This document shows, in pieces, positions 1-45,497 of a stretch of DNA of 45,497 bases. The stretch comes from Acetobacterium sp. (GTDB lineage Bacteria; Bacillota; Clostridia; Eubacteriales; Eubacteriaceae). The stretch is taken from the NCBI GenBank assembly GCA_028692885.1, contig JAQUWM010000015.1, forward strand, positions 1 to 45,497. The letters are read 5' to 3'. Positions within the stretch are counted from its first letter, which is position 1. Every line of letters begins with the position of its first letter. Under the pieces are notes generated by a model, which saw only the letters and a program-made list of their open reading frames with translations, was not told the origin of the DNA and ran no database searches. A program made the translations under genes and the position numbers.

Positions 1-510
1 TTCATGTTAAACCTCGTTTCATTTTGTTTTTTATCTTACTGCAACTGCTTTATGAGTTTGCAACGTCATCTTCAATTCCTTGGAATTGTCACACAATATG
101 ACTGATCACCCCTGATAATTACGCTGTCCTGAAATCATAGCCAGCAGTTTTTGATAAACTGGCAGCGAGTACGAGGGCGTTTGCAAATACCAATGAGTCC
201 TAAAAGCAGTAAGTAAAGATTAACACTTTTATTATAACGGTTCATGAGCGCATTGACCAGAAAATTGTTAAAAATAAAACAAAAAAATTAGCAACTAAAG
301 ACCACTTATTCCGAAGAATTGATCAAAAAAATAATCCTGGTGCTTATTAAAGCAGTTAAGCGGTTACAATGACTAAAAATAACACTTGTAAGTTGCCGTT
401 AAAACGATTATGATTATGCCAGCATAGTTAAAATTGATAGCGGAAAGAGAACACATCAAATAAATAATTAGGTCTAAATATTTAACACAGACAAAACTAG
501 TGGAGGGAAG
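1..510. other. Intergenic region with no supported gene
   Basis: AT-rich, stop-rich sequence in all frames. The only element I can support is the Shine-Dalgarno site (GGAGGGA) just before the ATG at 511. I do not see a convincing promoter, terminator or structured RNA. It may contain the end of an upstream transcription unit beyond the window. Confidence 0.5.
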
Positions 511-1983
511 ATGTCATTACTCAGTCAAAAAATAACAGCGTATATTCAAGAAAGTGGTGAAACGATTCAGTCGCTGGCGGAAATGGGAAATATCAACCGC
601 ACCACTCTGCAACGGGTGAAGTCCGGCGAACGGTTACCAACCCGGCCCTTTTTTAAAAAATTGATCAGAGTACTGCGGCTTTCAGCTGCCGAAGCAGCGG
701 AATTGGAGACACTGCTTGAAATCGCCCAGGTCGGCGAAGGAACTTATGCCAACCGACAAAAGATTATTGAACTGATCGAAACGATTTCCGAATTAACCGA
801 ATATCAGATTCCTTTTTCGAAGGAATTGCGACAAAAAGAAGCAGTTGGAAATTCAGCGGATCTTACCCAAATGCTGCAGATCGTTGCTGGCCAAAAACAG
901 GTACTGAGTTTGATCGAGCACTGCATTGACCGGGAATTATTTGAGCAGACCGAGCCGGCTCTGAAGCTGGCGATTCCCGATCACTTCCAGACCGTTTATG
1001 ATTATCTTTTTCAGCAGATGATCGGGAATAAAAAATGCTTAAGGCTCCAGGATGTGCTAAGTCGGTCCCGGGAATCTAAGGCTACAATTGCTGATCCCAT
1101 GCTGACGGCGCTGAAACATCTGATTGCGCTGACGCTGCTGGACAATGTCAATTATCAGTCGCATTGTTATATCCTTCCGACTGAGCAAGTGCTGCCCGGT
1201 CAGGAAATCACAGCCCTGTTTCCTTATTTTATCTTAACCACCAGCGCCGTGATCACCATTTCCCGCGATTTGAGCCAAGCCGTTTGCTATCAGGATCCGG
1301 CCTTTCGGGCTCTTTACGCGGATTGTTTTGAGGAAATGCTTGAGTCTTCGCAGCCTTTTATTCTAGAGAGTAATGATCTGTTTAAAGTTTTTGATCTGAA
1401 CCGCAATTTTAAGGTCGAAGTGGTGGTTGAACCGTTGCCGTGTTTTGCTTATTACGCCGATCGGGGAATGCTGGAAGCCAAGTTGAACAAAGCATTCCCT
1501 TATTACGAACCGCTGTTGGAGGCAGTCGACTGTTATTACAATTATTTCAGGCAGGTCAGCCGGGGTATGCTCAATATTTTTTCACTTAAAAACCTGCGCC
1601 AGTTTATGGTCGATGGCAGTCTTGTTTTTCCTGAAGAAATCTATCATCCGTTAACCCCGATGGAACGGCTGAGAACCTTAAAGCAGGTTCGTGATGATCT
1701 TTTTCATAATCGGCGGATCCTTTTTGCGATTGACGATGACAAGCTGTTTTTAAATTCGGCGCCGGAATTTATCTACGAAAGCAGCAGTTGCCTGCGGCTG
1801 ATTATTCATTATAAAATCGCTGGCCGGGTCGTTTATAAAACCATTGAGCTGAAGGAGCCTGGCATCGTTGCGGCTTTTAAAGATTTTTTCGGCAGTTTGC
1901 CCGACAGTGATTATGTCTTGCCCACCGAAATAACCTTGCAGGCAATGGATGCCTTGATTGAGGACTACGAGGATTGTCGGTAG
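511..1983 (+). CDS. HTH (XRE-like) protein of unknown function, paralog A
   Basis: A 490-residue protein with an N-terminal helix-turn-helix of the XRE/Cro kind (about residues 5-60: NRTTLQRVKSGERLPT). A long C-terminal region (about 80-490) follows that I cannot assign to a known domain. It is clearly paralogous to the protein at 4347-5804: the HTH, a central block ending in LFPYFILT, and EPLPCFAYYA, FSLKNL and KQVRDD are shared. The start is supported by a GGAGGGA ribosome site. There are no membrane segments or signal peptide, so it should be cytoplasmic. Inference: a DNA-binding regulator whose large C-terminal domain senses an unknown signal. HTH and relatedness are seen directly; function is unknown. 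Confidence 0.8.
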   Translation: MSLLSQKITAYIQESGETIQSLAEMGNINRTTLQRVKSGERLPTRPFFKKLIRVLRLSAAEAAELETLLEIAQVGEGTYANRQKIIELIETISELTEYQIPFSKELRQKEAVGNSADLTQMLQIVAGQKQVLSLIEHCIDRELFEQTEPALKLAIPDHFQTVYDYLFQQMIGNKKCLRLQDVLSRSRESKATIADPMLTALKHLIALTLLDNVNYQSHCYILPTEQVLPGQEITALFPYFILTTSAVITISRDLSQAVCYQDPAFRALYADCFEEMLESSQPFILESNDLFKVFDLNRNFKVEVVVEPLPCFAYYADRGMLEAKLNKAFPYYEPLLEAVDCYYNYFRQVSRGMLNIFSLKNLRQFMVDGSLVFPEEIYHPLTPMERLRTLKQVRDDLFHNRRILFAIDDDKLFLNSAPEFIYESSSCLRLIIHYKIAGRVVYKTIELKEPGIVAAFKDFFGSLPDSDYVLPTEITLQAMDALIEDYEDCR

Positions 1984-1984
1984 C

Positions 1985-2012
1985 CCCGGCTAAAGCCGAG
2001 GTTCCAGCCGGG
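1985..2012 (+). terminator. Inverted repeat after HTH gene, possible weak terminator
   Basis: CCCGGCT and AGCCGGG form a 7-bp GC-rich stem directly after the stop codon of the HTH gene. No T-run follows, so it is either a weak or factor-assisted terminator or an mRNA-stabilising hairpin. Confidence 0.4.
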
Positions 2013-2026
2013 AGTTACAGAAAAAC

Positions 2027-2056
2027 TTGTCGGATCAACGCCAATCGGTTTATAAT
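2027..2056 (+). promoter_or_regulatory. Sigma-A-type promoter for MORN gene
   Basis: TTGTCG and TATAAT are separated by 18 bp and lie about 35 bp upstream of the ATG at 2090. The -10 matches the consensus perfectly and the -35 matches at 4 of 6 positions. Confidence 0.55.
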
Positions 2057-2089
2057 AAGACGATCAATTGATAAAAAGTGAGGTAGTAT

Positions 2090-2716
2090 ATGGGCGGCAT
2101 CATTTTTCTTGTTCTGGTGATTATTGTCGGTATCAGCATCTGGCTCTATTTGAGAGCGCCAAATAACAGTTCGGCGAAGGGCCAGCAGCCCCAGCTGAAA
2201 ATACCCTGTAAAGATGGTTACATCATTGGTTATTATCTGGGCAGCCGTTTTTTTGGCCAGCGCTTTGTCAATAACCGACTGGCCTCCGAAGGGGTTTTTG
2301 TCAACGCCGTCCAGGTGGGGCCGGGCAAAGAGTATTACCAAAACGGGATCCTGAAATATGAAGGTGGCTTTGTCAACGGACTGGCCTCAGGGCAGGGAAA
2401 ACTTTATGAGGAAAACGGCAAACTCAAATATATCGGTAATTTTGCCAATGGCTACGCCTCGGGTCAAGGGCGGATCTTTGACGCTAACGGCAAACTCAAA
2501 TGCGAAGGCTATTTTGCCCGGCTCCCCAGCAATCAGGAAAACATCAAAGATCCCTCAGTTCCAACCGGGCATTGCAAAGAATATTACGACAATGGCCAGC
2601 TCAAATATGAGGGCGAATTTGTCAATGGGGTTTGGCATGGGGAAGGGCGTTCCTATGATCGTAATGGCCGGCTGCTCTTTAAAGGAAAATTTGCCTACGG
2701 CAAACCGGCGAAATAA
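2090..2716 (+). CDS. Membrane-anchored MORN-repeat protein
   Basis: A 208-residue protein. Residues 2-23 are a single hydrophobic segment followed by Arg, a typical N-terminal anchor. The rest is made of about five MORN-variant repeats with the pattern Y-x-NGxLKYEGxFxNGxxxGxGxxY. The second, third and last copies are the clearest. MORN repeats form beta-hairpin surfaces used for protein or lipid contacts, and bacterial variants often occur in surface or antitoxin-like proteins. It has its own promoter and a GAGGT ribosome site. It sits between the two HTH paralogs, but nothing in the sequence links their functions. The repeat class is confident; the role is unknown. Confidence 0.8.
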   Translation: MGGIIFLVLVIIVGISIWLYLRAPNNSSAKGQQPQLKIPCKDGYIIGYYLGSRFFGQRFVNNRLASEGVFVNAVQVGPGKEYYQNGILKYEGGFVNGLASGQGKLYEENGKLKYIGNFANGYASGQGRIFDANGKLKCEGYFARLPSNQENIKDPSVPTGHCKEYYDNGQLKYEGEFVNGVWHGEGRSYDRNGRLLFKGKFAYGKPAK

Positions 2717-2801
2717 CAGCCGCACCAACCAATTACAGTAGCGCTGGTGATGAAGAGCAACACCGGTTTTACCTGAAAGCTGCTAAAAGGCCACAAATTA
2801 C

Positions 2802-2830
2802 TTGTATTTAATCAAATAATGTGATAAAAT
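2802..2830 (+). promoter_or_regulatory. Promoter for EAL-HDOD gene
   Basis: TTGTAT and TAAAAT are separated by 17 bp, about 75 bp upstream of the ATG at 2907. It is a reasonable sigma-A-type match. Confidence 0.45.
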
Positions 2831-2906
2831 TAACAATAATATAGAACGTTTACAGATGATCTGAAGTGTTAATTTAAATCAGTCTTGATCAGATTCAGGA
2901 GGCGCC

Positions 2907-4115
2907 ATGTTTATTGCCAGACAACCGATTTTCAATACTCAACTTGAAGTGTACGGATATGAGCTGTTATTTCGGCTCAACAGCCGATCAACCCAATTTG
3001 GCGGTGTGTCATCACAGGGTGCAACCGCAATGGTAATTACCGGTCTGTTTGAATCGGGGCTGGAAAACCTCATTGAAGACAAGATCGCTTTTATTAATTT
3101 TGATGAGATCTTTATCCATTCCGAGGCCGTGGAACTGATCAAGCCCGATCGGATGATTGTTGAAATGCTGGAAAACATCGAAGTCAGCAGTAATCTGATG
3201 GCGCGGTTGGCGGATATCAAAGCGATGGGTTACAGCATCGCCCTGGATGATTTTGCCCAGACCTATCAAACCTACCCGCTAACCCCGCTGGCTGATATTA
3301 TCAAATACGACCTGCTGGTCACGCCGCTTGATACCATTGCTGCTGATATTCCGGCGGGTCTGGCACAGGGAAAAATATTACTGGCTGAAAAGGTTGAAAC
3401 CCAGGAAGAGTTTCTAAAAGCGAAAGCTCTCGGCTTTAGCCTGTTTCAGGGTTAGTTTTTCAGCAAACCACGGATTGCCGGGCGTTCCTTTCGGGCGACG
3501 CCCTCACAGATTCAATATCTGCAGCTGATGAGCGAAATCAATGCTGATGAACCCTCTTTTGAGCGACTGACCGAGCTGATCGAACAGGATGTCACCCTGA
3601 CCTATCGGTTGTTGCGGCTGGCCAGTTTTCGAGCCGGCAGTGAATTGATCAGCTCGATTAAATTTGCCCTGAGCTATATTGGTCTCCGCGAATTTGAACG
3701 TTGGATCAGTATTTTAATGATTCATGAAGCAAGCAAGGATAAACCCGCCGAACTGATAAAAATTTCCCTGATCCGCACCCGTTTTGCCGAATCCCTGGCT
3801 AAACAAGCCGGGCTGAGCGAGCAGGAACATGATGCCGCCCTGATGGGACTGTTCAGCGTTCTCGACGCCATTCTGGATCAGCCGATGGCTGTCGTACTGG
3901 CGGGAATTGCCCTGCCGCAAGCGATTCTCGATGCCCTGATAACGGGGCAGGGCAGCCTCTTGCCGATCTATGAGTTAATCTTGGCCTATGAAAAAGGCGA
4001 TTGGAATCGGGTTGAGACAGTCGCGATGGCCTTGAAAATTGATGATTATGCGATTTATCATGACTATCGGGAATCAATTAAATGGGCCAATAATGTCATT
4101 GGCAATATCGCTTAA
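2907..4115 (+). pseudogene. EAL-HDOD (YuxH-type) signalling protein split by in-frame TAG
   Basis: Two open segments, 2907-3455 and 3528-4115, are in the same frame. They are separated by a single TAG at 3453-3455 and 24 sense codons that continue the protein. Read through, the product is about 402 residues, the usual size for the family with an N-terminal degenerate EAL domain (YELLFR, VEMLE, DDF, LFQG) and a C-terminal HDOD domain. Relatives normally have Tyr after LFQG followed by FFSKP. Here the codon after LFQG is TAG and the next residues are FFSKP, so one base change from a Tyr codon explains the break. The ATG at 3528 has no good ribosome site, so separate translation of the HDOD half is unlikely. 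AGGAGG precedes the first ATG. Alternatives are suppressor readthrough, a natural null allele, or a sequencing error. Confidence 0.8.
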
Positions 4116-4157
4116 AACGGTTTAAAAAACTAAGCAGATGCAATACAACAGGAATGG

Positions 4158-4199
4158 AGATCGTTCACGCCGGTAAACGGCGGGGAGCGGTCTTTTTTT
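4158..4199 (+). terminator. Rho-independent terminator after EAL-HDOD gene
   Basis: A long hairpin with a perfect CGCCG/CGGCG core and flanking GATCGTTC/GGAGCGGTC pairing, followed by seven T residues. Confidence 0.85.
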
Positions 4200-4263
4200 G
4201 TGATGCTTCAGGGTTAATAGAAAATAAAAATGCCGAATATTATGGCACACTAAAAGCCACATC

Positions 4264-4291
4264 TTGCAATTGTTGGAAACAGGGCTATAAT
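4264..4291 (+). promoter_or_regulatory. Promoter for HTH paralog B
   Basis: TTGCAA and TATAAT are separated by 16 bp, about 55 bp upstream of the ATG at 4347. Confidence 0.5.
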
Positions 4292-4346
4292 TAAAGGTAG
4301 CAGCCGATATAAGCGGCCTAAAATAAATTCAAACAGGAGCTAGCAG

Positions 4347-5804
4347 ATGACACGATTTAGCAAAAGAATAGCCGAACTGATCGAAGAAAGTGGAGAAACG
4401 GTGCAATCCCTGGCAACCATCGGAAAAATAAACCGAACCACCCTGCAGCGGCTTAAAACCGGGGAGCGACTGCCGACAAAAAAAGTTTTTGATCGTTTAT
4501 GCAAGGCCTTACGACTTTCAAATGTTGAAGCAGAAGAGTTACAGACGCTCCTGGAAATGACCCAGGTGGGTGAACGGACCTATCACAACCGCCAAAAAAT
4601 AGTCGAGCTGATTGCCATCATTTATGAATTGACCAGCTTTCAGATTCCCTATTCAAAAGAAATCACGCCGAAAAGTAGCATCGAAACAGCCCCCGGGGAG
4701 TGTCAAAAAATCGAGATCGTCTCGGGAAACATGGCGGTGCTTAAGATGATCGAAAACAGCATCGACGGTGAGCTGTTCGGTGGCGATCATCCGCATTTAA
4801 AGCTGGCTATCCCCAGTCATTTTGAAGCGGTTTATCAGTATATTTTCCAACAGATGCTGGGAAACCGGAAAACGCTGACCTTACAGGATGTCCAGAGTTT
4901 TCCGGAAAATGCTGATGAAACAGACGCTGATCCAGGACTTGGGGCTCTTAAAACATTAATTGGGTTATCCCTGCTGGATAATGTTACCTACCATTCCCAT
5001 TACTATTATCAGTCAAATGGTGACCGTCCCGAGCTTAATGTCCTCTTTCCCTATTTTATCCTCACCTCAACAGCAGTGATTACCATTTCCCGGGATTTTA
5101 GCCGGGCGATCCGCTATCATGATCCGGAGCTTTACACTCTCTACCTAAAGGGCTTTGTGACAATCCTGCAGCAGGCCGAACCTTTTATTGAAGAAAGCCG
5201 CGACTTATTTGCTATTTATTCGCTCGATAGCACCTACCGGATCCGTCAGGTAGTCGAACCCTTACCCTGTTTTGCCTATTATGCCACCCATGAGATGGTG
5301 GCCGCTAAGGTTCGCAAGGATTTGCCCTTTTATGAGTCTCTGGTAGCTGCCACTAACCGCTTCTACGACTATTTCAAACAGGAAAACCGGGCAATGATCA
5401 ATGTCTTTTCGCTGAAAAATCTGGCCGCATTTATGGAAGACGGGAATATGTACTTCCCCGAAGAAGTCTGTGAACCCTTTACTAAAGCGGAGCGGCTGAT
5501 GCTGATCAAACAGGTGCGCGATGATATTGCGGCTGATGCCCGGAAAACCTATGCTTTTAATGAAGACAAGATTGTCTTGAATTCGGCGGTTGAGTTTGTC
5601 AACGAAGCGACCCTGGTGCATCTGATTCTGCACTACCAAAAAGCCGGTCAGTCGGTGTTTAAAACCATTAAATTAAAAGAAGCGACGATTGTGTCAGCCT
5701 TTGACGATTTTTTCCGGAGCCTGCCCGGTAGCCCCTATGTGCTGCCCAAAGAAGTGACGGTGGCCGCGATCGACCAACTGATCAGTCAGTATGAATGCCG
5801 CTAA
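4347..5804 (+). CDS. HTH (XRE-like) protein of unknown function, paralog B
   Basis: A 485-residue paralog of the 511-1983 product, colinear over its whole length and by eye roughly half identical. The HTH lies at about residues 5-60 (NRTTLQRLKTGERLPT). The most conserved C-terminal blocks are LFPYFILTSTAVITISRD, EPLPCFAYYA, NVFSLKNL and KQVRDD. It has its own promoter and a strong terminator, and AGGAG precedes the ATG, so it is monocistronic. Conservation of the C-terminal region between the two copies argues that this region is a real domain under selection and probably the sensor part. I do not recognise the family, and no ligand can be proposed. Confidence 0.8.
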   Translation: MTRFSKRIAELIEESGETVQSLATIGKINRTTLQRLKTGERLPTKKVFDRLCKALRLSNVEAEELQTLLEMTQVGERTYHNRQKIVELIAIIYELTSFQIPYSKEITPKSSIETAPGECQKIEIVSGNMAVLKMIENSIDGELFGGDHPHLKLAIPSHFEAVYQYIFQQMLGNRKTLTLQDVQSFPENADETDADPGLGALKTLIGLSLLDNVTYHSHYYYQSNGDRPELNVLFPYFILTSTAVITISRDFSRAIRYHDPELYTLYLKGFVTILQQAEPFIEESRDLFAIYSLDSTYRIRQVVEPLPCFAYYATHEMVAAKVRKDLPFYESLVAATNRFYDYFKQENRAMINVFSLKNLAAFMEDGNMYFPEEVCEPFTKAERLMLIKQVRDDIAADARKTYAFNEDKIVLNSAVEFVNEATLVHLILHYQKAGQSVFKTIKLKEATIVSAFDDFFRSLPGSPYVLPKEVTVAAIDQLISQYECR

Positions 5805-5820
5805 TCGTTTTGCCGCACTA

Positions 5821-5851
5821 AAAAAGCACCGGCGTTAAGCGGGTGCTTTTT
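5821..5851. terminator. Bidirectional terminator between convergent genes
   Basis: AAAAAGCACC and GGTGCTTTTT form a perfect 10-bp stem between the HTH gene (+) and the exchanger gene (-). A-run and T-run flanks let it serve both strands. Confidence 0.85.
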
Positions 5852-5874
5852 AACGGTCACGAGCGATCAGTAAC

Positions 5875-6828
5875 TTAGGAAATCGCCCGCATAATAATAA
5901 AGGCCGAATAGCCAACATACCCCAGCATCATGACTGCGCCTTCCCAACGGCTGATCTTTTTAGAGGTGTACATAATTGGCACCACAAGGATCATGGCTGC
6001 CAGCAATATCCATAGATCGGCATAGTTTTCGATGGCAATGTCGACGGGAAAAATAACTGCGGAAGCACCCATCACAAAAAGAATATTAAAGATATTAGAG
6101 CCGACAATATTACCGATAGCAATGTCATTTTGCCCTTTTTTGGCTGCTACCACCGAGGTGATCAATTCTGGTAAGGAGGTGCCGATGGCGACAATGGTTA
6201 AACCGATAACCGTTTCGGACATCCCCAACAGGGTGGCGATTTCGATGGCCGCGTTGACCACCAGATCAGCTCCGAAAATTATTGCCACTAAACCACCGAT
6301 GGTAAAGAGAATGCTTTTGGACATTGGCAGTAAAAGAATCTCACCGGCGGACTCTTCCTTGCCGAGAATGGCAATTTCTACCATTGAATAAAGATAAATG
6401 GCAAAAAACAACAGCAGAATCCAGCCTTCAGAATGGGAGATGACACTGATTGGGTCGCCGTTGATCAAACCATCCATGACCATCAGCATTAAAGCAACAG
6501 TGGTTAGAATGGCAAAGGGCATTTCTTTAAAAATTGTTTTTGACTTGATCCTGATCGGGGTAATAAAAGCCGAAATCCCCAGGATAAAGAGGATATTGAT
6601 AATATTGGAACCGACGACGTTCCCAAAGACAATTCCATTGGCCTGATTAAGCGAGCCAGAAACACTGACAGCCAGTTCCGGGGCACTGGTGCCAAAGGCT
6701 ACCAGGGTCAAACCGATGACCATGCTGGGGATGTTAAAGCGCTTGGCGATAGAGGACGAACCCTCCACAAAAAAATCAGCGCCCTTGACTAATAACACCA
6801 GCCCGATAATTAAGAATAGTATACTCAA
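5875..6828 (-). CDS. Calcium/sodium antiporter, YrbG/CaCA family
   Basis: A 317-residue integral membrane protein with about ten hydrophobic segments. It has the two inverted alpha-repeats of the Ca2+:cation antiporter superfamily: GNVVGSNIINILFILG near residue 70 and GNIVGSNIFNILFVMG near 240, each preceded by an AFGTSAPELAVS- or AIGTSLPELITS-type motif. Length is normal for the bacterial YrbG branch. It exports Ca2+ (or another cation) in exchange for Na+ or H+ across the cytoplasmic membrane. The likely start is TTG at 6828, placed 7 nt after a strong GGGAGGA ribosome site. It is monocistronic, with its own promoter at 6893-6921 and a shared terminator. Family assignment is strong; ion specificity is inferred from the family. 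Confidence 0.9.
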   Translation of the reverse strand: MSILFLIIGLVLLVKGADFFVEGSSSIAKRFNIPSMVIGLTLVAFGTSAPELAVSVSGSLNQANGIVFGNVVGSNIINILFILGISAFITPIRIKSKTIFKEMPFAILTTVALMLMVMDGLINGDPISVISHSEGWILLLFFAIYLYSMVEIAILGKEESAGEILLLPMSKSILFTIGGLVAIIFGADLVVNAAIEIATLLGMSETVIGLTIVAIGTSLPELITSVVAAKKGQNDIAIGNIVGSNIFNILFVMGASAVIFPVDIAIENYADLWILLAAMILVVPIMYTSKKISRWEGAVMMLGYVGYSAFIIMRAIS

Positions 6829-6892
6829 AACAAATCCTCCCTTATTAAAATAGTGATTATGGATAATAAAATTGCATTTTAAATCCCTTATA

Positions 6893-6921
6893 ACAATACC
6901 AGCAGATCACCATTTGGTCAA
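6893..6921 (-). promoter_or_regulatory. Promoter of the antiporter gene
   Basis: On the minus strand TTGACC and TATTGT are separated by 17 bp, about 65 bp upstream of the TTG start. Confidence 0.55.
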
Positions 6922-7020
6922 ATTTTTTTATTGATGTTTGCAAAATAAAATAGCGGGAAACGTTTAAACGCTAAAAAAACGACTTGCTAAAAATAAAGTG
7001 TTATGATTTCCTGAATAAGA

Positions 7021-7059
7021 AATCAAAAAAGCGCCTGATAAGGAGGCGCTTTTTTGATT
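7021..7059 (-). terminator. Terminator of MATE gene
   Basis: AATCAAAAAAGCGCCT pairs perfectly (16 bp) with AGGCGCTTTTTTGATT around a 7-nt loop, just after the MATE stop codon. The T-run is on the minus-strand transcript. Confidence 0.9.
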
Positions 7060-7062
7060 CGC

Positions 7063-8436
7063 TTAAGCCAGGCCGTCTTCGATCACGAGAGCAATCGGTT
7101 CGGCGTGACGGGCGCGCAGTTTGCGGTAGGTGACGGTATACATCGAAACGGCCAGGATCACTGAAAAGAGATCGGCCAGTGGTTGGGCCCAGATTATTCC
7201 CTGGAGTCCAAACAGTGATGACCCGATAATCAGAATCGGGACAAATGCCAGACCCTGTCGGCAAACCGTCAGAACCAGCGATGGCATCGCTTTGCCAAGA
7301 GACTGATAGACGGTCGTGACAATAAACTGCAGCCCCAGAATCGGGCCGACCAGCATCTGGATCACCAGAATATAAGCGCCGATTTCGACGACATCCGGAG
7401 CGTTGATGAAAAAGGAAACAATTTCAGTGGTGAAAATTAGCGTCAAAATCATCACTACGGCACCCATGATGATCCCGATGATGGCGGCAAATTTGATTGC
7501 TTCATTCATCCGCTGATAATTCTGCTGGGCATAATTATAACCAATAAAGGGTTGAATCCCCATCGCCAGACCCAGCGCCAGCATCACCACGACCGAAAAG
7601 ACCCGGCCGGAAACGCCAAAAGCGGCAATCACAATATCACCATAAGATGAAGCAAAACGGTTCAGAATCATCATCGAAAAACTCATCAGAATATTGTTTA
7701 CCGAGGCCGGAATTCCGATCGCAAAGGTGTTTCTGGCGATGGCGCCCTCGATTCGGAAATCACCAGGGGCAATTGACAGCACCTCACTATGTTTAAAAAT
7801 ATAGTAAATAAAATAAATAACGGCGCAACCATTACCAATCACCGTCGCCCAGGCTGCACCGACAACACCCATGTTCAGGGACAGAATCATAATCGGATCG
7901 AGGATGATATTGATAATTGTTCCGATCATCATCCCAATCATCGATTCTTTGGCGGCACCCACCGAACGAACAATCTGAGCCAGGGCATTTTGAAGGCAGA
8001 TGGCCACCGAGCCATAGGCGATCACGGTCAGATAGCCTTTGGCAAAACCGATGGTGTTGTCACTGGCACCAACCATCCGCAGGACGGGATCCATAAACAC
8101 CAGGAAAGCCACCATTCCAATTAAACCGAGGGCAATTGAGCCATAGAAACTGAAGGCCGAGGTGTGCTTAATCGCATTGATTTTCCGCTCGCCCAGCAGC
8201 CGCGAGATATAGGATCCACCGCCGATGCCAAAAATATTACCAAAGGCCATCAGCAGGAAAAAAATCGGCATTGTCAGGGAGACTGCGGCAACCTGATTGG
8301 CATCGCCAGTTTGTCCGACAAAAAAAGTGTCGGCCATGTTATAGACAATCGTTACCAGCATGCTCAGCATGGTTGGAATCGCCAGGGTCAAGACCGCCTT
8401 GGGGACGGGGTACTTTTCAAATAAATCATTTTTCAT
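7063..8436 (-). CDS. MATE-family multidrug/cation efflux transporter
   Basis: A 457-residue membrane protein with twelve predicted helices in two related halves. It begins MKNDLFEKYPVPKAVLTLAIP, followed by ADTFFVGQTGD, a signature region of the NorM/MepA-like MATE branch. It expels drugs or organic cations using Na+ or H+ gradients. The open frame extends upstream to 8478, but the ATG at 8436 is preceded by AAAGGA at good spacing and matches the normal family N-terminus. It lies downstream of the marR-type gene on the same strand with a 145-bp gap and no terminator between, so the two are probably co-transcribed. This is the common arrangement of a repressor with its efflux pump. The substrate is unknown. 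Confidence 0.92.
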   Translation of the reverse strand: MKNDLFEKYPVPKAVLTLAIPTMLSMLVTIVYNMADTFFVGQTGDANQVAAVSLTMPIFFLLMAFGNIFGIGGGSYISRLLGERKINAIKHTSAFSFYGSIALGLIGMVAFLVFMDPVLRMVGASDNTIGFAKGYLTVIAYGSVAICLQNALAQIVRSVGAAKESMIGMMIGTIINIILDPIMILSLNMGVVGAAWATVIGNGCAVIYFIYYIFKHSEVLSIAPGDFRIEGAIARNTFAIGIPASVNNILMSFSMMILNRFASSYGDIVIAAFGVSGRVFSVVVMLALGLAMGIQPFIGYNYAQQNYQRMNEAIKFAAIIGIIMGAVVMILTLIFTTEIVSFFINAPDVVEIGAYILVIQMLVGPILGLQFIVTTVYQSLGKAMPSLVLTVCRQGLAFVPILIIGSSLFGLQGIIWAQPLADLFSVILAVSMYTVTYRKLRARHAEPIALVIEDGLA

Positions 8437-8581
8437 AAACGTGTTCCTTTCGTTAATTACAGGATTGATTATGGCCAAGTATTTCAGTGGTCAAACTAGA
8501 TATCCACTCGAAGTCTTCAATCGAGATGGCCAATGATCCGGGCACCATCGGGTATTGTCAACTTGCCGGGCATTTAAGAAG

Positions 8582-9040
8582 CTATTCGTCCTGATCGGCG
8601 GGAGGGGAGGGGGCGGTGATGTTTTTTAAAACCTGGTTCAGCAGATCTTCCAGCAGGTTAAGATGCTCGTTTGAGATACCGCGGAGGGTTTCGGCTTCGA
8701 GTCGGGTAATCTCCGTGCAGACAACCGCTTCCAGCGCCTGTCCTTTTTCGGTCAGCTCCAGATAATTGACTCGTCGATCCTGGGCATCCGGCCGCCGTCT
8801 TATAAAATTCTTCTCGGCCAGGCGCTTGACAATGCCGGTAACGGTTGGTCCTTTAAGCAGGAAAGCTTCTTCAATCATCTTCTGGTTGACTTCCCGATCC
8901 TGATGGTGCAGCAGATACATAATCACAGAAAACTGAGATGAGGTCAGATCCCATTGCTTCAGCAAATGATTGAACCGCATTTCCATAATATTATTTAATT
9001 GTTTAACCGTTTTTCCAAAATTAAAGCGTTGTTCTTTCAT
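8582..9040 (-). CDS. MarR-family transcriptional regulator
   Basis: A 152-residue winged-helix regulator. The central segment (VNQKMIEEAFLLKGPTVTGIVKRLAEKNFI) is the HTH and RRRPDAQDRRVNYLELTEKG is the wing. Length is typical. The open frame begins at 9124, but the ATG at 9040 is preceded by GGAGG and lies just downstream of a near-consensus promoter and a palindrome, so the shorter form is preferred. It is first gene of an apparent operon with the MATE exporter and probably represses the operon until a toxic ligand binds. Family and operon are seen directly; ligand and autorepression are inferred. Confidence 0.9.
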   Translation of the reverse strand: MKEQRFNFGKTVKQLNNIMEMRFNHLLKQWDLTSSQFSVIMYLLHHQDREVNQKMIEEAFLLKGPTVTGIVKRLAEKNFIRRRPDAQDRRVNYLELTEKGQALEAVVCTEITRLEAETLRGISNEHLNLLEDLLNQVLKNITAPSPPADQDE

Positions 9041-9055
9041 CACGCCTCCAATAGT

Positions 9056-9065
9056 TAGCATGCTA
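9056..9065 (-). promoter_or_regulatory. Candidate MarR operator palindrome
   Basis: TAGCATGCTA is a perfect 10-bp palindrome between the -10 box and the marR start codon, where a bound repressor would block transcription start or elongation. Imperfect symmetry extends on both sides. Confidence 0.5.
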
Positions 9066-9068
9066 TCT

Positions 9069-9097
9069 ATTCTAGCGGAAGAATTATTTATTGTCAA
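9069..9097 (-). promoter_or_regulatory. Promoter of marR-MATE operon
   Basis: On the minus strand TTGACA and TAGAAT are separated by exactly 17 bp, a near-consensus sigma-A promoter directly upstream of the candidate operator and the marR gene. Confidence 0.75.
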
Positions 9098-9202
9098 GTC
9101 AACTTTTTTTAGCATCGTTTTCAAAAACAGCTTTCGTTCACCTTATTCTCAAAATAACATCGACCGCGTTAATAAAAGAGCGTTGATGCAAATTAAAGCA
9201 GC

Positions 9203-10534
9203 TTGACAATCCCCTGGGTTTTTTCGGACGCCTTCAGCAGCATGGCGGCTAAACTGGAGTCGTCGATCCATGTGATTGAAAAAGCCCGCTCCCATTTCGA
9301 AATGGTGTTTCAGACGATCCCGGACGCGACCATCATTACAACCATCGCCGATGGCCGATTGATTGCCTATAACCGAGCTTTTCTGGAAGCGACTAAATAT
9401 ACCGATGACGATTTAGCGGTTGGTTCATTTAATATCTGTGATCTTTATATTGATCCCAGCCAACGGGAAAGCTTCATTAAAAAACTCGAAATCGATGGCT
9501 TTGTCGAGAATTTGGAGTTTGCTTTTTATGGTAAAAACAATGATCAGCATACCGCTCTGATTTCATCAAAAAAAATTATCATTGATGGGGTTCCGCACAT
9601 CCTCAGTGTGATTCGCGATATCACCGGCCTCAAAGCCATTGAAGCGAAACTCAAGCAGAGTGAAGAACGGCACCGATTGCTGGCTGATAATGCCGCGGAT
9701 GTGATCTGGACGATGGATTTGGAAGGGCGGTTTACCTACATCAGCCCGTCGGTGGAAAAGCTCCGGGGGTACACGGTAGCAGAAGTGATGATGCAGTCCC
9801 CAGAAGAAGTCTTGTGTCCGGGATCCTTGCTTGAAATGCAGAAGGGTCTGGCCAGCTCAATGAATTCGGTTCAGAATGAGCTGCCTTTTAAGGTGTACCG
9901 GGGTGAGCTGGAACAACCCTGTAAAGATGGCACCACCATCTGGACCGAAGCCACCGTATCTGGTATTTACAGCGAAGACGGGCGGTTTATCGGGATGCTG
10001 GGGGTTAGTCGGGATATTAGCGAACGAAAGCTGATGGAAGCAGAAATCCGCCGCTTGTCGATTACTGATAAACTAACGCAGAGTTTTAACCGCTTGAAAC
10101 TGGACGAAACCCTGGAACAGCAATTTGAATGGTCGAAAACCAGTTTTACGCCGTTTGCCATCATTATTCTGGATATTGATCATTTCAAGCTGGTCAATGA
10201 TACCTATGGTCATCAGGTCGGCGACCAGGTTCTGGTTGAGCTGGTTGGCGTCCTCAATGACAATGTTCGCAGCCAGGATGTCGTCGGACGCTGGGGCGGC
10301 GAAGAGTTTCTGATCATCTTGCCAGATACCAGTCGGGAGGAAGCCACCGGGTTGGCTGAGCGTCTGCGCCAGGCGGTTGCTGCGAAAATTTTCACAACCG
10401 CCGGTCACGTTACCATCAGCCTCGGGGTTTCCGCGTTTAAGACCGACAGTTCGCCAGAAGCGATTGTTTCGCGCGCCGATACGGCCTTATATCAGGCTAA
10501 GGAAAAGGGCCGCAATCGGGTTGAAGTCATGTAA
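9203..10534 (+). CDS. PAS-PAS-GGDEF diguanylate cyclase
   Basis: About 443 residues. Two PAS domains come first (about 25-140 and 150-280, the latter ending in GMLGVSRDISERKL), then a GGDEF domain (about 285-443). The active-site loop is GGEEF, and the inhibitory I-site RSQD sits five residues before it, so it should make c-di-GMP and be product-inhibited. No transmembrane segment is present, so it is a cytoplasmic sensor. The start is uncertain: the frame opens at 9197, TTG 9203 and ATG 9242 are the only early candidates, and neither has a clear ribosome site. The N-terminus may therefore be truncated or the gene poorly translated. It ends at a strong terminator. Confidence 0.85.
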   Translation: MTIPWVFSDAFSSMAAKLESSIHVIEKARSHFEMVFQTIPDATIITTIADGRLIAYNRAFLEATKYTDDDLAVGSFNICDLYIDPSQRESFIKKLEIDGFVENLEFAFYGKNNDQHTALISSKKIIIDGVPHILSVIRDITGLKAIEAKLKQSEERHRLLADNAADVIWTMDLEGRFTYISPSVEKLRGYTVAEVMMQSPEEVLCPGSLLEMQKGLASSMNSVQNELPFKVYRGELEQPCKDGTTIWTEATVSGIYSEDGRFIGMLGVSRDISERKLMEAEIRRLSITDKLTQSFNRLKLDETLEQQFEWSKTSFTPFAIIILDIDHFKLVNDTYGHQVGDQVLVELVGVLNDNVRSQDVVGRWGGEEFLIILPDTSREEATGLAERLRQAVAAKIFTTAGHVTISLGVSAFKTDSSPEAIVSRADTALYQAKEKGRNRVEVM

Positions 10535-10567
10535 TCGGATCACTCAGCTAAAAAGAAAGCAACTCAA

Positions 10568-10605
10568 AACACCGATGGTCATCATTAGTGATGACCATCG
10601 GTGTT
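10568..10605. terminator. Strong hairpin terminator between convergent genes
   Basis: A perfect 17-bp stem (AACACCGATGGTCATCA and its complement) with a TTAG loop lies between the GGDEF gene and the convergent cstA. Confidence 0.8.
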
Positions 10606-10704
10606 TGTGTTGTACAGCATTAATTTTAAAAGATCGCTATCTAAGCTTGACACGGCACAATTGCCAGTTCAATTTGTCATCGTTAATAGAGTCAGCAATT
10701 ATAG

Positions 10705-12180
10705 CTAGAGCTGACCTAAACCCCGGTGGCTCTGTTTTAAGACCAGCACCAGATACAGGATAGTAGCGGCGGCGCCAATTAGATAGGAAAGCAGATAACT
10801 GTTGGGGTCGATGCCGATAAGCGGTCCCAGACGAGGTTCCAGACCCAGACCAATGGGTGCATGGCAGATATAACTGATCACGATAAAGGTGTAAAACATC
10901 CCGGGGATCAGGGCAATCCAGATTATTTTTTGCTCGTTTTTCAGGTAAACTGCCGCCATCGCCAGGGCGAAAATCGCGACAAACTGATTGGTAAAACCAA
11001 AATACTGCCACAGCAGGTTAAAACCATTGGGCGCGGTCTTGGCAAAAACAAGCAGCACAATCGCGGGGATAAAGATGCCCACAGTGGTCAGAAGCCGTTT
11101 TTTGAGGTTGGTCTGATCAATACTAAAGGCTTCGCCGACCATCAGCCGCAGCGAACGAAACGCCGTATCCCCCGAAGTGATCGGCAGGATAATGACCCCG
11201 AGGATAGCCAAAAATGCCCCAATTGGGCCCAGAAATTCGCGCGAGATCAGGCCGACCATGGCGGTCGCTCCGGTGCTTAAATCAACGCCCCGATTAAAGA
11301 GAATCATGGCTCCGGCAGCCCAGCACATGGCAATGAAACCTTCTAGGATCATCATGTTGTAAAAGGTTGAACGGCCCTCTTTTTCAGAGCTGACGGTTCG
11401 CGAGATCAGGGTTGACTGACTGCCATGGAAACCCGATAAAATGCCACAGGCCACCGTAATAAAGAAGACCGGAACAAATTTCTGACCAAGCGGATGCTGG
11501 GGTAAGGTTGACCAGGACAGATTCTGGAGATTAACCCCACCATCGAGCATGATTCCAACAAAAACGCCCAGTGCGGAGAGAATCAGAATGGCACCAAAAA
11601 TCGGATAGACACGGCCGATTATTTTATCGATCGGGAAAAAGGTGGCGATTAAATAATAACCAAAAATAACGGCATAGACGATCCAGATGGTTGAACTCTG
11701 GGCACTGGCATCCTGATTCAGGATATCTTTGACAATCAGATCGCCAGGGGTATAGATAAAAACAACCCCGACGAGAAATAGCAGCAACCATAACACCAGG
11801 GTATAAAAGCGTTTGATCTTTGGACCCAGATAGCGGCCAACCATCCGCGGCATTTGAGCGCCACCGTTACGGATCGAGATCATCCCGTTGAGATAATCAT
11901 GGACAGCACCAGCCAAAACGCAACCGATCGGAATCGTGATAAACGCCAGCGGGCCGAACAGGATTCCCTGGATTGGTCCCAGCACCGGCCCGGTGCCAGC
12001 AATATTGAGTAACTCGATCAACTGGTTTTTCCATTTTGGCATAGCGACGAAATCGACCCCATCGGCTTGGCTGATCGCTGGTGTCTGGCGCTCATCCGGC
12101 GCAAATACCGTTTCGACCAGCTTGCCGTAGAAAAAACCACCCAAGATCAAAATAAATAGTCCGATAAATAATGTAATCAT
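10705..12180 (-). CDS. cstA: CstA-family carbon starvation transporter
   Basis: A 491-residue polytopic protein with a dozen or more membrane segments. It carries family hallmarks such as NIAGTGPVLGPIQG, AGAVHDYLNGMISIRNGG, FITVACGILSGFHGSQ and ILPITSGDTAFRSLRL. CstA proteins import peptides or pyruvate during carbon limitation; this one matches the shorter Gram-positive type. The ATG at 12180 follows AGGAGGT. It is divergent from the acetolactate decarboxylase gene, and the shared 230-bp intergenic region holds a promoter for each and a 19-bp palindrome. Pyruvate transport would fit the pyruvate-derived substrate pathway of its neighbour, but that is inference. Confidence 0.92.
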   Translation of the reverse strand: MITLFIGLFILILGGFFYGKLVETVFAPDERQTPAISQADGVDFVAMPKWKNQLIELLNIAGTGPVLGPIQGILFGPLAFITIPIGCVLAGAVHDYLNGMISIRNGGAQMPRMVGRYLGPKIKRFYTLVLWLLLFLVGVVFIYTPGDLIVKDILNQDASAQSSTIWIVYAVIFGYYLIATFFPIDKIIGRVYPIFGAILILSALGVFVGIMLDGGVNLQNLSWSTLPQHPLGQKFVPVFFITVACGILSGFHGSQSTLISRTVSSEKEGRSTFYNMMILEGFIAMCWAAGAMILFNRGVDLSTGATAMVGLISREFLGPIGAFLAILGVIILPITSGDTAFRSLRLMVGEAFSIDQTNLKKRLLTTVGIFIPAIVLLVFAKTAPNGFNLLWQYFGFTNQFVAIFALAMAAVYLKNEQKIIWIALIPGMFYTFIVISYICHAPIGLGLEPRLGPLIGIDPNSYLLSYLIGAAATILYLVLVLKQSHRGLGQL

Positions 12181-12244
12181 AAGACCTCCTCTGTGGCGGC
12201 GGCTTTTACAGTAGAAAAATAGCCTTAATCACAACCACGGATTC

Positions 12245-12273
12245 ATTTTATCATTGCTTAAAAGCACCGTCAA
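12245..12273 (-). promoter_or_regulatory. Promoter of cstA
   Basis: On the minus strand TTGACG and TAAAAT are separated by 17 bp, about 65 bp upstream of the cstA start codon. Confidence 0.65.
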
Positions 12274-12298
12274 TGGTGTTGCCCGGAACTGGCGTTTA

Positions 12299-12317
12299 AT
12301 TAGCTGAGTCAGCTAAT
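12299..12317. promoter_or_regulatory. 19-bp palindrome between divergent cstA and budA-like genes
   Basis: ATTAGCTGAGTCAGCTAAT is a perfect inverted repeat (9+1+9) that lies between the two divergent promoters, upstream of both -35 boxes. It is a plausible operator for a dimeric regulator controlling one or both genes. The regulator is not identifiable from this window. Confidence 0.55.
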
Positions 12318-12351
12318 GTAATGTCAATGAAGAAAGGTCTGATAATTATCA

Positions 12352-12380
12352 TTGCATCCTCGACCATGGCGGTGTAAAAT
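12352..12380 (+). promoter_or_regulatory. Promoter of acetolactate decarboxylase gene
   Basis: TTGCAT and TAAAAT are separated by 17 bp, about 30 bp upstream of the start codon at 12411. Confidence 0.55.
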
Positions 12381-12410
12381 CGGACTAAGATTGAGAAATG
12401 AGGAGAGCAG

Positions 12411-13202
12411 ATGAAAATAAAAATTTATAGCTTGGTTTTATCGGTATTAGGTATCTTTATGTTGACGGGGTGTACCACCACTAACAGCAGCAGCGACGCT
12501 GCTTTAAAAACGGAAACGCTCTTTCAGGTGTCGACCATTAATTCGCTGCTGGCTGGTAATTACGATGGGTTTATCAGCTTTGGGGAATTAAAGCAGCATG
12601 GTGATGTCGGAATTGGTACCTTTGATGCCCTCGATGGGGAGCTGGTGATGATTGACAATCAGGTTTACAAGGTTAAAGCCAGTGGGGAAGTGGTCGAAGT
12701 CCCCGATGCCGATACCACACCCTTTGCTGCCGTTACCTCTTTTGATCAAGATGTAACCAAATCATTAAACAAAACGGCCAGTCTGGAAGCCCTAGAACAG
12801 GAACTGGATACTTTAATGGAGAATCCGGCTTCCTTTTATGTCTTCCGGATTGATGGCACCTTCAACACCGTCAAAGCCCGTTCGGTACCCCGGCAGGAAA
12901 AACCCTATCCGGTTCTTTCCGAAGCGGTAAAAAACCAGGCCATTTTTGATTATCAAACGATTACCGGTACCCTGGTCGGTTTGTGGTGCCCAGCGGATAT
13001 TGGCGGCTTGAATGTCAAAGGTTATCATTTCCATTTTATTTCCGCTGACCGCAGCAAGGGCGGACATCTGCTCGATGTCAGCTTTGATAGTGCCGAGGCT
13101 CTAATTGATCAAACCGACGCTTTTTTCATGACCCTGTCCCCAACAACCCCGCTTGAAACCGTCAACGATGCCGATGCGGCCATCGATGCGGTCGAAAAAT
13201 AA
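12411..13202 (+). CDS. budA: Alpha-acetolactate decarboxylase, lipoprotein form
   Basis: 263 residues. Residues 1-21 are a lipoprotein signal with lipobox LTGC (Cys21), so the enzyme should be anchored outside the membrane. The mature part matches acetolactate decarboxylase: GIGTFDALDGEL, FRIDGTF, and the metal-binding block with His206, His208 and His219. The spacing of those His residues (2 and 11) equals that known for the Zn ligands of the Bacillus enzyme. The reaction is (S)-2-acetolactate to (R)-acetoin plus CO2. It has a GAGGAG ribosome site and its own promoter, and is divergent from cstA. Family identity is strong; extracellular location follows from the lipobox. Whether acetolactate is the natural substrate outside the cell is uncertain. 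Confidence 0.88.
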   Translation: MKIKIYSLVLSVLGIFMLTGCTTTNSSSDAALKTETLFQVSTINSLLAGNYDGFISFGELKQHGDVGIGTFDALDGELVMIDNQVYKVKASGEVVEVPDADTTPFAAVTSFDQDVTKSLNKTASLEALEQELDTLMENPASFYVFRIDGTFNTVKARSVPRQEKPYPVLSEAVKNQAIFDYQTITGTLVGLWCPADIGGLNVKGYHFHFISADRSKGGHLLDVSFDSAEALIDQTDAFFMTLSPTTPLETVNDADAAIDAVEK

Positions 13203-13248
13203 CGAGTGGTAGCAAGAAATAAAACAATACCGCCGCAAACAGCTTTAA

Positions 13249-13280
13249 AACAACACTGTGATTTAATATGCAGTGTTGTT
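13249..13280 (+). terminator. Hairpin after acetolactate decarboxylase gene
   Basis: AACAACACTG and CAGTGTTGTT form a perfect 10-bp stem. The tail is only moderately T-rich. Confidence 0.55.
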
Positions 13281-13332
13281 TGAGTTGTGGCTAGTAACTT
13301 TTCTGGTTAGAGCCAAGCTGTCGCTGTTTTTC

Positions 13333-13363
13333 TTGACAATTCCGGGTTGGATGGGGTTTAATA
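13333..13363 (+). promoter_or_regulatory. Probable promoter of membrane GGDEF gene
   Basis: A consensus TTGACA at 13333-13338 is followed 18-19 bp later by a weak TTTAAT/TTAATA -10, about 35 bp upstream of the ATG at 13395. Confidence 0.4.
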
Positions 13364-13394
13364 AGGAAACGGCAAAGACAGGGAGGTTCGACAA

Positions 13395-14504
13395 ATGGAT
13401 GCATTTTTAAAACTGACGGGTAAGGCAAAAAGCGACTTTTATCAGGCTAAATACGATTATTATAAACGCTTTAATCTGGGGATCTTGTTTGTCTCGGCCT
13501 TGATGTTCTTTGTTCTCCTGGTGCCCGACTGGCAGGTTACCGAGCAGTTTTCCTGGCAAACCCTGTTGATCCGCAGCCTCGTGGTGGTTCCCCTGGCGGT
13601 GGTGGTGGTGGCCTATCGCAAGACCGGCAATTATCGGATCATGTCGGCCGTTTCACTGATGATGATTCATGCCGTAATCTGGGGAAACATCTGGGTTGGT
13701 TCTTACGTGATTGATCAATCCCATGTCAATGAAAGTTTTTTGATCATGAGTTTTATCCTGCTGCTGGTGGCTTTCAGTGCCCCGCCATTCTATGCCATGG
13801 TAGCTCAGCTGGCATTGATTGGCGATATCCTGCTGGCGGATCAGCTTTATCATTTTCCCAATCTTGATGTGATTTTGTCCTTCAACATTCAGATGATCAT
13901 GCTTTTGTGCTTGTTGGATCTGATTTTCACCGGGTTTTACTATGATCATTACATCACCCGGAGAAAACTGGAGTTTGCCCTGTTCCACGATCCCCTGACT
14001 CAGGTGTTCAATCGGCGGCAGCTCCACAAGATTATGGGGGAGGGTCACGATTTATCCTTTCTCAGCGATGCCATTGCGATTGTGATTATGGATGTCGATT
14101 ATTTTAAACAGGTCAACGACGACTACGGACACGATGAGGGCGACCGGATTCTACAGTTTGTGGCTGACTGCATCCGCAACAGTCTGCGGGGGCCGGATCT
14201 GGTGATTCGCTGGGGTGGCGAGGAGTTTGTGGCGATTCTGTTTGACTGCCAACGGGATCAGGCCAGCCAGGTGGCTGAGCGCATCCGTCGCTCGGTGGAA
14301 AAGTCGGTTAATGGCGTGTGCCGGATCACCCTGTCGCTGGGGGTTGCCATTTATGAGGGCGGCGATTGTTTTGAGACCATTAAAAAAGCTGATCAGGCGC
14401 TCTATGTCGCTAAGCGCAGCGGCCGCAACCAGGTCTGCTGTTATGAGGAGCTGGATCAGGAAGCACTCGATCCAGAAGGTTTAAGTGGGCATACGGACGC
14501 TTGA
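13395..14504 (+). CDS. Membrane GGDEF diguanylate cyclase
   Basis: 369 residues. The N-terminal half (about 25-185) contains five to six hydrophobic helices with no large external loop, an integral membrane sensor I cannot name. The C-terminal GGDEF domain starts near 195 (FHDPLTQVFNRRQL). The catalytic loop is GGEEF and the I-site RGPD lies five residues upstream, so active, feedback-inhibited c-di-GMP synthesis is expected. The start has GGGAGG upstream. It is monocistronic, with a promoter candidate on one side and a terminator shared with the convergent flavodiiron gene on the other. Confidence 0.87.
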   Translation: MDAFLKLTGKAKSDFYQAKYDYYKRFNLGILFVSALMFFVLLVPDWQVTEQFSWQTLLIRSLVVVPLAVVVVAYRKTGNYRIMSAVSLMMIHAVIWGNIWVGSYVIDQSHVNESFLIMSFILLLVAFSAPPFYAMVAQLALIGDILLADQLYHFPNLDVILSFNIQMIMLLCLLDLIFTGFYYDHYITRRKLEFALFHDPLTQVFNRRQLHKIMGEGHDLSFLSDAIAIVIMDVDYFKQVNDDYGHDEGDRILQFVADCIRNSLRGPDLVIRWGGEEFVAILFDCQRDQASQVAERIRRSVEKSVNGVCRITLSLGVAIYEGGDCFETIKKADQALYVAKRSGRNQVCCYEELDQEALDPEGLSGHTDA

Positions 14505-14579
14505 ATGATTGGGTGGAAAGAAACCCGCAATCCAGTTGCACCTGTATCGAAGCGCATACTTTACAATTGGGAAATAAAG

Positions 14580-14617
14580 AACACCGCTGTCCCTCAAGAT
14601 TGAAGGACAGCGGTGTT
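14580..14617. terminator. Hairpin terminator between GGDEF and flavodiiron genes
   Basis: AACACCGCTGTCC pairs perfectly with GGACAGCGGTGTT (13 bp), with a further short stem inside the loop. It lies between two convergent genes. Confidence 0.8.
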
Positions 14618-14656
14618 AATGTATCGTAGGCACTTTTTTGTTTTATCAATCAGGAT

Positions 14657-15844
14657 TTAGGCTTTGGCGATATCTTTGCCAAAGTCGATGGCTAGTTGTT
14701 GTTGAGAATTGTCGGGATTCCACTGATTCCGCAGGCCATCATTGATGATTTCAAAACCGGCCCCGGTCAGCCATTCATTTAACACCTTGGTTGACTCGCC
14801 ACTCCAACCGTAGCAGCCAAAGGCGGCCGCTTTTTTATTTTTAAACTTCAGTTCTTTCATCAGATGAATAAAGCCAGCAATCGAGTGAAGAATACTGCCA
14901 CCAATGGTCGGCGAACCGATCAGCACCGTTTTAGATTTAAAGACCTCAGTAATCAGATCGTTTTCATCGCTTTTTGACAGGTTGAAGACTTTTACTTCAA
15001 CATCCGGATCGGTCAGGCCGATCCCTTCGGCAATTTTTTCGGCCAGATTTTTTGTCCCGCTCCACATCGTGTCATAGATAATGGTAATCTGATTTTCCTG
15101 ATAATCCTCGGCCCACTGAGCATATTTAGCGACAATTTGCATCGGGTTGTCATTCCAAATGACGCCATGACTGGTGGCAATAATGTCAATGGTGAGATTC
15201 AAGGCAATAATTTCGGCTAATTTTTTACGCAATATAGCACTAAAGGGAGTTAGAATATTGGCGTAGTATTTCATCGCTTCTTTAAATAAATCACATTGAT
15301 CGACCAGATTATTAAACAATTTTTCGGTGGCATAATGTTGCCCAAAGGCATCATTGCTGAATAAAATATTGTCTCCGGTCAGGTAAGTGGCCATACTATC
15401 GGGCCAATGGAGCATCCGCATTTCGACAAATATCAATTCTTTGCCATTGCCGACATCCAGCTTATCGCCGGTTTTTACGACATTGAAGTTCCAGTCTTGA
15501 TGATACTGACCAGTTAACGACTTTACTGCATTTTCAGAACAGTAAATGGGAACATCCGGGATTCGCTCCATCAGTTCCAGCAGGGCACCGCTGTGATCCA
15601 CTTCGCCATGATTAGCCACAATATAGTCGATCTCATCCAAGTTGATCACCTGAGCTAAATTTTCGACAAAATCTTTGGCATAGGGCATCCAGACCGTATC
15701 GACTAAAACCGTCTTTTCTTCCTGGATCAGATAAGAATTGTAGCTAGAGCCATGATTAGTAGAAAACTCATTGCCATGAAACTGCTGTAACTCCCAATCG
15801 ACTTTACCAACCCAGCTGACGTTATTTTTAATTTGTTTTTTCAT
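14657..15844 (-). CDS. fprA: Flavodiiron protein (A-type flavoprotein)
   Basis: About 395 residues. The N-terminal metallo-beta-lactamase-like domain carries the diiron ligands: NHGEVDHSG (H-x-E-x-D-H), a His in MLHWPD, an Asp in FSNDAFG and a His in TSHGVIW. The C-terminal flavodoxin domain (from about 250, IIYDTMWSGT) binds FMN. Length is typical. In anaerobes this soluble enzyme reduces O2 to water (or NO to N2O), with electrons from rubredoxin or F420-type donors. No rubredoxin gene is adjacent here. The open frame runs to 15874. The ATG at 15844 gives the standard N-terminus, but its AAAGGA site is about 12 nt away, so a start at 15862 remains possible. Confidence 0.92.
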   Translation of the reverse strand: MKKQIKNNVSWVGKVDWELQQFHGNEFSTNHGSSYNSYLIQEEKTVLVDTVWMPYAKDFVENLAQVINLDEIDYIVANHGEVDHSGALLELMERIPDVPIYCSENAVKSLTGQYHQDWNFNVVKTGDKLDVGNGKELIFVEMRMLHWPDSMATYLTGDNILFSNDAFGQHYATEKLFNNLVDQCDLFKEAMKYYANILTPFSAILRKKLAEIIALNLTIDIIATSHGVIWNDNPMQIVAKYAQWAEDYQENQITIIYDTMWSGTKNLAEKIAEGIGLTDPDVEVKVFNLSKSDENDLITEVFKSKTVLIGSPTIGGSILHSIAGFIHLMKELKFKNKKAAAFGCYGWSGESTKVLNEWLTGAGFEIINDGLRNQWNPDNSQQQLAIDFGKDIAKA

Positions 15845-15912
15845 GATTATAACCATTCCTTTCATTTCACTCAAAGCACAAAACGTTCTGAAACGACTTG
15901 CTTCTAAGCGTT

Positions 15913-15941
15913 ATTCTATAAGCCATAGGGATAGCCGTAAA
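15913..15941 (-). promoter_or_regulatory. Promoter of flavodiiron gene
   Basis: On the minus strand TTTACG and TAGAAT are separated by 17 bp, about 70 bp upstream of the start. Confidence 0.5.
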
Positions 15942-16349
15942 CTACAAATCACGTGAATGAGTTACGTTCTGATCAATTCCCGATGACGGTTTCTTCAAAT
16001 GCAGTTGTCAAGCGCTATTGCTGATCATTCTGATTATTTCGTTTGTTGTTTTTCAGAAATGGAAATTAATTCGATTTCTAATTAGAAAAACAACTTATAA
16101 ATTTATATACCCATAATTATTAGAGATAAACTTTTTTCAGTTAAACACAGTGGGATATAAGCTCCGGATGAGCGTAAAAAGAATCGTCTCTTGATTAGCG
16201 AGAATCGGATTGTGATATCCACTTATTTTTACAAGATCGAAAGCAGTAAAATGTGGCTGTTCAAATCGTCCCGTATCATCAGGTATTAATGTGATTGATC
16301 TGGTTTTATCAGGATACTGATGTGTTCAAAAAAATACGCAAAAATAATG
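15942..16349. other. AT-rich intergenic region, no gene seen
   Basis: About 400 bp between the divergent promoters of the flavodiiron and chemotaxis genes. All frames are interrupted. I see no convincing hairpin, repeat or RNA gene here. Confidence 0.5.
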
Positions 16350-16379
16350 TTGGATTATTCCTGGAAATAAGGTTATAAT
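16350..16379 (+). promoter_or_regulatory. Promoter of chemotaxis receptor gene
   Basis: TTGGAT and a perfect TATAAT are separated by 18 bp. This predicts a leader of about 170 nt before the ATG at 16558; I see no recognised riboswitch in that leader. Confidence 0.55.
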
Positions 16380-16557
16380 AGTTATATTCGTTTAAATGAA
16401 TGATCGATTCTAGGTTAGGATGGAACGGATTCGAGACCTTAAAACTCAAACCTTAAGTGGTGGCGATTGCGTTTAAGCGTTTATTTCCAGTTTGATCTGA
16501 ATAATGTCGTTATTAAGGGTATAAATAAAATCAAATAAAGCATCATGGAGGGGAAAA

Positions 16558-18843
16558 ATGAATCACAAAAAGAGTTTATTGTCAAAGCTGGTCGTGTCGA
16601 TGGGGTTACCGATTACAGTTATCTTTGTAATCGTTGCCGGTCTGGTTATGTCAAACGCAAGCCCGGACAATCTGCCATTAATTTTTGCAGTTGGTTTACT
16701 CGCGATATTGGGGGTATTTGTTTTAGCAGTAAAAGGGATCTCCAACAAACTGTCAAAGCTAACTCAGGCAGCCAGTCAACTGGCTCGGGGTGATCTTGAT
16801 GCAGTGGTCGGGATTGATCATTCTGAGGATCAATTAGGTGCACTCAGCAAAGCCGTTGCTGACATTGCCGAGAATATCAGGCTACATACTGAGAGTGCCC
16901 GCAAACTGGCTGAAGGGGATCTGACGGTAGAAATCATCACCGAGTCGGACAGTGATATCCTGGGGAACAGTTTAATTTCCATCAGAGATTCAGTTAAACA
17001 CGTTGCTGCGGATATGAAGATGTTTTCAGATTTAGCAAAGACGGGCGAATTTTCGCGGCGGGATTCAGGCGCCGGTCTTTCAGGGGAATACAAACAAGCC
17101 GTATTAAATGCCAATCAGGCGATGGATATTGTTGCCGGTAAACTGGAATGGTATGAAGCGATTCTCGATGCGATTCCATTCCCGGTTCATGTCATTGATA
17201 ACGATATGAATTGGACATTCTTAAACAAGCCGTTTTCTGATCTGATGATTGCCAACGGCGTTATCAAGAATCGCGATGCTGCCTGTGGTATGCCGTGTAG
17301 CAGTGCCAACGCTAATATCTGTAACACTGAAGGCTGTGGCATCAGACGACTGGTTGATCAGGGTCTGACCGACAGTTATTTTGAATGGGTTGGTCGAAAT
17401 AATAAACAGGATACGGCTTATCTGCTCAATAAAAAAGGCGAAAAAATTGGCTATGTCGAAATCGTCACCGATTTGACCTCGATTATTAGTGTTAACGAAT
17501 ACTCCAATACTGAAATAAAACGATTAGAACAGAACTTATTGCGCTTAGCTGAAGGCGATCTGGATCTCGATACAAACATTGGTGCTGCCGGTGAATATAC
17601 TGGAGAGGTATATCGCCAATTCAGTGAAATTGGTGCGAACTTAGCTGAGGTCAAGAAATCAATCGGCAATCTCGTTAATGATGCCACGATGCTGACCAGA
17701 GCCGCCATTGACGGCGAATTGGATACCAGAGCTGATGCCAGTAAATTTAAAGGCGCCTGGGAAGAACTGGTTGGGGGGATGAACAATATTCTTGATGAAA
17801 TTGCCAAACCTACCCGCGAAGTGGCCAAAGTTATGGTTGAAATGGCCAAAGGAAGTTTGCATATGGAAGTTGCCGGTACCTATAAAGGTGAGTTTGATGA
17901 ACTGGTCAAGTCGGTTAATTACACGGCTGTCCGGATTGAGAACGTTGTTCAGGAAATGTCAGTGGTGACCGGAGAAATTGAAAAAGGAAATCTTAATTTA
18001 GAAGCGGTTAGAGATTACGGTGGCGATTTCAGTAAAATGTCGACCGACTTAAATGGCATTATTACTTCATTGAACAAATTGCTGGGTGATATCAGTGATG
18101 CCGCCGAACAGGTAACCGCTGGTTCAGCTCAGGTGTCAATGGGCAGCCAGTCACTGGCTCAGGGTTCGACTGAACAGGCGAGCTCGATTCAGGAACTGAC
18201 CGCCTCAATTACCGAGGTTGCTGATCAAACTAAAGACAATGCCATGAATGCCAATAAAGCCAAAGAGCTGGCCATGGATGTCCGCGAAAATGCCGCCAAA
18301 GGAAATGCTCAAATGACTGAGATGCAGGGTGCCATGGTTGAGATTAATCAGTCATCGCAGGATATCTCGAAGATTATCAAAGTCATTGATGACATTGCTT
18401 TCCAGACCAACATTCTAGCTTTGAACGCGGCCGTTGAAGCTGCGCGGGCGGGTCAACACGGCAAGGGTTTTGCCGTTGTTGCTGAGGAAGTTAGAACTCT
18501 GGCGGCAAGAAGTGCGGAAGCCGCTAAAGAGACCACGGTTTTAATTGAAGGCTCGATCAATAAGGTTCAACATGGGACCAAAATTGCCGATGATACTGCC
18601 GCTGCACTGGATGAAATTGTTGGCGGGATTGGCGAAGTGACCGATTTGGTCGGGAATATTGCCGAAGCCTCCAATGAGCAGGCCACTGGGATCGCCCAGA
18701 TCAACACCGGTATCGAACAGGTCGCACAGGTCGTTCAACAGAATTCGGCCACTGCTGAAGAAAGTGCCGCTGCCAGCGAAGAGCTGTCAAGTCAGGCCGA
18801 AATGCTAAAACAAATGATTAATCAGTTTGAATTAAAAAGATAG
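16558..18843 (+). CDS. Methyl-accepting chemotaxis protein with Cys-rich PAS domain
   Basis: 761 residues. Two hydrophobic helices (about 13-31 and 40-59) are separated by a very short loop, so there is no extracellular sensor. HAMP follows (60-115) and then a PAS-like domain (195-310) carrying Cys243, Cys247, Cys255 and Cys260 ([15 protein letters not shown]). More HAMP-like repeats run to about 520. The methyl-accepting signalling domain has the conserved hairpin tip near 614-650 ([17 protein letters not shown]). It should bind CheW/CheA and sense an intracellular signal; the four Cys suggest redox or metal/Fe-S sensing, which is inference. The ribosome site GGAGGGG fixes the start. A strong terminator follows. 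No other chemotaxis genes are nearby. Confidence 0.92.
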
Positions 18844-18845
18844 AC

Positions 18846-18900
18846 AACAACCCCCTTTGGTAGCGCAATAATGGTGCGTTTCAAAGGGGGTTGTTTTGTT
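18846..18900 (+). terminator. Terminator of chemotaxis receptor gene
   Basis: AACAACCCCCTTTG and CAAAGGGGGTTGTT form a perfect 14-bp stem followed by TTGTTTT. Confidence 0.85.
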
Positions 18901-18984
18901 TTCCGGCTGTGCGGCATCACTGGGGCAGAACCGGGATGACGATTATCTCGATACCCGTTATCGGAAAGATGCGCTGGAGCACAT
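18893..18984 (+). pseudogene. Possible C-terminal coding remnant
   Basis: Downstream of the terminator, the frame containing CAG at 18926 reads as a plausible hydrophilic C-terminus (QNRDDDYLDTRYRKDALEHM, then STDFGF and a stop). There is no start codon or ribosome site, and the frame is cut off by the terminator hairpin. It may be the tail of a deleted gene or chance. Confidence 0.25.
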
Positions 18985-19026
18985 GTCCACCGATTTCGGA
19001 TTTTAAAGCGAGTTTAATCAAGGCGA

Positions 19027-19419
19027 TTATAAATATCGATCATAACTGGCGTAAGATTCCTTGATCTTGCCGTCATCAAAATCATTCATGATCAGATTAT
19101 AGTTCGAGAGGAACAGCTGTTCAAATGCTGACAGCTTATGTTTGCTGGTATTGAGGCATTCCTGACACTGCGCATCTATGGTATCAGGGATCATAATATC
19201 GGCAGTTTTGACAACCTGATTAAAATCAATTGTAGTCAGGTTACAGTGGTTTTCAATGTTGACATCGGACCAGAGGCTTTTTAGAAATTTAAGACAGTTT
19301 TTTTGGGGCTGCTCAAATATTTGTTTAATCTGCGTGCGATTAATATTCTGACTGACTCTGGTCAGCGTTTTTTCAAGATCAGAACGGGACAAATAGTTTT
19401 TTAAAGTTAATTGATTCAT
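19027..19419 (-). CDS. Small hypothetical protein
   Basis: 130 residues, soluble, no signal peptide. I do not recognise a family. The visible features are an acidic C-terminal half and a Cys pair (QCQEC) in the middle plus two earlier Cys residues, enough for a metal site but without a known pattern. The open frame starts at 19434, but ATG 19419 is preceded by GAGGAG at 8 nt and is preferred. Good ribosome site and lack of overlap with another gene support it being real. It stands alone between the chemotaxis receptor and the MerR-type gene. Confidence 0.55.
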   Translation of the reverse strand: MNQLTLKNYLSRSDLEKTLTRVSQNINRTQIKQIFEQPQKNCLKFLKSLWSDVNIENHCNLTTIDFNQVVKTADIMIPDTIDAQCQECLNTSKHKLSAFEQLFLSNYNLIMNDFDDGKIKESYASYDRYL

Positions 19420-19641
19420 TTTGATTCTCCTCATATTTTAGCTCTGCCAAATTCGCTAGACAGAAAAATTATTTTAGTTTATTATTTGCTTGGCTCAATC
19501 GGTAGCCATTGCCACCGAAGTGATTGAATACATGATAGCAGATGAATGTGAACTTTCTGTTAACAAAAGGTTACGATTTTCTGAAGGTTTCAGCAGTGGT
19601 GATTTTATTGGTCAGGAGAATAAGAAAGTAAGCGGTATAAT

Positions 19642-19691
19642 AAAAAAGAACCATTTGGGGATAAAGGGTGAATTATCCCAAAATAGTTCTT
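19642..19691 (-). terminator. Terminator of MerR/TipA-type gene
   Basis: On the minus strand AAGAACTATTTTGGGATAA pairs with TTATCCCCAAATGGTTCTT (two mismatches), followed by TTTTTT. An apparent 68-codon reading frame on the plus strand crosses this hairpin and is spurious. Confidence 0.75.
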
Positions 19692-19729
19692 ATTAATGTA
19701 ATTATTGAATAAAAAATGGGTTTTAATCC

Positions 19730-20467
19730 CTATTTAGCGGTATAAATTCCAATTGCATCACTGATAAACTGAGCCAGGCCGGTGGCGTGGGTATCAATGT
19801 TTGCTTTGAACCGCTCGTCATGAATGTACATCAGCCCCAGGCCGGCTAAAATTTCTTTGGTGCACTCGTAATAGTGTTGGGTGATGTGATCCTGCCACTT
19901 AGCGACCAGATCCTGAACGGTCGGGTCGGAGGCATCCTTGTCGAGATTGGCAACAAAGCAGGCATAAATACTTTCCGCTTCATTGTGGATCGCTTCCCAG
20001 TTTTCCGGGCTATAGGTGCTGGTTTTTTTCTGGCTCTGGCTGTAGGCATCCGTTTTACCCCAGCGCTGTTTGACCTCAGCTTCATATTGTTTCTTATTTG
20101 CTTCAATTTCGGTCATCTCAAATGGTTTAAAGTTCATGGTTGTTTCTCCTTCTAATTTTTGTTCCAGCAAGGCAATCAGTTTATCGAGACGGTGGCGTTT
20201 GAGCAGCAGCAGGTGCCGCTGTTTTTTAAAGGCAGCAATCTCGTCATAATCGGGATCAGCCAAAATCGTTTTGATTTCCTGGATCGAAAAATCGAGTTCC
20301 CGTAAGAACAGAATATTCTGGAGCTGCCTTAAATTGGTCGCGTCATAGTATCGATACTTATTTGTGGTGATCTCACTGGGAATCAGAATTCCTTCACGAT
20401 GATAGTAGTGAAGGGTGCGCACACTGACCCCGGTAAGCGTTGCGACTTCCTTGACTGTCATTTTCAT
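19730..20467 (-). CDS. MerR-family regulator with TipAS-like C-terminal domain
   Basis: 245 residues. The N-terminal MerR winged HTH (TVKEVATLTGVSVRTLHYYH, residues 3-22) is followed by RYYDATNLRQLQNILFLRELDFSIQEIKTIL and a dimerisation coiled coil near 75-105. Residues about 115-245 resemble the TipAS antibiotic-recognition domain (YSPENWEAI, the Ala/Glu-rich helix, and a terminal FISDAIGIY). TipA-type proteins bind cyclic peptide antibiotics and activate transcription, including their own gene. The start at 20467 has AAGGAG upstream. The gene's own promoter has a 19-bp spacer with an inverted repeat, the classic target of MerR activators, so autoregulation is likely. The drug ligand is unknown. 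Confidence 0.88.
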   Translation of the reverse strand: MKMTVKEVATLTGVSVRTLHYYHREGILIPSEITTNKYRYYDATNLRQLQNILFLRELDFSIQEIKTILADPDYDEIAAFKKQRHLLLLKRHRLDKLIALLEQKLEGETTMNFKPFEMTEIEANKKQYEAEVKQRWGKTDAYSQSQKKTSTYSPENWEAIHNEAESIYACFVANLDKDASDPTVQDLVAKWQDHITQHYYECTKEILAGLGLMYIHDERFKANIDTHATGLAQFISDAIGIYTAK

Positions 20468-20519
20468 GTTTGACTCCTTACTGGCATTAATTTGGGTTTG
20501 GCTGGCCTTACCTGAATCT

Positions 20520-20550
20520 ATCATAAACGATCACCTAAGGTCATAGTCAA
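20520..20550 (-). promoter_or_regulatory. MerR-type promoter with 19-bp spacer and operator
   Basis: On the minus strand TTGACT and TATGAT are separated by 19 bp, longer than the optimal 17. An inverted repeat ACCT-T-AGGT is centred in the spacer. This is the architecture MerR regulators twist into an active promoter. Confidence 0.65.
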
Positions 20551-20620
20551 GGTAAAAATTAAAAAAATCGACCTTTCTGAAAATTTTTTCAGCCAGCAGG
20601 ATTGATTTTGTTTGATTTAT

Positions 20621-20649
20621 TGATCTATTTACAGGTTTATGTCATAATA
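20621..20649 (+). promoter_or_regulatory. Probable promoter of LeuCD-type operon
   Basis: TTGATC and CATAAT are separated by 17 bp, about 50 bp upstream of the ATG at 20700. Confidence 0.45.
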
Positions 20650-20699
20650 AGATGTAAGTTTATTGAAATTAAGAAAGTGACAAAAAGAAGGAGATTAAA

Positions 20700-21986
20700 A
20701 TGGGTAAGACAATAGCTGAAAAAATATTTGATGCGCATCGGGTTGATGAGCCGTTTCCAGATACACACGTATTAAAACTGGATCGGGTTTTCTGTCATGA
20801 AATCACCACCCCAATTGCCATCACCGCTCTGATGGCTCGGGGAATGGATCGGGTTTTTGATCCCACCAAGATCAAGGCCGTCATCGACCATGTGACCCCA
20901 GCCAAGGATTCAAAAACCGCCGAACAGGGAAAAATCCTCCGCGATTGGGCCAGACGACACGAGATTAAAGACTTTTTCGATATCGGAAAAAACGGCGTCT
21001 GTCATGCCATCTTCCCGGAAAAAGGATTTGTCCGGCCTGGCTACACGATCATCATGGGCGACTCCCACACCTGTACCCATGGAGCCTTTGGAGCTTTTGC
21101 CGCCGGAATTGGCACCACCGACCTGGAAGTCGGGATTTTAAAAGGGGTTTGCGCCTTTCATTTTCCTAAAACGATTAAAATTGTCCTTACTGGTCAATTA
21201 AAACCTGGCGTGTACGCCAAGGATCTGATCCTCTTTATCATCAAAGAGCTGACTGTCAACGGCGCCACCAATATGGTCATTGAATTTACCGGTCCGGTGG
21301 TTGATGCGATGTCGATGGAATCCCGCATGACCCTTTGCAATATGGCCATTGAAGCCGGTGGCACCTGCGGGATCTGCTATCCGGATAGGATTACCGTGGA
21401 CTACTTGTGGGACTTCATCAAGGATGAGTTTGCCAGCAAAGAAGACGCCCTGAAAGATTATTCCCAATGGGTTTCGGATGCCGATGCCGAGTATGAACGG
21501 GTGCTGGAATACAATGTTTCGGAACTGCAACCGATGGTTACTGTCGGGTACAAGCCGGATCAGGTTCGCAGCATTGCCGAAATTAGCGGCACCAAAGTCG
21601 ATCAGATTTACATTGGCAGCTGCACCAACGGACGGATTGAAGATCTGCGGATTGCGGCGGAAGTGCTTAAGGGCAAAAAAATCAGCGATAATGTCCGGGC
21701 TATTGTCAGTCCGGCGACGCCAGCCATTTATTCGATGGCTTTAACCGAAGGAATCATCGAAATCTTCCAGGATGCCGGCTTCTGCGTCACTAACCCCACC
21801 TGCGGTGCCTGTCTGGGCATGAGCAACGGGGTGCTCGCTGAAGGCGAAGTCTGCGCCTCAACCACCAACCGTAATTTCAACGGTCGGATGGGCAAGGGCG
21901 GGATGGTTCATCTGATGAGCCCGGCATCAGCAGCGGCGGCAGCCATTACTGGTGTAATTACAAATTCTGATTTATTTAAAGCGTAG
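20700..21986 (+). CDS. LeuC-type hydro-lyase large subunit (aconitase superfamily)
   Basis: 428 residues, the size of the two-subunit 3-isopropylmalate dehydratase/homoaconitase large chain. The [4Fe-4S] ligands are visible in YIGSCTNGR (about residue 307) and in PTCGACLGM (about 365 and 368). Substrate-binding motifs GDSHTCTHGAFGAF and STTNRNFNGRMG are intact. Such enzymes isomerise or dehydrate 2- or 3-hydroxy dicarboxylic acids. The small subunit follows after 13 nt. Neither leuA nor leuB is in the window, so leucine synthesis is not demonstrated. Homoaconitase or a 2,3-dimethylmalate dehydratase-like role, known from related eubacteria, is equally possible. GAAGGAG precedes the ATG. Confidence 0.88.
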   Translation: MGKTIAEKIFDAHRVDEPFPDTHVLKLDRVFCHEITTPIAITALMARGMDRVFDPTKIKAVIDHVTPAKDSKTAEQGKILRDWARRHEIKDFFDIGKNGVCHAIFPEKGFVRPGYTIIMGDSHTCTHGAFGAFAAGIGTTDLEVGILKGVCAFHFPKTIKIVLTGQLKPGVYAKDLILFIIKELTVNGATNMVIEFTGPVVDAMSMESRMTLCNMAIEAGGTCGICYPDRITVDYLWDFIKDEFASKEDALKDYSQWVSDADAEYERVLEYNVSELQPMVTVGYKPDQVRSIAEISGTKVDQIYIGSCTNGRIEDLRIAAEVLKGKKISDNVRAIVSPATPAIYSMALTEGIIEIFQDAGFCVTNPTCGACLGMSNGVLAEGEVCASTTNRNFNGRMGKGGMVHLMSPASAAAAAITGVITNSDLFKA

Positions 21987-21999
21987 GTGGTAGATAGAT

Positions 22000-22521
22000 A
22001 TGAAAAACTTTAAAGGAAACGTATTATTTTTAGATCGCAGTGATATTAACACCGATGAGATCATCCCGGCAAAATATCTGACCGAAATTACCAAAGCGGC
22101 CTTACAGCCGAATCTGCTCGAGGACCTGGTGTTGCCAGGCTTTTCGCGAGCCGACACCAAAGATAAAGCGGTGATTGTCACCCGGGAAAACTTTGGTTGC
22201 GGTTCGTCACGAGAGCATGCCCCCTGGGCCCTCGAAGTCAATGGCATCAATGTCGTCATTGCCGAAAGCTTTGCCCGGATTTTTAGACAAAACATGTACA
22301 ATTGCGGGATGTTTGCGATTGAACTGCCCAAGCAGACCATCGACGGTTTGTTTCAAAACTATGCCGGCAAAGCTGTGACCATGGAAATCGATGTCGATGG
22401 CAATCAGATTAAGATTCAGGCCGATGGCAAATCTGAAACCCTTGCTTTCAAGGTTGGCGAATTTGACCAGACGCTGGTCAAAGAAGGCGGCTGGGTCGGC
22501 TACGCCGATAAGAATTACTAA
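22000..22521 (+). CDS. LeuD-type hydro-lyase small subunit
   Basis: 173 residues, the swivelling domain of the aconitase superfamily. It contains the motif NFGCGSSREHAPWAL (about residues 63-77). The substrate-discriminating loop near residue 28 reads AKYLTEI, which differs from the loops I associate with classical LeuD, so substrate choice is open. It starts 13 nt after the large subunit stop and is certainly co-transcribed. It forms a heterodimer with the large subunit and closes the Fe-S active site. A strong terminator ends the operon. Confidence 0.88.
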   Translation: MKNFKGNVLFLDRSDINTDEIIPAKYLTEITKAALQPNLLEDLVLPGFSRADTKDKAVIVTRENFGCGSSREHAPWALEVNGINVVIAESFARIFRQNMYNCGMFAIELPKQTIDGLFQNYAGKAVTMEIDVDGNQIKIQADGKSETLAFKVGEFDQTLVKEGGWVGYADKNY

Positions 22522-22553
22522 GATCAAGTGGCCTGCTATTAAGTGAGGGCGCG

Positions 22554-22599
22554 ATCAAAAAGGACTGTAAAAGCTTGTGTCTTTTGCAGTCCTTTTGAT
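22554..22599 (+). terminator. Terminator of LeuCD-type operon
   Basis: ATCAAAAAGGACTG pairs with CAGTCCTTTTGAT, with an inner AAAAG/CTTTT extension, followed by T residues. Confidence 0.85.
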
Positions 22600-22740
22600 T
22601 ACCCTGAAGAGAAGCATCGTAAAGCCTGAAATAGTGATACGATCAGACCAAAAGAACTTTTGAGACTTCCCCATCGTGGCTGGGGGTGATATAATAAAAG
22701 AATCCGCTAGCAATCATTGTCAAAAAGGGGGGAGCCGAAG

Positions 22741-25700
22741 ATGACGAAAAAACACAAACAACGCTTTGTCATGTTGATCATCATTTATGCCTTAGCTTAT
22801 TTGCTGACCGTTATGCTGGAGTACCAGATGCTGATGATTCTACTAAAGCCCGGCGCGACCCTGTTAGCATGGTTATCGATACATTTTTTCAGCCCCGTCA
22901 GGGAAGTCAACCAAACGGTAAAAAAGATCCTTTCCTATGGCTTTATCGCCTGGTTCATTGCCGATCTGATCGCCATGGTGGGAGAACTGGTGATCGTTAC
23001 GGGAGGCTATGATCGAGTCAATTTTTATCATCTGGAAGTGCTGCTCTATGCCATCAGCCGGGTTCTGATTCTGGCGACGATTGCTGGTCTTTATGATTTT
23101 GTGGCAAAAAAGACTAGTCAATTTCAGGTTATCGCCGATCTGATCACGCTGGTCGTCTGTATGGGGATTACGGTCTGGCTGGTTTTTTTCAAACCGTTGC
23201 CGCAAGTGCCATGGTCGCTGATGATTTCGGGTGATCTGGTTACTATTTTTTCTTTTTTTTATATTGTTCTCAGCCTTTTTGCACAGGGACTGCTGCTGTT
23301 AAATTGGCTTTATTTTAAGGAGCGGCTCATTACGATTGGTCAAAAAACAGTGCTGAGCGGTTTTGCGATCGTTACCCTGACGGATTTAATCAGTGCCATT
23401 TATCCCCACCTGATTGATCAGAGTGACAGTATTGATCTGGTCTACAAGTCCGGAATTCTTTTGATTGCCTTGGGTGGGGTTTACTTTAATCAGAATGCGG
23501 TCACCCAATTGACCACTAGAAAAGTCCAAAAGCCCAGCGATACCTGGAAGAATGGTTTTTATTTTCTGGCCTATCCGCTGTTTGCCTGGTTTATCATCGG
23601 AATGGATATTGACATTCTTATTTATTTGCTGGTGATTGCTTTCTACATGGTCAGTTGCTTATACACCCATCAGATTGAGGTGACTAAAGCGGTGCTGGAA
23701 AAGGAAATCGCCAGCAATAAAAAATTGAAAAATCAGAATTATTTTACCACTCAATTGCTGGATGCCATGCCGGGAGGAATTTTTTATGTCTCCCGGGACG
23801 ATCAGCTGCTGGGAATGAACAACAAGCTTTGCCGCTATTACGGATCGGATACCGAAGCCTATCTCAACCGTAATTTTTCAGAATTTCCACATCGCTCGAA
23901 AACCGCTTACCGGGACTATTGTCAAATGAAGGAAGAAGTTCTGGCAACCGGCCAACCGTCAGTGCGGCAGTCTTCTTTTTTAAGTGCTGATGGACGTACA
24001 GGGGTAGCGCTTTACAGCCTCAACCACTATTATCTGGCCGACGGTTCGGTGGGTGGTTTTCTGGGAGTATTTACAGATATCACCGAGATCAAAGAAAAAG
24101 AACAGGAATTGGAAGTTGCACTAAAAAATGCCAATGCCGCGACCGAGGCCAAGTCGATATTTCTGGCCAATATGAGTCACGAAATCAGAACCCCGATGAA
24201 TGCCATTCTGGGAATGTCTCAGCTGGTGATGCAGACTGATTTGGATGCCAGACAGGAAGATTATCTTCATAAAATTCATAATGCTGCGACGTCGTTGCTG
24301 CGGATCATCAACGATATTCTCGATTTTTCTAAAATTGAATCAGGCAAGTTGGAGCTCGAAACGATCGATTTCAATTTAAAAAAGGTGGTTAAGGATACGA
24401 TCCTGTTATTTGTAGATCAAGGATCTGAAAAAAAGCTGGCACTGTTAATCAATCTGCCGCCGGAGCTGCCGCAGTGGTATCGGGGTGATCCGCTGCGGTT
24501 GGGACAAATCCTTACCAATCTGGTTGGTAATGCGGTTAAATTTACCAGCTTCGGGGAGATTGAAGTGGCCATCAGTTGCGAAGAAAGAAATGAAAACCAG
24601 GATCAACTTAAGTTTACAATACGGGATACTGGTATTGGCATTGCTCAAAGCAATCTGGAACAGCTCTTTGAGCCCTTTACTCAAAACGATAACTCGACCA
24701 CCCGTCACTACGGCGGCACCGGTTTGGGTCTAACCATCAGCCGTAATCTGGTTGAGCTGATGGGCGGCCGGCTCTGGGCCGAAAGCAAGCTGGGGGTTGG
24801 CAGTACCTTCAGCTTTACGGTTTGGCTGGAGAAATCGTTGCATCGGGAAGCGGTTATCGCAACCTCACCGCATCCCGATCAACAAGCCTCTGCGAGTCTT
24901 GTTGGCCTAAAGATCCTGCTGGCTGAGGATAATCCCGTGAACCGGCAGATTGCCGAAGAATTACTGCGGCGGCAAGGCGCCCTGGTCGATGCGGTCGAAA
25001 ATGGCGAAGCCGCCCTGAACCGCATCATCGAAGCCGAATCGAATGATTACTATGATCTTATTCTGATGGATCTGCAAATGCCGGTGATGGACGGATTTGA
25101 GGCAACGCAAAAAATTAGGCACATCAACCCGGATATTCCAATTCTGGCGATGACCGCTCGAACCATGCCCAACGAACGGGAGCAATGCCTGAAAATGGGA
25201 ATGACCGACCATATTTCAAAACCGATTGAGCCGCTGCTTTTATATCATAGTATTCAAAAATATGTCAAGCCGCAAGCAATCACCGAGGAGGCACTTGTTG
25301 CCCTGGATACAATAAAAAAAACTGAGGAGACAGCCGTGATGATCGAAACAAAAAAAACCGCCATCAAAATTGCCGCCATTAAGATTAAAGCCCTCGACTG
25401 GGAAAAAATCAATACCCGGATGGGAAATAGCGAGGAGCTGATTTTGACCCTGCTGACGGTTTTTGCCGAAACCCATGCGGGCATGGCAACGGATCTCGAA
25501 GCCGCCCTGGAAAGACAAGATGAAGACCTTCTGAAACAAAAACTGCACACCGCCAAGGGGGTTCTCGGCAATATTGATGCGACCGGTCTTTATCAGCAGA
25601 TTTACAGGATCGAAGCGGCGCTGCTGGAGGCTGGTATTAATGAGGCTTTAAAGCCGGATATCAAAACCTTTAAGGCCGACTTTGAACAGTTTTATGCCGC

Positions 25701-25965
25701 CATTTTAAACTTTATCGAGTCCCAGAAAGAGCCTCTGGAAGAGCATTGGCAGACCGTCGATGAGCAAACCCGGGATAAAAAACTGGCTGAACTGGCGGCC
25801 TTATTGGCTGACGGTGATACCGAAGCATTACGCTGTTTTGATCAAAACCGACCGCTGTTTAAAAATGTGCTAAGTCCGGAAACATTCAATCAGCTGGTCG
25901 AAATGATTCATGGTTACGCCTTTGATGAAGCCATAGCACTGCTTGAAACAGTACGAAAGAAATGA
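22741..25965 (+). CDS. Hybrid histidine kinase with membrane sensor, PAS, REC and Hpt
   Basis: 1074 residues. About nine to ten membrane helices occupy residues 10-320 (unidentified sensor), then PAS (about 330-450). HisKA has phospho-acceptor His in NMSHEIRTPMN. The ATPase domain shows N, G1 and G2 boxes LVGNAVKFT, DTGIGIA and GGTGLGL. A receiver has its Asp in LILMDLQMPVMDG, and an Hpt domain its His in LHTAKGVLGN. This is a full internal phosphorelay. The frame begins at 22717, but the ATG at 22741 is preceded by GGGGGGAG and is the real start. The HD-GYP regulator gene follows after 10 nt, making it the obvious downstream target. The signal is unknown. Confidence 0.93.
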   Translation: MTKKHKQRFVMLIIIYALAYLLTVMLEYQMLMILLKPGATLLAWLSIHFFSPVREVNQTVKKILSYGFIAWFIADLIAMVGELVIVTGGYDRVNFYHLEVLLYAISRVLILATIAGLYDFVAKKTSQFQVIADLITLVVCMGITVWLVFFKPLPQVPWSLMISGDLVTIFSFFYIVLSLFAQGLLLLNWLYFKERLITIGQKTVLSGFAIVTLTDLISAIYPHLIDQSDSIDLVYKSGILLIALGGVYFNQNAVTQLTTRKVQKPSDTWKNGFYFLAYPLFAWFIIGMDIDILIYLLVIAFYMVSCLYTHQIEVTKAVLEKEIASNKKLKNQNYFTTQLLDAMPGGIFYVSRDDQLLGMNNKLCRYYGSDTEAYLNRNFSEFPHRSKTAYRDYCQMKEEVLATGQPSVRQSSFLSADGRTGVALYSLNHYYLADGSVGGFLGVFTDITEIKEKEQELEVALKNANAATEAKSIFLANMSHEIRTPMNAILGMSQLVMQTDLDARQEDYLHKIHNAATSLLRIINDILDFSKIESGKLELETIDFNLKKVVKDTILLFVDQGSEKKLALLINLPPELPQWYRGDPLRLGQILTNLVGNAVKFTSFGEIEVAISCEERNENQDQLKFTIRDTGIGIAQSNLEQLFEPFTQNDNSTTRHYGGTGLGLTISRNLVELMGGRLWAESKLGVGSTFSFTVWLEKSLHREAVIATSPHPDQQASASLVGLKILLAEDNPVNRQIAEELLRRQGALVDAVENGEAALNRIIEAESNDYYDLILMDLQMPVMDGFEATQKIRHINPDIPILAMTARTMPNEREQCLKMGMTDHISKPIEPLLLYHSIQKYVKPQAITEEALVALDTIKKTEETAVMIETKKTAIKIAAIKIKALDWEKINTRMGNSEELILTLLTVFAETHAGMATDLEAALERQDEDLLKQKLHTAKGVLGNIDATGLYQQIYRIEAALLEAGINEALKPDIKTFKADFEQFYAAILNFIESQKEPLEEHWQTVDEQTRDKKLAELAALLADGDTEALRCFDQNRPLFKNVLSPETFNQLVEMIHGYAFDEAIALLETVRKK

Positions 25966-25975
25966 GGTGAAGACA

Positions 25976-27085
25976 ATGACACGGGAAAAACAAACGGTGC
26001 TGGTGGTCGATGACAACCCTGATAATATTACCCTGATCAATGGCTTGTTGCGTCCGCTCTATCAGGTAAAGGTGGCGATTAATGGCGTCAAAGCGATTGC
26101 GATGATCAAAAAAAATCCTCCCGATATTATCCTCTTGGATCTGGTAATGCCGGAAATGGACGGTTATCAGGTTTGTCGGATCTTAAAAAATGATGTCAAT
26201 TTCTGGGAAATTCCGATTATTTTTCTTACCGCTCAAAATGATGTGGATGCTGAAAGCAAGGGCTTTGAACTGGGTGCCGCCGATTATATCACGAAACCAG
26301 TGAATTCGGCGATTCTATTATCGCGGGTGAAAACCCATTTGGATCTCAAAAAAGCCAGCAATTTTTTAAAAAGCCAGAATCAGTATCTGGAAAAAGAAAT
26401 CTCCCGACGAACCGGGGAAGTCGCCCTGATTCAGGAGGTTTCGATCATGGCGATGGCCGCTCTGGCCGAAACCAGAGATAATGAAACCGGACTTCACCTG
26501 CAACGAACCAAGCTTTATGTCAGTGAGCTTTGTGAAAAACTGGCCCACCGGCCGGGTCATCAAAGAATTCTGACCCGGGAAATCATCGATACGATTGTGG
26601 CCTCAGCACCGCTTCATGATATCGGTAAGATCGGGATTCCCGATGCGGTTTTGTTAAAACCGGGACGCCTCACCGAAGCGGAGTTTGAGATCATGAAAAC
26701 GCATGCCACGATCGGTCGCGAAGCGATTATCAAAGCGGAGCAGATCATGGATCGCCGCGAGACTTATTTAAAATACCCCAAAGAGATTGTGTCATCCCAT
26801 CATGAAAAATGGGATGGCAGCGGTTATCCAGAAGGTCTTTCGGGCGAAGACATTCCCCTGGCGGCGCGGATTGTTGCCCTGGCCGACGCCTATGACGCCA
26901 TCACCAGCGAGCGGATTTACAAAAGCGCCTCCACCCATGAGCAAGCCGTGACGATTATTACTGAAGACTCTGGCCGCCATTTTGACCCGGCGGTGGTGGC
27001 AGCCTTTTTACAGGTTCACGATAATTTTAAAGCGATTGCCCGAAAATATCGGGAGCCCGGAGCCGGTGTTTTCCTAATGGAGTAA
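25976..27085 (+). CDS. REC-HD-GYP response regulator (c-di-GMP phosphodiesterase)
   Basis: 369 residues. An N-terminal receiver (about 8-125) has its phospho-Asp in ILLDLVMPEMDG and conserved Lys in ITKP. A short coiled linker leads to an HD-GYP domain (about 165-365) with motifs HDIGKIGIPD and HHEKWDGSGYPEGL, all catalytic positions intact. It is predicted to hydrolyse c-di-GMP when phosphorylated. It lies 10 nt behind the hybrid kinase and is probably translated together with it (ATG at 25976 with GAGGTGA). Its 3' end overlaps the convergent hydrolase gene by 12 bp. Confidence 0.93.
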   Translation: MTREKQTVLVVDDNPDNITLINGLLRPLYQVKVAINGVKAIAMIKKNPPDIILLDLVMPEMDGYQVCRILKNDVNFWEIPIIFLTAQNDVDAESKGFELGAADYITKPVNSAILLSRVKTHLDLKKASNFLKSQNQYLEKEISRRTGEVALIQEVSIMAMAALAETRDNETGLHLQRTKLYVSELCEKLAHRPGHQRILTREIIDTIVASAPLHDIGKIGIPDAVLLKPGRLTEAEFEIMKTHATIGREAIIKAEQIMDRRETYLKYPKEIVSSHHEKWDGSGYPEGLSGEDIPLAARIVALADAYDAITSERIYKSASTHEQAVTIITEDSGRHFDPAVVAAFLQVHDNFKAIARKYREPGAGVFLME

Positions 27086-28114
27086 ATTTTTCAAGATCCT
27101 TATCACTGCCTCTGGTTCTTCAAAAATGGGGCTGTGAGCGGAGTCTTCAAAAAGATAGAAATGTTTTTCGGGCGCCTCAAGCTCTTCCAGATAAAGCTCC
27201 GCAAGGTGAAAGTTGACGGTATAATCATAGGCGCCGGAGAAAAAAATGACGGGAAGTTCCAGCCGGGTGATGAGATCGCTGAGATTGGCCTGCCGGAATT
27301 CCTCGTTGAGCAGCGCGTTTTTAGAAAATGCTTTGCCCCGCCAGAGATCGAGTTTCTCTTTGAATAGATACTCCCGGTGCTTTATCACCGCCAGAAAAAT
27401 TCCGGTAAACACCGAGTACATCGTGTGGGTGGTGCCAATCCCGGCCTCATGCATCATCCGATCCCGAATTCGTTCGTAGGCGGCAGTCCCATAGGGGGCT
27501 TTTTCAAGTTGCGCCCGATTTTTAGGATCCTCAGCATAGTAGTTTAGCATAAATTGATAGGCCAGCTCTTCCGACAGTGCCAGGTTGACTGACTGAGCGA
27601 CCCCGATGTAGGCGTGGTAGAGTTCCGGTGCCCGGGCGGCCGCCTGAATGCCAAGATAGCTACCAAAGGCATGTGCCATCAGATAGATCTTATCCTGGCG
27701 AAAGCGCTGGCGCAGATACTGGGTCACCGAAATGGTATCCGCTACCAGCTGCTCCGTCGTCATCGTCGTTGGCGCGATGTTTGGGTGGTACGACAGCCCG
27801 GCGCCGCGTTGGTCCCACCACACCACCGTAAACAGTTCGTCAAGGGGGGAAGGATGGCTGGCATTGAGCCAATACTCTGGCAGCCCCGGGCCGCCATGGA
27901 TAAAGAGCAGCACCGGCCGGGTCTGATCGCGAGTTTTGATGATCATCCCCATTTCTACTCCGTTGATAGGCACCCACGATTTTTCCGACAAACTGCCCGG
28001 CCACACCTCGCTGCTGGCAGTTGCGTAGGGAATCATTTTGCCGGAAAATAAAACCATCAGCAGGGTCGTGACGATACTGAGCAAACCCAACAGACAAACA
28101 AAAAATAGCAGCAT
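27074..28114 (-). CDS. Alpha/beta hydrolase (S33-like) with Ala at the nucleophile position
   Basis: 346 residues. A hydrophobic N-terminal helix (about 1-25) suggests a membrane anchor. The rest is an alpha/beta hydrolase of the proline iminopeptidase type: HGGPG (oxyanion region), WWDQRGAGLS, a catalytic Asp in GAYDYTVN and His in DSAHSPIF. The nucleophile elbow, normally GHSxG, reads AHAFG here (residues 147-151, codon GCC at 27668-27670), so the catalytic Ser is Ala. It may be a catalytically dead binding or signalling protein, or a mutated gene. The frame extends upstream to a TTG, but ATG 28114 follows GGGAAGGGG and is preferred. The 3' end overlaps the HD-GYP gene by 12 bp. Confidence 0.85.
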   Translation of the reverse strand: MLLFFVCLLGLLSIVTTLLMVLFSGKMIPYATASSEVWPGSLSEKSWVPINGVEMGMIIKTRDQTRPVLLFIHGGPGLPEYWLNASHPSPLDELFTVVWWDQRGAGLSYHPNIAPTTMTTEQLVADTISVTQYLRQRFRQDKIYLMAHAFGSYLGIQAAARAPELYHAYIGVAQSVNLALSEELAYQFMLNYYAEDPKNRAQLEKAPYGTAAYERIRDRMMHEAGIGTTHTMYSVFTGIFLAVIKHREYLFKEKLDLWRGKAFSKNALLNEEFRQANLSDLITRLELPVIFFSGAYDYTVNFHLAELYLEELEAPEKHFYLFEDSAHSPIFEEPEAVIRILKNLLH

Positions 28115-28148
28115 GTTTTTGGCCCCTTCCCAATTGATTTTCTGAAGA

Positions 28149-28165
28149 TTGTCGAATTTCGACAA
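28149..28165. promoter_or_regulatory. 17-bp palindrome upstream of hydrolase gene
   Basis: TTGTCGAATTTCGACAA is a perfect inverted repeat (8+1+8). It lies in the 5' untranslated region, between the promoter and the hydrolase start codon, positioned as a repressor operator. Confidence 0.5.
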
Positions 28166-28195
28166 CTCTGGTTTTGCTAAACAGGGTGTTTACCG

Positions 28196-28224
28196 ATTAT
28201 ATCGAAACAATTTGATGGCGTCAA
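28196..28224 (-). promoter_or_regulatory. Promoter of hydrolase gene
   Basis: On the minus strand TTGACG and a perfect TATAAT are separated by 17 bp, about 80 bp upstream of the hydrolase ATG. Confidence 0.7.
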
Positions 28225-28311
28225 GCGACCCGGGCGGTTTCCGGGAGAATGTCAAAATTTCTGAGGAAGAGAGCCGTGCTACAAAGCTTCAGTTTGGTTT
28301 TTGATAACCGC

Positions 28312-28340
28312 TTACCAATTGAGAAGGATAATGGTATAAT
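28312..28340 (+). promoter_or_regulatory. Promoter of Cache-GGDEF gene
   Basis: TTACCA and TATAAT are separated by 17 bp. The predicted leader is about 90 nt. Confidence 0.5.
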
Positions 28341-28377
28341 AAAGAAAAAAGATTAGCTTATGTTCGCAACTATGGCG

Positions 28378-28439
28378 GTGCTCATTAACCCGTGTCACAG
28401 CCTGGAACGGATGAGCTATCGTCAGGAGACGATAAAATG
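28378..28439 (+). promoter_or_regulatory. Structured leader with Shine-Dalgarno in a hairpin loop
   Basis: GCTCAT (28380-28385) and ATGAGC (28410-28415) can pair around a 24-nt region. Immediately downstream TATCGTC and GACGATA form a perfect 7-bp hairpin whose AGGA loop is part of the only Shine-Dalgarno site before the ATG at 28437. This could gate translation by RNA folding or a bound ligand. It is not a c-di-GMP riboswitch that I recognise. Confidence 0.4.
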
Positions 28440-29981
28440 GAACCATTGCGAAAAAAATACCGTCAGATCCTGGTGATCATCATTTTAATCCTTGGCGGAC
28501 TCAGCAGTTTGGCTTTTCTGTTGCTGTCCTTACAAATGGAAATAGTTTATAAAAAAAATATTGAAGCCAGTATCATCGAGGTCAAAAAAAACTTCCTGAA
28601 AGATAATGTCGACAACCTGATTATCACGATTGAGCAGGAACGCCGGAGTCAGGAGGCCTTATTTGCCCGACTTAATCAGCTGGCCGAAACCGCTCTGGAT
28701 GGTTACAATACCTATCAACCGGAGGACTTTCTGGAACAGGCAATCTTCTATTTTGAAGATCCGATCCGGCAGACTTATTTAACGGTGCTGATTGCTGACC
28801 CGGCCAGCGGCAGAATTCTTTATTCCGAAAATGTTTCTGATCTCGATCAAAGCCTGTCCTTTTCAGAACAAACAGAACAGCTCGCGCCGCTGATGACAGC
28901 AGCGGTGAAAAAGGATTACGGCCGCTATCAGGTATTTTTTGGCGTCCGTCAAAGTCAGGTCGAAGATAATGTGGAACAGTACATCCGGGAGCAAATCCAT
29001 GCTTCCCGTTATTCCAACGATGCCTATTTCTGGATCAATGAGGTGGTTAATTACGAAGGTGGGGACAACTACGGCATCCGTCTTATTCATCCTAATTTAA
29101 AAGACACTGAAGGGCAGTTGCTGTCCACGAGTATGACCGATATCCAGGGAAACTATCCTTATCTGGAGGAGCTGGAGGGGGTTAAAGGCTCAGGCGAAAT
29201 ATTTTACACTTATTTTTTCAAAAAATTGAATTCCGACGTGGTTTCAGAAAAATTAACCTATGCCCGACTGTATCCTGATTACAACTGGATTGTGGCGATG
29301 GGCGTGCATCTCGACGATATCAGTACCTATGTTACCGCTGCTACCGCCGAAAGCCGCCAAAACTCATCAATGATGCTGCTGGCACTGATCAGCTTTATTA
29401 TCAGCCTGATCGTGATCTTGGCGATTGTTACAAATCGGATCGAAGCCTGGTATTATCGGAATTCCGAGCAGGAACTAAAGGCCGCCGCTTATCAGGATAC
29501 CCTGACCCAAACCTATAACCGGCGGGCGGGGAATGAGTATCTGGAACAAACATTCAAAACCTATAAAATCACTGGCGAAAGCCCGGCCTTTATTATGATC
29601 GACATTGATGACTTTAAAAAGGTCAATGATCAGTGCGGACACGATGTCGGTGACCAGGTGCTGATCAAGCTGGCCGCCGTGATTAACCAGCATATCCGCA
29701 GCAATGATAAACTTTATCGTTGGGGCGGCGAAGAATTCCTGCTGGTCTGTCAGGGACTAAAGGAGGATGACATTGAGGCTTTCACCACAAAACTGTTGGC
29801 GATGGCACGCTCCTTTAATTATGGTTGTGATGATCAACCCCGAACGATCACCATTTCGATGGGTGTTTCCTACTACATTCATGCTGATAGTGACGAAAAA
29901 GAAGCCATCAAACGGGCCGATCTGGGTCTTTATGAAGCGAAAAAAACCGGCAAAAATCGAAGCTGTTATATTCGCCCTTAG
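28437..29981 (+). CDS. Cache-domain membrane diguanylate cyclase
   Basis: 514 residues. One membrane helix near 12-35, an extracellular Cache-type sensor (about 40-310, with YFWINEV, HPNL and an ending DYNWIVAMGVHLDDI typical of sCache/dCache), then a second helix near 320-342. A GGDEF domain (about 360-514) follows with catalytic GGEEF and I-site RSND five residues upstream. It should convert an external small-molecule signal into c-di-GMP. The open frame begins with GTG at 28392, but ATG 28437 with CAGGAG is the sensible start. It stands alone with its own promoter and terminator. Confidence 0.9.
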   Translation: MEPLRKKYRQILVIIILILGGLSSLAFLLLSLQMEIVYKKNIEASIIEVKKNFLKDNVDNLIITIEQERRSQEALFARLNQLAETALDGYNTYQPEDFLEQAIFYFEDPIRQTYLTVLIADPASGRILYSENVSDLDQSLSFSEQTEQLAPLMTAAVKKDYGRYQVFFGVRQSQVEDNVEQYIREQIHASRYSNDAYFWINEVVNYEGGDNYGIRLIHPNLKDTEGQLLSTSMTDIQGNYPYLEELEGVKGSGEIFYTYFFKKLNSDVVSEKLTYARLYPDYNWIVAMGVHLDDISTYVTAATAESRQNSSMMLLALISFIISLIVILAIVTNRIEAWYYRNSEQELKAAAYQDTLTQTYNRRAGNEYLEQTFKTYKITGESPAFIMIDIDDFKKVNDQCGHDVGDQVLIKLAAVINQHIRSNDKLYRWGGEEFLLVCQGLKEDDIEAFTTKLLAMARSFNYGCDDQPRTITISMGVSYYIHADSDEKEAIKRADLGLYEAKKTGKNRSCYIRP

Positions 29982-30065
29982 ACTCGCTGACATTCAAAGT
30001 TTCCGAACAGAATAAGCTAGTTGGACAACCCCCAAAATAGCGGAGTTAATCCGAATCAGGCGAAG

Positions 30066-30096
30066 CGTCATTCAGAAAATGGATGGCGTTTTTTTT
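30066..30096 (+). terminator. Terminator of Cache-GGDEF gene
   Basis: CGTCATTC pairs with GGATGGCG (with G-U pairs), followed by eight T residues. Confidence 0.75.
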
Positions 30097-30193
30097 GTAA
30101 CAAAAAAGATTCTACATGACATGATGTTATGATTTGTGGCGGAAGCTTGAATCAGTTCAGAATGATGATTTTAATCGTTAACATAAAAATAAT
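30097..30193. other. AT-rich spacer before the GTPase/ABC cluster
   Basis: Part of the 415-bp gap between the Cache-GGDEF and GTPase genes. I see no gene or RNA here. The rest of the gap holds the terminator, the promoter/operator and a ~165-nt leader containing three TGGATG copies (30274, 30320, 30341) of unknown meaning. Confidence 0.4.
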
Positions 30194-30225
30194 TTGACGA
30201 ACCACCTGTTCATAATGTATTATGA
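30194..30225 (+). promoter_or_regulatory. Promoter with operator palindrome over the -10
   Basis: TTGACG and TATTAT are separated by 18 bp. A perfect inverted repeat TCATAAT-GT-ATTATGA (30210-30225) covers the -10 box. A repressor bound there would block polymerase, suggesting ligand-responsive control of the downstream uptake cluster. Confidence 0.6.
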
Positions 30226-30396
30226 TATACGAAACGGTTCAAAACATAACTAAACGATACTAACATATTCAACTGGATGCTATCATTATCACAGCTTAAT
30301 TTGCAAAAATACCGGAAATTGGATGATTTAATATAGTAGTTGGATGTGATTTTTGTATCAAAAGATGGAAAATTGACAATGAAAGAAGGTATTCTG

Positions 30397-31098
30397 ATGC
30401 AATTTGTTATTGTTGCTGGCACGCCCTCATCCGGTAAAACATCGGTGATGGTACACACCATTCGCCATTTGCAGACAAGTGGTCAGCAGGTGGCGGTCTG
30501 CAAAATTGACTGTCTCCAGACCAACGACGACGTAACCTACCGACGGCTGGGTATCCCGGTGGCAGTGGGTCTTAGTGATTACGTTTGTCCTGATCACTTT
30601 TATGTGGCCAATCTGGAAGAAATCGAGCAGTGGGCCGGGGTGCAGAAAGCTGATGTCCTGGTTCTAGAAACCGCTGGTCTTTGTCACCGCTGTGCCCCGG
30701 CAGTCTATGATTGCCTGTCCATTTGTGTTATTGACAACCTGATTGGCATCAATACCCCCCGGAAAGTGGGGCCGATGCTAAGCTCGGCAGATGTGGTGGT
30801 AATCACCAAGGGTGACATTGTCTCCCAGGCGGAGCGGGAAGTGTTTCGCTATCAGGTGGAAAGCGTGAATCCCCAGGCCCGGATTATGGAAATGAATGGC
30901 CTGACCGGTCAGGGTGCCGTAAGCCTAAAAAACACCATTCTCAATTATCCCCAATTTGAAGGCATCACCGGCAAACGGCTGAAGAATCCCATGCCGGCGG
31001 CCATTTGCTCCTACTGTGCCGGAGAAACCGTTATTGGCAAGAGTTTTCAGATGGGAGTGGTTAAAAAAGTGGAGTTTGAGAGTGTGGATCAATGTTGA
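30397..31098 (+). CDS. G3E/HypB-like GTPase with CxxC motifs
   Basis: 233 residues. SIMIBI-class P-loop GTPase: Walker A GTPSSGKT at 8-15, a Walker-B-like ETAG at 91-94 and a guanine-specificity-like TKGD at 137-140. The layout matches the HypB/UreG/CobW metallochaperone group. Two Cys pairs stand out: CHRC (96-99), directly after the ETAG motif, and CSYC (204-207) near the C-terminus. These are plausible metal ligands. It is first in a cluster with ABC transporter parts; the next gene overlaps it by 7 nt. The start at ATG 30397 has AAGAAGG at 7 nt; the frame extends upstream without a better site. Inference: GTP-driven delivery or loading of a metal or cofactor. Confidence 0.8.
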   Translation: MQFVIVAGTPSSGKTSVMVHTIRHLQTSGQQVAVCKIDCLQTNDDVTYRRLGIPVAVGLSDYVCPDHFYVANLEEIEQWAGVQKADVLVLETAGLCHRCAPAVYDCLSICVIDNLIGINTPRKVGPMLSSADVVVITKGDIVSQAEREVFRYQVESVNPQARIMEMNGLTGQGAVSLKNTILNYPQFEGITGKRLKNPMPAAICSYCAGETVIGKSFQMGVVKKVEFESVDQC

Positions 31099-31922
31099 AA
31101 AAAATAACGATTCTGGGGGGATTAAATAAAATCGGTCTGCCGGAAAAAATTCAGAAACTGGAAATTCAGGCTGGCGAAATTTTGGCGGTGGTGGGACCGA
31201 CTGGATCGGGAAAAACCCAGCTGATTGCGGATATCGGGCAAGTGGCAGAAGCAGAAACCCTGACCGGCCGGCGAGTGAGAATTGATGATGGAGAAGTCAA
31301 TAGTAATGAAGATAAACAAAAGCTCCGCTATCTGATGGCCCAGGTTTCCCAAAATATGAATTTTGTGATTGACATGACCATCAGTGAGTTTCTGATGATG
31401 CATGCCCAGGTCCGAGCGGTGCCAAATCCAGAAATGGTTCTCAAGGAAGTTCTAGCCATTACCAACCACTTGTCGGGCGAGCCAGTTACCTTTGAGACCA
31501 ATCTCACCCAGTTAAGCGGTGGTCAGTCTCGAGCGCTGATGGTGGCGGATGTGGCACTGCTGAGCAATGCGCCGGTAGTATTGATTGACGAAATCGAAAA
31601 TGCCGGGATTGATCGTCTCAAAGCTCTGGATATTCTCACTGGACAAGGAAAGATTGTTCTGGTGGTGTCCCATGATCCCACCCTGATGTTGATGGCAGAC
31701 AAACGGGTGGTGATGAAAAATGGCGGCATGGACGGGATTTGTTACACCACGGAAAAAGAACGGCATATTCTCAGCGAGCTGGTCAAAACCGAAAAACGGG
31801 TCAACCGTTTGAGAGAGCAGCTGCGAAAAGGAAAGAGTCTGCGCAGCGACTATCACGAAATTGATCATCATGAAGAGGAGGAATTAAAATTATGGCAAGA
31901 ATACTTATACACCTGCCATTAA
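31092..31922 (+). CDS. Stand-alone ABC ATPase with helical C-terminal tail
   Basis: 276 residues. Walker A GPTGSGKT (about 35-42), signature LSGGQ (about 143), Walker B with VVLIDEIENAG and a switch His in VVSHD are all intact, so ATP hydrolysis is expected. After about residue 220 a charged helical tail (ERHILSELVKTEKRVNRLREQLRKG) replaces the usual regulatory domain. There is no dedicated permease for it: the only permease in the cluster sits next to a second, conventional ATPase. It overlaps the GTPase gene by 7 nt and the next gene by 31 nt, so the three are translationally coupled. Its role may be intracellular, perhaps acting with the GTPase; that is inference. Confidence 0.8.
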   Translation: MLKKITILGGLNKIGLPEKIQKLEIQAGEILAVVGPTGSGKTQLIADIGQVAEAETLTGRRVRIDDGEVNSNEDKQKLRYLMAQVSQNMNFVIDMTISEFLMMHAQVRAVPNPEMVLKEVLAITNHLSGEPVTFETNLTQLSGGQSRALMVADVALLSNAPVVLIDEIENAGIDRLKALDILTGQGKIVLVVSHDPTLMLMADKRVVMKNGGMDGICYTTEKERHILSELVKTEKRVNRLREQLRKGKSLRSDYHEIDHHEEEELKLWQEYLYTCH

Positions 31923-32770
31923 ACATCAGCCGGACGTTGGAAGAAATGCTGAAGTCAGCAGGGCAGGCAATGGGAAAAAAAAATGGACTTCAGGTGGAGG
32001 TAGTTCGCAACCCGAGCCAGTCCGACACAGCTGCTGGGGAAAATGAAAAAGCAGCGGACATCCCCGATATGGTGATCGGTCATATTGATTATTTTAGCAA
32101 ACGCAGCGATAGGTTTCTGGAAACGAATTTCCAATCGCTGCCTGGTCGTTTTCCCATGCGATCCGAACTGGCGTCCCCAGGGTTTGGGGATGATCGGGGT
32201 TATTTTCATCCCTTTACCATTATCCCTTTTGCGATCTTTGCCAATCCCGAGATGCTTTCGGATGGTGACTGTCCCCACGTCTGGGAAGATCTGGCAGATA
32301 TCTGCTGGAAAGGCAAAATTGTTATTCCGGACGAGCAGCACATGGCAACAAAAATGATCCGGGCCTTTATGAAAACCGAGTATCCCGAAAAATATGACCA
32401 GTTCAGAGCGAACTTAGTCAATGAAGGTGGTCCCCTCAATGTGGTCAATGCGGTTGACGAAAGCCGGTATCCACTGGGTATTACTAACATTACCTTTGCG
32501 CGGATTTCCGGCAATAAGAAGATCCGGCTGCTTTGGCCCGAGGATGGTTTTTTCTGCATGCCTCAGATTATGGCCTTTCGAAAAGGCGCAGATGAGCGGC
32601 TGTTGGAAATCGGCGATTTCCTAATGTCACAAGAGGTGCAGGACTATCTGGCGCTCCAGACCTTTGTACCGGTTTCCCCGAAAGTGGCGATTCCCGAGAT
32701 TCTGCTGGCGCATGATTTCAGCCTGCGCTGGAAAAGCTGGCCGGCCTTTCTTCAGGCCATCAATAACTAA
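31892..32770 (+). CDS. Solute-binding-protein-like protein without signal peptide
   Basis: 292 residues with the look of a type II extracellular solute-binding protein: a central hinge region PHVWEDLADICWKGKIVIPDE, and late motifs MPQIMAFRKGAD and EVQDYLAL. However, it starts MARILIHLPLNISRTLEEML and has no signal peptide or lipobox, so it should stay in the cytoplasm. It begins inside the preceding ATPase gene, with GAGGAGG 11 nt before its ATG. It may bind the imported ligand inside the cell and hand it to the GTPase/ATPase pair. The fold assignment is moderate; function is unknown. Confidence 0.65.
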   Translation: MARILIHLPLNISRTLEEMLKSAGQAMGKKNGLQVEVVRNPSQSDTAAGENEKAADIPDMVIGHIDYFSKRSDRFLETNFQSLPGRFPMRSELASPGFGDDRGYFHPFTIIPFAIFANPEMLSDGDCPHVWEDLADICWKGKIVIPDEQHMATKMIRAFMKTEYPEKYDQFRANLVNEGGPLNVVNAVDESRYPLGITNITFARISGNKKIRLLWPEDGFFCMPQIMAFRKGADERLLEIGDFLMSQEVQDYLALQTFVPVSPKVAIPEILLAHDFSLRWKSWPAFLQAINN

Positions 32771-32824
32771 GCAGGCTGGAATGTTTACGGAATAGCCTGA
32801 AAAATCGATTCGAGAGGTGAAAAA

Positions 32825-33544
32825 ATGTTTAGTTTAAGTGAAATCGACTTGAATTATGGGGAACTGAAGGTGCTGGAGCAATTCAGTCTGGACTGCCGCA
32901 AACAGCAGTTCATTGCCTTGTATGGCCCTTCGGGTGTGGGAAAGACCAGCATTCTGAATTTGCTGTCGGCTATCATCAAACCCCAGGCCGGGGATGTCCA
33001 GGCAGACTTTCAGCGGATTGCCTATGTTTTTCAGGAGCCCCGACTGATTCCCTGGCTCAGCGTCCGGGAAAATCTGGAGATTGGCCTTTACAATCTGGAG
33101 CTGGATGCTGGCGAGCGCAAGAAACGGGTGGAAAACCTGCTGCCGCTGCTGGATCTGGCCGAATTTGGAGACTATCGCCCCGGTCAGTTAAGCGGCGGCA
33201 TGAAACAGCGAGTTTCCATTGGCCGGGCCTTTATTATTCAGCCCGACCTGCTGCTGCTGGACGAACCCTTTACTGGTCTGGATGAAAACTTGAAAAATGA
33301 TATGCAGGAGCTGTTGATCTCTCTGGAGCAATGGCATCGGTGTACGACGGTGATGGTGACTCATGATGTCAACGAGGCCATCAAACTCAGTGACCGCATT
33401 GTGGTGGTTCAGGGGCGGCCCTGCCGAATCATCCTGGATCTGTATCTCCAATCGGACCGGCGTTTTACACCTGACTACGCTAGCCAGATCAGACAGTCGA
33501 TTAGAGCCTTGGCGACTCTGGAGGAAACGCTGGAATATGCGTAA
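32825..33544 (+). CDS. NitT/TauT-type ABC transporter ATP-binding subunit
   Basis: 239 residues, the usual length for SsuB/TauB/NrtD-like ATPases. Walker A GPSGVGKTS, signature LSGGMKQR, Walker B LLLLDEPFTGLD and switch His in VMVTHD are intact. It powers the membrane permease encoded at 34666-35421, with the lipoprotein at 33666-34691 as the binding subunit. The gene order ATPase, binding protein, permease is complete. A GAGAGGTG ribosome site precedes the ATG. The subfamily imports small anions or heteroatom organics such as sulfonates, nitrate, pyrimidine precursors or metal complexes, so substrate cannot be read from this subunit. Confidence 0.88.
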   Translation: MFSLSEIDLNYGELKVLEQFSLDCRKQQFIALYGPSGVGKTSILNLLSAIIKPQAGDVQADFQRIAYVFQEPRLIPWLSVRENLEIGLYNLELDAGERKKRVENLLPLLDLAEFGDYRPGQLSGGMKQRVSIGRAFIIQPDLLLLDEPFTGLDENLKNDMQELLISLEQWHRCTTVMVTHDVNEAIKLSDRIVVVQGRPCRIILDLYLQSDRRFTPDYASQIRQSIRALATLEETLEYA

Positions 33545-33665
33545 ATCCTGGGGTTTGACATAGAGAAAAGAATAAAAGGAATAGGCGTTTGTAAAATTAC
33601 CGTGAGCTTTGAGCTTTATTAATTTTGCAATGACCTGAATCACACAAAATGAGGAGAAGAAGTTT

Positions 33666-34691
33666 ATGAGAAAGAAATTGATTGCATTGCTGGTGTGTCT
33701 AGCCATGATCGTATCACTGGCTGGTTGTACAGCAAAGGCCAGTGGGGAAGAAAACGCTGACAGCCCATCGGCAGAAAAGACGGTGAAAGCCGCCAGTCTG
33801 GAAGAACTGAACCTGGCTGTCGGAACGGCTCCGGGACCGGTGACCTATCCCTTGGCTCAGATGGCCGAGCTGAACAGTAATATCGTACTCAAGCCCTGGC
33901 AGAGCGGAGAACAGCTGACCGCTATGCTCACATCCAAAGAAGTACAGCTGTGCAGCGCCCCCATCAGCAATGCCCTGCTTTGTTATAACAAAGGATTAGA
34001 TACTAAACTACTCATGGTTACCGTCTGGGGAATGCTCTATGTAATGAGCACCGAAAATGAAGCGGCATCCCTACAGGATCTTAAAGGCAAGGAAGTGGTG
34101 CTCTCCGGACAGGGCGGTATCCACGATCTGATCTTTCGGCATATCCTGATCAAAAACAATATCAATCCCGATACGGATTTGACCCTGACTTATATGGACA
34201 TGTCCGAAGCTTCAACCATGCTGGCTTCTGGTGCCATCAAATATGCGGTTCTCAACGAACCCCAGTCATCCATCGCCTGCTTGAATGCGACCAAATCTGG
34301 TGTTGCTCTGAATCGGATTATGGATCTCACCGAGGAGTGGGGGAAACTCCCCGGCCAAGAAAACGCCCGGTTTCCGATGGCAGGGATTGTAGTGGTTGAA
34401 GACAGCGGGGTCACCCCGGAACAGGTGGCAGGTTTTGAAGCAGCTTACATCGATACCACCGACTGGGTGGCCGCCAATCCCGAGGCTATTGGACCTATTG
34501 TAGAAAAATACGTGCCCACCATGAAGGCCGCCGCAGTGACCCAATCTCTAAAATATGCCCGGCTTCAGCCAGAGTCCGCGATCGACTGCCAGGATGAGGT
34601 GGAAGCCTTATTTAAAGAACTGAGTCAGACGGCGGACATGAAAGCTTTTGGAGGTAAATTACCGGATGAAGGATTCTACTACCAGAATTAA
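33666..34691 (+). CDS. ABC transporter substrate-binding lipoprotein (SsuA/NMT1-like)
   Basis: 341 residues. A lipoprotein signal ends in SLAGC (Cys about 21), followed by a Ser/Glu-rich linker and an NMT1/SsuA-type binding domain from about 50 (LNLAVGTAPGPVTYPLA, KEVQLCSAPISNALL, LKGKEVVLSGQGGIHD). It captures the substrate outside the membrane for the adjacent NitT/TauT importer. AGGAG precedes the ATG. Its last 26 nt overlap the permease gene, so the two are coupled. Ligand-binding residues typical for sulfonates or nitrate are not obvious to me, leaving the substrate open. Confidence 0.88.
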   Translation: MRKKLIALLVCLAMIVSLAGCTAKASGEENADSPSAEKTVKAASLEELNLAVGTAPGPVTYPLAQMAELNSNIVLKPWQSGEQLTAMLTSKEVQLCSAPISNALLCYNKGLDTKLLMVTVWGMLYVMSTENEAASLQDLKGKEVVLSGQGGIHDLIFRHILIKNNINPDTDLTLTYMDMSEASTMLASGAIKYAVLNEPQSSIACLNATKSGVALNRIMDLTEEWGKLPGQENARFPMAGIVVVEDSGVTPEQVAGFEAAYIDTTDWVAANPEAIGPIVEKYVPTMKAAAVTQSLKYARLQPESAIDCQDEVEALFKELSQTADMKAFGGKLPDEGFYYQN

Positions 34692-35421
34692 TAAAAACTA
34701 TTATTATCTTGCCGGGGTTTTGATCCTGCTGACAGCCTGGCAGCTATTGTCCCTGTGCTATGCCCCGGTGATGGTGCCTTCTCCTGGAGACACCCTTGCC
34801 GCCTTGGGTTTTCTTATCTACAGCGGTGAACTAGGTCAAAACCTGCAGATCACCTTTCTGCGCCAGTTATGGGGGCTGAGTCTGGGCATCAGTTTAGGTT
34901 TGATCAGCGGTCTGCTGGCCGGTTATTTTACCTGGCTGGAACTGCTGATGCAGCCGCTGATCAAATTCCTGCTGGCGGTGCCGGCTATTATCTTTGTGAC
35001 CATGGCGATGGTCTGGTTTGGACTGGGAACTGTGATGACCACCTTTCTGGTATCGCTGCTGGTTTTTCCCCTGGTACACACCAATACGGCAGCAGGGCTT
35101 AAATCCATTGATCCCCAGTTGTTGGAAATGGCCCAGGTTTATCATCTTCCATCAATTCGGAAGGTCACCAAAATTTATCTGCCAGGGATGCGTCACTACC
35201 TGATTGTGGGGCTGTCCTTGGCTATGGCCTCATCTGTGCGGCTAACGATTATGGCTGAACTGCTGGGATCCCGTGAGGGAATGGGCCAGCGGATTGCCAT
35301 TGCCCGAGCCTATCTGGAAACAGACCAGCTGTTTGCCTGGATCACCGTGCTGTTAACCATTCTTGTGGGATTGGAGTTTTTCTTTATCCGTCCCTTAAAA
35401 CGGTGGGCCAGCCAGGATTAG
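34666..35421 (+). CDS. NitT/TauT-type ABC transporter permease
   Basis: 251 residues with about six membrane helices and the BPD-type coupling region MAQVYHLPSIRKVTKIYLPG, where the ATPase docks. It is the SsuC/TauC-like permease of the importer. The frame begins at 34648 with TTG, but ATG 34666 preceded by GGAGGT (10 nt) is the preferred start, overlapping the binding-protein gene by 26 nt. It is the last transporter gene; the methyltransferase follows after 71 nt. Confidence 0.88.
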   Translation: MKDSTTRINKNYYYLAGVLILLTAWQLLSLCYAPVMVPSPGDTLAALGFLIYSGELGQNLQITFLRQLWGLSLGISLGLISGLLAGYFTWLELLMQPLIKFLLAVPAIIFVTMAMVWFGLGTVMTTFLVSLLVFPLVHTNTAAGLKSIDPQLLEMAQVYHLPSIRKVTKIYLPGMRHYLIVGLSLAMASSVRLTIMAELLGSREGMGQRIAIARAYLETDQLFAWITVLLTILVGLEFFFIRPLKRWASQD

Positions 35422-35492
35422 CGGGATCCCCGATAGGGATAAAATAGCTTTGACAAATGATGATAAAATTATAAAAAAGTGAGGAATTGTAG

Positions 35493-36107
35493 ATGAGTAG
35501 TAAAGCAGAAAATTTTGATCGTATGGTTCAGGAAGTTTTCGCACCGGTTTTCCCGGTGATTGCCAGAGATTTTCTAAAAAAAAGTGGCATTACCGCCGGA
35601 ACCTGTCTGGATATTGGTTGCGGCACTGGTTATATGGGTCTGGCTATGGCAGAAGCCAGCGATCTGGAAGTTACTATGCTGGATTGTGATCCGGAAATGC
35701 TGGGTATTGCCCAACTAAACTGCCGCCAGCGTCAATTGGATAACCAGGTTAAACTGTTGGAAGCCGATGTCCATGAGATCCCCTTTGAAGATGAATCGGT
35801 GCAGTTGGTGGTCAGTCGGGGATCGGTCTTTTTCTGGCAGGATCAGGCCAAAGCCTTTCGGGAAATTTACCGGGTTCTGGCTCCCGGAGGGACGGCCTTT
35901 GTTGGCGGCGGCTTTGGTACGCCCGAGCTGAAAGCTCAGATCGATGCCGAAATGTTAAAACGAAACCCTAACTGGCTGGATGATCTACAGCAAAGAATTG
36001 GCCCGCAAGCACCGATAGCCTTTCACGAAATTCTGACAAAAAGTGACATTCCCCGGTTTGAGATCGACTATACGCAGATAGGCATATGGGTCATCATCCA
36101 AAAATAA
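35493..36107 (+). CDS. Class I SAM-dependent methyltransferase
   Basis: 204 residues. Rossmann-like methyltransferase with motif I DIGCGTGYMG (about 40-49), an acidic second strand (MLDCDPEML) and EADVHEIPFEDESVQLVVSR, as in UbiE/Methyltransf_11 enzymes. It methylates a small molecule; which one is unknown. A GAGG ribosome site is present. It is 71 nt downstream of the permease with no terminator between, and a strong terminator follows it, so it probably belongs to the GTPase/ABC cluster. It may modify the imported compound. Confidence 0.8.
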   Translation: MSSKAENFDRMVQEVFAPVFPVIARDFLKKSGITAGTCLDIGCGTGYMGLAMAEASDLEVTMLDCDPEMLGIAQLNCRQRQLDNQVKLLEADVHEIPFEDESVQLVVSRGSVFFWQDQAKAFREIYRVLAPGGTAFVGGGFGTPELKAQIDAEMLKRNPNWLDDLQQRIGPQAPIAFHEILTKSDIPRFEIDYTQIGIWVIIQK

Positions 36108-36110
36108 TTA

Positions 36111-36150
36111 AAATCCCCCTGACACCGATACAAGCGGCAGGGGATTTTTT
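36111..36150 (+). terminator. Terminator after methyltransferase gene
   Basis: AAATCCCC and GGGGATTT with an inner CTG/CAG pairing around a 17-nt loop, followed by six T residues. Confidence 0.85.
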
Positions 36151-36506
36151 CTGGGATAAAACCGAATCTTAGGGAGGGATATTTTGCCACAGTTGTCACC
36201 AAAAAACGCTACCGATCACTTCCACCATCCAGTTTTAGAGTGGTACTTACAGTGATGAAAAACCGGCCAAATAGAAGCATGCGAAAAATACTTAATAAAA
36301 TTAAGAAAACAAGAAAAAGAAAATAAATACTCGTAAAATAATAATGATCAAAAAAAGAACTAAAATGATGAATTTAAGATCATTTGCTACATAATGTTAT
36401 TATTAAATGATTAAAATTTAAGCGTAAATTTACAGAAATACTGCGCTCTTAAAATAAAACAGTAAAATATCGTTTTCTATCGAAACGCCAGGTTGAAAGA
36501 TTTAAA
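36151..36506. other. AT-rich intergenic region, possible mobile-element relic
   Basis: No intact gene. The part at about 36184-36275 is less AT-rich than its surroundings and reads open for about 24 codons before a double stop. Its AGTGGTAC and AAAACCGGCCAAATAG elements remind me of end regions of IS21-type insertion sequences. The remainder is AT-rich without a recognisable element up to the promoter at 36507. Confidence 0.25.
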
Positions 36507-36535
36507 TTGACAAATAATTAACAACGAGGTAGTAT
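36507..36535 (+). promoter_or_regulatory. Promoter of formate dehydrogenase operon
   Basis: A consensus TTGACA and TAGTAT are separated by 17 bp. Transcription would begin near 36542, giving a leader of about 310 nt with a structured RNA and a terminator-like hairpin. Confidence 0.65.
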
Positions 36536-36570
36536 TCAATTAGAAAATTAAATATCTCCAAACCTAAAAA

Positions 36571-36668
36571 TTCTAAGGACATACTTTTGTATCTCTATGA
36601 ACGATAGGCACCAGGGTACGACTGGAAACGGTTTTATCTCCCATTGTGGAAAGGAGAAGACTAAAGAA
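36571..36668 (+). ncRNA. Structured leader RNA, copy 1 (candidate Mo/W-cofactor riboswitch)
   Basis: Shares with 45084-45172 the ordered motifs TTCTAAGG, CTATGAAC, CAGGGTAYGACTGGAAACGG and TCTCCCAKTGTGGAAA. Predicted helices: a hairpin between TTCTAA and ATGAAC whose stem differs in sequence between copies but still pairs; ACTG-GAAA-CGGT with a GNRA tetraloop; and CTCC paired with GGAG. The block from CTATGAAC through the GAAA hairpin aligns without gaps. Location between the promoter and a formate dehydrogenase operon, near MoeA-like and FdhD genes, suggests sensing of molybdenum/tungsten cofactor, or the metal or formate. The RNA class is my inference; I cannot confirm it matches a known family. 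Confidence 0.6.
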
Positions 36669-36773
36669 TAACGAATAATGAAAAGACAGATCTGCATATT
36701 ATTATGATGATAGTTTTTGTTTTTCAGTATTTTGGATTATTAAGCATGTAATCCTTTTCAAAAGTTTTTTTAT

Positions 36774-36819
36774 AACTCCTTTCGATATCAGATTGGAGTT
36801 TATTTATTTTTTGGAGTTT
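36774..36819 (+). terminator. Attenuator-like hairpin in the fdh leader
   Basis: AACTCC (36774-36779) pairs with GGAGTT (36795-36800), followed by TATTTATTTTTT. A second GGAGTTT at 36813-36819 can compete for the same AACTCC. It sits between the structured RNA and the first gene, as expected for a riboswitch expression platform. Confidence 0.5.
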
Positions 36820-36852
36820 CAAACTATAAAAAATTTTTGAGGAGGCGGTTTT

Positions 36853-37365
36853 ATGAACAGAAATGCAAGTGGTTGCATGAAAAAAGATGGGAAAGATCAT
36901 TTGGTTGAAGAAATCATTGCTAGGCATAAAAATTCTAACGGCGCATTAATCCCGGTATTACATGAGGTCCAGGATTTATACGGGTATTTGCCTGCCGAAG
37001 CACAAGCAAAAGTTGCCAAAGAAATGAATGTCCCGATTTCAGAGGTTTTCGGTGTGATTTCTTTTTATTCGCACTTTGCTTTAAAACCAAAGGGCAAATT
37101 TAAAATTTCCATATGCATGGGGACAGCGTGTTATGTAAAAGGTGCGGGTCCAATACTGGACAAACTAAAAGAAAACTTAGCGATTGGCATCGGGGAAACG
37201 ACTGCGGACGGTCAGTTTACCCTCGAAGAATGCCGATGTTTAGGTGCCTGTGGCTTAGCACCGGTTTTAACTGTAAATGGGAAAGTTTATGGTCGCTTAA
37301 CAAAAGATGATGTCACTGGAATCATTGACGATTGTAAACGTGATGAAGAGGAGATTGTTCAATGA
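36853..37365 (+). CDS. NuoE/HydC-like [2Fe-2S] diaphorase subunit
   Basis: 170 residues. Thioredoxin-like ferredoxin of the NuoE family. The N-terminal helical part (about 15-75, with LIPVLHEVQDLYGYLP) is typical. The [2Fe-2S] ligands are CMGTAC and, about 40 residues later, CRCLGAC. It passes electrons to the NuoF-like flavoprotein, as HydC does in bifurcating hydrogenases. GAGGAGG precedes the ATG. The next gene overlaps by 4 nt (ATGA), so the genes are translationally coupled. First structural gene of the operon behind the structured leader. Confidence 0.92.
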   Translation: MNRNASGCMKKDGKDHLVEEIIARHKNSNGALIPVLHEVQDLYGYLPAEAQAKVAKEMNVPISEVFGVISFYSHFALKPKGKFKISICMGTACYVKGAGPILDKLKENLAIGIGETTADGQFTLEECRCLGACGLAPVLTVNGKVYGRLTKDDVTGIIDDCKRDEEEIVQ

Positions 37366-37727
37366 AAACACTGGCAGAATTAGAAGCAATCAGAAAAAGA
37401 ACCTTTGATGAAATAGGCATGCGAGCGCATACTGATTATACTCGGGTCGTTGTCGGTATGGCAACCTGCGGAATCGCAGCTGGAGCAAGGGAAGTCATGA
37501 ACGCATTTGTTTCTGAAATCCAAAAAAGAGATATTGCGGATGTCAATGTTTCGGCAACAGGCTGCGTTGGTGTCTGCAGATTAGAACCGATTGTAGATGT
37601 CATCGATAAAGATGGCAAAAAGGTGACCTATGTACATATGACACCAGAAAAAGTGGCTAAAGTTGTTTTAGAACACCTTGCAAATGGGAAGATTTGCTTG
37701 GAGTATACTTTACAAGAAGAGGAATAA
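37362..37727 (+). CDS. Small thioredoxin-like [2Fe-2S] ferredoxin subunit (HydD-like)
   Basis: 121 residues. Thioredoxin-like [2Fe-2S] protein with Cys residues in MATCGIAAG and TGCVGVCRLEP, and the sequence REVMNAF near residue 46. Small subunits of this type accompany HydABC-type hydrogenases and HylABC-type formate dehydrogenases in anaerobes. It overlaps the NuoE-like gene by 4 nt and is followed after 28 nt by the NuoF-like gene. It is probably an additional electron-transfer subunit of the complex. Confidence 0.85.
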   Translation: MKTLAELEAIRKRTFDEIGMRAHTDYTRVVVGMATCGIAAGAREVMNAFVSEIQKRDIADVNVSATGCVGVCRLEPIVDVIDKDGKKVTYVHMTPEKVAKVVLEHLANGKICLEYTLQEEE

Positions 37728-37755
37728 ATTTAAAATTCAAAAGGAGGATAACTAC

Positions 37756-39552
37756 ATGCAATTGTTTCGTTCACATGTTTTAGTTTGTGGTGGTACGAAT
37801 TGTACTTTCGCAAATTCAGAAAAGATAATCGCAGCATTCGATAAAAATTTGGTTGAAAACAAACTTGAAAATGAAGTTAAGATTGTTCAGACTGGGTGTT
37901 TTGGGTTATGCGAAGAAGGTCCCATTATCGTTATTTACCCAGAAGGGACGATGTATTTTAAAGTTGACGTGAAAGATGTCCAGGAAATTGTCCAGGAACA
38001 TTTATTAAAGGGACGTCTCGTTAGCAGATTGCTGCAACAAAGCAGTGAAGCGGTTGAAGGCGAATATGCCATCGAAAAGTCCAGTTTTTTCAAAAAACAG
38101 ATGCGCGTTGCTCTTAGAAATTGTGGGGTCATTAATCCTGAGTTAATTGATGAGTACATTGCCTTTGATGGCTATAAAGCATTGGGAAAAGCACTCACCG
38201 AAATGAAGCCAATGGAGATCATCAAAACCATTAAGGATTCCGGACTCCGCGGAAGAGGCGGCGGCGGATTTCCCACCGGTACCAAATGGGAATTTGCTGC
38301 AAAACAGGACAATGAACAAAAATACATCTGCTGTAATGCTGATGAAGGCGATCCCGGAGCGTTTATGGACAGAAGTGTTCTGGAAGGCGATCCCCATTCT
38401 GTTATCGAAGCGATGGCCATCGCCGGATACGCAATTGGAGCAAATTACGGCTTTATTTATGTCCGGGCAGAGTATCCGATTGCTGTGAAAAGACTTCAGA
38501 TTGCCATTGACCAGGCCAAAGCGTATGGCTTGCTAGGCGATAATATCTTAGACACGGGCTTTAAATTTGATCTTGAAATCAGGCTGGGTGCAGGTGCTTT
38601 TGTATGTGGCGAAGAAACGGCACTGATGACATCGATTGAAGGTAAACGAGGCGAGCCCCGAGTCAGACCGCCATTTCCGGCGGTAAAAGGTCTATGGCAA
38701 AAACCGACGATCCTGAACAATGTTGAAACATTAGCAAATATTCCGGTGATCATGTTAAAAGGTTCGGAGTGGTTTGCAAGTATGGGAACCGAAAAAAGCA
38801 AGGGAACCAAAGTGTTTGCTGTTGGTGGGAAAATTAATAATACCGGGTTAATAGAAATTCCGATGGGAACAACCCTCAGAGAAGTTATATACGATATTGG
38901 CGGTGGTATACCGGATGGCAAAAAATTTAAAGCCGCTCAAACAGGTGGTCCTTCAGGTGGTTGTATTCCAGCAAGTCATATTGATACACCAATTGATTAT
39001 GAATCCTTAATCGAATTGGGTGCCATGATGGGGTCCGGCGGTCTCATTGTTATGGATGAAGATACGTGCATGGTCGATATCGCCAAGTTCTTTTTAGAAT
39101 TCACCGTCGATGAATCCTGTGGAAAATGCAATCCCTGTCGTTTAGGCACCCGAAGAATGATGGAAATGTTGGATAAAATTACTAAGGGCAAAGGCGTAAT
39201 GAGTGACCTTGATGAACTTGAAAACCTTGCCAAAGATATCAAGGCATCTTCGCTGTGTGCGTTGGGACAAACGGCACCAAATCCAATTCTGAGTACCTTA
39301 AGATATTTTAGAGATGAATACGAAGCCCATATTCGCGATCATAAATGTCCAGCTGGTTCGTGTAAGGCGTTATTAGCTTATGAAGTCATCGAAGAAAAAT
39401 GTGTGAGTTGTGGTCTCTGCGCTAAAAATTGTCCGGTGAATGCGATTACCGGATCTAAAAAAGAAAAAATACCATTTGTTATCGACCAGGATATCTGTAT
39501 CAAGTGTAATGTCTGTTTTGAAAAATGTCCTGCTGAAGCGATAAAGAAATAA
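37756..39552 (+). CDS. NuoF/HydB-like NAD(P)H-binding flavoprotein subunit
   Basis: 598 residues. An N-terminal thioredoxin-like [2Fe-2S] domain (about 1-100) precedes the NuoF core. NAD(H)- and FMN-binding motifs are GLRGRGGGGFPTGTKWEF (about 165-183) and CNADEGDPGAFMDR. The [4Fe-4S] motif is SCGKCNPCRLGT (about 455). Two C-terminal ferredoxin clusters are CVSCGLCAKNCP and CIKCNVCFEKCP. This matches HydB of bifurcating hydrogenases, where FMN is the proposed bifurcation site between NAD(P)H and ferredoxin. The open frame extends upstream to 37678, but ATG 37756 follows AGGAGG and gives the normal N-terminus. The catalytic subunit follows after 22 nt. Confidence 0.93.
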   Translation: MQLFRSHVLVCGGTNCTFANSEKIIAAFDKNLVENKLENEVKIVQTGCFGLCEEGPIIVIYPEGTMYFKVDVKDVQEIVQEHLLKGRLVSRLLQQSSEAVEGEYAIEKSSFFKKQMRVALRNCGVINPELIDEYIAFDGYKALGKALTEMKPMEIIKTIKDSGLRGRGGGGFPTGTKWEFAAKQDNEQKYICCNADEGDPGAFMDRSVLEGDPHSVIEAMAIAGYAIGANYGFIYVRAEYPIAVKRLQIAIDQAKAYGLLGDNILDTGFKFDLEIRLGAGAFVCGEETALMTSIEGKRGEPRVRPPFPAVKGLWQKPTILNNVETLANIPVIMLKGSEWFASMGTEKSKGTKVFAVGGKINNTGLIEIPMGTTLREVIYDIGGGIPDGKKFKAAQTGGPSGGCIPASHIDTPIDYESLIELGAMMGSGGLIVMDEDTCMVDIAKFFLEFTVDESCGKCNPCRLGTRRMMEMLDKITKGKGVMSDLDELENLAKDIKASSLCALGQTAPNPILSTLRYFRDEYEAHIRDHKCPAGSCKALLAYEVIEEKCVSCGLCAKNCPVNAITGSKKEKIPFVIDQDICIKCNVCFEKCPAEAIKK

Positions 39553-39574
39553 CTATTTACAAAGGAGCTTAGTA

Positions 39575-42268
39575 ATGATTACTGTAACAATTAATAATAA
39601 AGTATTGAAAGCGAAAGAAGAGCAAACGATTCTTCAAATAGCAACAGATAACGGGATATATATTCCCACCCTATGCCACATGGACGGGATTCATGATACC
39701 TATTCATGTCGAATTTGCGTCGTTGAGGTAGAAGGTGCAAGAACACTGATTCCTTCATGTGCAAGCAAAGCAACGGATGGGATGGTAATAAACACTGCCT
39801 CTGACAGCGTCCTCAGCGCTCGTCGCAACATCATCAACCTGTTGTTATCTAATGGTGAACATAATTGTCTGGCATGTGAAAAAAGCGGTGAATGTAGTCT
39901 GCAAAAAATCGCCTACGAATTAGGAATCGAAACACCGGCGTTCATTATGGAAAGCATGGATAAGGCAACCGTTGATGATTCAAGTGTGATGATTGTCAGA
40001 GACAACCGAAGATGCATTCTTTGCCGAAGATGTGTTACCGCCTGTAATGATATTGCCTGTAATGATGTTTTATCGGTGGGCTTTAGAGGAAGTGAGACCA
40101 CGATCATTTGTGATAATAACATTGCCATGGGCGAGTCAACCTGTGTTCAATGCGGGCAGTGTGTCCAGGCCTGTCCAGTAGGTGCTTTAACCAATCGAAA
40201 ATCCATCGGCAAGGCCCGATCATGGGAAACCACACATGTGAGAACAACCTGTGCCTACTGTGGCGTCGGATGTCAGTTGGATCTGCACATGAAAGGTGAC
40301 GAAATTGTAAAAGTTACCGGAGTGGAAGATGCCCTTCCCAATAAAGGAAGACTCTGTGTCAAAGGCCGTTACGGTTATGACTTTATTTATTCTGGTGAAA
40401 GACTGACTTCGCCGCTGATTAAGGAAAATGGCATTTTCAGAAAAGCATCCTGGGACGAAGCCCTGGACTTGGTCGCTTCAAAATTCAAAGCGATCATCGA
40501 AAAAGATGGCCCGGATGCAGTTGGCGGAATCAGTTGTGCAAGAAGTATTAACGAAGATTCTTACCAGATGCAGAAATTATTCAGAGCCGCATTTAAATCA
40601 GCAAATATCGATCACTGCGCAAGAGTTTGTCATGCACCGACAGTAGCTGGTTTGATCACCTCATTTGGTACCGGTGGGATGACCAACTCTATTGGTGAAA
40701 TGGCGAACACCAACATGCTGTTTGTGATTGGATCAAATATGACAGAAGCTCATCCGGTCGCGGCTACCTTTGTAAAAAATGGCAAACGAAACGGCGCCAA
40801 GCTCATCGTTGTCGATCCCCGAAGACATCGACTGGCAGACTATGCCGATGAATTTGCCCAAATAAAGGTCGGATCAGATGTGGCTTTCTTAAACGGACTG
40901 ATGAATGTGCTGATCACCGAAGATCTCTACGATAAAGAGTTTGTCGAAAATTGTTGTGATAATTGGGATGCCTTAAAAGAAAAGGTTCTGGAGTACCCAC
41001 CCAAGAGAGTATCTGAAATCAGTGGTGTATCCGAAGAACAAATCATTAAAATTGCCAGAATGCTGGCCGAAAATAAGCCCGGAATGGCAATGTATACGCT
41101 GGGAATTACAGAGCATACCTGCGGAACCAACAATGTCATGTCGGTTGCAAACCTGCAGATGGTATTAGGCAATATCGGAAAAGAAAATGCCGGAGTTAAT
41201 CCATTACGAGGTCAGAATAATGTCCAGGGAGCCTGTGACATGGGAGCACTTCCTAATGTATATCATGGCTACCAACAGGTAACCGACCCTGCCGCCAAGG
41301 CGAAATTCGAAAAAGCCTGGGGCGTTGAAGGCCTGCCTGATAAAAACGGATTGATGATCCCGGATATGATCAGCGGTTTAAAAACCAAAGAAGTTAAAGG
41401 TTTATACATTTTTGGAGAAAACATTGTCGGAACTGAACCTGATATTTCTCATGTTATCGAATGTCTGGAAGCGGCAGAATTTATTGTCTGCAACGATATC
41501 TTTGAAACAGAAACCACTCAGTATGCCGATGTTGTTCTGCCGGCGGCAGCCTGGAGTGAAGATGAGGGTACCTTCACCAACTGTGAAAGACGAGTCAGTC
41601 TGGTTAGAAAAGTAAAAGATGCTCCGGGACTGGCAATGCCTAACTGGTGGATCTTTAAACAAATTGCCAAGCGTTTCGGTCAAAATTGGGAAGCCAATAG
41701 CGGCCAAGAAATATGGGATAACGAAATTGCGCCTTTGGCACCATTTTTTGAAGGCATCACCTTTAAAAAAATTCAGGGCGATGGCATCCAGTGGCCCTGT
41801 AACTGTATCGAAAGCCCTGGAACACAGATACTGCATTTAGATGGTAACTTTACCCGTGGTAAAGGACATTTAATGGCCCTGGACTGGACACCGCCCGCTG
41901 AAGTGCCGGACACCGAATATCCGTTTACATTAAGTACCGGAAGACGGCTCTACCATTATCATACCCGGACTCAAACCGGACGGGCACAAGGACTCAATGA
42001 GTTGCTGCCGGAAGAGTATGCGGATATTTCAGTGGAGGATGCAGAACGATTGGGCATCGAACATAATGAAATGATTATTGTAAAATCCCGTCGCGGTACC
42101 GTAACGGTTAAGGCTCAGGTATCTGACCGTATTCCGGAAGGGCTTGTTTGGATGGCCATGCATTATTTTGAAAATAATTGCAATTGGTTAACCGGCAGAG
42201 CAACGGATACGATTACAAAAACACCAGAATACAAGGCTTGTGCCGTTGCGATAGAAAAAATATCTTAA
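39575..42268 (+). CDS. fdhA: Formate dehydrogenase catalytic subunit (Cys-type) with NuoG-like N-terminus
   Basis: 897 residues. The N-terminus has a [2Fe-2S] domain (LCHMDGIHDTYSCRICVVE), a His-Cys [4Fe-4S] motif (EHNCLACEKSGEC) and two ferredoxin clusters (CILCRRCVTAC, CVQCGQCVQACP), as in NuoG. From about 225 it is a Mo/W-bis-MGD formate dehydrogenase: [4Fe-4S] CAYCGVGCQ, and active-site CARVCHAPT with Cys352 encoded by TGT (40628-40630). No TGA is present, so this is the cysteine, not the selenocysteine, form. C-terminal MGD-binding motifs STGRRLYHYHTRTQTGR are intact. It oxidises formate or reduces CO2, passing electrons to the NuoE/F-like subunits. AAAGGAG precedes the ATG; a terminator follows. 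Confidence 0.94.
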   Translation: MITVTINNKVLKAKEEQTILQIATDNGIYIPTLCHMDGIHDTYSCRICVVEVEGARTLIPSCASKATDGMVINTASDSVLSARRNIINLLLSNGEHNCLACEKSGECSLQKIAYELGIETPAFIMESMDKATVDDSSVMIVRDNRRCILCRRCVTACNDIACNDVLSVGFRGSETTIICDNNIAMGESTCVQCGQCVQACPVGALTNRKSIGKARSWETTHVRTTCAYCGVGCQLDLHMKGDEIVKVTGVEDALPNKGRLCVKGRYGYDFIYSGERLTSPLIKENGIFRKASWDEALDLVASKFKAIIEKDGPDAVGGISCARSINEDSYQMQKLFRAAFKSANIDHCARVCHAPTVAGLITSFGTGGMTNSIGEMANTNMLFVIGSNMTEAHPVAATFVKNGKRNGAKLIVVDPRRHRLADYADEFAQIKVGSDVAFLNGLMNVLITEDLYDKEFVENCCDNWDALKEKVLEYPPKRVSEISGVSEEQIIKIARMLAENKPGMAMYTLGITEHTCGTNNVMSVANLQMVLGNIGKENAGVNPLRGQNNVQGACDMGALPNVYHGYQQVTDPAAKAKFEKAWGVEGLPDKNGLMIPDMISGLKTKEVKGLYIFGENIVGTEPDISHVIECLEAAEFIVCNDIFETETTQYADVVLPAAAWSEDEGTFTNCERRVSLVRKVKDAPGLAMPNWWIFKQIAKRFGQNWEANSGQEIWDNEIAPLAPFFEGITFKKIQGDGIQWPCNCIESPGTQILHLDGNFTRGKGHLMALDWTPPAEVPDTEYPFTLSTGRRLYHYHTRTQTGRAQGLNELLPEEYADISVEDAERLGIEHNEMIIVKSRRGTVTVKAQVSDRIPEGLVWMAMHYFENNCNWLTGRATDTITKTPEYKACAVAIEKIS

Positions 42269-42288
42269 GTCTACGATACCATATTGGT

Positions 42289-42320
42289 GGGAGTGTTGGT
42301 AGCAACACTCCCTATTTCTT
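42289..42320 (+). terminator. Terminator after fdhA
   Basis: GGGAGTGTTG and CAACACTCCC form a perfect 10-bp stem with a GTAG loop, followed by TATTTCTT. The following two genes may have their own weak promoter in 42321-42425, or depend on readthrough. Confidence 0.75.
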
Positions 42321-42428
42321 ATAAACTGCCAGTTTAGTTATTAGTTCTTCGTGCTAAGCATTGAATTGCTTTTGTGATAGAACGGGTGACTAGATACTGA
42401 GCTGTTAACTATTTTTAGAGGTAAAAAA

Positions 42429-44018
42429 ATGAAATTTGGCGAATTAACTTACAATGAATATACAAAAAGAATAAAAGCTTTTCATGGAACAGTAGCCCCT
42501 GGTATTCTACTCGGAGGATTTATGGTAAATCTAGCCATGGAGAAACTTCCAGAAGGCGGTTTTTTTGATGTCATCTGTGAAACAAAAACATGTTTACCGG
42601 ATGCTGTGCAGCTTCTGACCCCCTGTTCGATTGGGAACGGCTGGCTGAGAGTGCTCGATTTAGGTCGTTTTGCGGCAGTCTTTTATGATAAATACAGCGG
42701 CTTGGGATTGCGGGTATGTCTGGATCGATCAAAGCTTGAAGAATGGGAAGAAGTAAAAACCTGGTTTTTAAAATTGAAGCCGAAACACGAACAGGACTCT
42801 GAACTTCTTTTCGCCCAAATAAAAGCAGCGGGAACATCTCTTTTTACCACAGCGCCGGCAAAAGTTCATGAAAAACATTTGAAAAAAAAGAAAATGGGAA
42901 AAACAATGATTTGTCCCATTTGCCAGGAAACATTTCCAGAGGCTCATGGAAGCATTTGCCGTGGATGTGCCCAAGAGCTGCCATATGATTTAATTCAAGA
43001 AAGCGCCGATACAGATCAAAAAAAAACGCTTTTATTAAATAAAACCACCGTTGCAGAATCAGTCGGTATGCATTTGCTTCATGATATTACACGGATCATC
43101 TATAAAAAAGAAAAAGGTGTTGCTTTTAAAAAAGGACATCTCATCACGGCAGAAAATATTCATATGCTCCGTGAACTGGGAAAGAATAATGTCTTTGTTG
43201 AAGAACAGAATATTTTTATCAAAGGCTATAAACACGAGGATGAAGTTGTTTTAGATTTTGCCCAAAATATGAGTGGGCAGGGGATCTGTTTTAATGAAAT
43301 CCCTAAAGAAGGAAGAATTAATCTTACCGCTGAAATTGATGGGATCTTTATTTCCGATGAAGAACAATTAGAACGGTTTAATATGTCATCAGACGTCATC
43401 TGCGCTTCCCTGCCAAACTATCAGCTGGTTAAAAAAGGCGACACTGTTGCTGCAACCCGAGCCATTCCCCTATATATTTCGAATGAAGATTATTTAAAGG
43501 CTCTGAATTGTTTGAAAAAGAAAACACTGTTTACTGTCCAGCCGCTGAGAAAAGCAAAGGTGGGGATTTTAGTAACCGGTACCGAAGTATACGAAAATTT
43601 AATCGAAGACCGCTACACAAAAGTCATTCAGTCTAAGGTAGAAGCCTATGGATGTGAAGTGGTTTCAAAAAAGATAGCCCCTGATGATGTTAATATGATC
43701 AGCGGTATCATTCACAACATGATAAATGCAGGGGCAGATATGATTATCACGACCGCAGGACTTTCCGTTGATCCAGATGATATGACTTTAGAAGGAATTA
43801 TGAATGCCGGTGCACAAGATTTGCTTTATGGTGTCCCGGTTTTGCCTGGTTCGATGGTCGTCTGTTCAAAAATTGATGATACCCAAATCATCGGTGTGCC
43901 TGGTTGTGGGATATATAACGATCGTTTTAGTTTTGATTTACTTTTGCCACGTCTATTGGCAAACATTACAATTACCAGTAAAGATTTAGCCCGGATGGGT
44001 AATGGTGGGCTTTTATGA
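42429..44018 (+). CDS. FmdE-zinc finger-MoeA-like fusion protein
   Basis: 529 residues in three parts. Residues 1-150 resemble FmdE (FHGTVAPGILLGGFMV, CETKTCLPDAVQ, SIGNGWLRV), a domain linked to molybdenum formylmethanofuran and formate dehydrogenases. Residues 165-190 hold a four-Cys zinc-finger-like element (CPIC...CRGC). Residues 375-529 form a molybdopterin-binding domain of the MoeA/MogA type (GILVTGTEVYE, ITTAGLSVDPDD, GVPGCG). Between them (215-370) is a region resembling part of MoeA. It probably inserts or matures the Mo/W cofactor for the adjacent formate dehydrogenase. The fdhD gene follows after 48 nt. Domain calls come from motif recognition; the enzymatic step is inferred. Confidence 0.8.
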   Translation: MKFGELTYNEYTKRIKAFHGTVAPGILLGGFMVNLAMEKLPEGGFFDVICETKTCLPDAVQLLTPCSIGNGWLRVLDLGRFAAVFYDKYSGLGLRVCLDRSKLEEWEEVKTWFLKLKPKHEQDSELLFAQIKAAGTSLFTTAPAKVHEKHLKKKKMGKTMICPICQETFPEAHGSICRGCAQELPYDLIQESADTDQKKTLLLNKTTVAESVGMHLLHDITRIIYKKEKGVAFKKGHLITAENIHMLRELGKNNVFVEEQNIFIKGYKHEDEVVLDFAQNMSGQGICFNEIPKEGRINLTAEIDGIFISDEEQLERFNMSSDVICASLPNYQLVKKGDTVAATRAIPLYISNEDYLKALNCLKKKTLFTVQPLRKAKVGILVTGTEVYENLIEDRYTKVIQSKVEAYGCEVVSKKIAPDDVNMISGIIHNMINAGADMIITTAGLSVDPDDMTLEGIMNAGAQDLLYGVPVLPGSMVVCSKIDDTQIIGVPGCGIYNDRFSFDLLLPRLLANITITSKDLARMGNGGLL

Positions 44019-44066
44019 AATTAAAATGGCGTTGATTTCAATGGTTATTTAAGGATGTTGATAAAG

Positions 44067-44867
44067 ATGAAAGATATTATCTATGAAGAATATGAAGTTT
44101 TAGAAATAAATAAAAAAGATGACGGTTATAAACTGGACCCGGCCACCAAAAAAGTGATCATCGAAATTTCCCTCAAGATTATTGTTAACGAAGCCGAACT
44201 CGTTTCCTTATTATGCCTTAACCAGCATCAAGAAGAGCTGGCTCTTGGCTTCCTATACAGCGAAGGCGTCATCAGCTGCTTTGCTGATGTAAAAAAAATT
44301 TCTTATAATGAGAGGATGCAGGCTGTCATTATTACGTTGAAAGAAGGAATTCTCGTTAACAGGCAGGAAAGTCTGCGAAGTATCACTTCCGGATGTGGAA
44401 AGTGTTTTACCTACATCAACCCGCTTAAACAAGATCAATATGCTATTGTTGAAACGGATAAACTCTATTCGTTGGAAATAATTTTAAACATGATGAAAGA
44501 TTTCATGAAAGAATCCGAAATATTCAGGGATGTTGGCGGGGTACACAGTGTGTTGTTTTATACACCAGAATATCAAGTTTTAAACGAAGATATTGGCAGA
44601 CATAACTGTTTTGATAAGATAACCGGGATCCTATTAAAAGATCGGCAAATTGATGTAACGGCAAAGAGTATTGTATTTGTAAGCGGAAGAATTTCGTCAG
44701 AAATAATGACGAAGATCGTACGACTTGGAACACCGGTTTTGGTTTCCCGATCGACACCGACTTCAGCCGCAGTAAGACTTGCGAAACAGTACCATGTGAC
44801 TTTATTAGGATATGTCAGAGGAGACCGAGGCTTTGTCTATACGTGTCCCGAAAGAATCGCATTTTAA
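44067..44867 (+). CDS. fdhD: Formate dehydrogenase accessory sulfurtransferase FdhD
   Basis: 266 residues. FdhD family: the essential Cys pair in TSGCGKC (Cys110 and Cys113), GGVHSVLFY, NEDIGRHNCFDKI and SGRISSEIMTKI are all intact. FdhD transfers sulfur from a cysteine desulfurase to the Mo/W-bis-MGD cofactor, which formate dehydrogenases need for activity. Its position behind the MoeA-like fusion and the fdh genes fits. An ATG at 44055 is too close to AAGGA; ATG 44067, 11 nt from it, is preferred. Confidence 0.94.
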   Translation: MKDIIYEEYEVLEINKKDDGYKLDPATKKVIIEISLKIIVNEAELVSLLCLNQHQEELALGFLYSEGVISCFADVKKISYNERMQAVIITLKEGILVNRQESLRSITSGCGKCFTYINPLKQDQYAIVETDKLYSLEIILNMMKDFMKESEIFRDVGGVHSVLFYTPEYQVLNEDIGRHNCFDKITGILLKDRQIDVTAKSIVFVSGRISSEIMTKIVRLGTPVLVSRSTPTSAAVRLAKQYHVTLLGYVRGDRGFVYTCPERIAF

Positions 44868-45024
44868 TTATTGTGAAAGGTATTCCGGCAGCTCAATAAG
44901 CTGCTAAAAATAACATTGTCGGATGCGTTGCTTTTTATATCCTTCATATTATTGATGATATTAATACGAGGATTATTTCATTGAATGAAATTAAAAATTT
45001 TTTGAAAAAAAAAGTAATTTTTAC
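44868..45024. other. Intergenic region after fdhD
   Basis: A short hairpin GCAGCT/AGCTGC at 44888-44904 without a strong T-run could be a weak terminator. Otherwise AT-rich, with no supported gene. A short reading frame starting near 44981 runs through the structured RNA and is rejected. Confidence 0.4.
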
Positions 45025-45053
45025 TTGCAATTCAGAGCATTATAAGGTATTAT
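45025..45053 (+). promoter_or_regulatory. Promoter for structured RNA copy 2
   Basis: TTGCAA and TATTAT are separated by 17 bp, 55 bp upstream of CTATGAAC. In copy 1 the corresponding distance is 60 bp, so the promoter-RNA arrangement is conserved. Confidence 0.55.
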
Positions 45054-45083
45054 TAAATCAGATAAAAACTCCGAAGTTTAATG

Positions 45084-45172
45084 TTTCTAAGGTTCGATGC
45101 ATTTGGACTATGAACTTAAATCGGCAGGGTATGACTGGAAACGGTTATGTCTCCCAGTGTGGAAAAGGGGCT
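45084..45172 (+). ncRNA. Structured leader RNA, copy 2
   Basis: Homologous to 36571-36668: TTCTAAGG, CTATGAAC (45108), CAGGGTATGACTGGAAACGG (45125) and TCTCCCAGTGTGGAAA occur in the same order and nearly the same spacing. The first hairpin has a different stem sequence (GGTTC/GGACT) that still pairs. The last helix is CTCC/GGGG here against CTCC/GGAG in copy 1. It is followed at once by terminator hairpins, and no gene starts within the remaining 300 bp, so it is either a long leader for a gene beyond the window or a free-standing RNA. Confidence 0.6.
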
Positions 45173-45200
45173 TTGACAAGGTAAGATTCTTGTCAATTTT
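45173..45200 (+). terminator. Hairpin immediately after RNA copy 2
   Basis: TTGACAAG and CTTGTCAA form a perfect 8-bp stem followed by TTTT. Its contact with the end of the structured RNA makes it a candidate switchable terminator. Confidence 0.6.
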
Positions 45201-45220
45201 GCATTATTTTAGTGCAGGAT

Positions 45221-45257
45221 AAAAAGACCATTCCTACTGGAGTGGTCTTTTTATTTA
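45221..45257 (+). terminator. Strong terminator downstream of RNA copy 2
   Basis: AAAAAGACCATTCC pairs with GGAGTGGTCTTTTT (one G-U) around a TACT loop, followed by further T residues. Confidence 0.85.
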
Positions 45258-45326
45258 TGTCCCTGGATTTTATTTATTTGTAACCACAATATTTAAATTC
45301 GCACAAAAAACGGGACGCCCCTTTTA

Positions 45327-45373
45327 TAAAACCAGAGTCGACCTAACCAAACCGTCTCTGGTTTTTATTTTTT
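45327..45373 (+). terminator. Additional terminator-like hairpin
   Basis: AAACCAGAG and CTCTGGTTT pair, followed by TTATTTTTT. It may end a transcript from either strand. The remaining 120 bp to the window end are A-rich with no feature I can support. Confidence 0.6.
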
Positions 45374-45497
45374 AATAGGAAATTACGCAAAACAAGAAAA
45401 AATAAAATAAACGGCCAAAAGGAAAAAAGGGTATAACAAAGAAAGCCTTCAAACGAATGAAAAAAGATCAGAAAAAGAGATCATCCTCAAAGAAAGC

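Follow-up and report, generated by a model that had tools for sequence, protein, structure and literature searches.

Riboswitches normally control the RNA to which they belong. The stretch of DNA studied here (hereafter the window: 45,497 nt of Acetobacterium sp., assembly GCA_028692885.1, contig JAQUWM010000015.1, positions 1-45,497, forward strand) carries two similar riboswitch-like RNAs, and after the second of them no sense gene was found in the window, which raises the question of what this RNA might regulate.

Two Moco/Tuco aptamers and a formate dehydrogenase operon

A sequence-only reading had pointed to conserved blocks and helices shared by positions 36571-36668 and 45084-45172, taken as two copies of an undescribed-looking RNA that could be either a Moco/Tuco riboswitch or a new class tied to the formate dehydrogenase (FDH) module between them, and had called for an Infernal scan against Rfam. 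The shared blocks and helices are indeed present, far beyond chance, and in that scan both copies scored as RF01055, above its gathering cut-off of 36 bits. The Moco/Tuco alternative was thus right for both, the RNA is one that Rfam already describes, and the new class, unsupported because both scores exceed the cut-off, was rejected. The two intervals are genuine but represent only the inner parts of longer aptamers; likewise, both copies are real but they are not the full set, as RF01055 is present seven times in the source draft genome (87% complete). As judged by covariance-model score, copies 1 and 2 are Moco/Tuco riboswitches, and in their alignments to RF01055 (Infernal) the P3 positions are deleted. 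In the available text of the founding study (Regulski et al. 2008, PMC2408646) the absence of P3 is proposed, as a correlation, to mark tungsten-cofactor sensing, and direct binding of Moco/Tuco is not demonstrated; the P3-less type suggests that the ligand of copy 2 may be the tungsten cofactor. The features of this region are as follows.

36507..36535, + strand: predicted promoter of copy 1, TTGACA-N17-TAGTAT (consensus scan, 10/12 matches)
36544..36672, + strand: copy 1 aptamer, P3-less RF01055 (cmscan 53.5 bits, E 3.9e-10)
36771..36810, + strand: T-rich, terminator-like hairpin (AACTCC..GGAGTT) that separates copy 1 from the FDH operon
36853..44867, + strand: FDH operon (NCBIfam and Pfam), with the six genes below
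36853-37365, + strand: NuoE-like
37362-37727, + strand: small 2Fe-2S-type protein
37678-39552, + strand: NuoF-like
39575-42268, + strand: FdhA, Cys form, no in-frame stop (translation)
42429-44018, + strand: FmdE/MoeA-like protein
44055-44867, + strand: FdhD
45057..45186, + strand: copy 2 aptamer, P3-less RF01055 (cmscan 46.3 bits, E 5e-8)

The gene assignments bear out the proposed FDH module. Copy 1 lies upstream of these Mo/W genes on the same strand, as is usual for RF01055, and its type precedes the same gene order in 4/19 genomes of the genus (the window's and three others). Promoter-like sites as a class are no commoner than chance, and the promoter of copy 1 was chosen by its position directly before the aptamer. 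Folding suggests that the hairpin at 36771..36810 is likely the expression platform of copy 1: a hairpin appears at this place in the folds of three related FDH leaders, and is less clean in the fold of the window's leader. Copy 1 serves the FDH operon as an ordinary leader riboswitch. The tie to FDH holds for copy 1 but not for copy 2, the relatives of which lie beside an aldehyde:ferredoxin oxidoreductase (AOR) gene. What had been overlooked, and is novel, is the noncoding tail of copy 2.

The conserved unit of copy 2 and its neighbourhood

Aligned with its relatives, copy 2 reads as one conserved noncoding unit extending from the promoter to the terminator T3, with the aptamer, T1, T2 and hairpin B between them.

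45025..45053, + strand: predicted promoter of copy 2, TTGCAA-N17-TATTAT (scan, 9/12 matches)
45173..45196, + strand: hairpin T1 with a T-run, first terminator candidate (terminator scan; aligned in relatives)
45223..45252, + strand: T2, strong terminator hairpin (hairpin stability by strand)
45259..45316, + strand: hairpin B, GTCCC..GGGAC, containing the targeting block (pair counts)
45262..45285, + strand: targeting block, 24 nt, CCTGGATTTTATTTATTTGTAACC, complementary to the AOR mRNA leader
45330..45368, + strand: T3, final terminator, with a variable stem and the conserved loop CTAACCAA at 45343-45350
45371..45497, no strand: repeated DNA at the contig end, where relatives carry convergent AOR genes

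Among the 18 AOR-linked units, mean pairwise identity rises from 0.43 before the promoter to 0.80 in the aptamer and 0.87 in the targeting block, is 0.76 in T3 and falls to 0.36 after it. As expected of a base-pairing small RNA, the promoter (a TTGCAT..TATAAT-like pair at this place in most relatives) and T3 are conserved and no open reading frame is. The alignments (A1 and A2) and all counts of 20 units exclude the two second-site copies that lack T3 (G010, G018), as well as the remnants in G013 and G009. The strand can also be read from these units: T2 is more stable on the riboswitch strand in 20/20, hairpin B has 13 G-U against 2 A-C cells on that strand, and the T3 stems have 14 G-U against 0 A-C in 200 pairs. 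Two-sided changes were found in 7/10 pairs of the T3 stem, and in total 26 cells were two-sided against a shuffled mean of 8.9, with 0/500 shuffles as high; one of five covariation measures, further pair types, lay within the shuffle range (94/500 shuffles). In hairpin B, 95% of cells are paired over the four counted pairs with a two-sided change in one pair only, suggesting modest covariation. Hairpin B is displaced by one column in one clade, and the pair counts may therefore understate it. The repeated DNA after T3 is probably a mobile-element end, matching at 98% a place on contig C172 of the source genome, at 100% one in G005 and at 88-96% sequence in G015.

Relatives of copy 2 lie tail-to-tail with an AOR gene at 18 places in 16/19 Acetobacterium genomes. 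The identity of AOR was checked with PF01314/PF02730 at two sites, and PF02730 was detected at all 18 convergent places. In the window, copy 2 does not stand upstream of Mo/W genes on the same strand, and neither do its relatives, whose link to AOR consists of complementarity and neighbourhood. The sole complete unit that does not adjoin AOR, in G004, still lies within the AOR gene cluster, at a distance of about 3.6 kb from AOR, and second-site copies occur in the AOR clusters of G004 and G010. G013 has no AOR match, and of its unit only a 5' remnant is left, while in G009 AOR is found only in a 711-aa frame and the unit is reduced to a tail remnant; we count both as support, as apparent co-loss of AOR and unit. 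A role of copy 2 as a 3'-UTR element of the FDH operon was rejected as a general one, the relatives having varied upstream neighbours.

Both tail motifs together were present at 0 of the other 56 sites examined. Within the genus, the tail model matched one tail without evident aptamer (G009:C1:2648150, E 1.2e-10), and its other matches away from AOR were weak (E 0.03-0.8). Nine of 391 genomes of the class gave a match, four of them being genus members, including the G009 remnant; the other five (E 0.0026-0.0057) were regarded as chance, so that under strict filters the tail was not found beyond Acetobacterium among these 391 genomes. Eight Rfam matches of the tail at E up to 1 were also considered chance, the best, tsr25, covering a short AT-rich stretch (29.5 bits, E 0.00013; cut-off 63).

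Complementarity to the AOR messenger and a proposed switch

The 24-nt block of hairpin B is complementary to the stretch of AOR mRNA that runs from the predicted 5' end as far as the Shine-Dalgarno sequence, and this complementarity is present for 18/18 unit-linked AOR leaders. The window's block and the AOR leader of the same genome give a predicted duplex of -34.3 kcal/mol (shuffled mean -11.0, lowest of 200 shuffles -19.9), and with the common leader the block pairs equally well (-35.2 kcal/mol). Duplexes of -29.9 to -35.6 kcal/mol, each lower than all 200 shuffles, were obtained for 18/20 unit-leader pairs, which comprise 10 distinct blocks and 5 distinct leaders. The two weak pairs involve the unit beside the source genome's own AOR (-21.3 kcal/mol) and the decayed G006 unit (-16.9 kcal/mol, not below its own shuffles). 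Some partner changes are matched, namely in G014/G005 and in the source genome (target C, window block G); against such matching, the G016 block pairs better with another clade's leader (-31.7 kcal/mol) than with its own (-30.1), and the window's block shows no preference over the common leader. A base-pairing small RNA would be expected to have matched changes of this kind, together with conserved complementarity to the site of ribosome binding. The unit and its usual target form inverted repeats about 2 kb apart, and gene conversion could therefore copy changes between them.

The match is also specific. An exact 15-mer of the leader occurs 35 times in the 19 genomes, in 18 units, 16 AOR leaders and the leader of an iron-type alcohol dehydrogenase, a second target with similar promoter and leader in one genome. 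With one mismatch there are 18 occurrences (one in the G008 AOR leader, two in decayed second-site units and 15 others; the one in G015 is not a unit), against 25 matches for the reversed control pattern. The leader sequence is absent from two AOR paralogues, 93% identical to the query, that have no unit nearby; L232, where an AOR gene with the common leader starts at the end of a contig, was left out of the counts. In predicted folds the block is partly open (mean unpaired 0.37-0.60).

On this basis it is quite likely that copy 2 serves a stand-alone small RNA as its sensor, and that this RNA would block AOR translation when the cofactor is absent. To the fuller reading we assign a probability of roughly two in three: a riboswitch without a gene in cis gates a base-pairing small RNA that permits AOR, and in one genome also the neighbouring alcohol dehydrogenase, only with cofactor; the module has been duplicated; and AOR, on another contig of the same genome, has the window copy as its better-matched regulator acting in trans. 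For the transcription, ligand, T2 switching, sign of effect and action in trans of copy 2 we infer the following scheme. RNA polymerase would start at the unit's own promoter and produce the P3-less aptamer. With cofactor bound, the aptamer would retain GGAAA and the GGGG strand of P1, which make up its 3' segment, T1 and T2 would form, and transcription would end near 45252, giving a short RNA without the targeting part. Without cofactor, GGAAAAGG would pair with the 5' arm of T2 (CCAUUCC) and polymerase would continue to T3, stopping near 45368. The long RNA would partly expose hairpin B, so that GUAACC could meet GGUUAC at the 5' end of the AOR messenger and pairing could extend across 24 nt into the Shine-Dalgarno sequence, blocking translation. 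The net effect would be that of an inverter, the tungsten enzyme being made with cofactor and not without. The T3 loop UAACCAA may in addition contact AOR codons 2-4 (UUGGUUA), a possible second contact; the same codons are kept in paralogues without a unit.

The alternative pairs between the T2 arm and the aptamer are kept in 118/120 cells. Against read-through, T2 is a strong-looking terminator placed ahead of the targeting part; the antiterminator helix proposed here is short, at -4.2 to -5.6 kcal/mol (-0.3 in G006), and in the consensus prefix fold beats the alternative by a small margin only. The GGAAA side of the antiterminator is constrained by the aptamer anyway.

Other readings of the unit have to be weighed against this small RNA. 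All 18 AOR-linked units lie 3' of AOR and converge with it, second-site copies sit in the same clusters, and a genome survey counts 24 antisense-positioned Moco riboswitches (P 4.34e-5; available text of PMC9943018), as would suit cis antisense or convergent interference of the S-box/ubiG or AspocR type, in which the riboswitch would control transcription entering the AOR operon from its 3' end. We nevertheless consider this unlikely: conservation ends at T3, before the convergent genes, so that the conserved unit would not overlap its target at the same locus; in some genomes a further hairpin stands between T3 and AOR (by eye, e.g. G003); the complete G004 unit faces another gene; and no AOR lies within the approximately 130 bases between T3 and the window end. 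Moreover, the conserved complementarity is to the AOR 5' leader about 2 kb away, not to the AOR 3' end, and simple convergent antisense was demoted once this match emerged. That copy 2 is an ordinary leader whose gene was lost past the contig end is scarcely credible, even though the contig ends shortly after T3, in repeated DNA, and short riboswitch-strand frames (84-104 aa) occur at 3/18 AOR-linked sites (G002, G003, G010). These frames overlap the place where a moaD-like gene is read on the opposite strand elsewhere; at the other 15 sites and at 2/3 second-site copies the listed downstream genes are on the opposite strand (the third copy leaves the contig), and the unit terminates in the conserved T3.

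Duplexes at the 5' end of an mRNA can protect it, and with AOR mRNA the pairing starts from the predicted 5'-terminal nucleotides; the small RNA might then raise expression, by 5'-end stabilisation or a nuclease block, or might act with cofactor present. Both variants appear improbable, as the duplex extends into the Shine-Dalgarno sequence and ligand-induced termination would delete the targeting part. It is very unlikely that the shared sequence is instead a DNA site for a regulator: the same 15-mer does stand in the unit and directly after the AOR promoter, but in the unit it sits in a hairpin with the G-U bias of the riboswitch strand, between terminators and not near a promoter, and its orientation is antisense to the AOR leader in every case.

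Known systems and meaning

Sequestration of a protein, as by Rli55 of Listeria, for which EutX is the Enterococcus counterpart, is less likely for copy 2 because its tail matches mRNA directly. Rli55, which is under a B12 riboswitch and sequesters EutV, resembles the proposed unit in being a stand-alone riboswitch RNA, gated by a cofactor, with the part after the terminator as effector (PMC8079631). In the available text of that review, AspocR of Listeria is a long inhibitory RNA under a B12 riboswitch that lies 3' of the target gene; cofactor makes the RNA shorter, so that the gene is on only with cofactor, as might hold for copy 2. AspocR, however, is a 1,400-nt antisense RNA of its own locus, whereas the copy 2 unit measures about 310 nt and its 24-nt block matches a leader some 2 kb off. 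The SreA SAM riboswitch (PMC8079631) also pairs with the 5' UTR of another mRNA (prfA) and hinders translation, but there the terminated RNA is the effector and also serves a downstream operon, whereas for copy 2 the effector would be the read-through RNA, with no operon to serve. In the ubiG-mccBA operon of Clostridium acetobutylicum a convergent S-box riboswitch likewise lies downstream and ligand turns the operon on; this is described as interference from antisense-transcribing polymerases, while the copy 2 transcript should stop before the gene (available text of PMC9943018). Compared with the Moco/Tuco RNAs of PMC2408646, copies 1 and 2 are alike in RF01055 score and P3-less type; those RNAs are described upstream of genes, and the word "antisense" is absent from the text available, whereas no evident gene belongs to copy 2, which carries a targeting tail.

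Few riboswitches that act via a separate RNA are described in these sources, the examples being from Listeria and one Clostridium operon (PMC8079631, PMC9943018). If true, a Moco/Tuco-gated small RNA with matched changes and a visible target site would add a further ligand class, and carbon metabolism, to the reach of such systems. The sensor and its AOR target would form an in vivo pair, mutable on both sides, with a clean readout of tungsten versus molybdenum sensing, valuable because direct binding of the unstable cofactor is not demonstrated in the available text of the founding study. Together, AOR and alcohol dehydrogenase make up the acid-to-alcohol route of gas-fermenting acetogens, and the switch could therefore help to explain, or to tune, the effects of tungsten on alcohol formation.

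Two Moco/Tuco aptamers and the formate dehydrogenase operon

The sequence-only reading had claimed that a structured RNA occurs twice, on either side of a formate dehydrogenase (FDH) module, and this was borne out by an Rfam scan, which matched both copies to the Moco/Tuco riboswitch RF01055 (cut-off 36 bits). The parts of the window concerned are the following.

36544-36672: copy 1, RF01055, 53.5 bits, leader of the FDH operon
42429-44018: a single protein that combines an FmdE domain and its zinc finger with a MoeA-like molybdopterin-binding domain, between fdhA and fdhD
45057-45186: copy 2, RF01055, 46.3 bits
45371-45497: final 127 bases, a repeat that recurs on one other contig of this genome and in related genomes, with several copies in genome G015; it is probably the end of a mobile element at which the assembly broke

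P3 is absent in both copies, a form that has been linked with the tungsten cofactor by correlation only (Regulski et al., PMC2408646). The window is one entire contig of a draft of 3.03 Mb (202 contigs, 87.24% complete, 4.65% contamination), which holds seven RF01055 copies. Copy 1 is ordinary and known in kind: 3' of it lie genes for NuoE-like and NuoF-like proteins, FdhA in its cysteine form without an internal stop, the FmdE/MoeA-like protein and FdhD. A terminator-like hairpin ahead of the first FDH gene is clear in three related leaders and weaker in the fold of the window's own. The FmdE/MoeA-like protein has close, full-length relatives (73-75% identity) in 3 of the 18 other genus genomes, and all three loci have an FDH-type riboswitch leader ahead of the same three opening genes.

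A conserved unit beside aldehyde:ferredoxin oxidoreductase genes

Copy 2 belongs to a unit made of a predicted promoter, the aptamer, a terminator candidate T1, a terminator hairpin T2, a hairpin B carrying a 24-nt putative targeting block, and a final terminator T3. We examined 79 sites, comprising 76 RF01055 rows (including both window copies and one row below cut-off) and three found by BLAST only. At 18 of these, spread over 16 of the 19 genus genomes, the riboswitch stands tail-to-tail with an aldehyde:ferredoxin oxidoreductase (AOR) gene, the nearest AOR loci being Acetobacterium records (A. dehalogenans, wieringae, fimetarium, paludosum, bakii and others). The AOR has 599 aa at 16 sites, 598 in G016 and 586 in G002, where the frame beside the unit (L065, G002:C136) is broken near its start by a stop about 14 codons in, through either mutation or assembly error. 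Both PF01314 and PF02730 were matched in the AORs tested at two of the 18 sites, and PF02730 was found at all 18 places. At nine sites the gap holds, as called, a small protein encoded on the AOR strand (ThiS family in the one tested, 25.4 bits, cut-off 22.5); three further sites have, by ORF scan, a short frame on the riboswitch strand overlapping that place, and at three the AOR follows directly with no gene between (G004:C13, G010:C1:3089032, G018:C19).

Behind moeA there is a second site, occupied by three copies that face a sigma-54 regulator gene wherever this can be seen: that of G004 (L068:8785-9121) is complete, and those of G010 (L070:10256-10597) and G018 (L078:114-450, its contig stopping before the regulator) are decaying and without T3. 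Many other RF01055 copies lie upstream of same-strand genes, for example of TupA/TupB-like tungstate transport in this genome (below curated cut-offs), and at a few the first downstream gene is on the opposite strand. One strong copy (L092, G014:C1:2612924, 64.5 bits) has opposite-strand genes downstream and lacks the unit tail, the part 3' of the aptamer. Two G000 copies (L091 on C7, L090 on C175) stand ahead of a BtuC/FecD-like ABC transporter permease and of a gene group without strong NCBIfam match, possibly unrecognised Mo/W-related genes. AOR-family genes lie in sense behind an RF01055 riboswitch in G022 (L119) and on one G001 contig (L115), so that the same enzyme family seems to be controlled in cis elsewhere.

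Mean pairwise identity across the 18 AOR-linked copies rises from 0.43 ahead of the promoter to 0.65 within it and 0.80 in the aptamer; it is 0.70 across T1-T2, 0.71 in hairpin B (0.87 within 45263-45286), 0.76 in T3 and 0.36 over the 140 columns beyond. The tail motif TTATTTGTAACC or a shorter form occurs in 17 of them (missing in G006), and the loop motif CTAACCAA or variants likewise in 17, G004:C13:92323 being one letter off. Both are present in the window copy and the G004 second-site copy and neither in those of G010 and G018; in the 56 remaining sites, read up to 600 nt past the aptamer, TTATTTGTAACC was not found and CTAACCAA occurred twice, as stray 8-mers.

The T3 stem varies while its loop is kept, with two-sided changes in 7 of 10 stem pairs; in hairpin B by itself this holds for one of four counted pairs. 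Taken together, the two hairpins are paired in 95.0% of 280 cells compared with 88.2% in shuffles, with 26 two-sided changed cells (8.9 in shuffles) and a covariation score of 0.450 (0.309), none of 500 shuffles being as high in any of the three; pairs with two-sided change number 8 (4.5; 7/500 as high) and further pair types 19 (17.6; 94/500). When the partner was shifted along the sequence, pairing fell to 53.9% or less. Strand-neutral scoring of T3 stems gave 14 G-U against no A-C among 200 cells. Hairpin B shows 13 against 2 cells, and all 20 units have a T2 that is more stable on the riboswitch strand; thus, the RNA works from the riboswitch strand.

Complementarity between the block and the AOR leader

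A covariance model of the tail was searched against the genus at E up to 1. Besides the units, it gave weak antisense-strand matches just 5' of AOR starts (E 0.03-1, mostly model positions 22-61), because AOR leaders carry the complement of the hairpin-B block: GGTTACAAATAAATAAAATTTAGGAGG or a closely similar sequence opens all 18 unit-linked AOR genes, immediately 3' of a TATAAT-like box. We calculated duplex energies for 20 combinations of unit and leader, which cover 10 distinct blocks and 5 distinct leaders, with 200 dinucleotide shuffles each; here the G004 second-site unit was set against the C10 AOR leader of G004, and the window copy against the AOR leader from contig C1. In 18 pairs the energy was -29.9 to -35.6 kcal/mol, below all 200 shuffles of each (means -8.8 to -11.0, lowest single shuffle -23.3 kcal/mol). 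The unit adjoining this genome's AOR gave -21.3 kcal/mol, just below its shuffles, and the decayed G006 unit -16.9 kcal/mol, not below its own.

Exact GGTTACAAATAAATA occurs 35 times in the 19 genomes: in 18 units (as reverse complement), 16 AOR leaders and one leader of an iron-containing alcohol dehydrogenase-kind gene adjoining the AOR in G010 (L070:3470-4633; NCBIfam matches all below cut-off). This gene, whose promoter and leader resemble those of the AOR, is likely a second target. With one mismatch there were 53 matches, compared with 25 for a reversed control pattern at that level. The leaders read besides the unit-linked ones were those of two sense AOR-family genes and of a second AOR in two genomes (L192, L194), which is 93% identical to the query, has a different leader and lacks the block in the fetched 4 kb or so on either side; the block is therefore not simply the general look of AOR leaders. 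As to co-occurrence, G013 has no AOR match and keeps only fragments of the unit, its 5' part alone; G009, also left with fragments, has its sole AOR match in a 711-aa frame; and G015 (83% complete) has AORs in 634-730 aa frames, with no unit found.

Some changes in block and leader also match. G014 and G005 carry AAATAGATTT instead of AAATAAAATTT in the leader and AATCTATTT instead of AATTTTATTT in the block; the common block reaches -35.6 kcal/mol on the common leader against -27.3 on theirs, and their blocks lose about 3-7 kcal/mol on others' leaders, more on this genome's. This genome's AOR leader reads ATCTAGG rather than ATTTAGG, and the window block GGAT rather than GAAT, giving a G-C pair there; on this leader the window block ranks first of ten distinct blocks (-34.1, next -28.0). 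The unit adjoining this AOR fits another altered leader part (TTAATTTG), not the ATCTAGG change. Against such matching, the G016 block pairs more strongly with the G014 leader than with that of G016 itself, and the window block is equally good on the common leader (-35.2). Gene conversion between nearby inverted copies may be the source of the matched changes. With one AOR match in the draft, action in trans would be expected of the window copy, except if the missing 13% or the DNA past 45497 holds an AOR.

Predicted switching and relation to known systems

Prefix folds of the aligned units place aptamer GGAAAAGG against CCAUUCC of T2 before the T2 3' arm exists, by a small margin. Of the 120 cells for these six pairs, 118 keep the pairing (-4.2 to -5.6 kcal/mol, G006 -0.3), half of the pairing being fixed by the aptamer's own conservation. 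Under the usual logic, bound ligand would hold the aptamer segment, T2 would form and transcription would end; we infer that T2 switches in this way, with T1 as a candidate further terminator. In tail folds, mean unpaired probability is 0.54-0.64 for the 9 nt UUUGUAACC in 19 of 20 units (G006 0.83) and 0.37-0.60 for the whole block, and the T3 loop is unpaired at 0.85-1.00 in 19 of 20 (G006 0.43).

According to a review (PMC8079631), SreA pairs in trans with prfA; AspocR and Rli55, both B12-gated, follow the logic that we propose for the copy 2 unit. A survey reports 24 antisense-position Moco riboswitches (PMC9943018); Acetobacterium goes unmentioned in its main text, and some AOR-convergent sites may appear in table S3 as antisense-acting. 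The A. bakii transcriptome describes two Moco motifs with TSSs near molybdopterin genes and 69 intergenic TSSs (PMC6239172), the word 'aldehyde' being absent from its main text. Among the titles and abstract openings listed for open-licence papers on Moco riboswitches, Acetobacterium riboswitches, AOR with riboswitches and related subjects, we found no report of a Moco/Tuco-gated small RNA. For the copy 2 unit we propose a sign, a ligand, transcription and action in trans. Its sequence features support well the conclusion that copy 2 puts a known sensor to a new use, in a candidate riboswitch-gated small RNA aimed at AOR mRNA.
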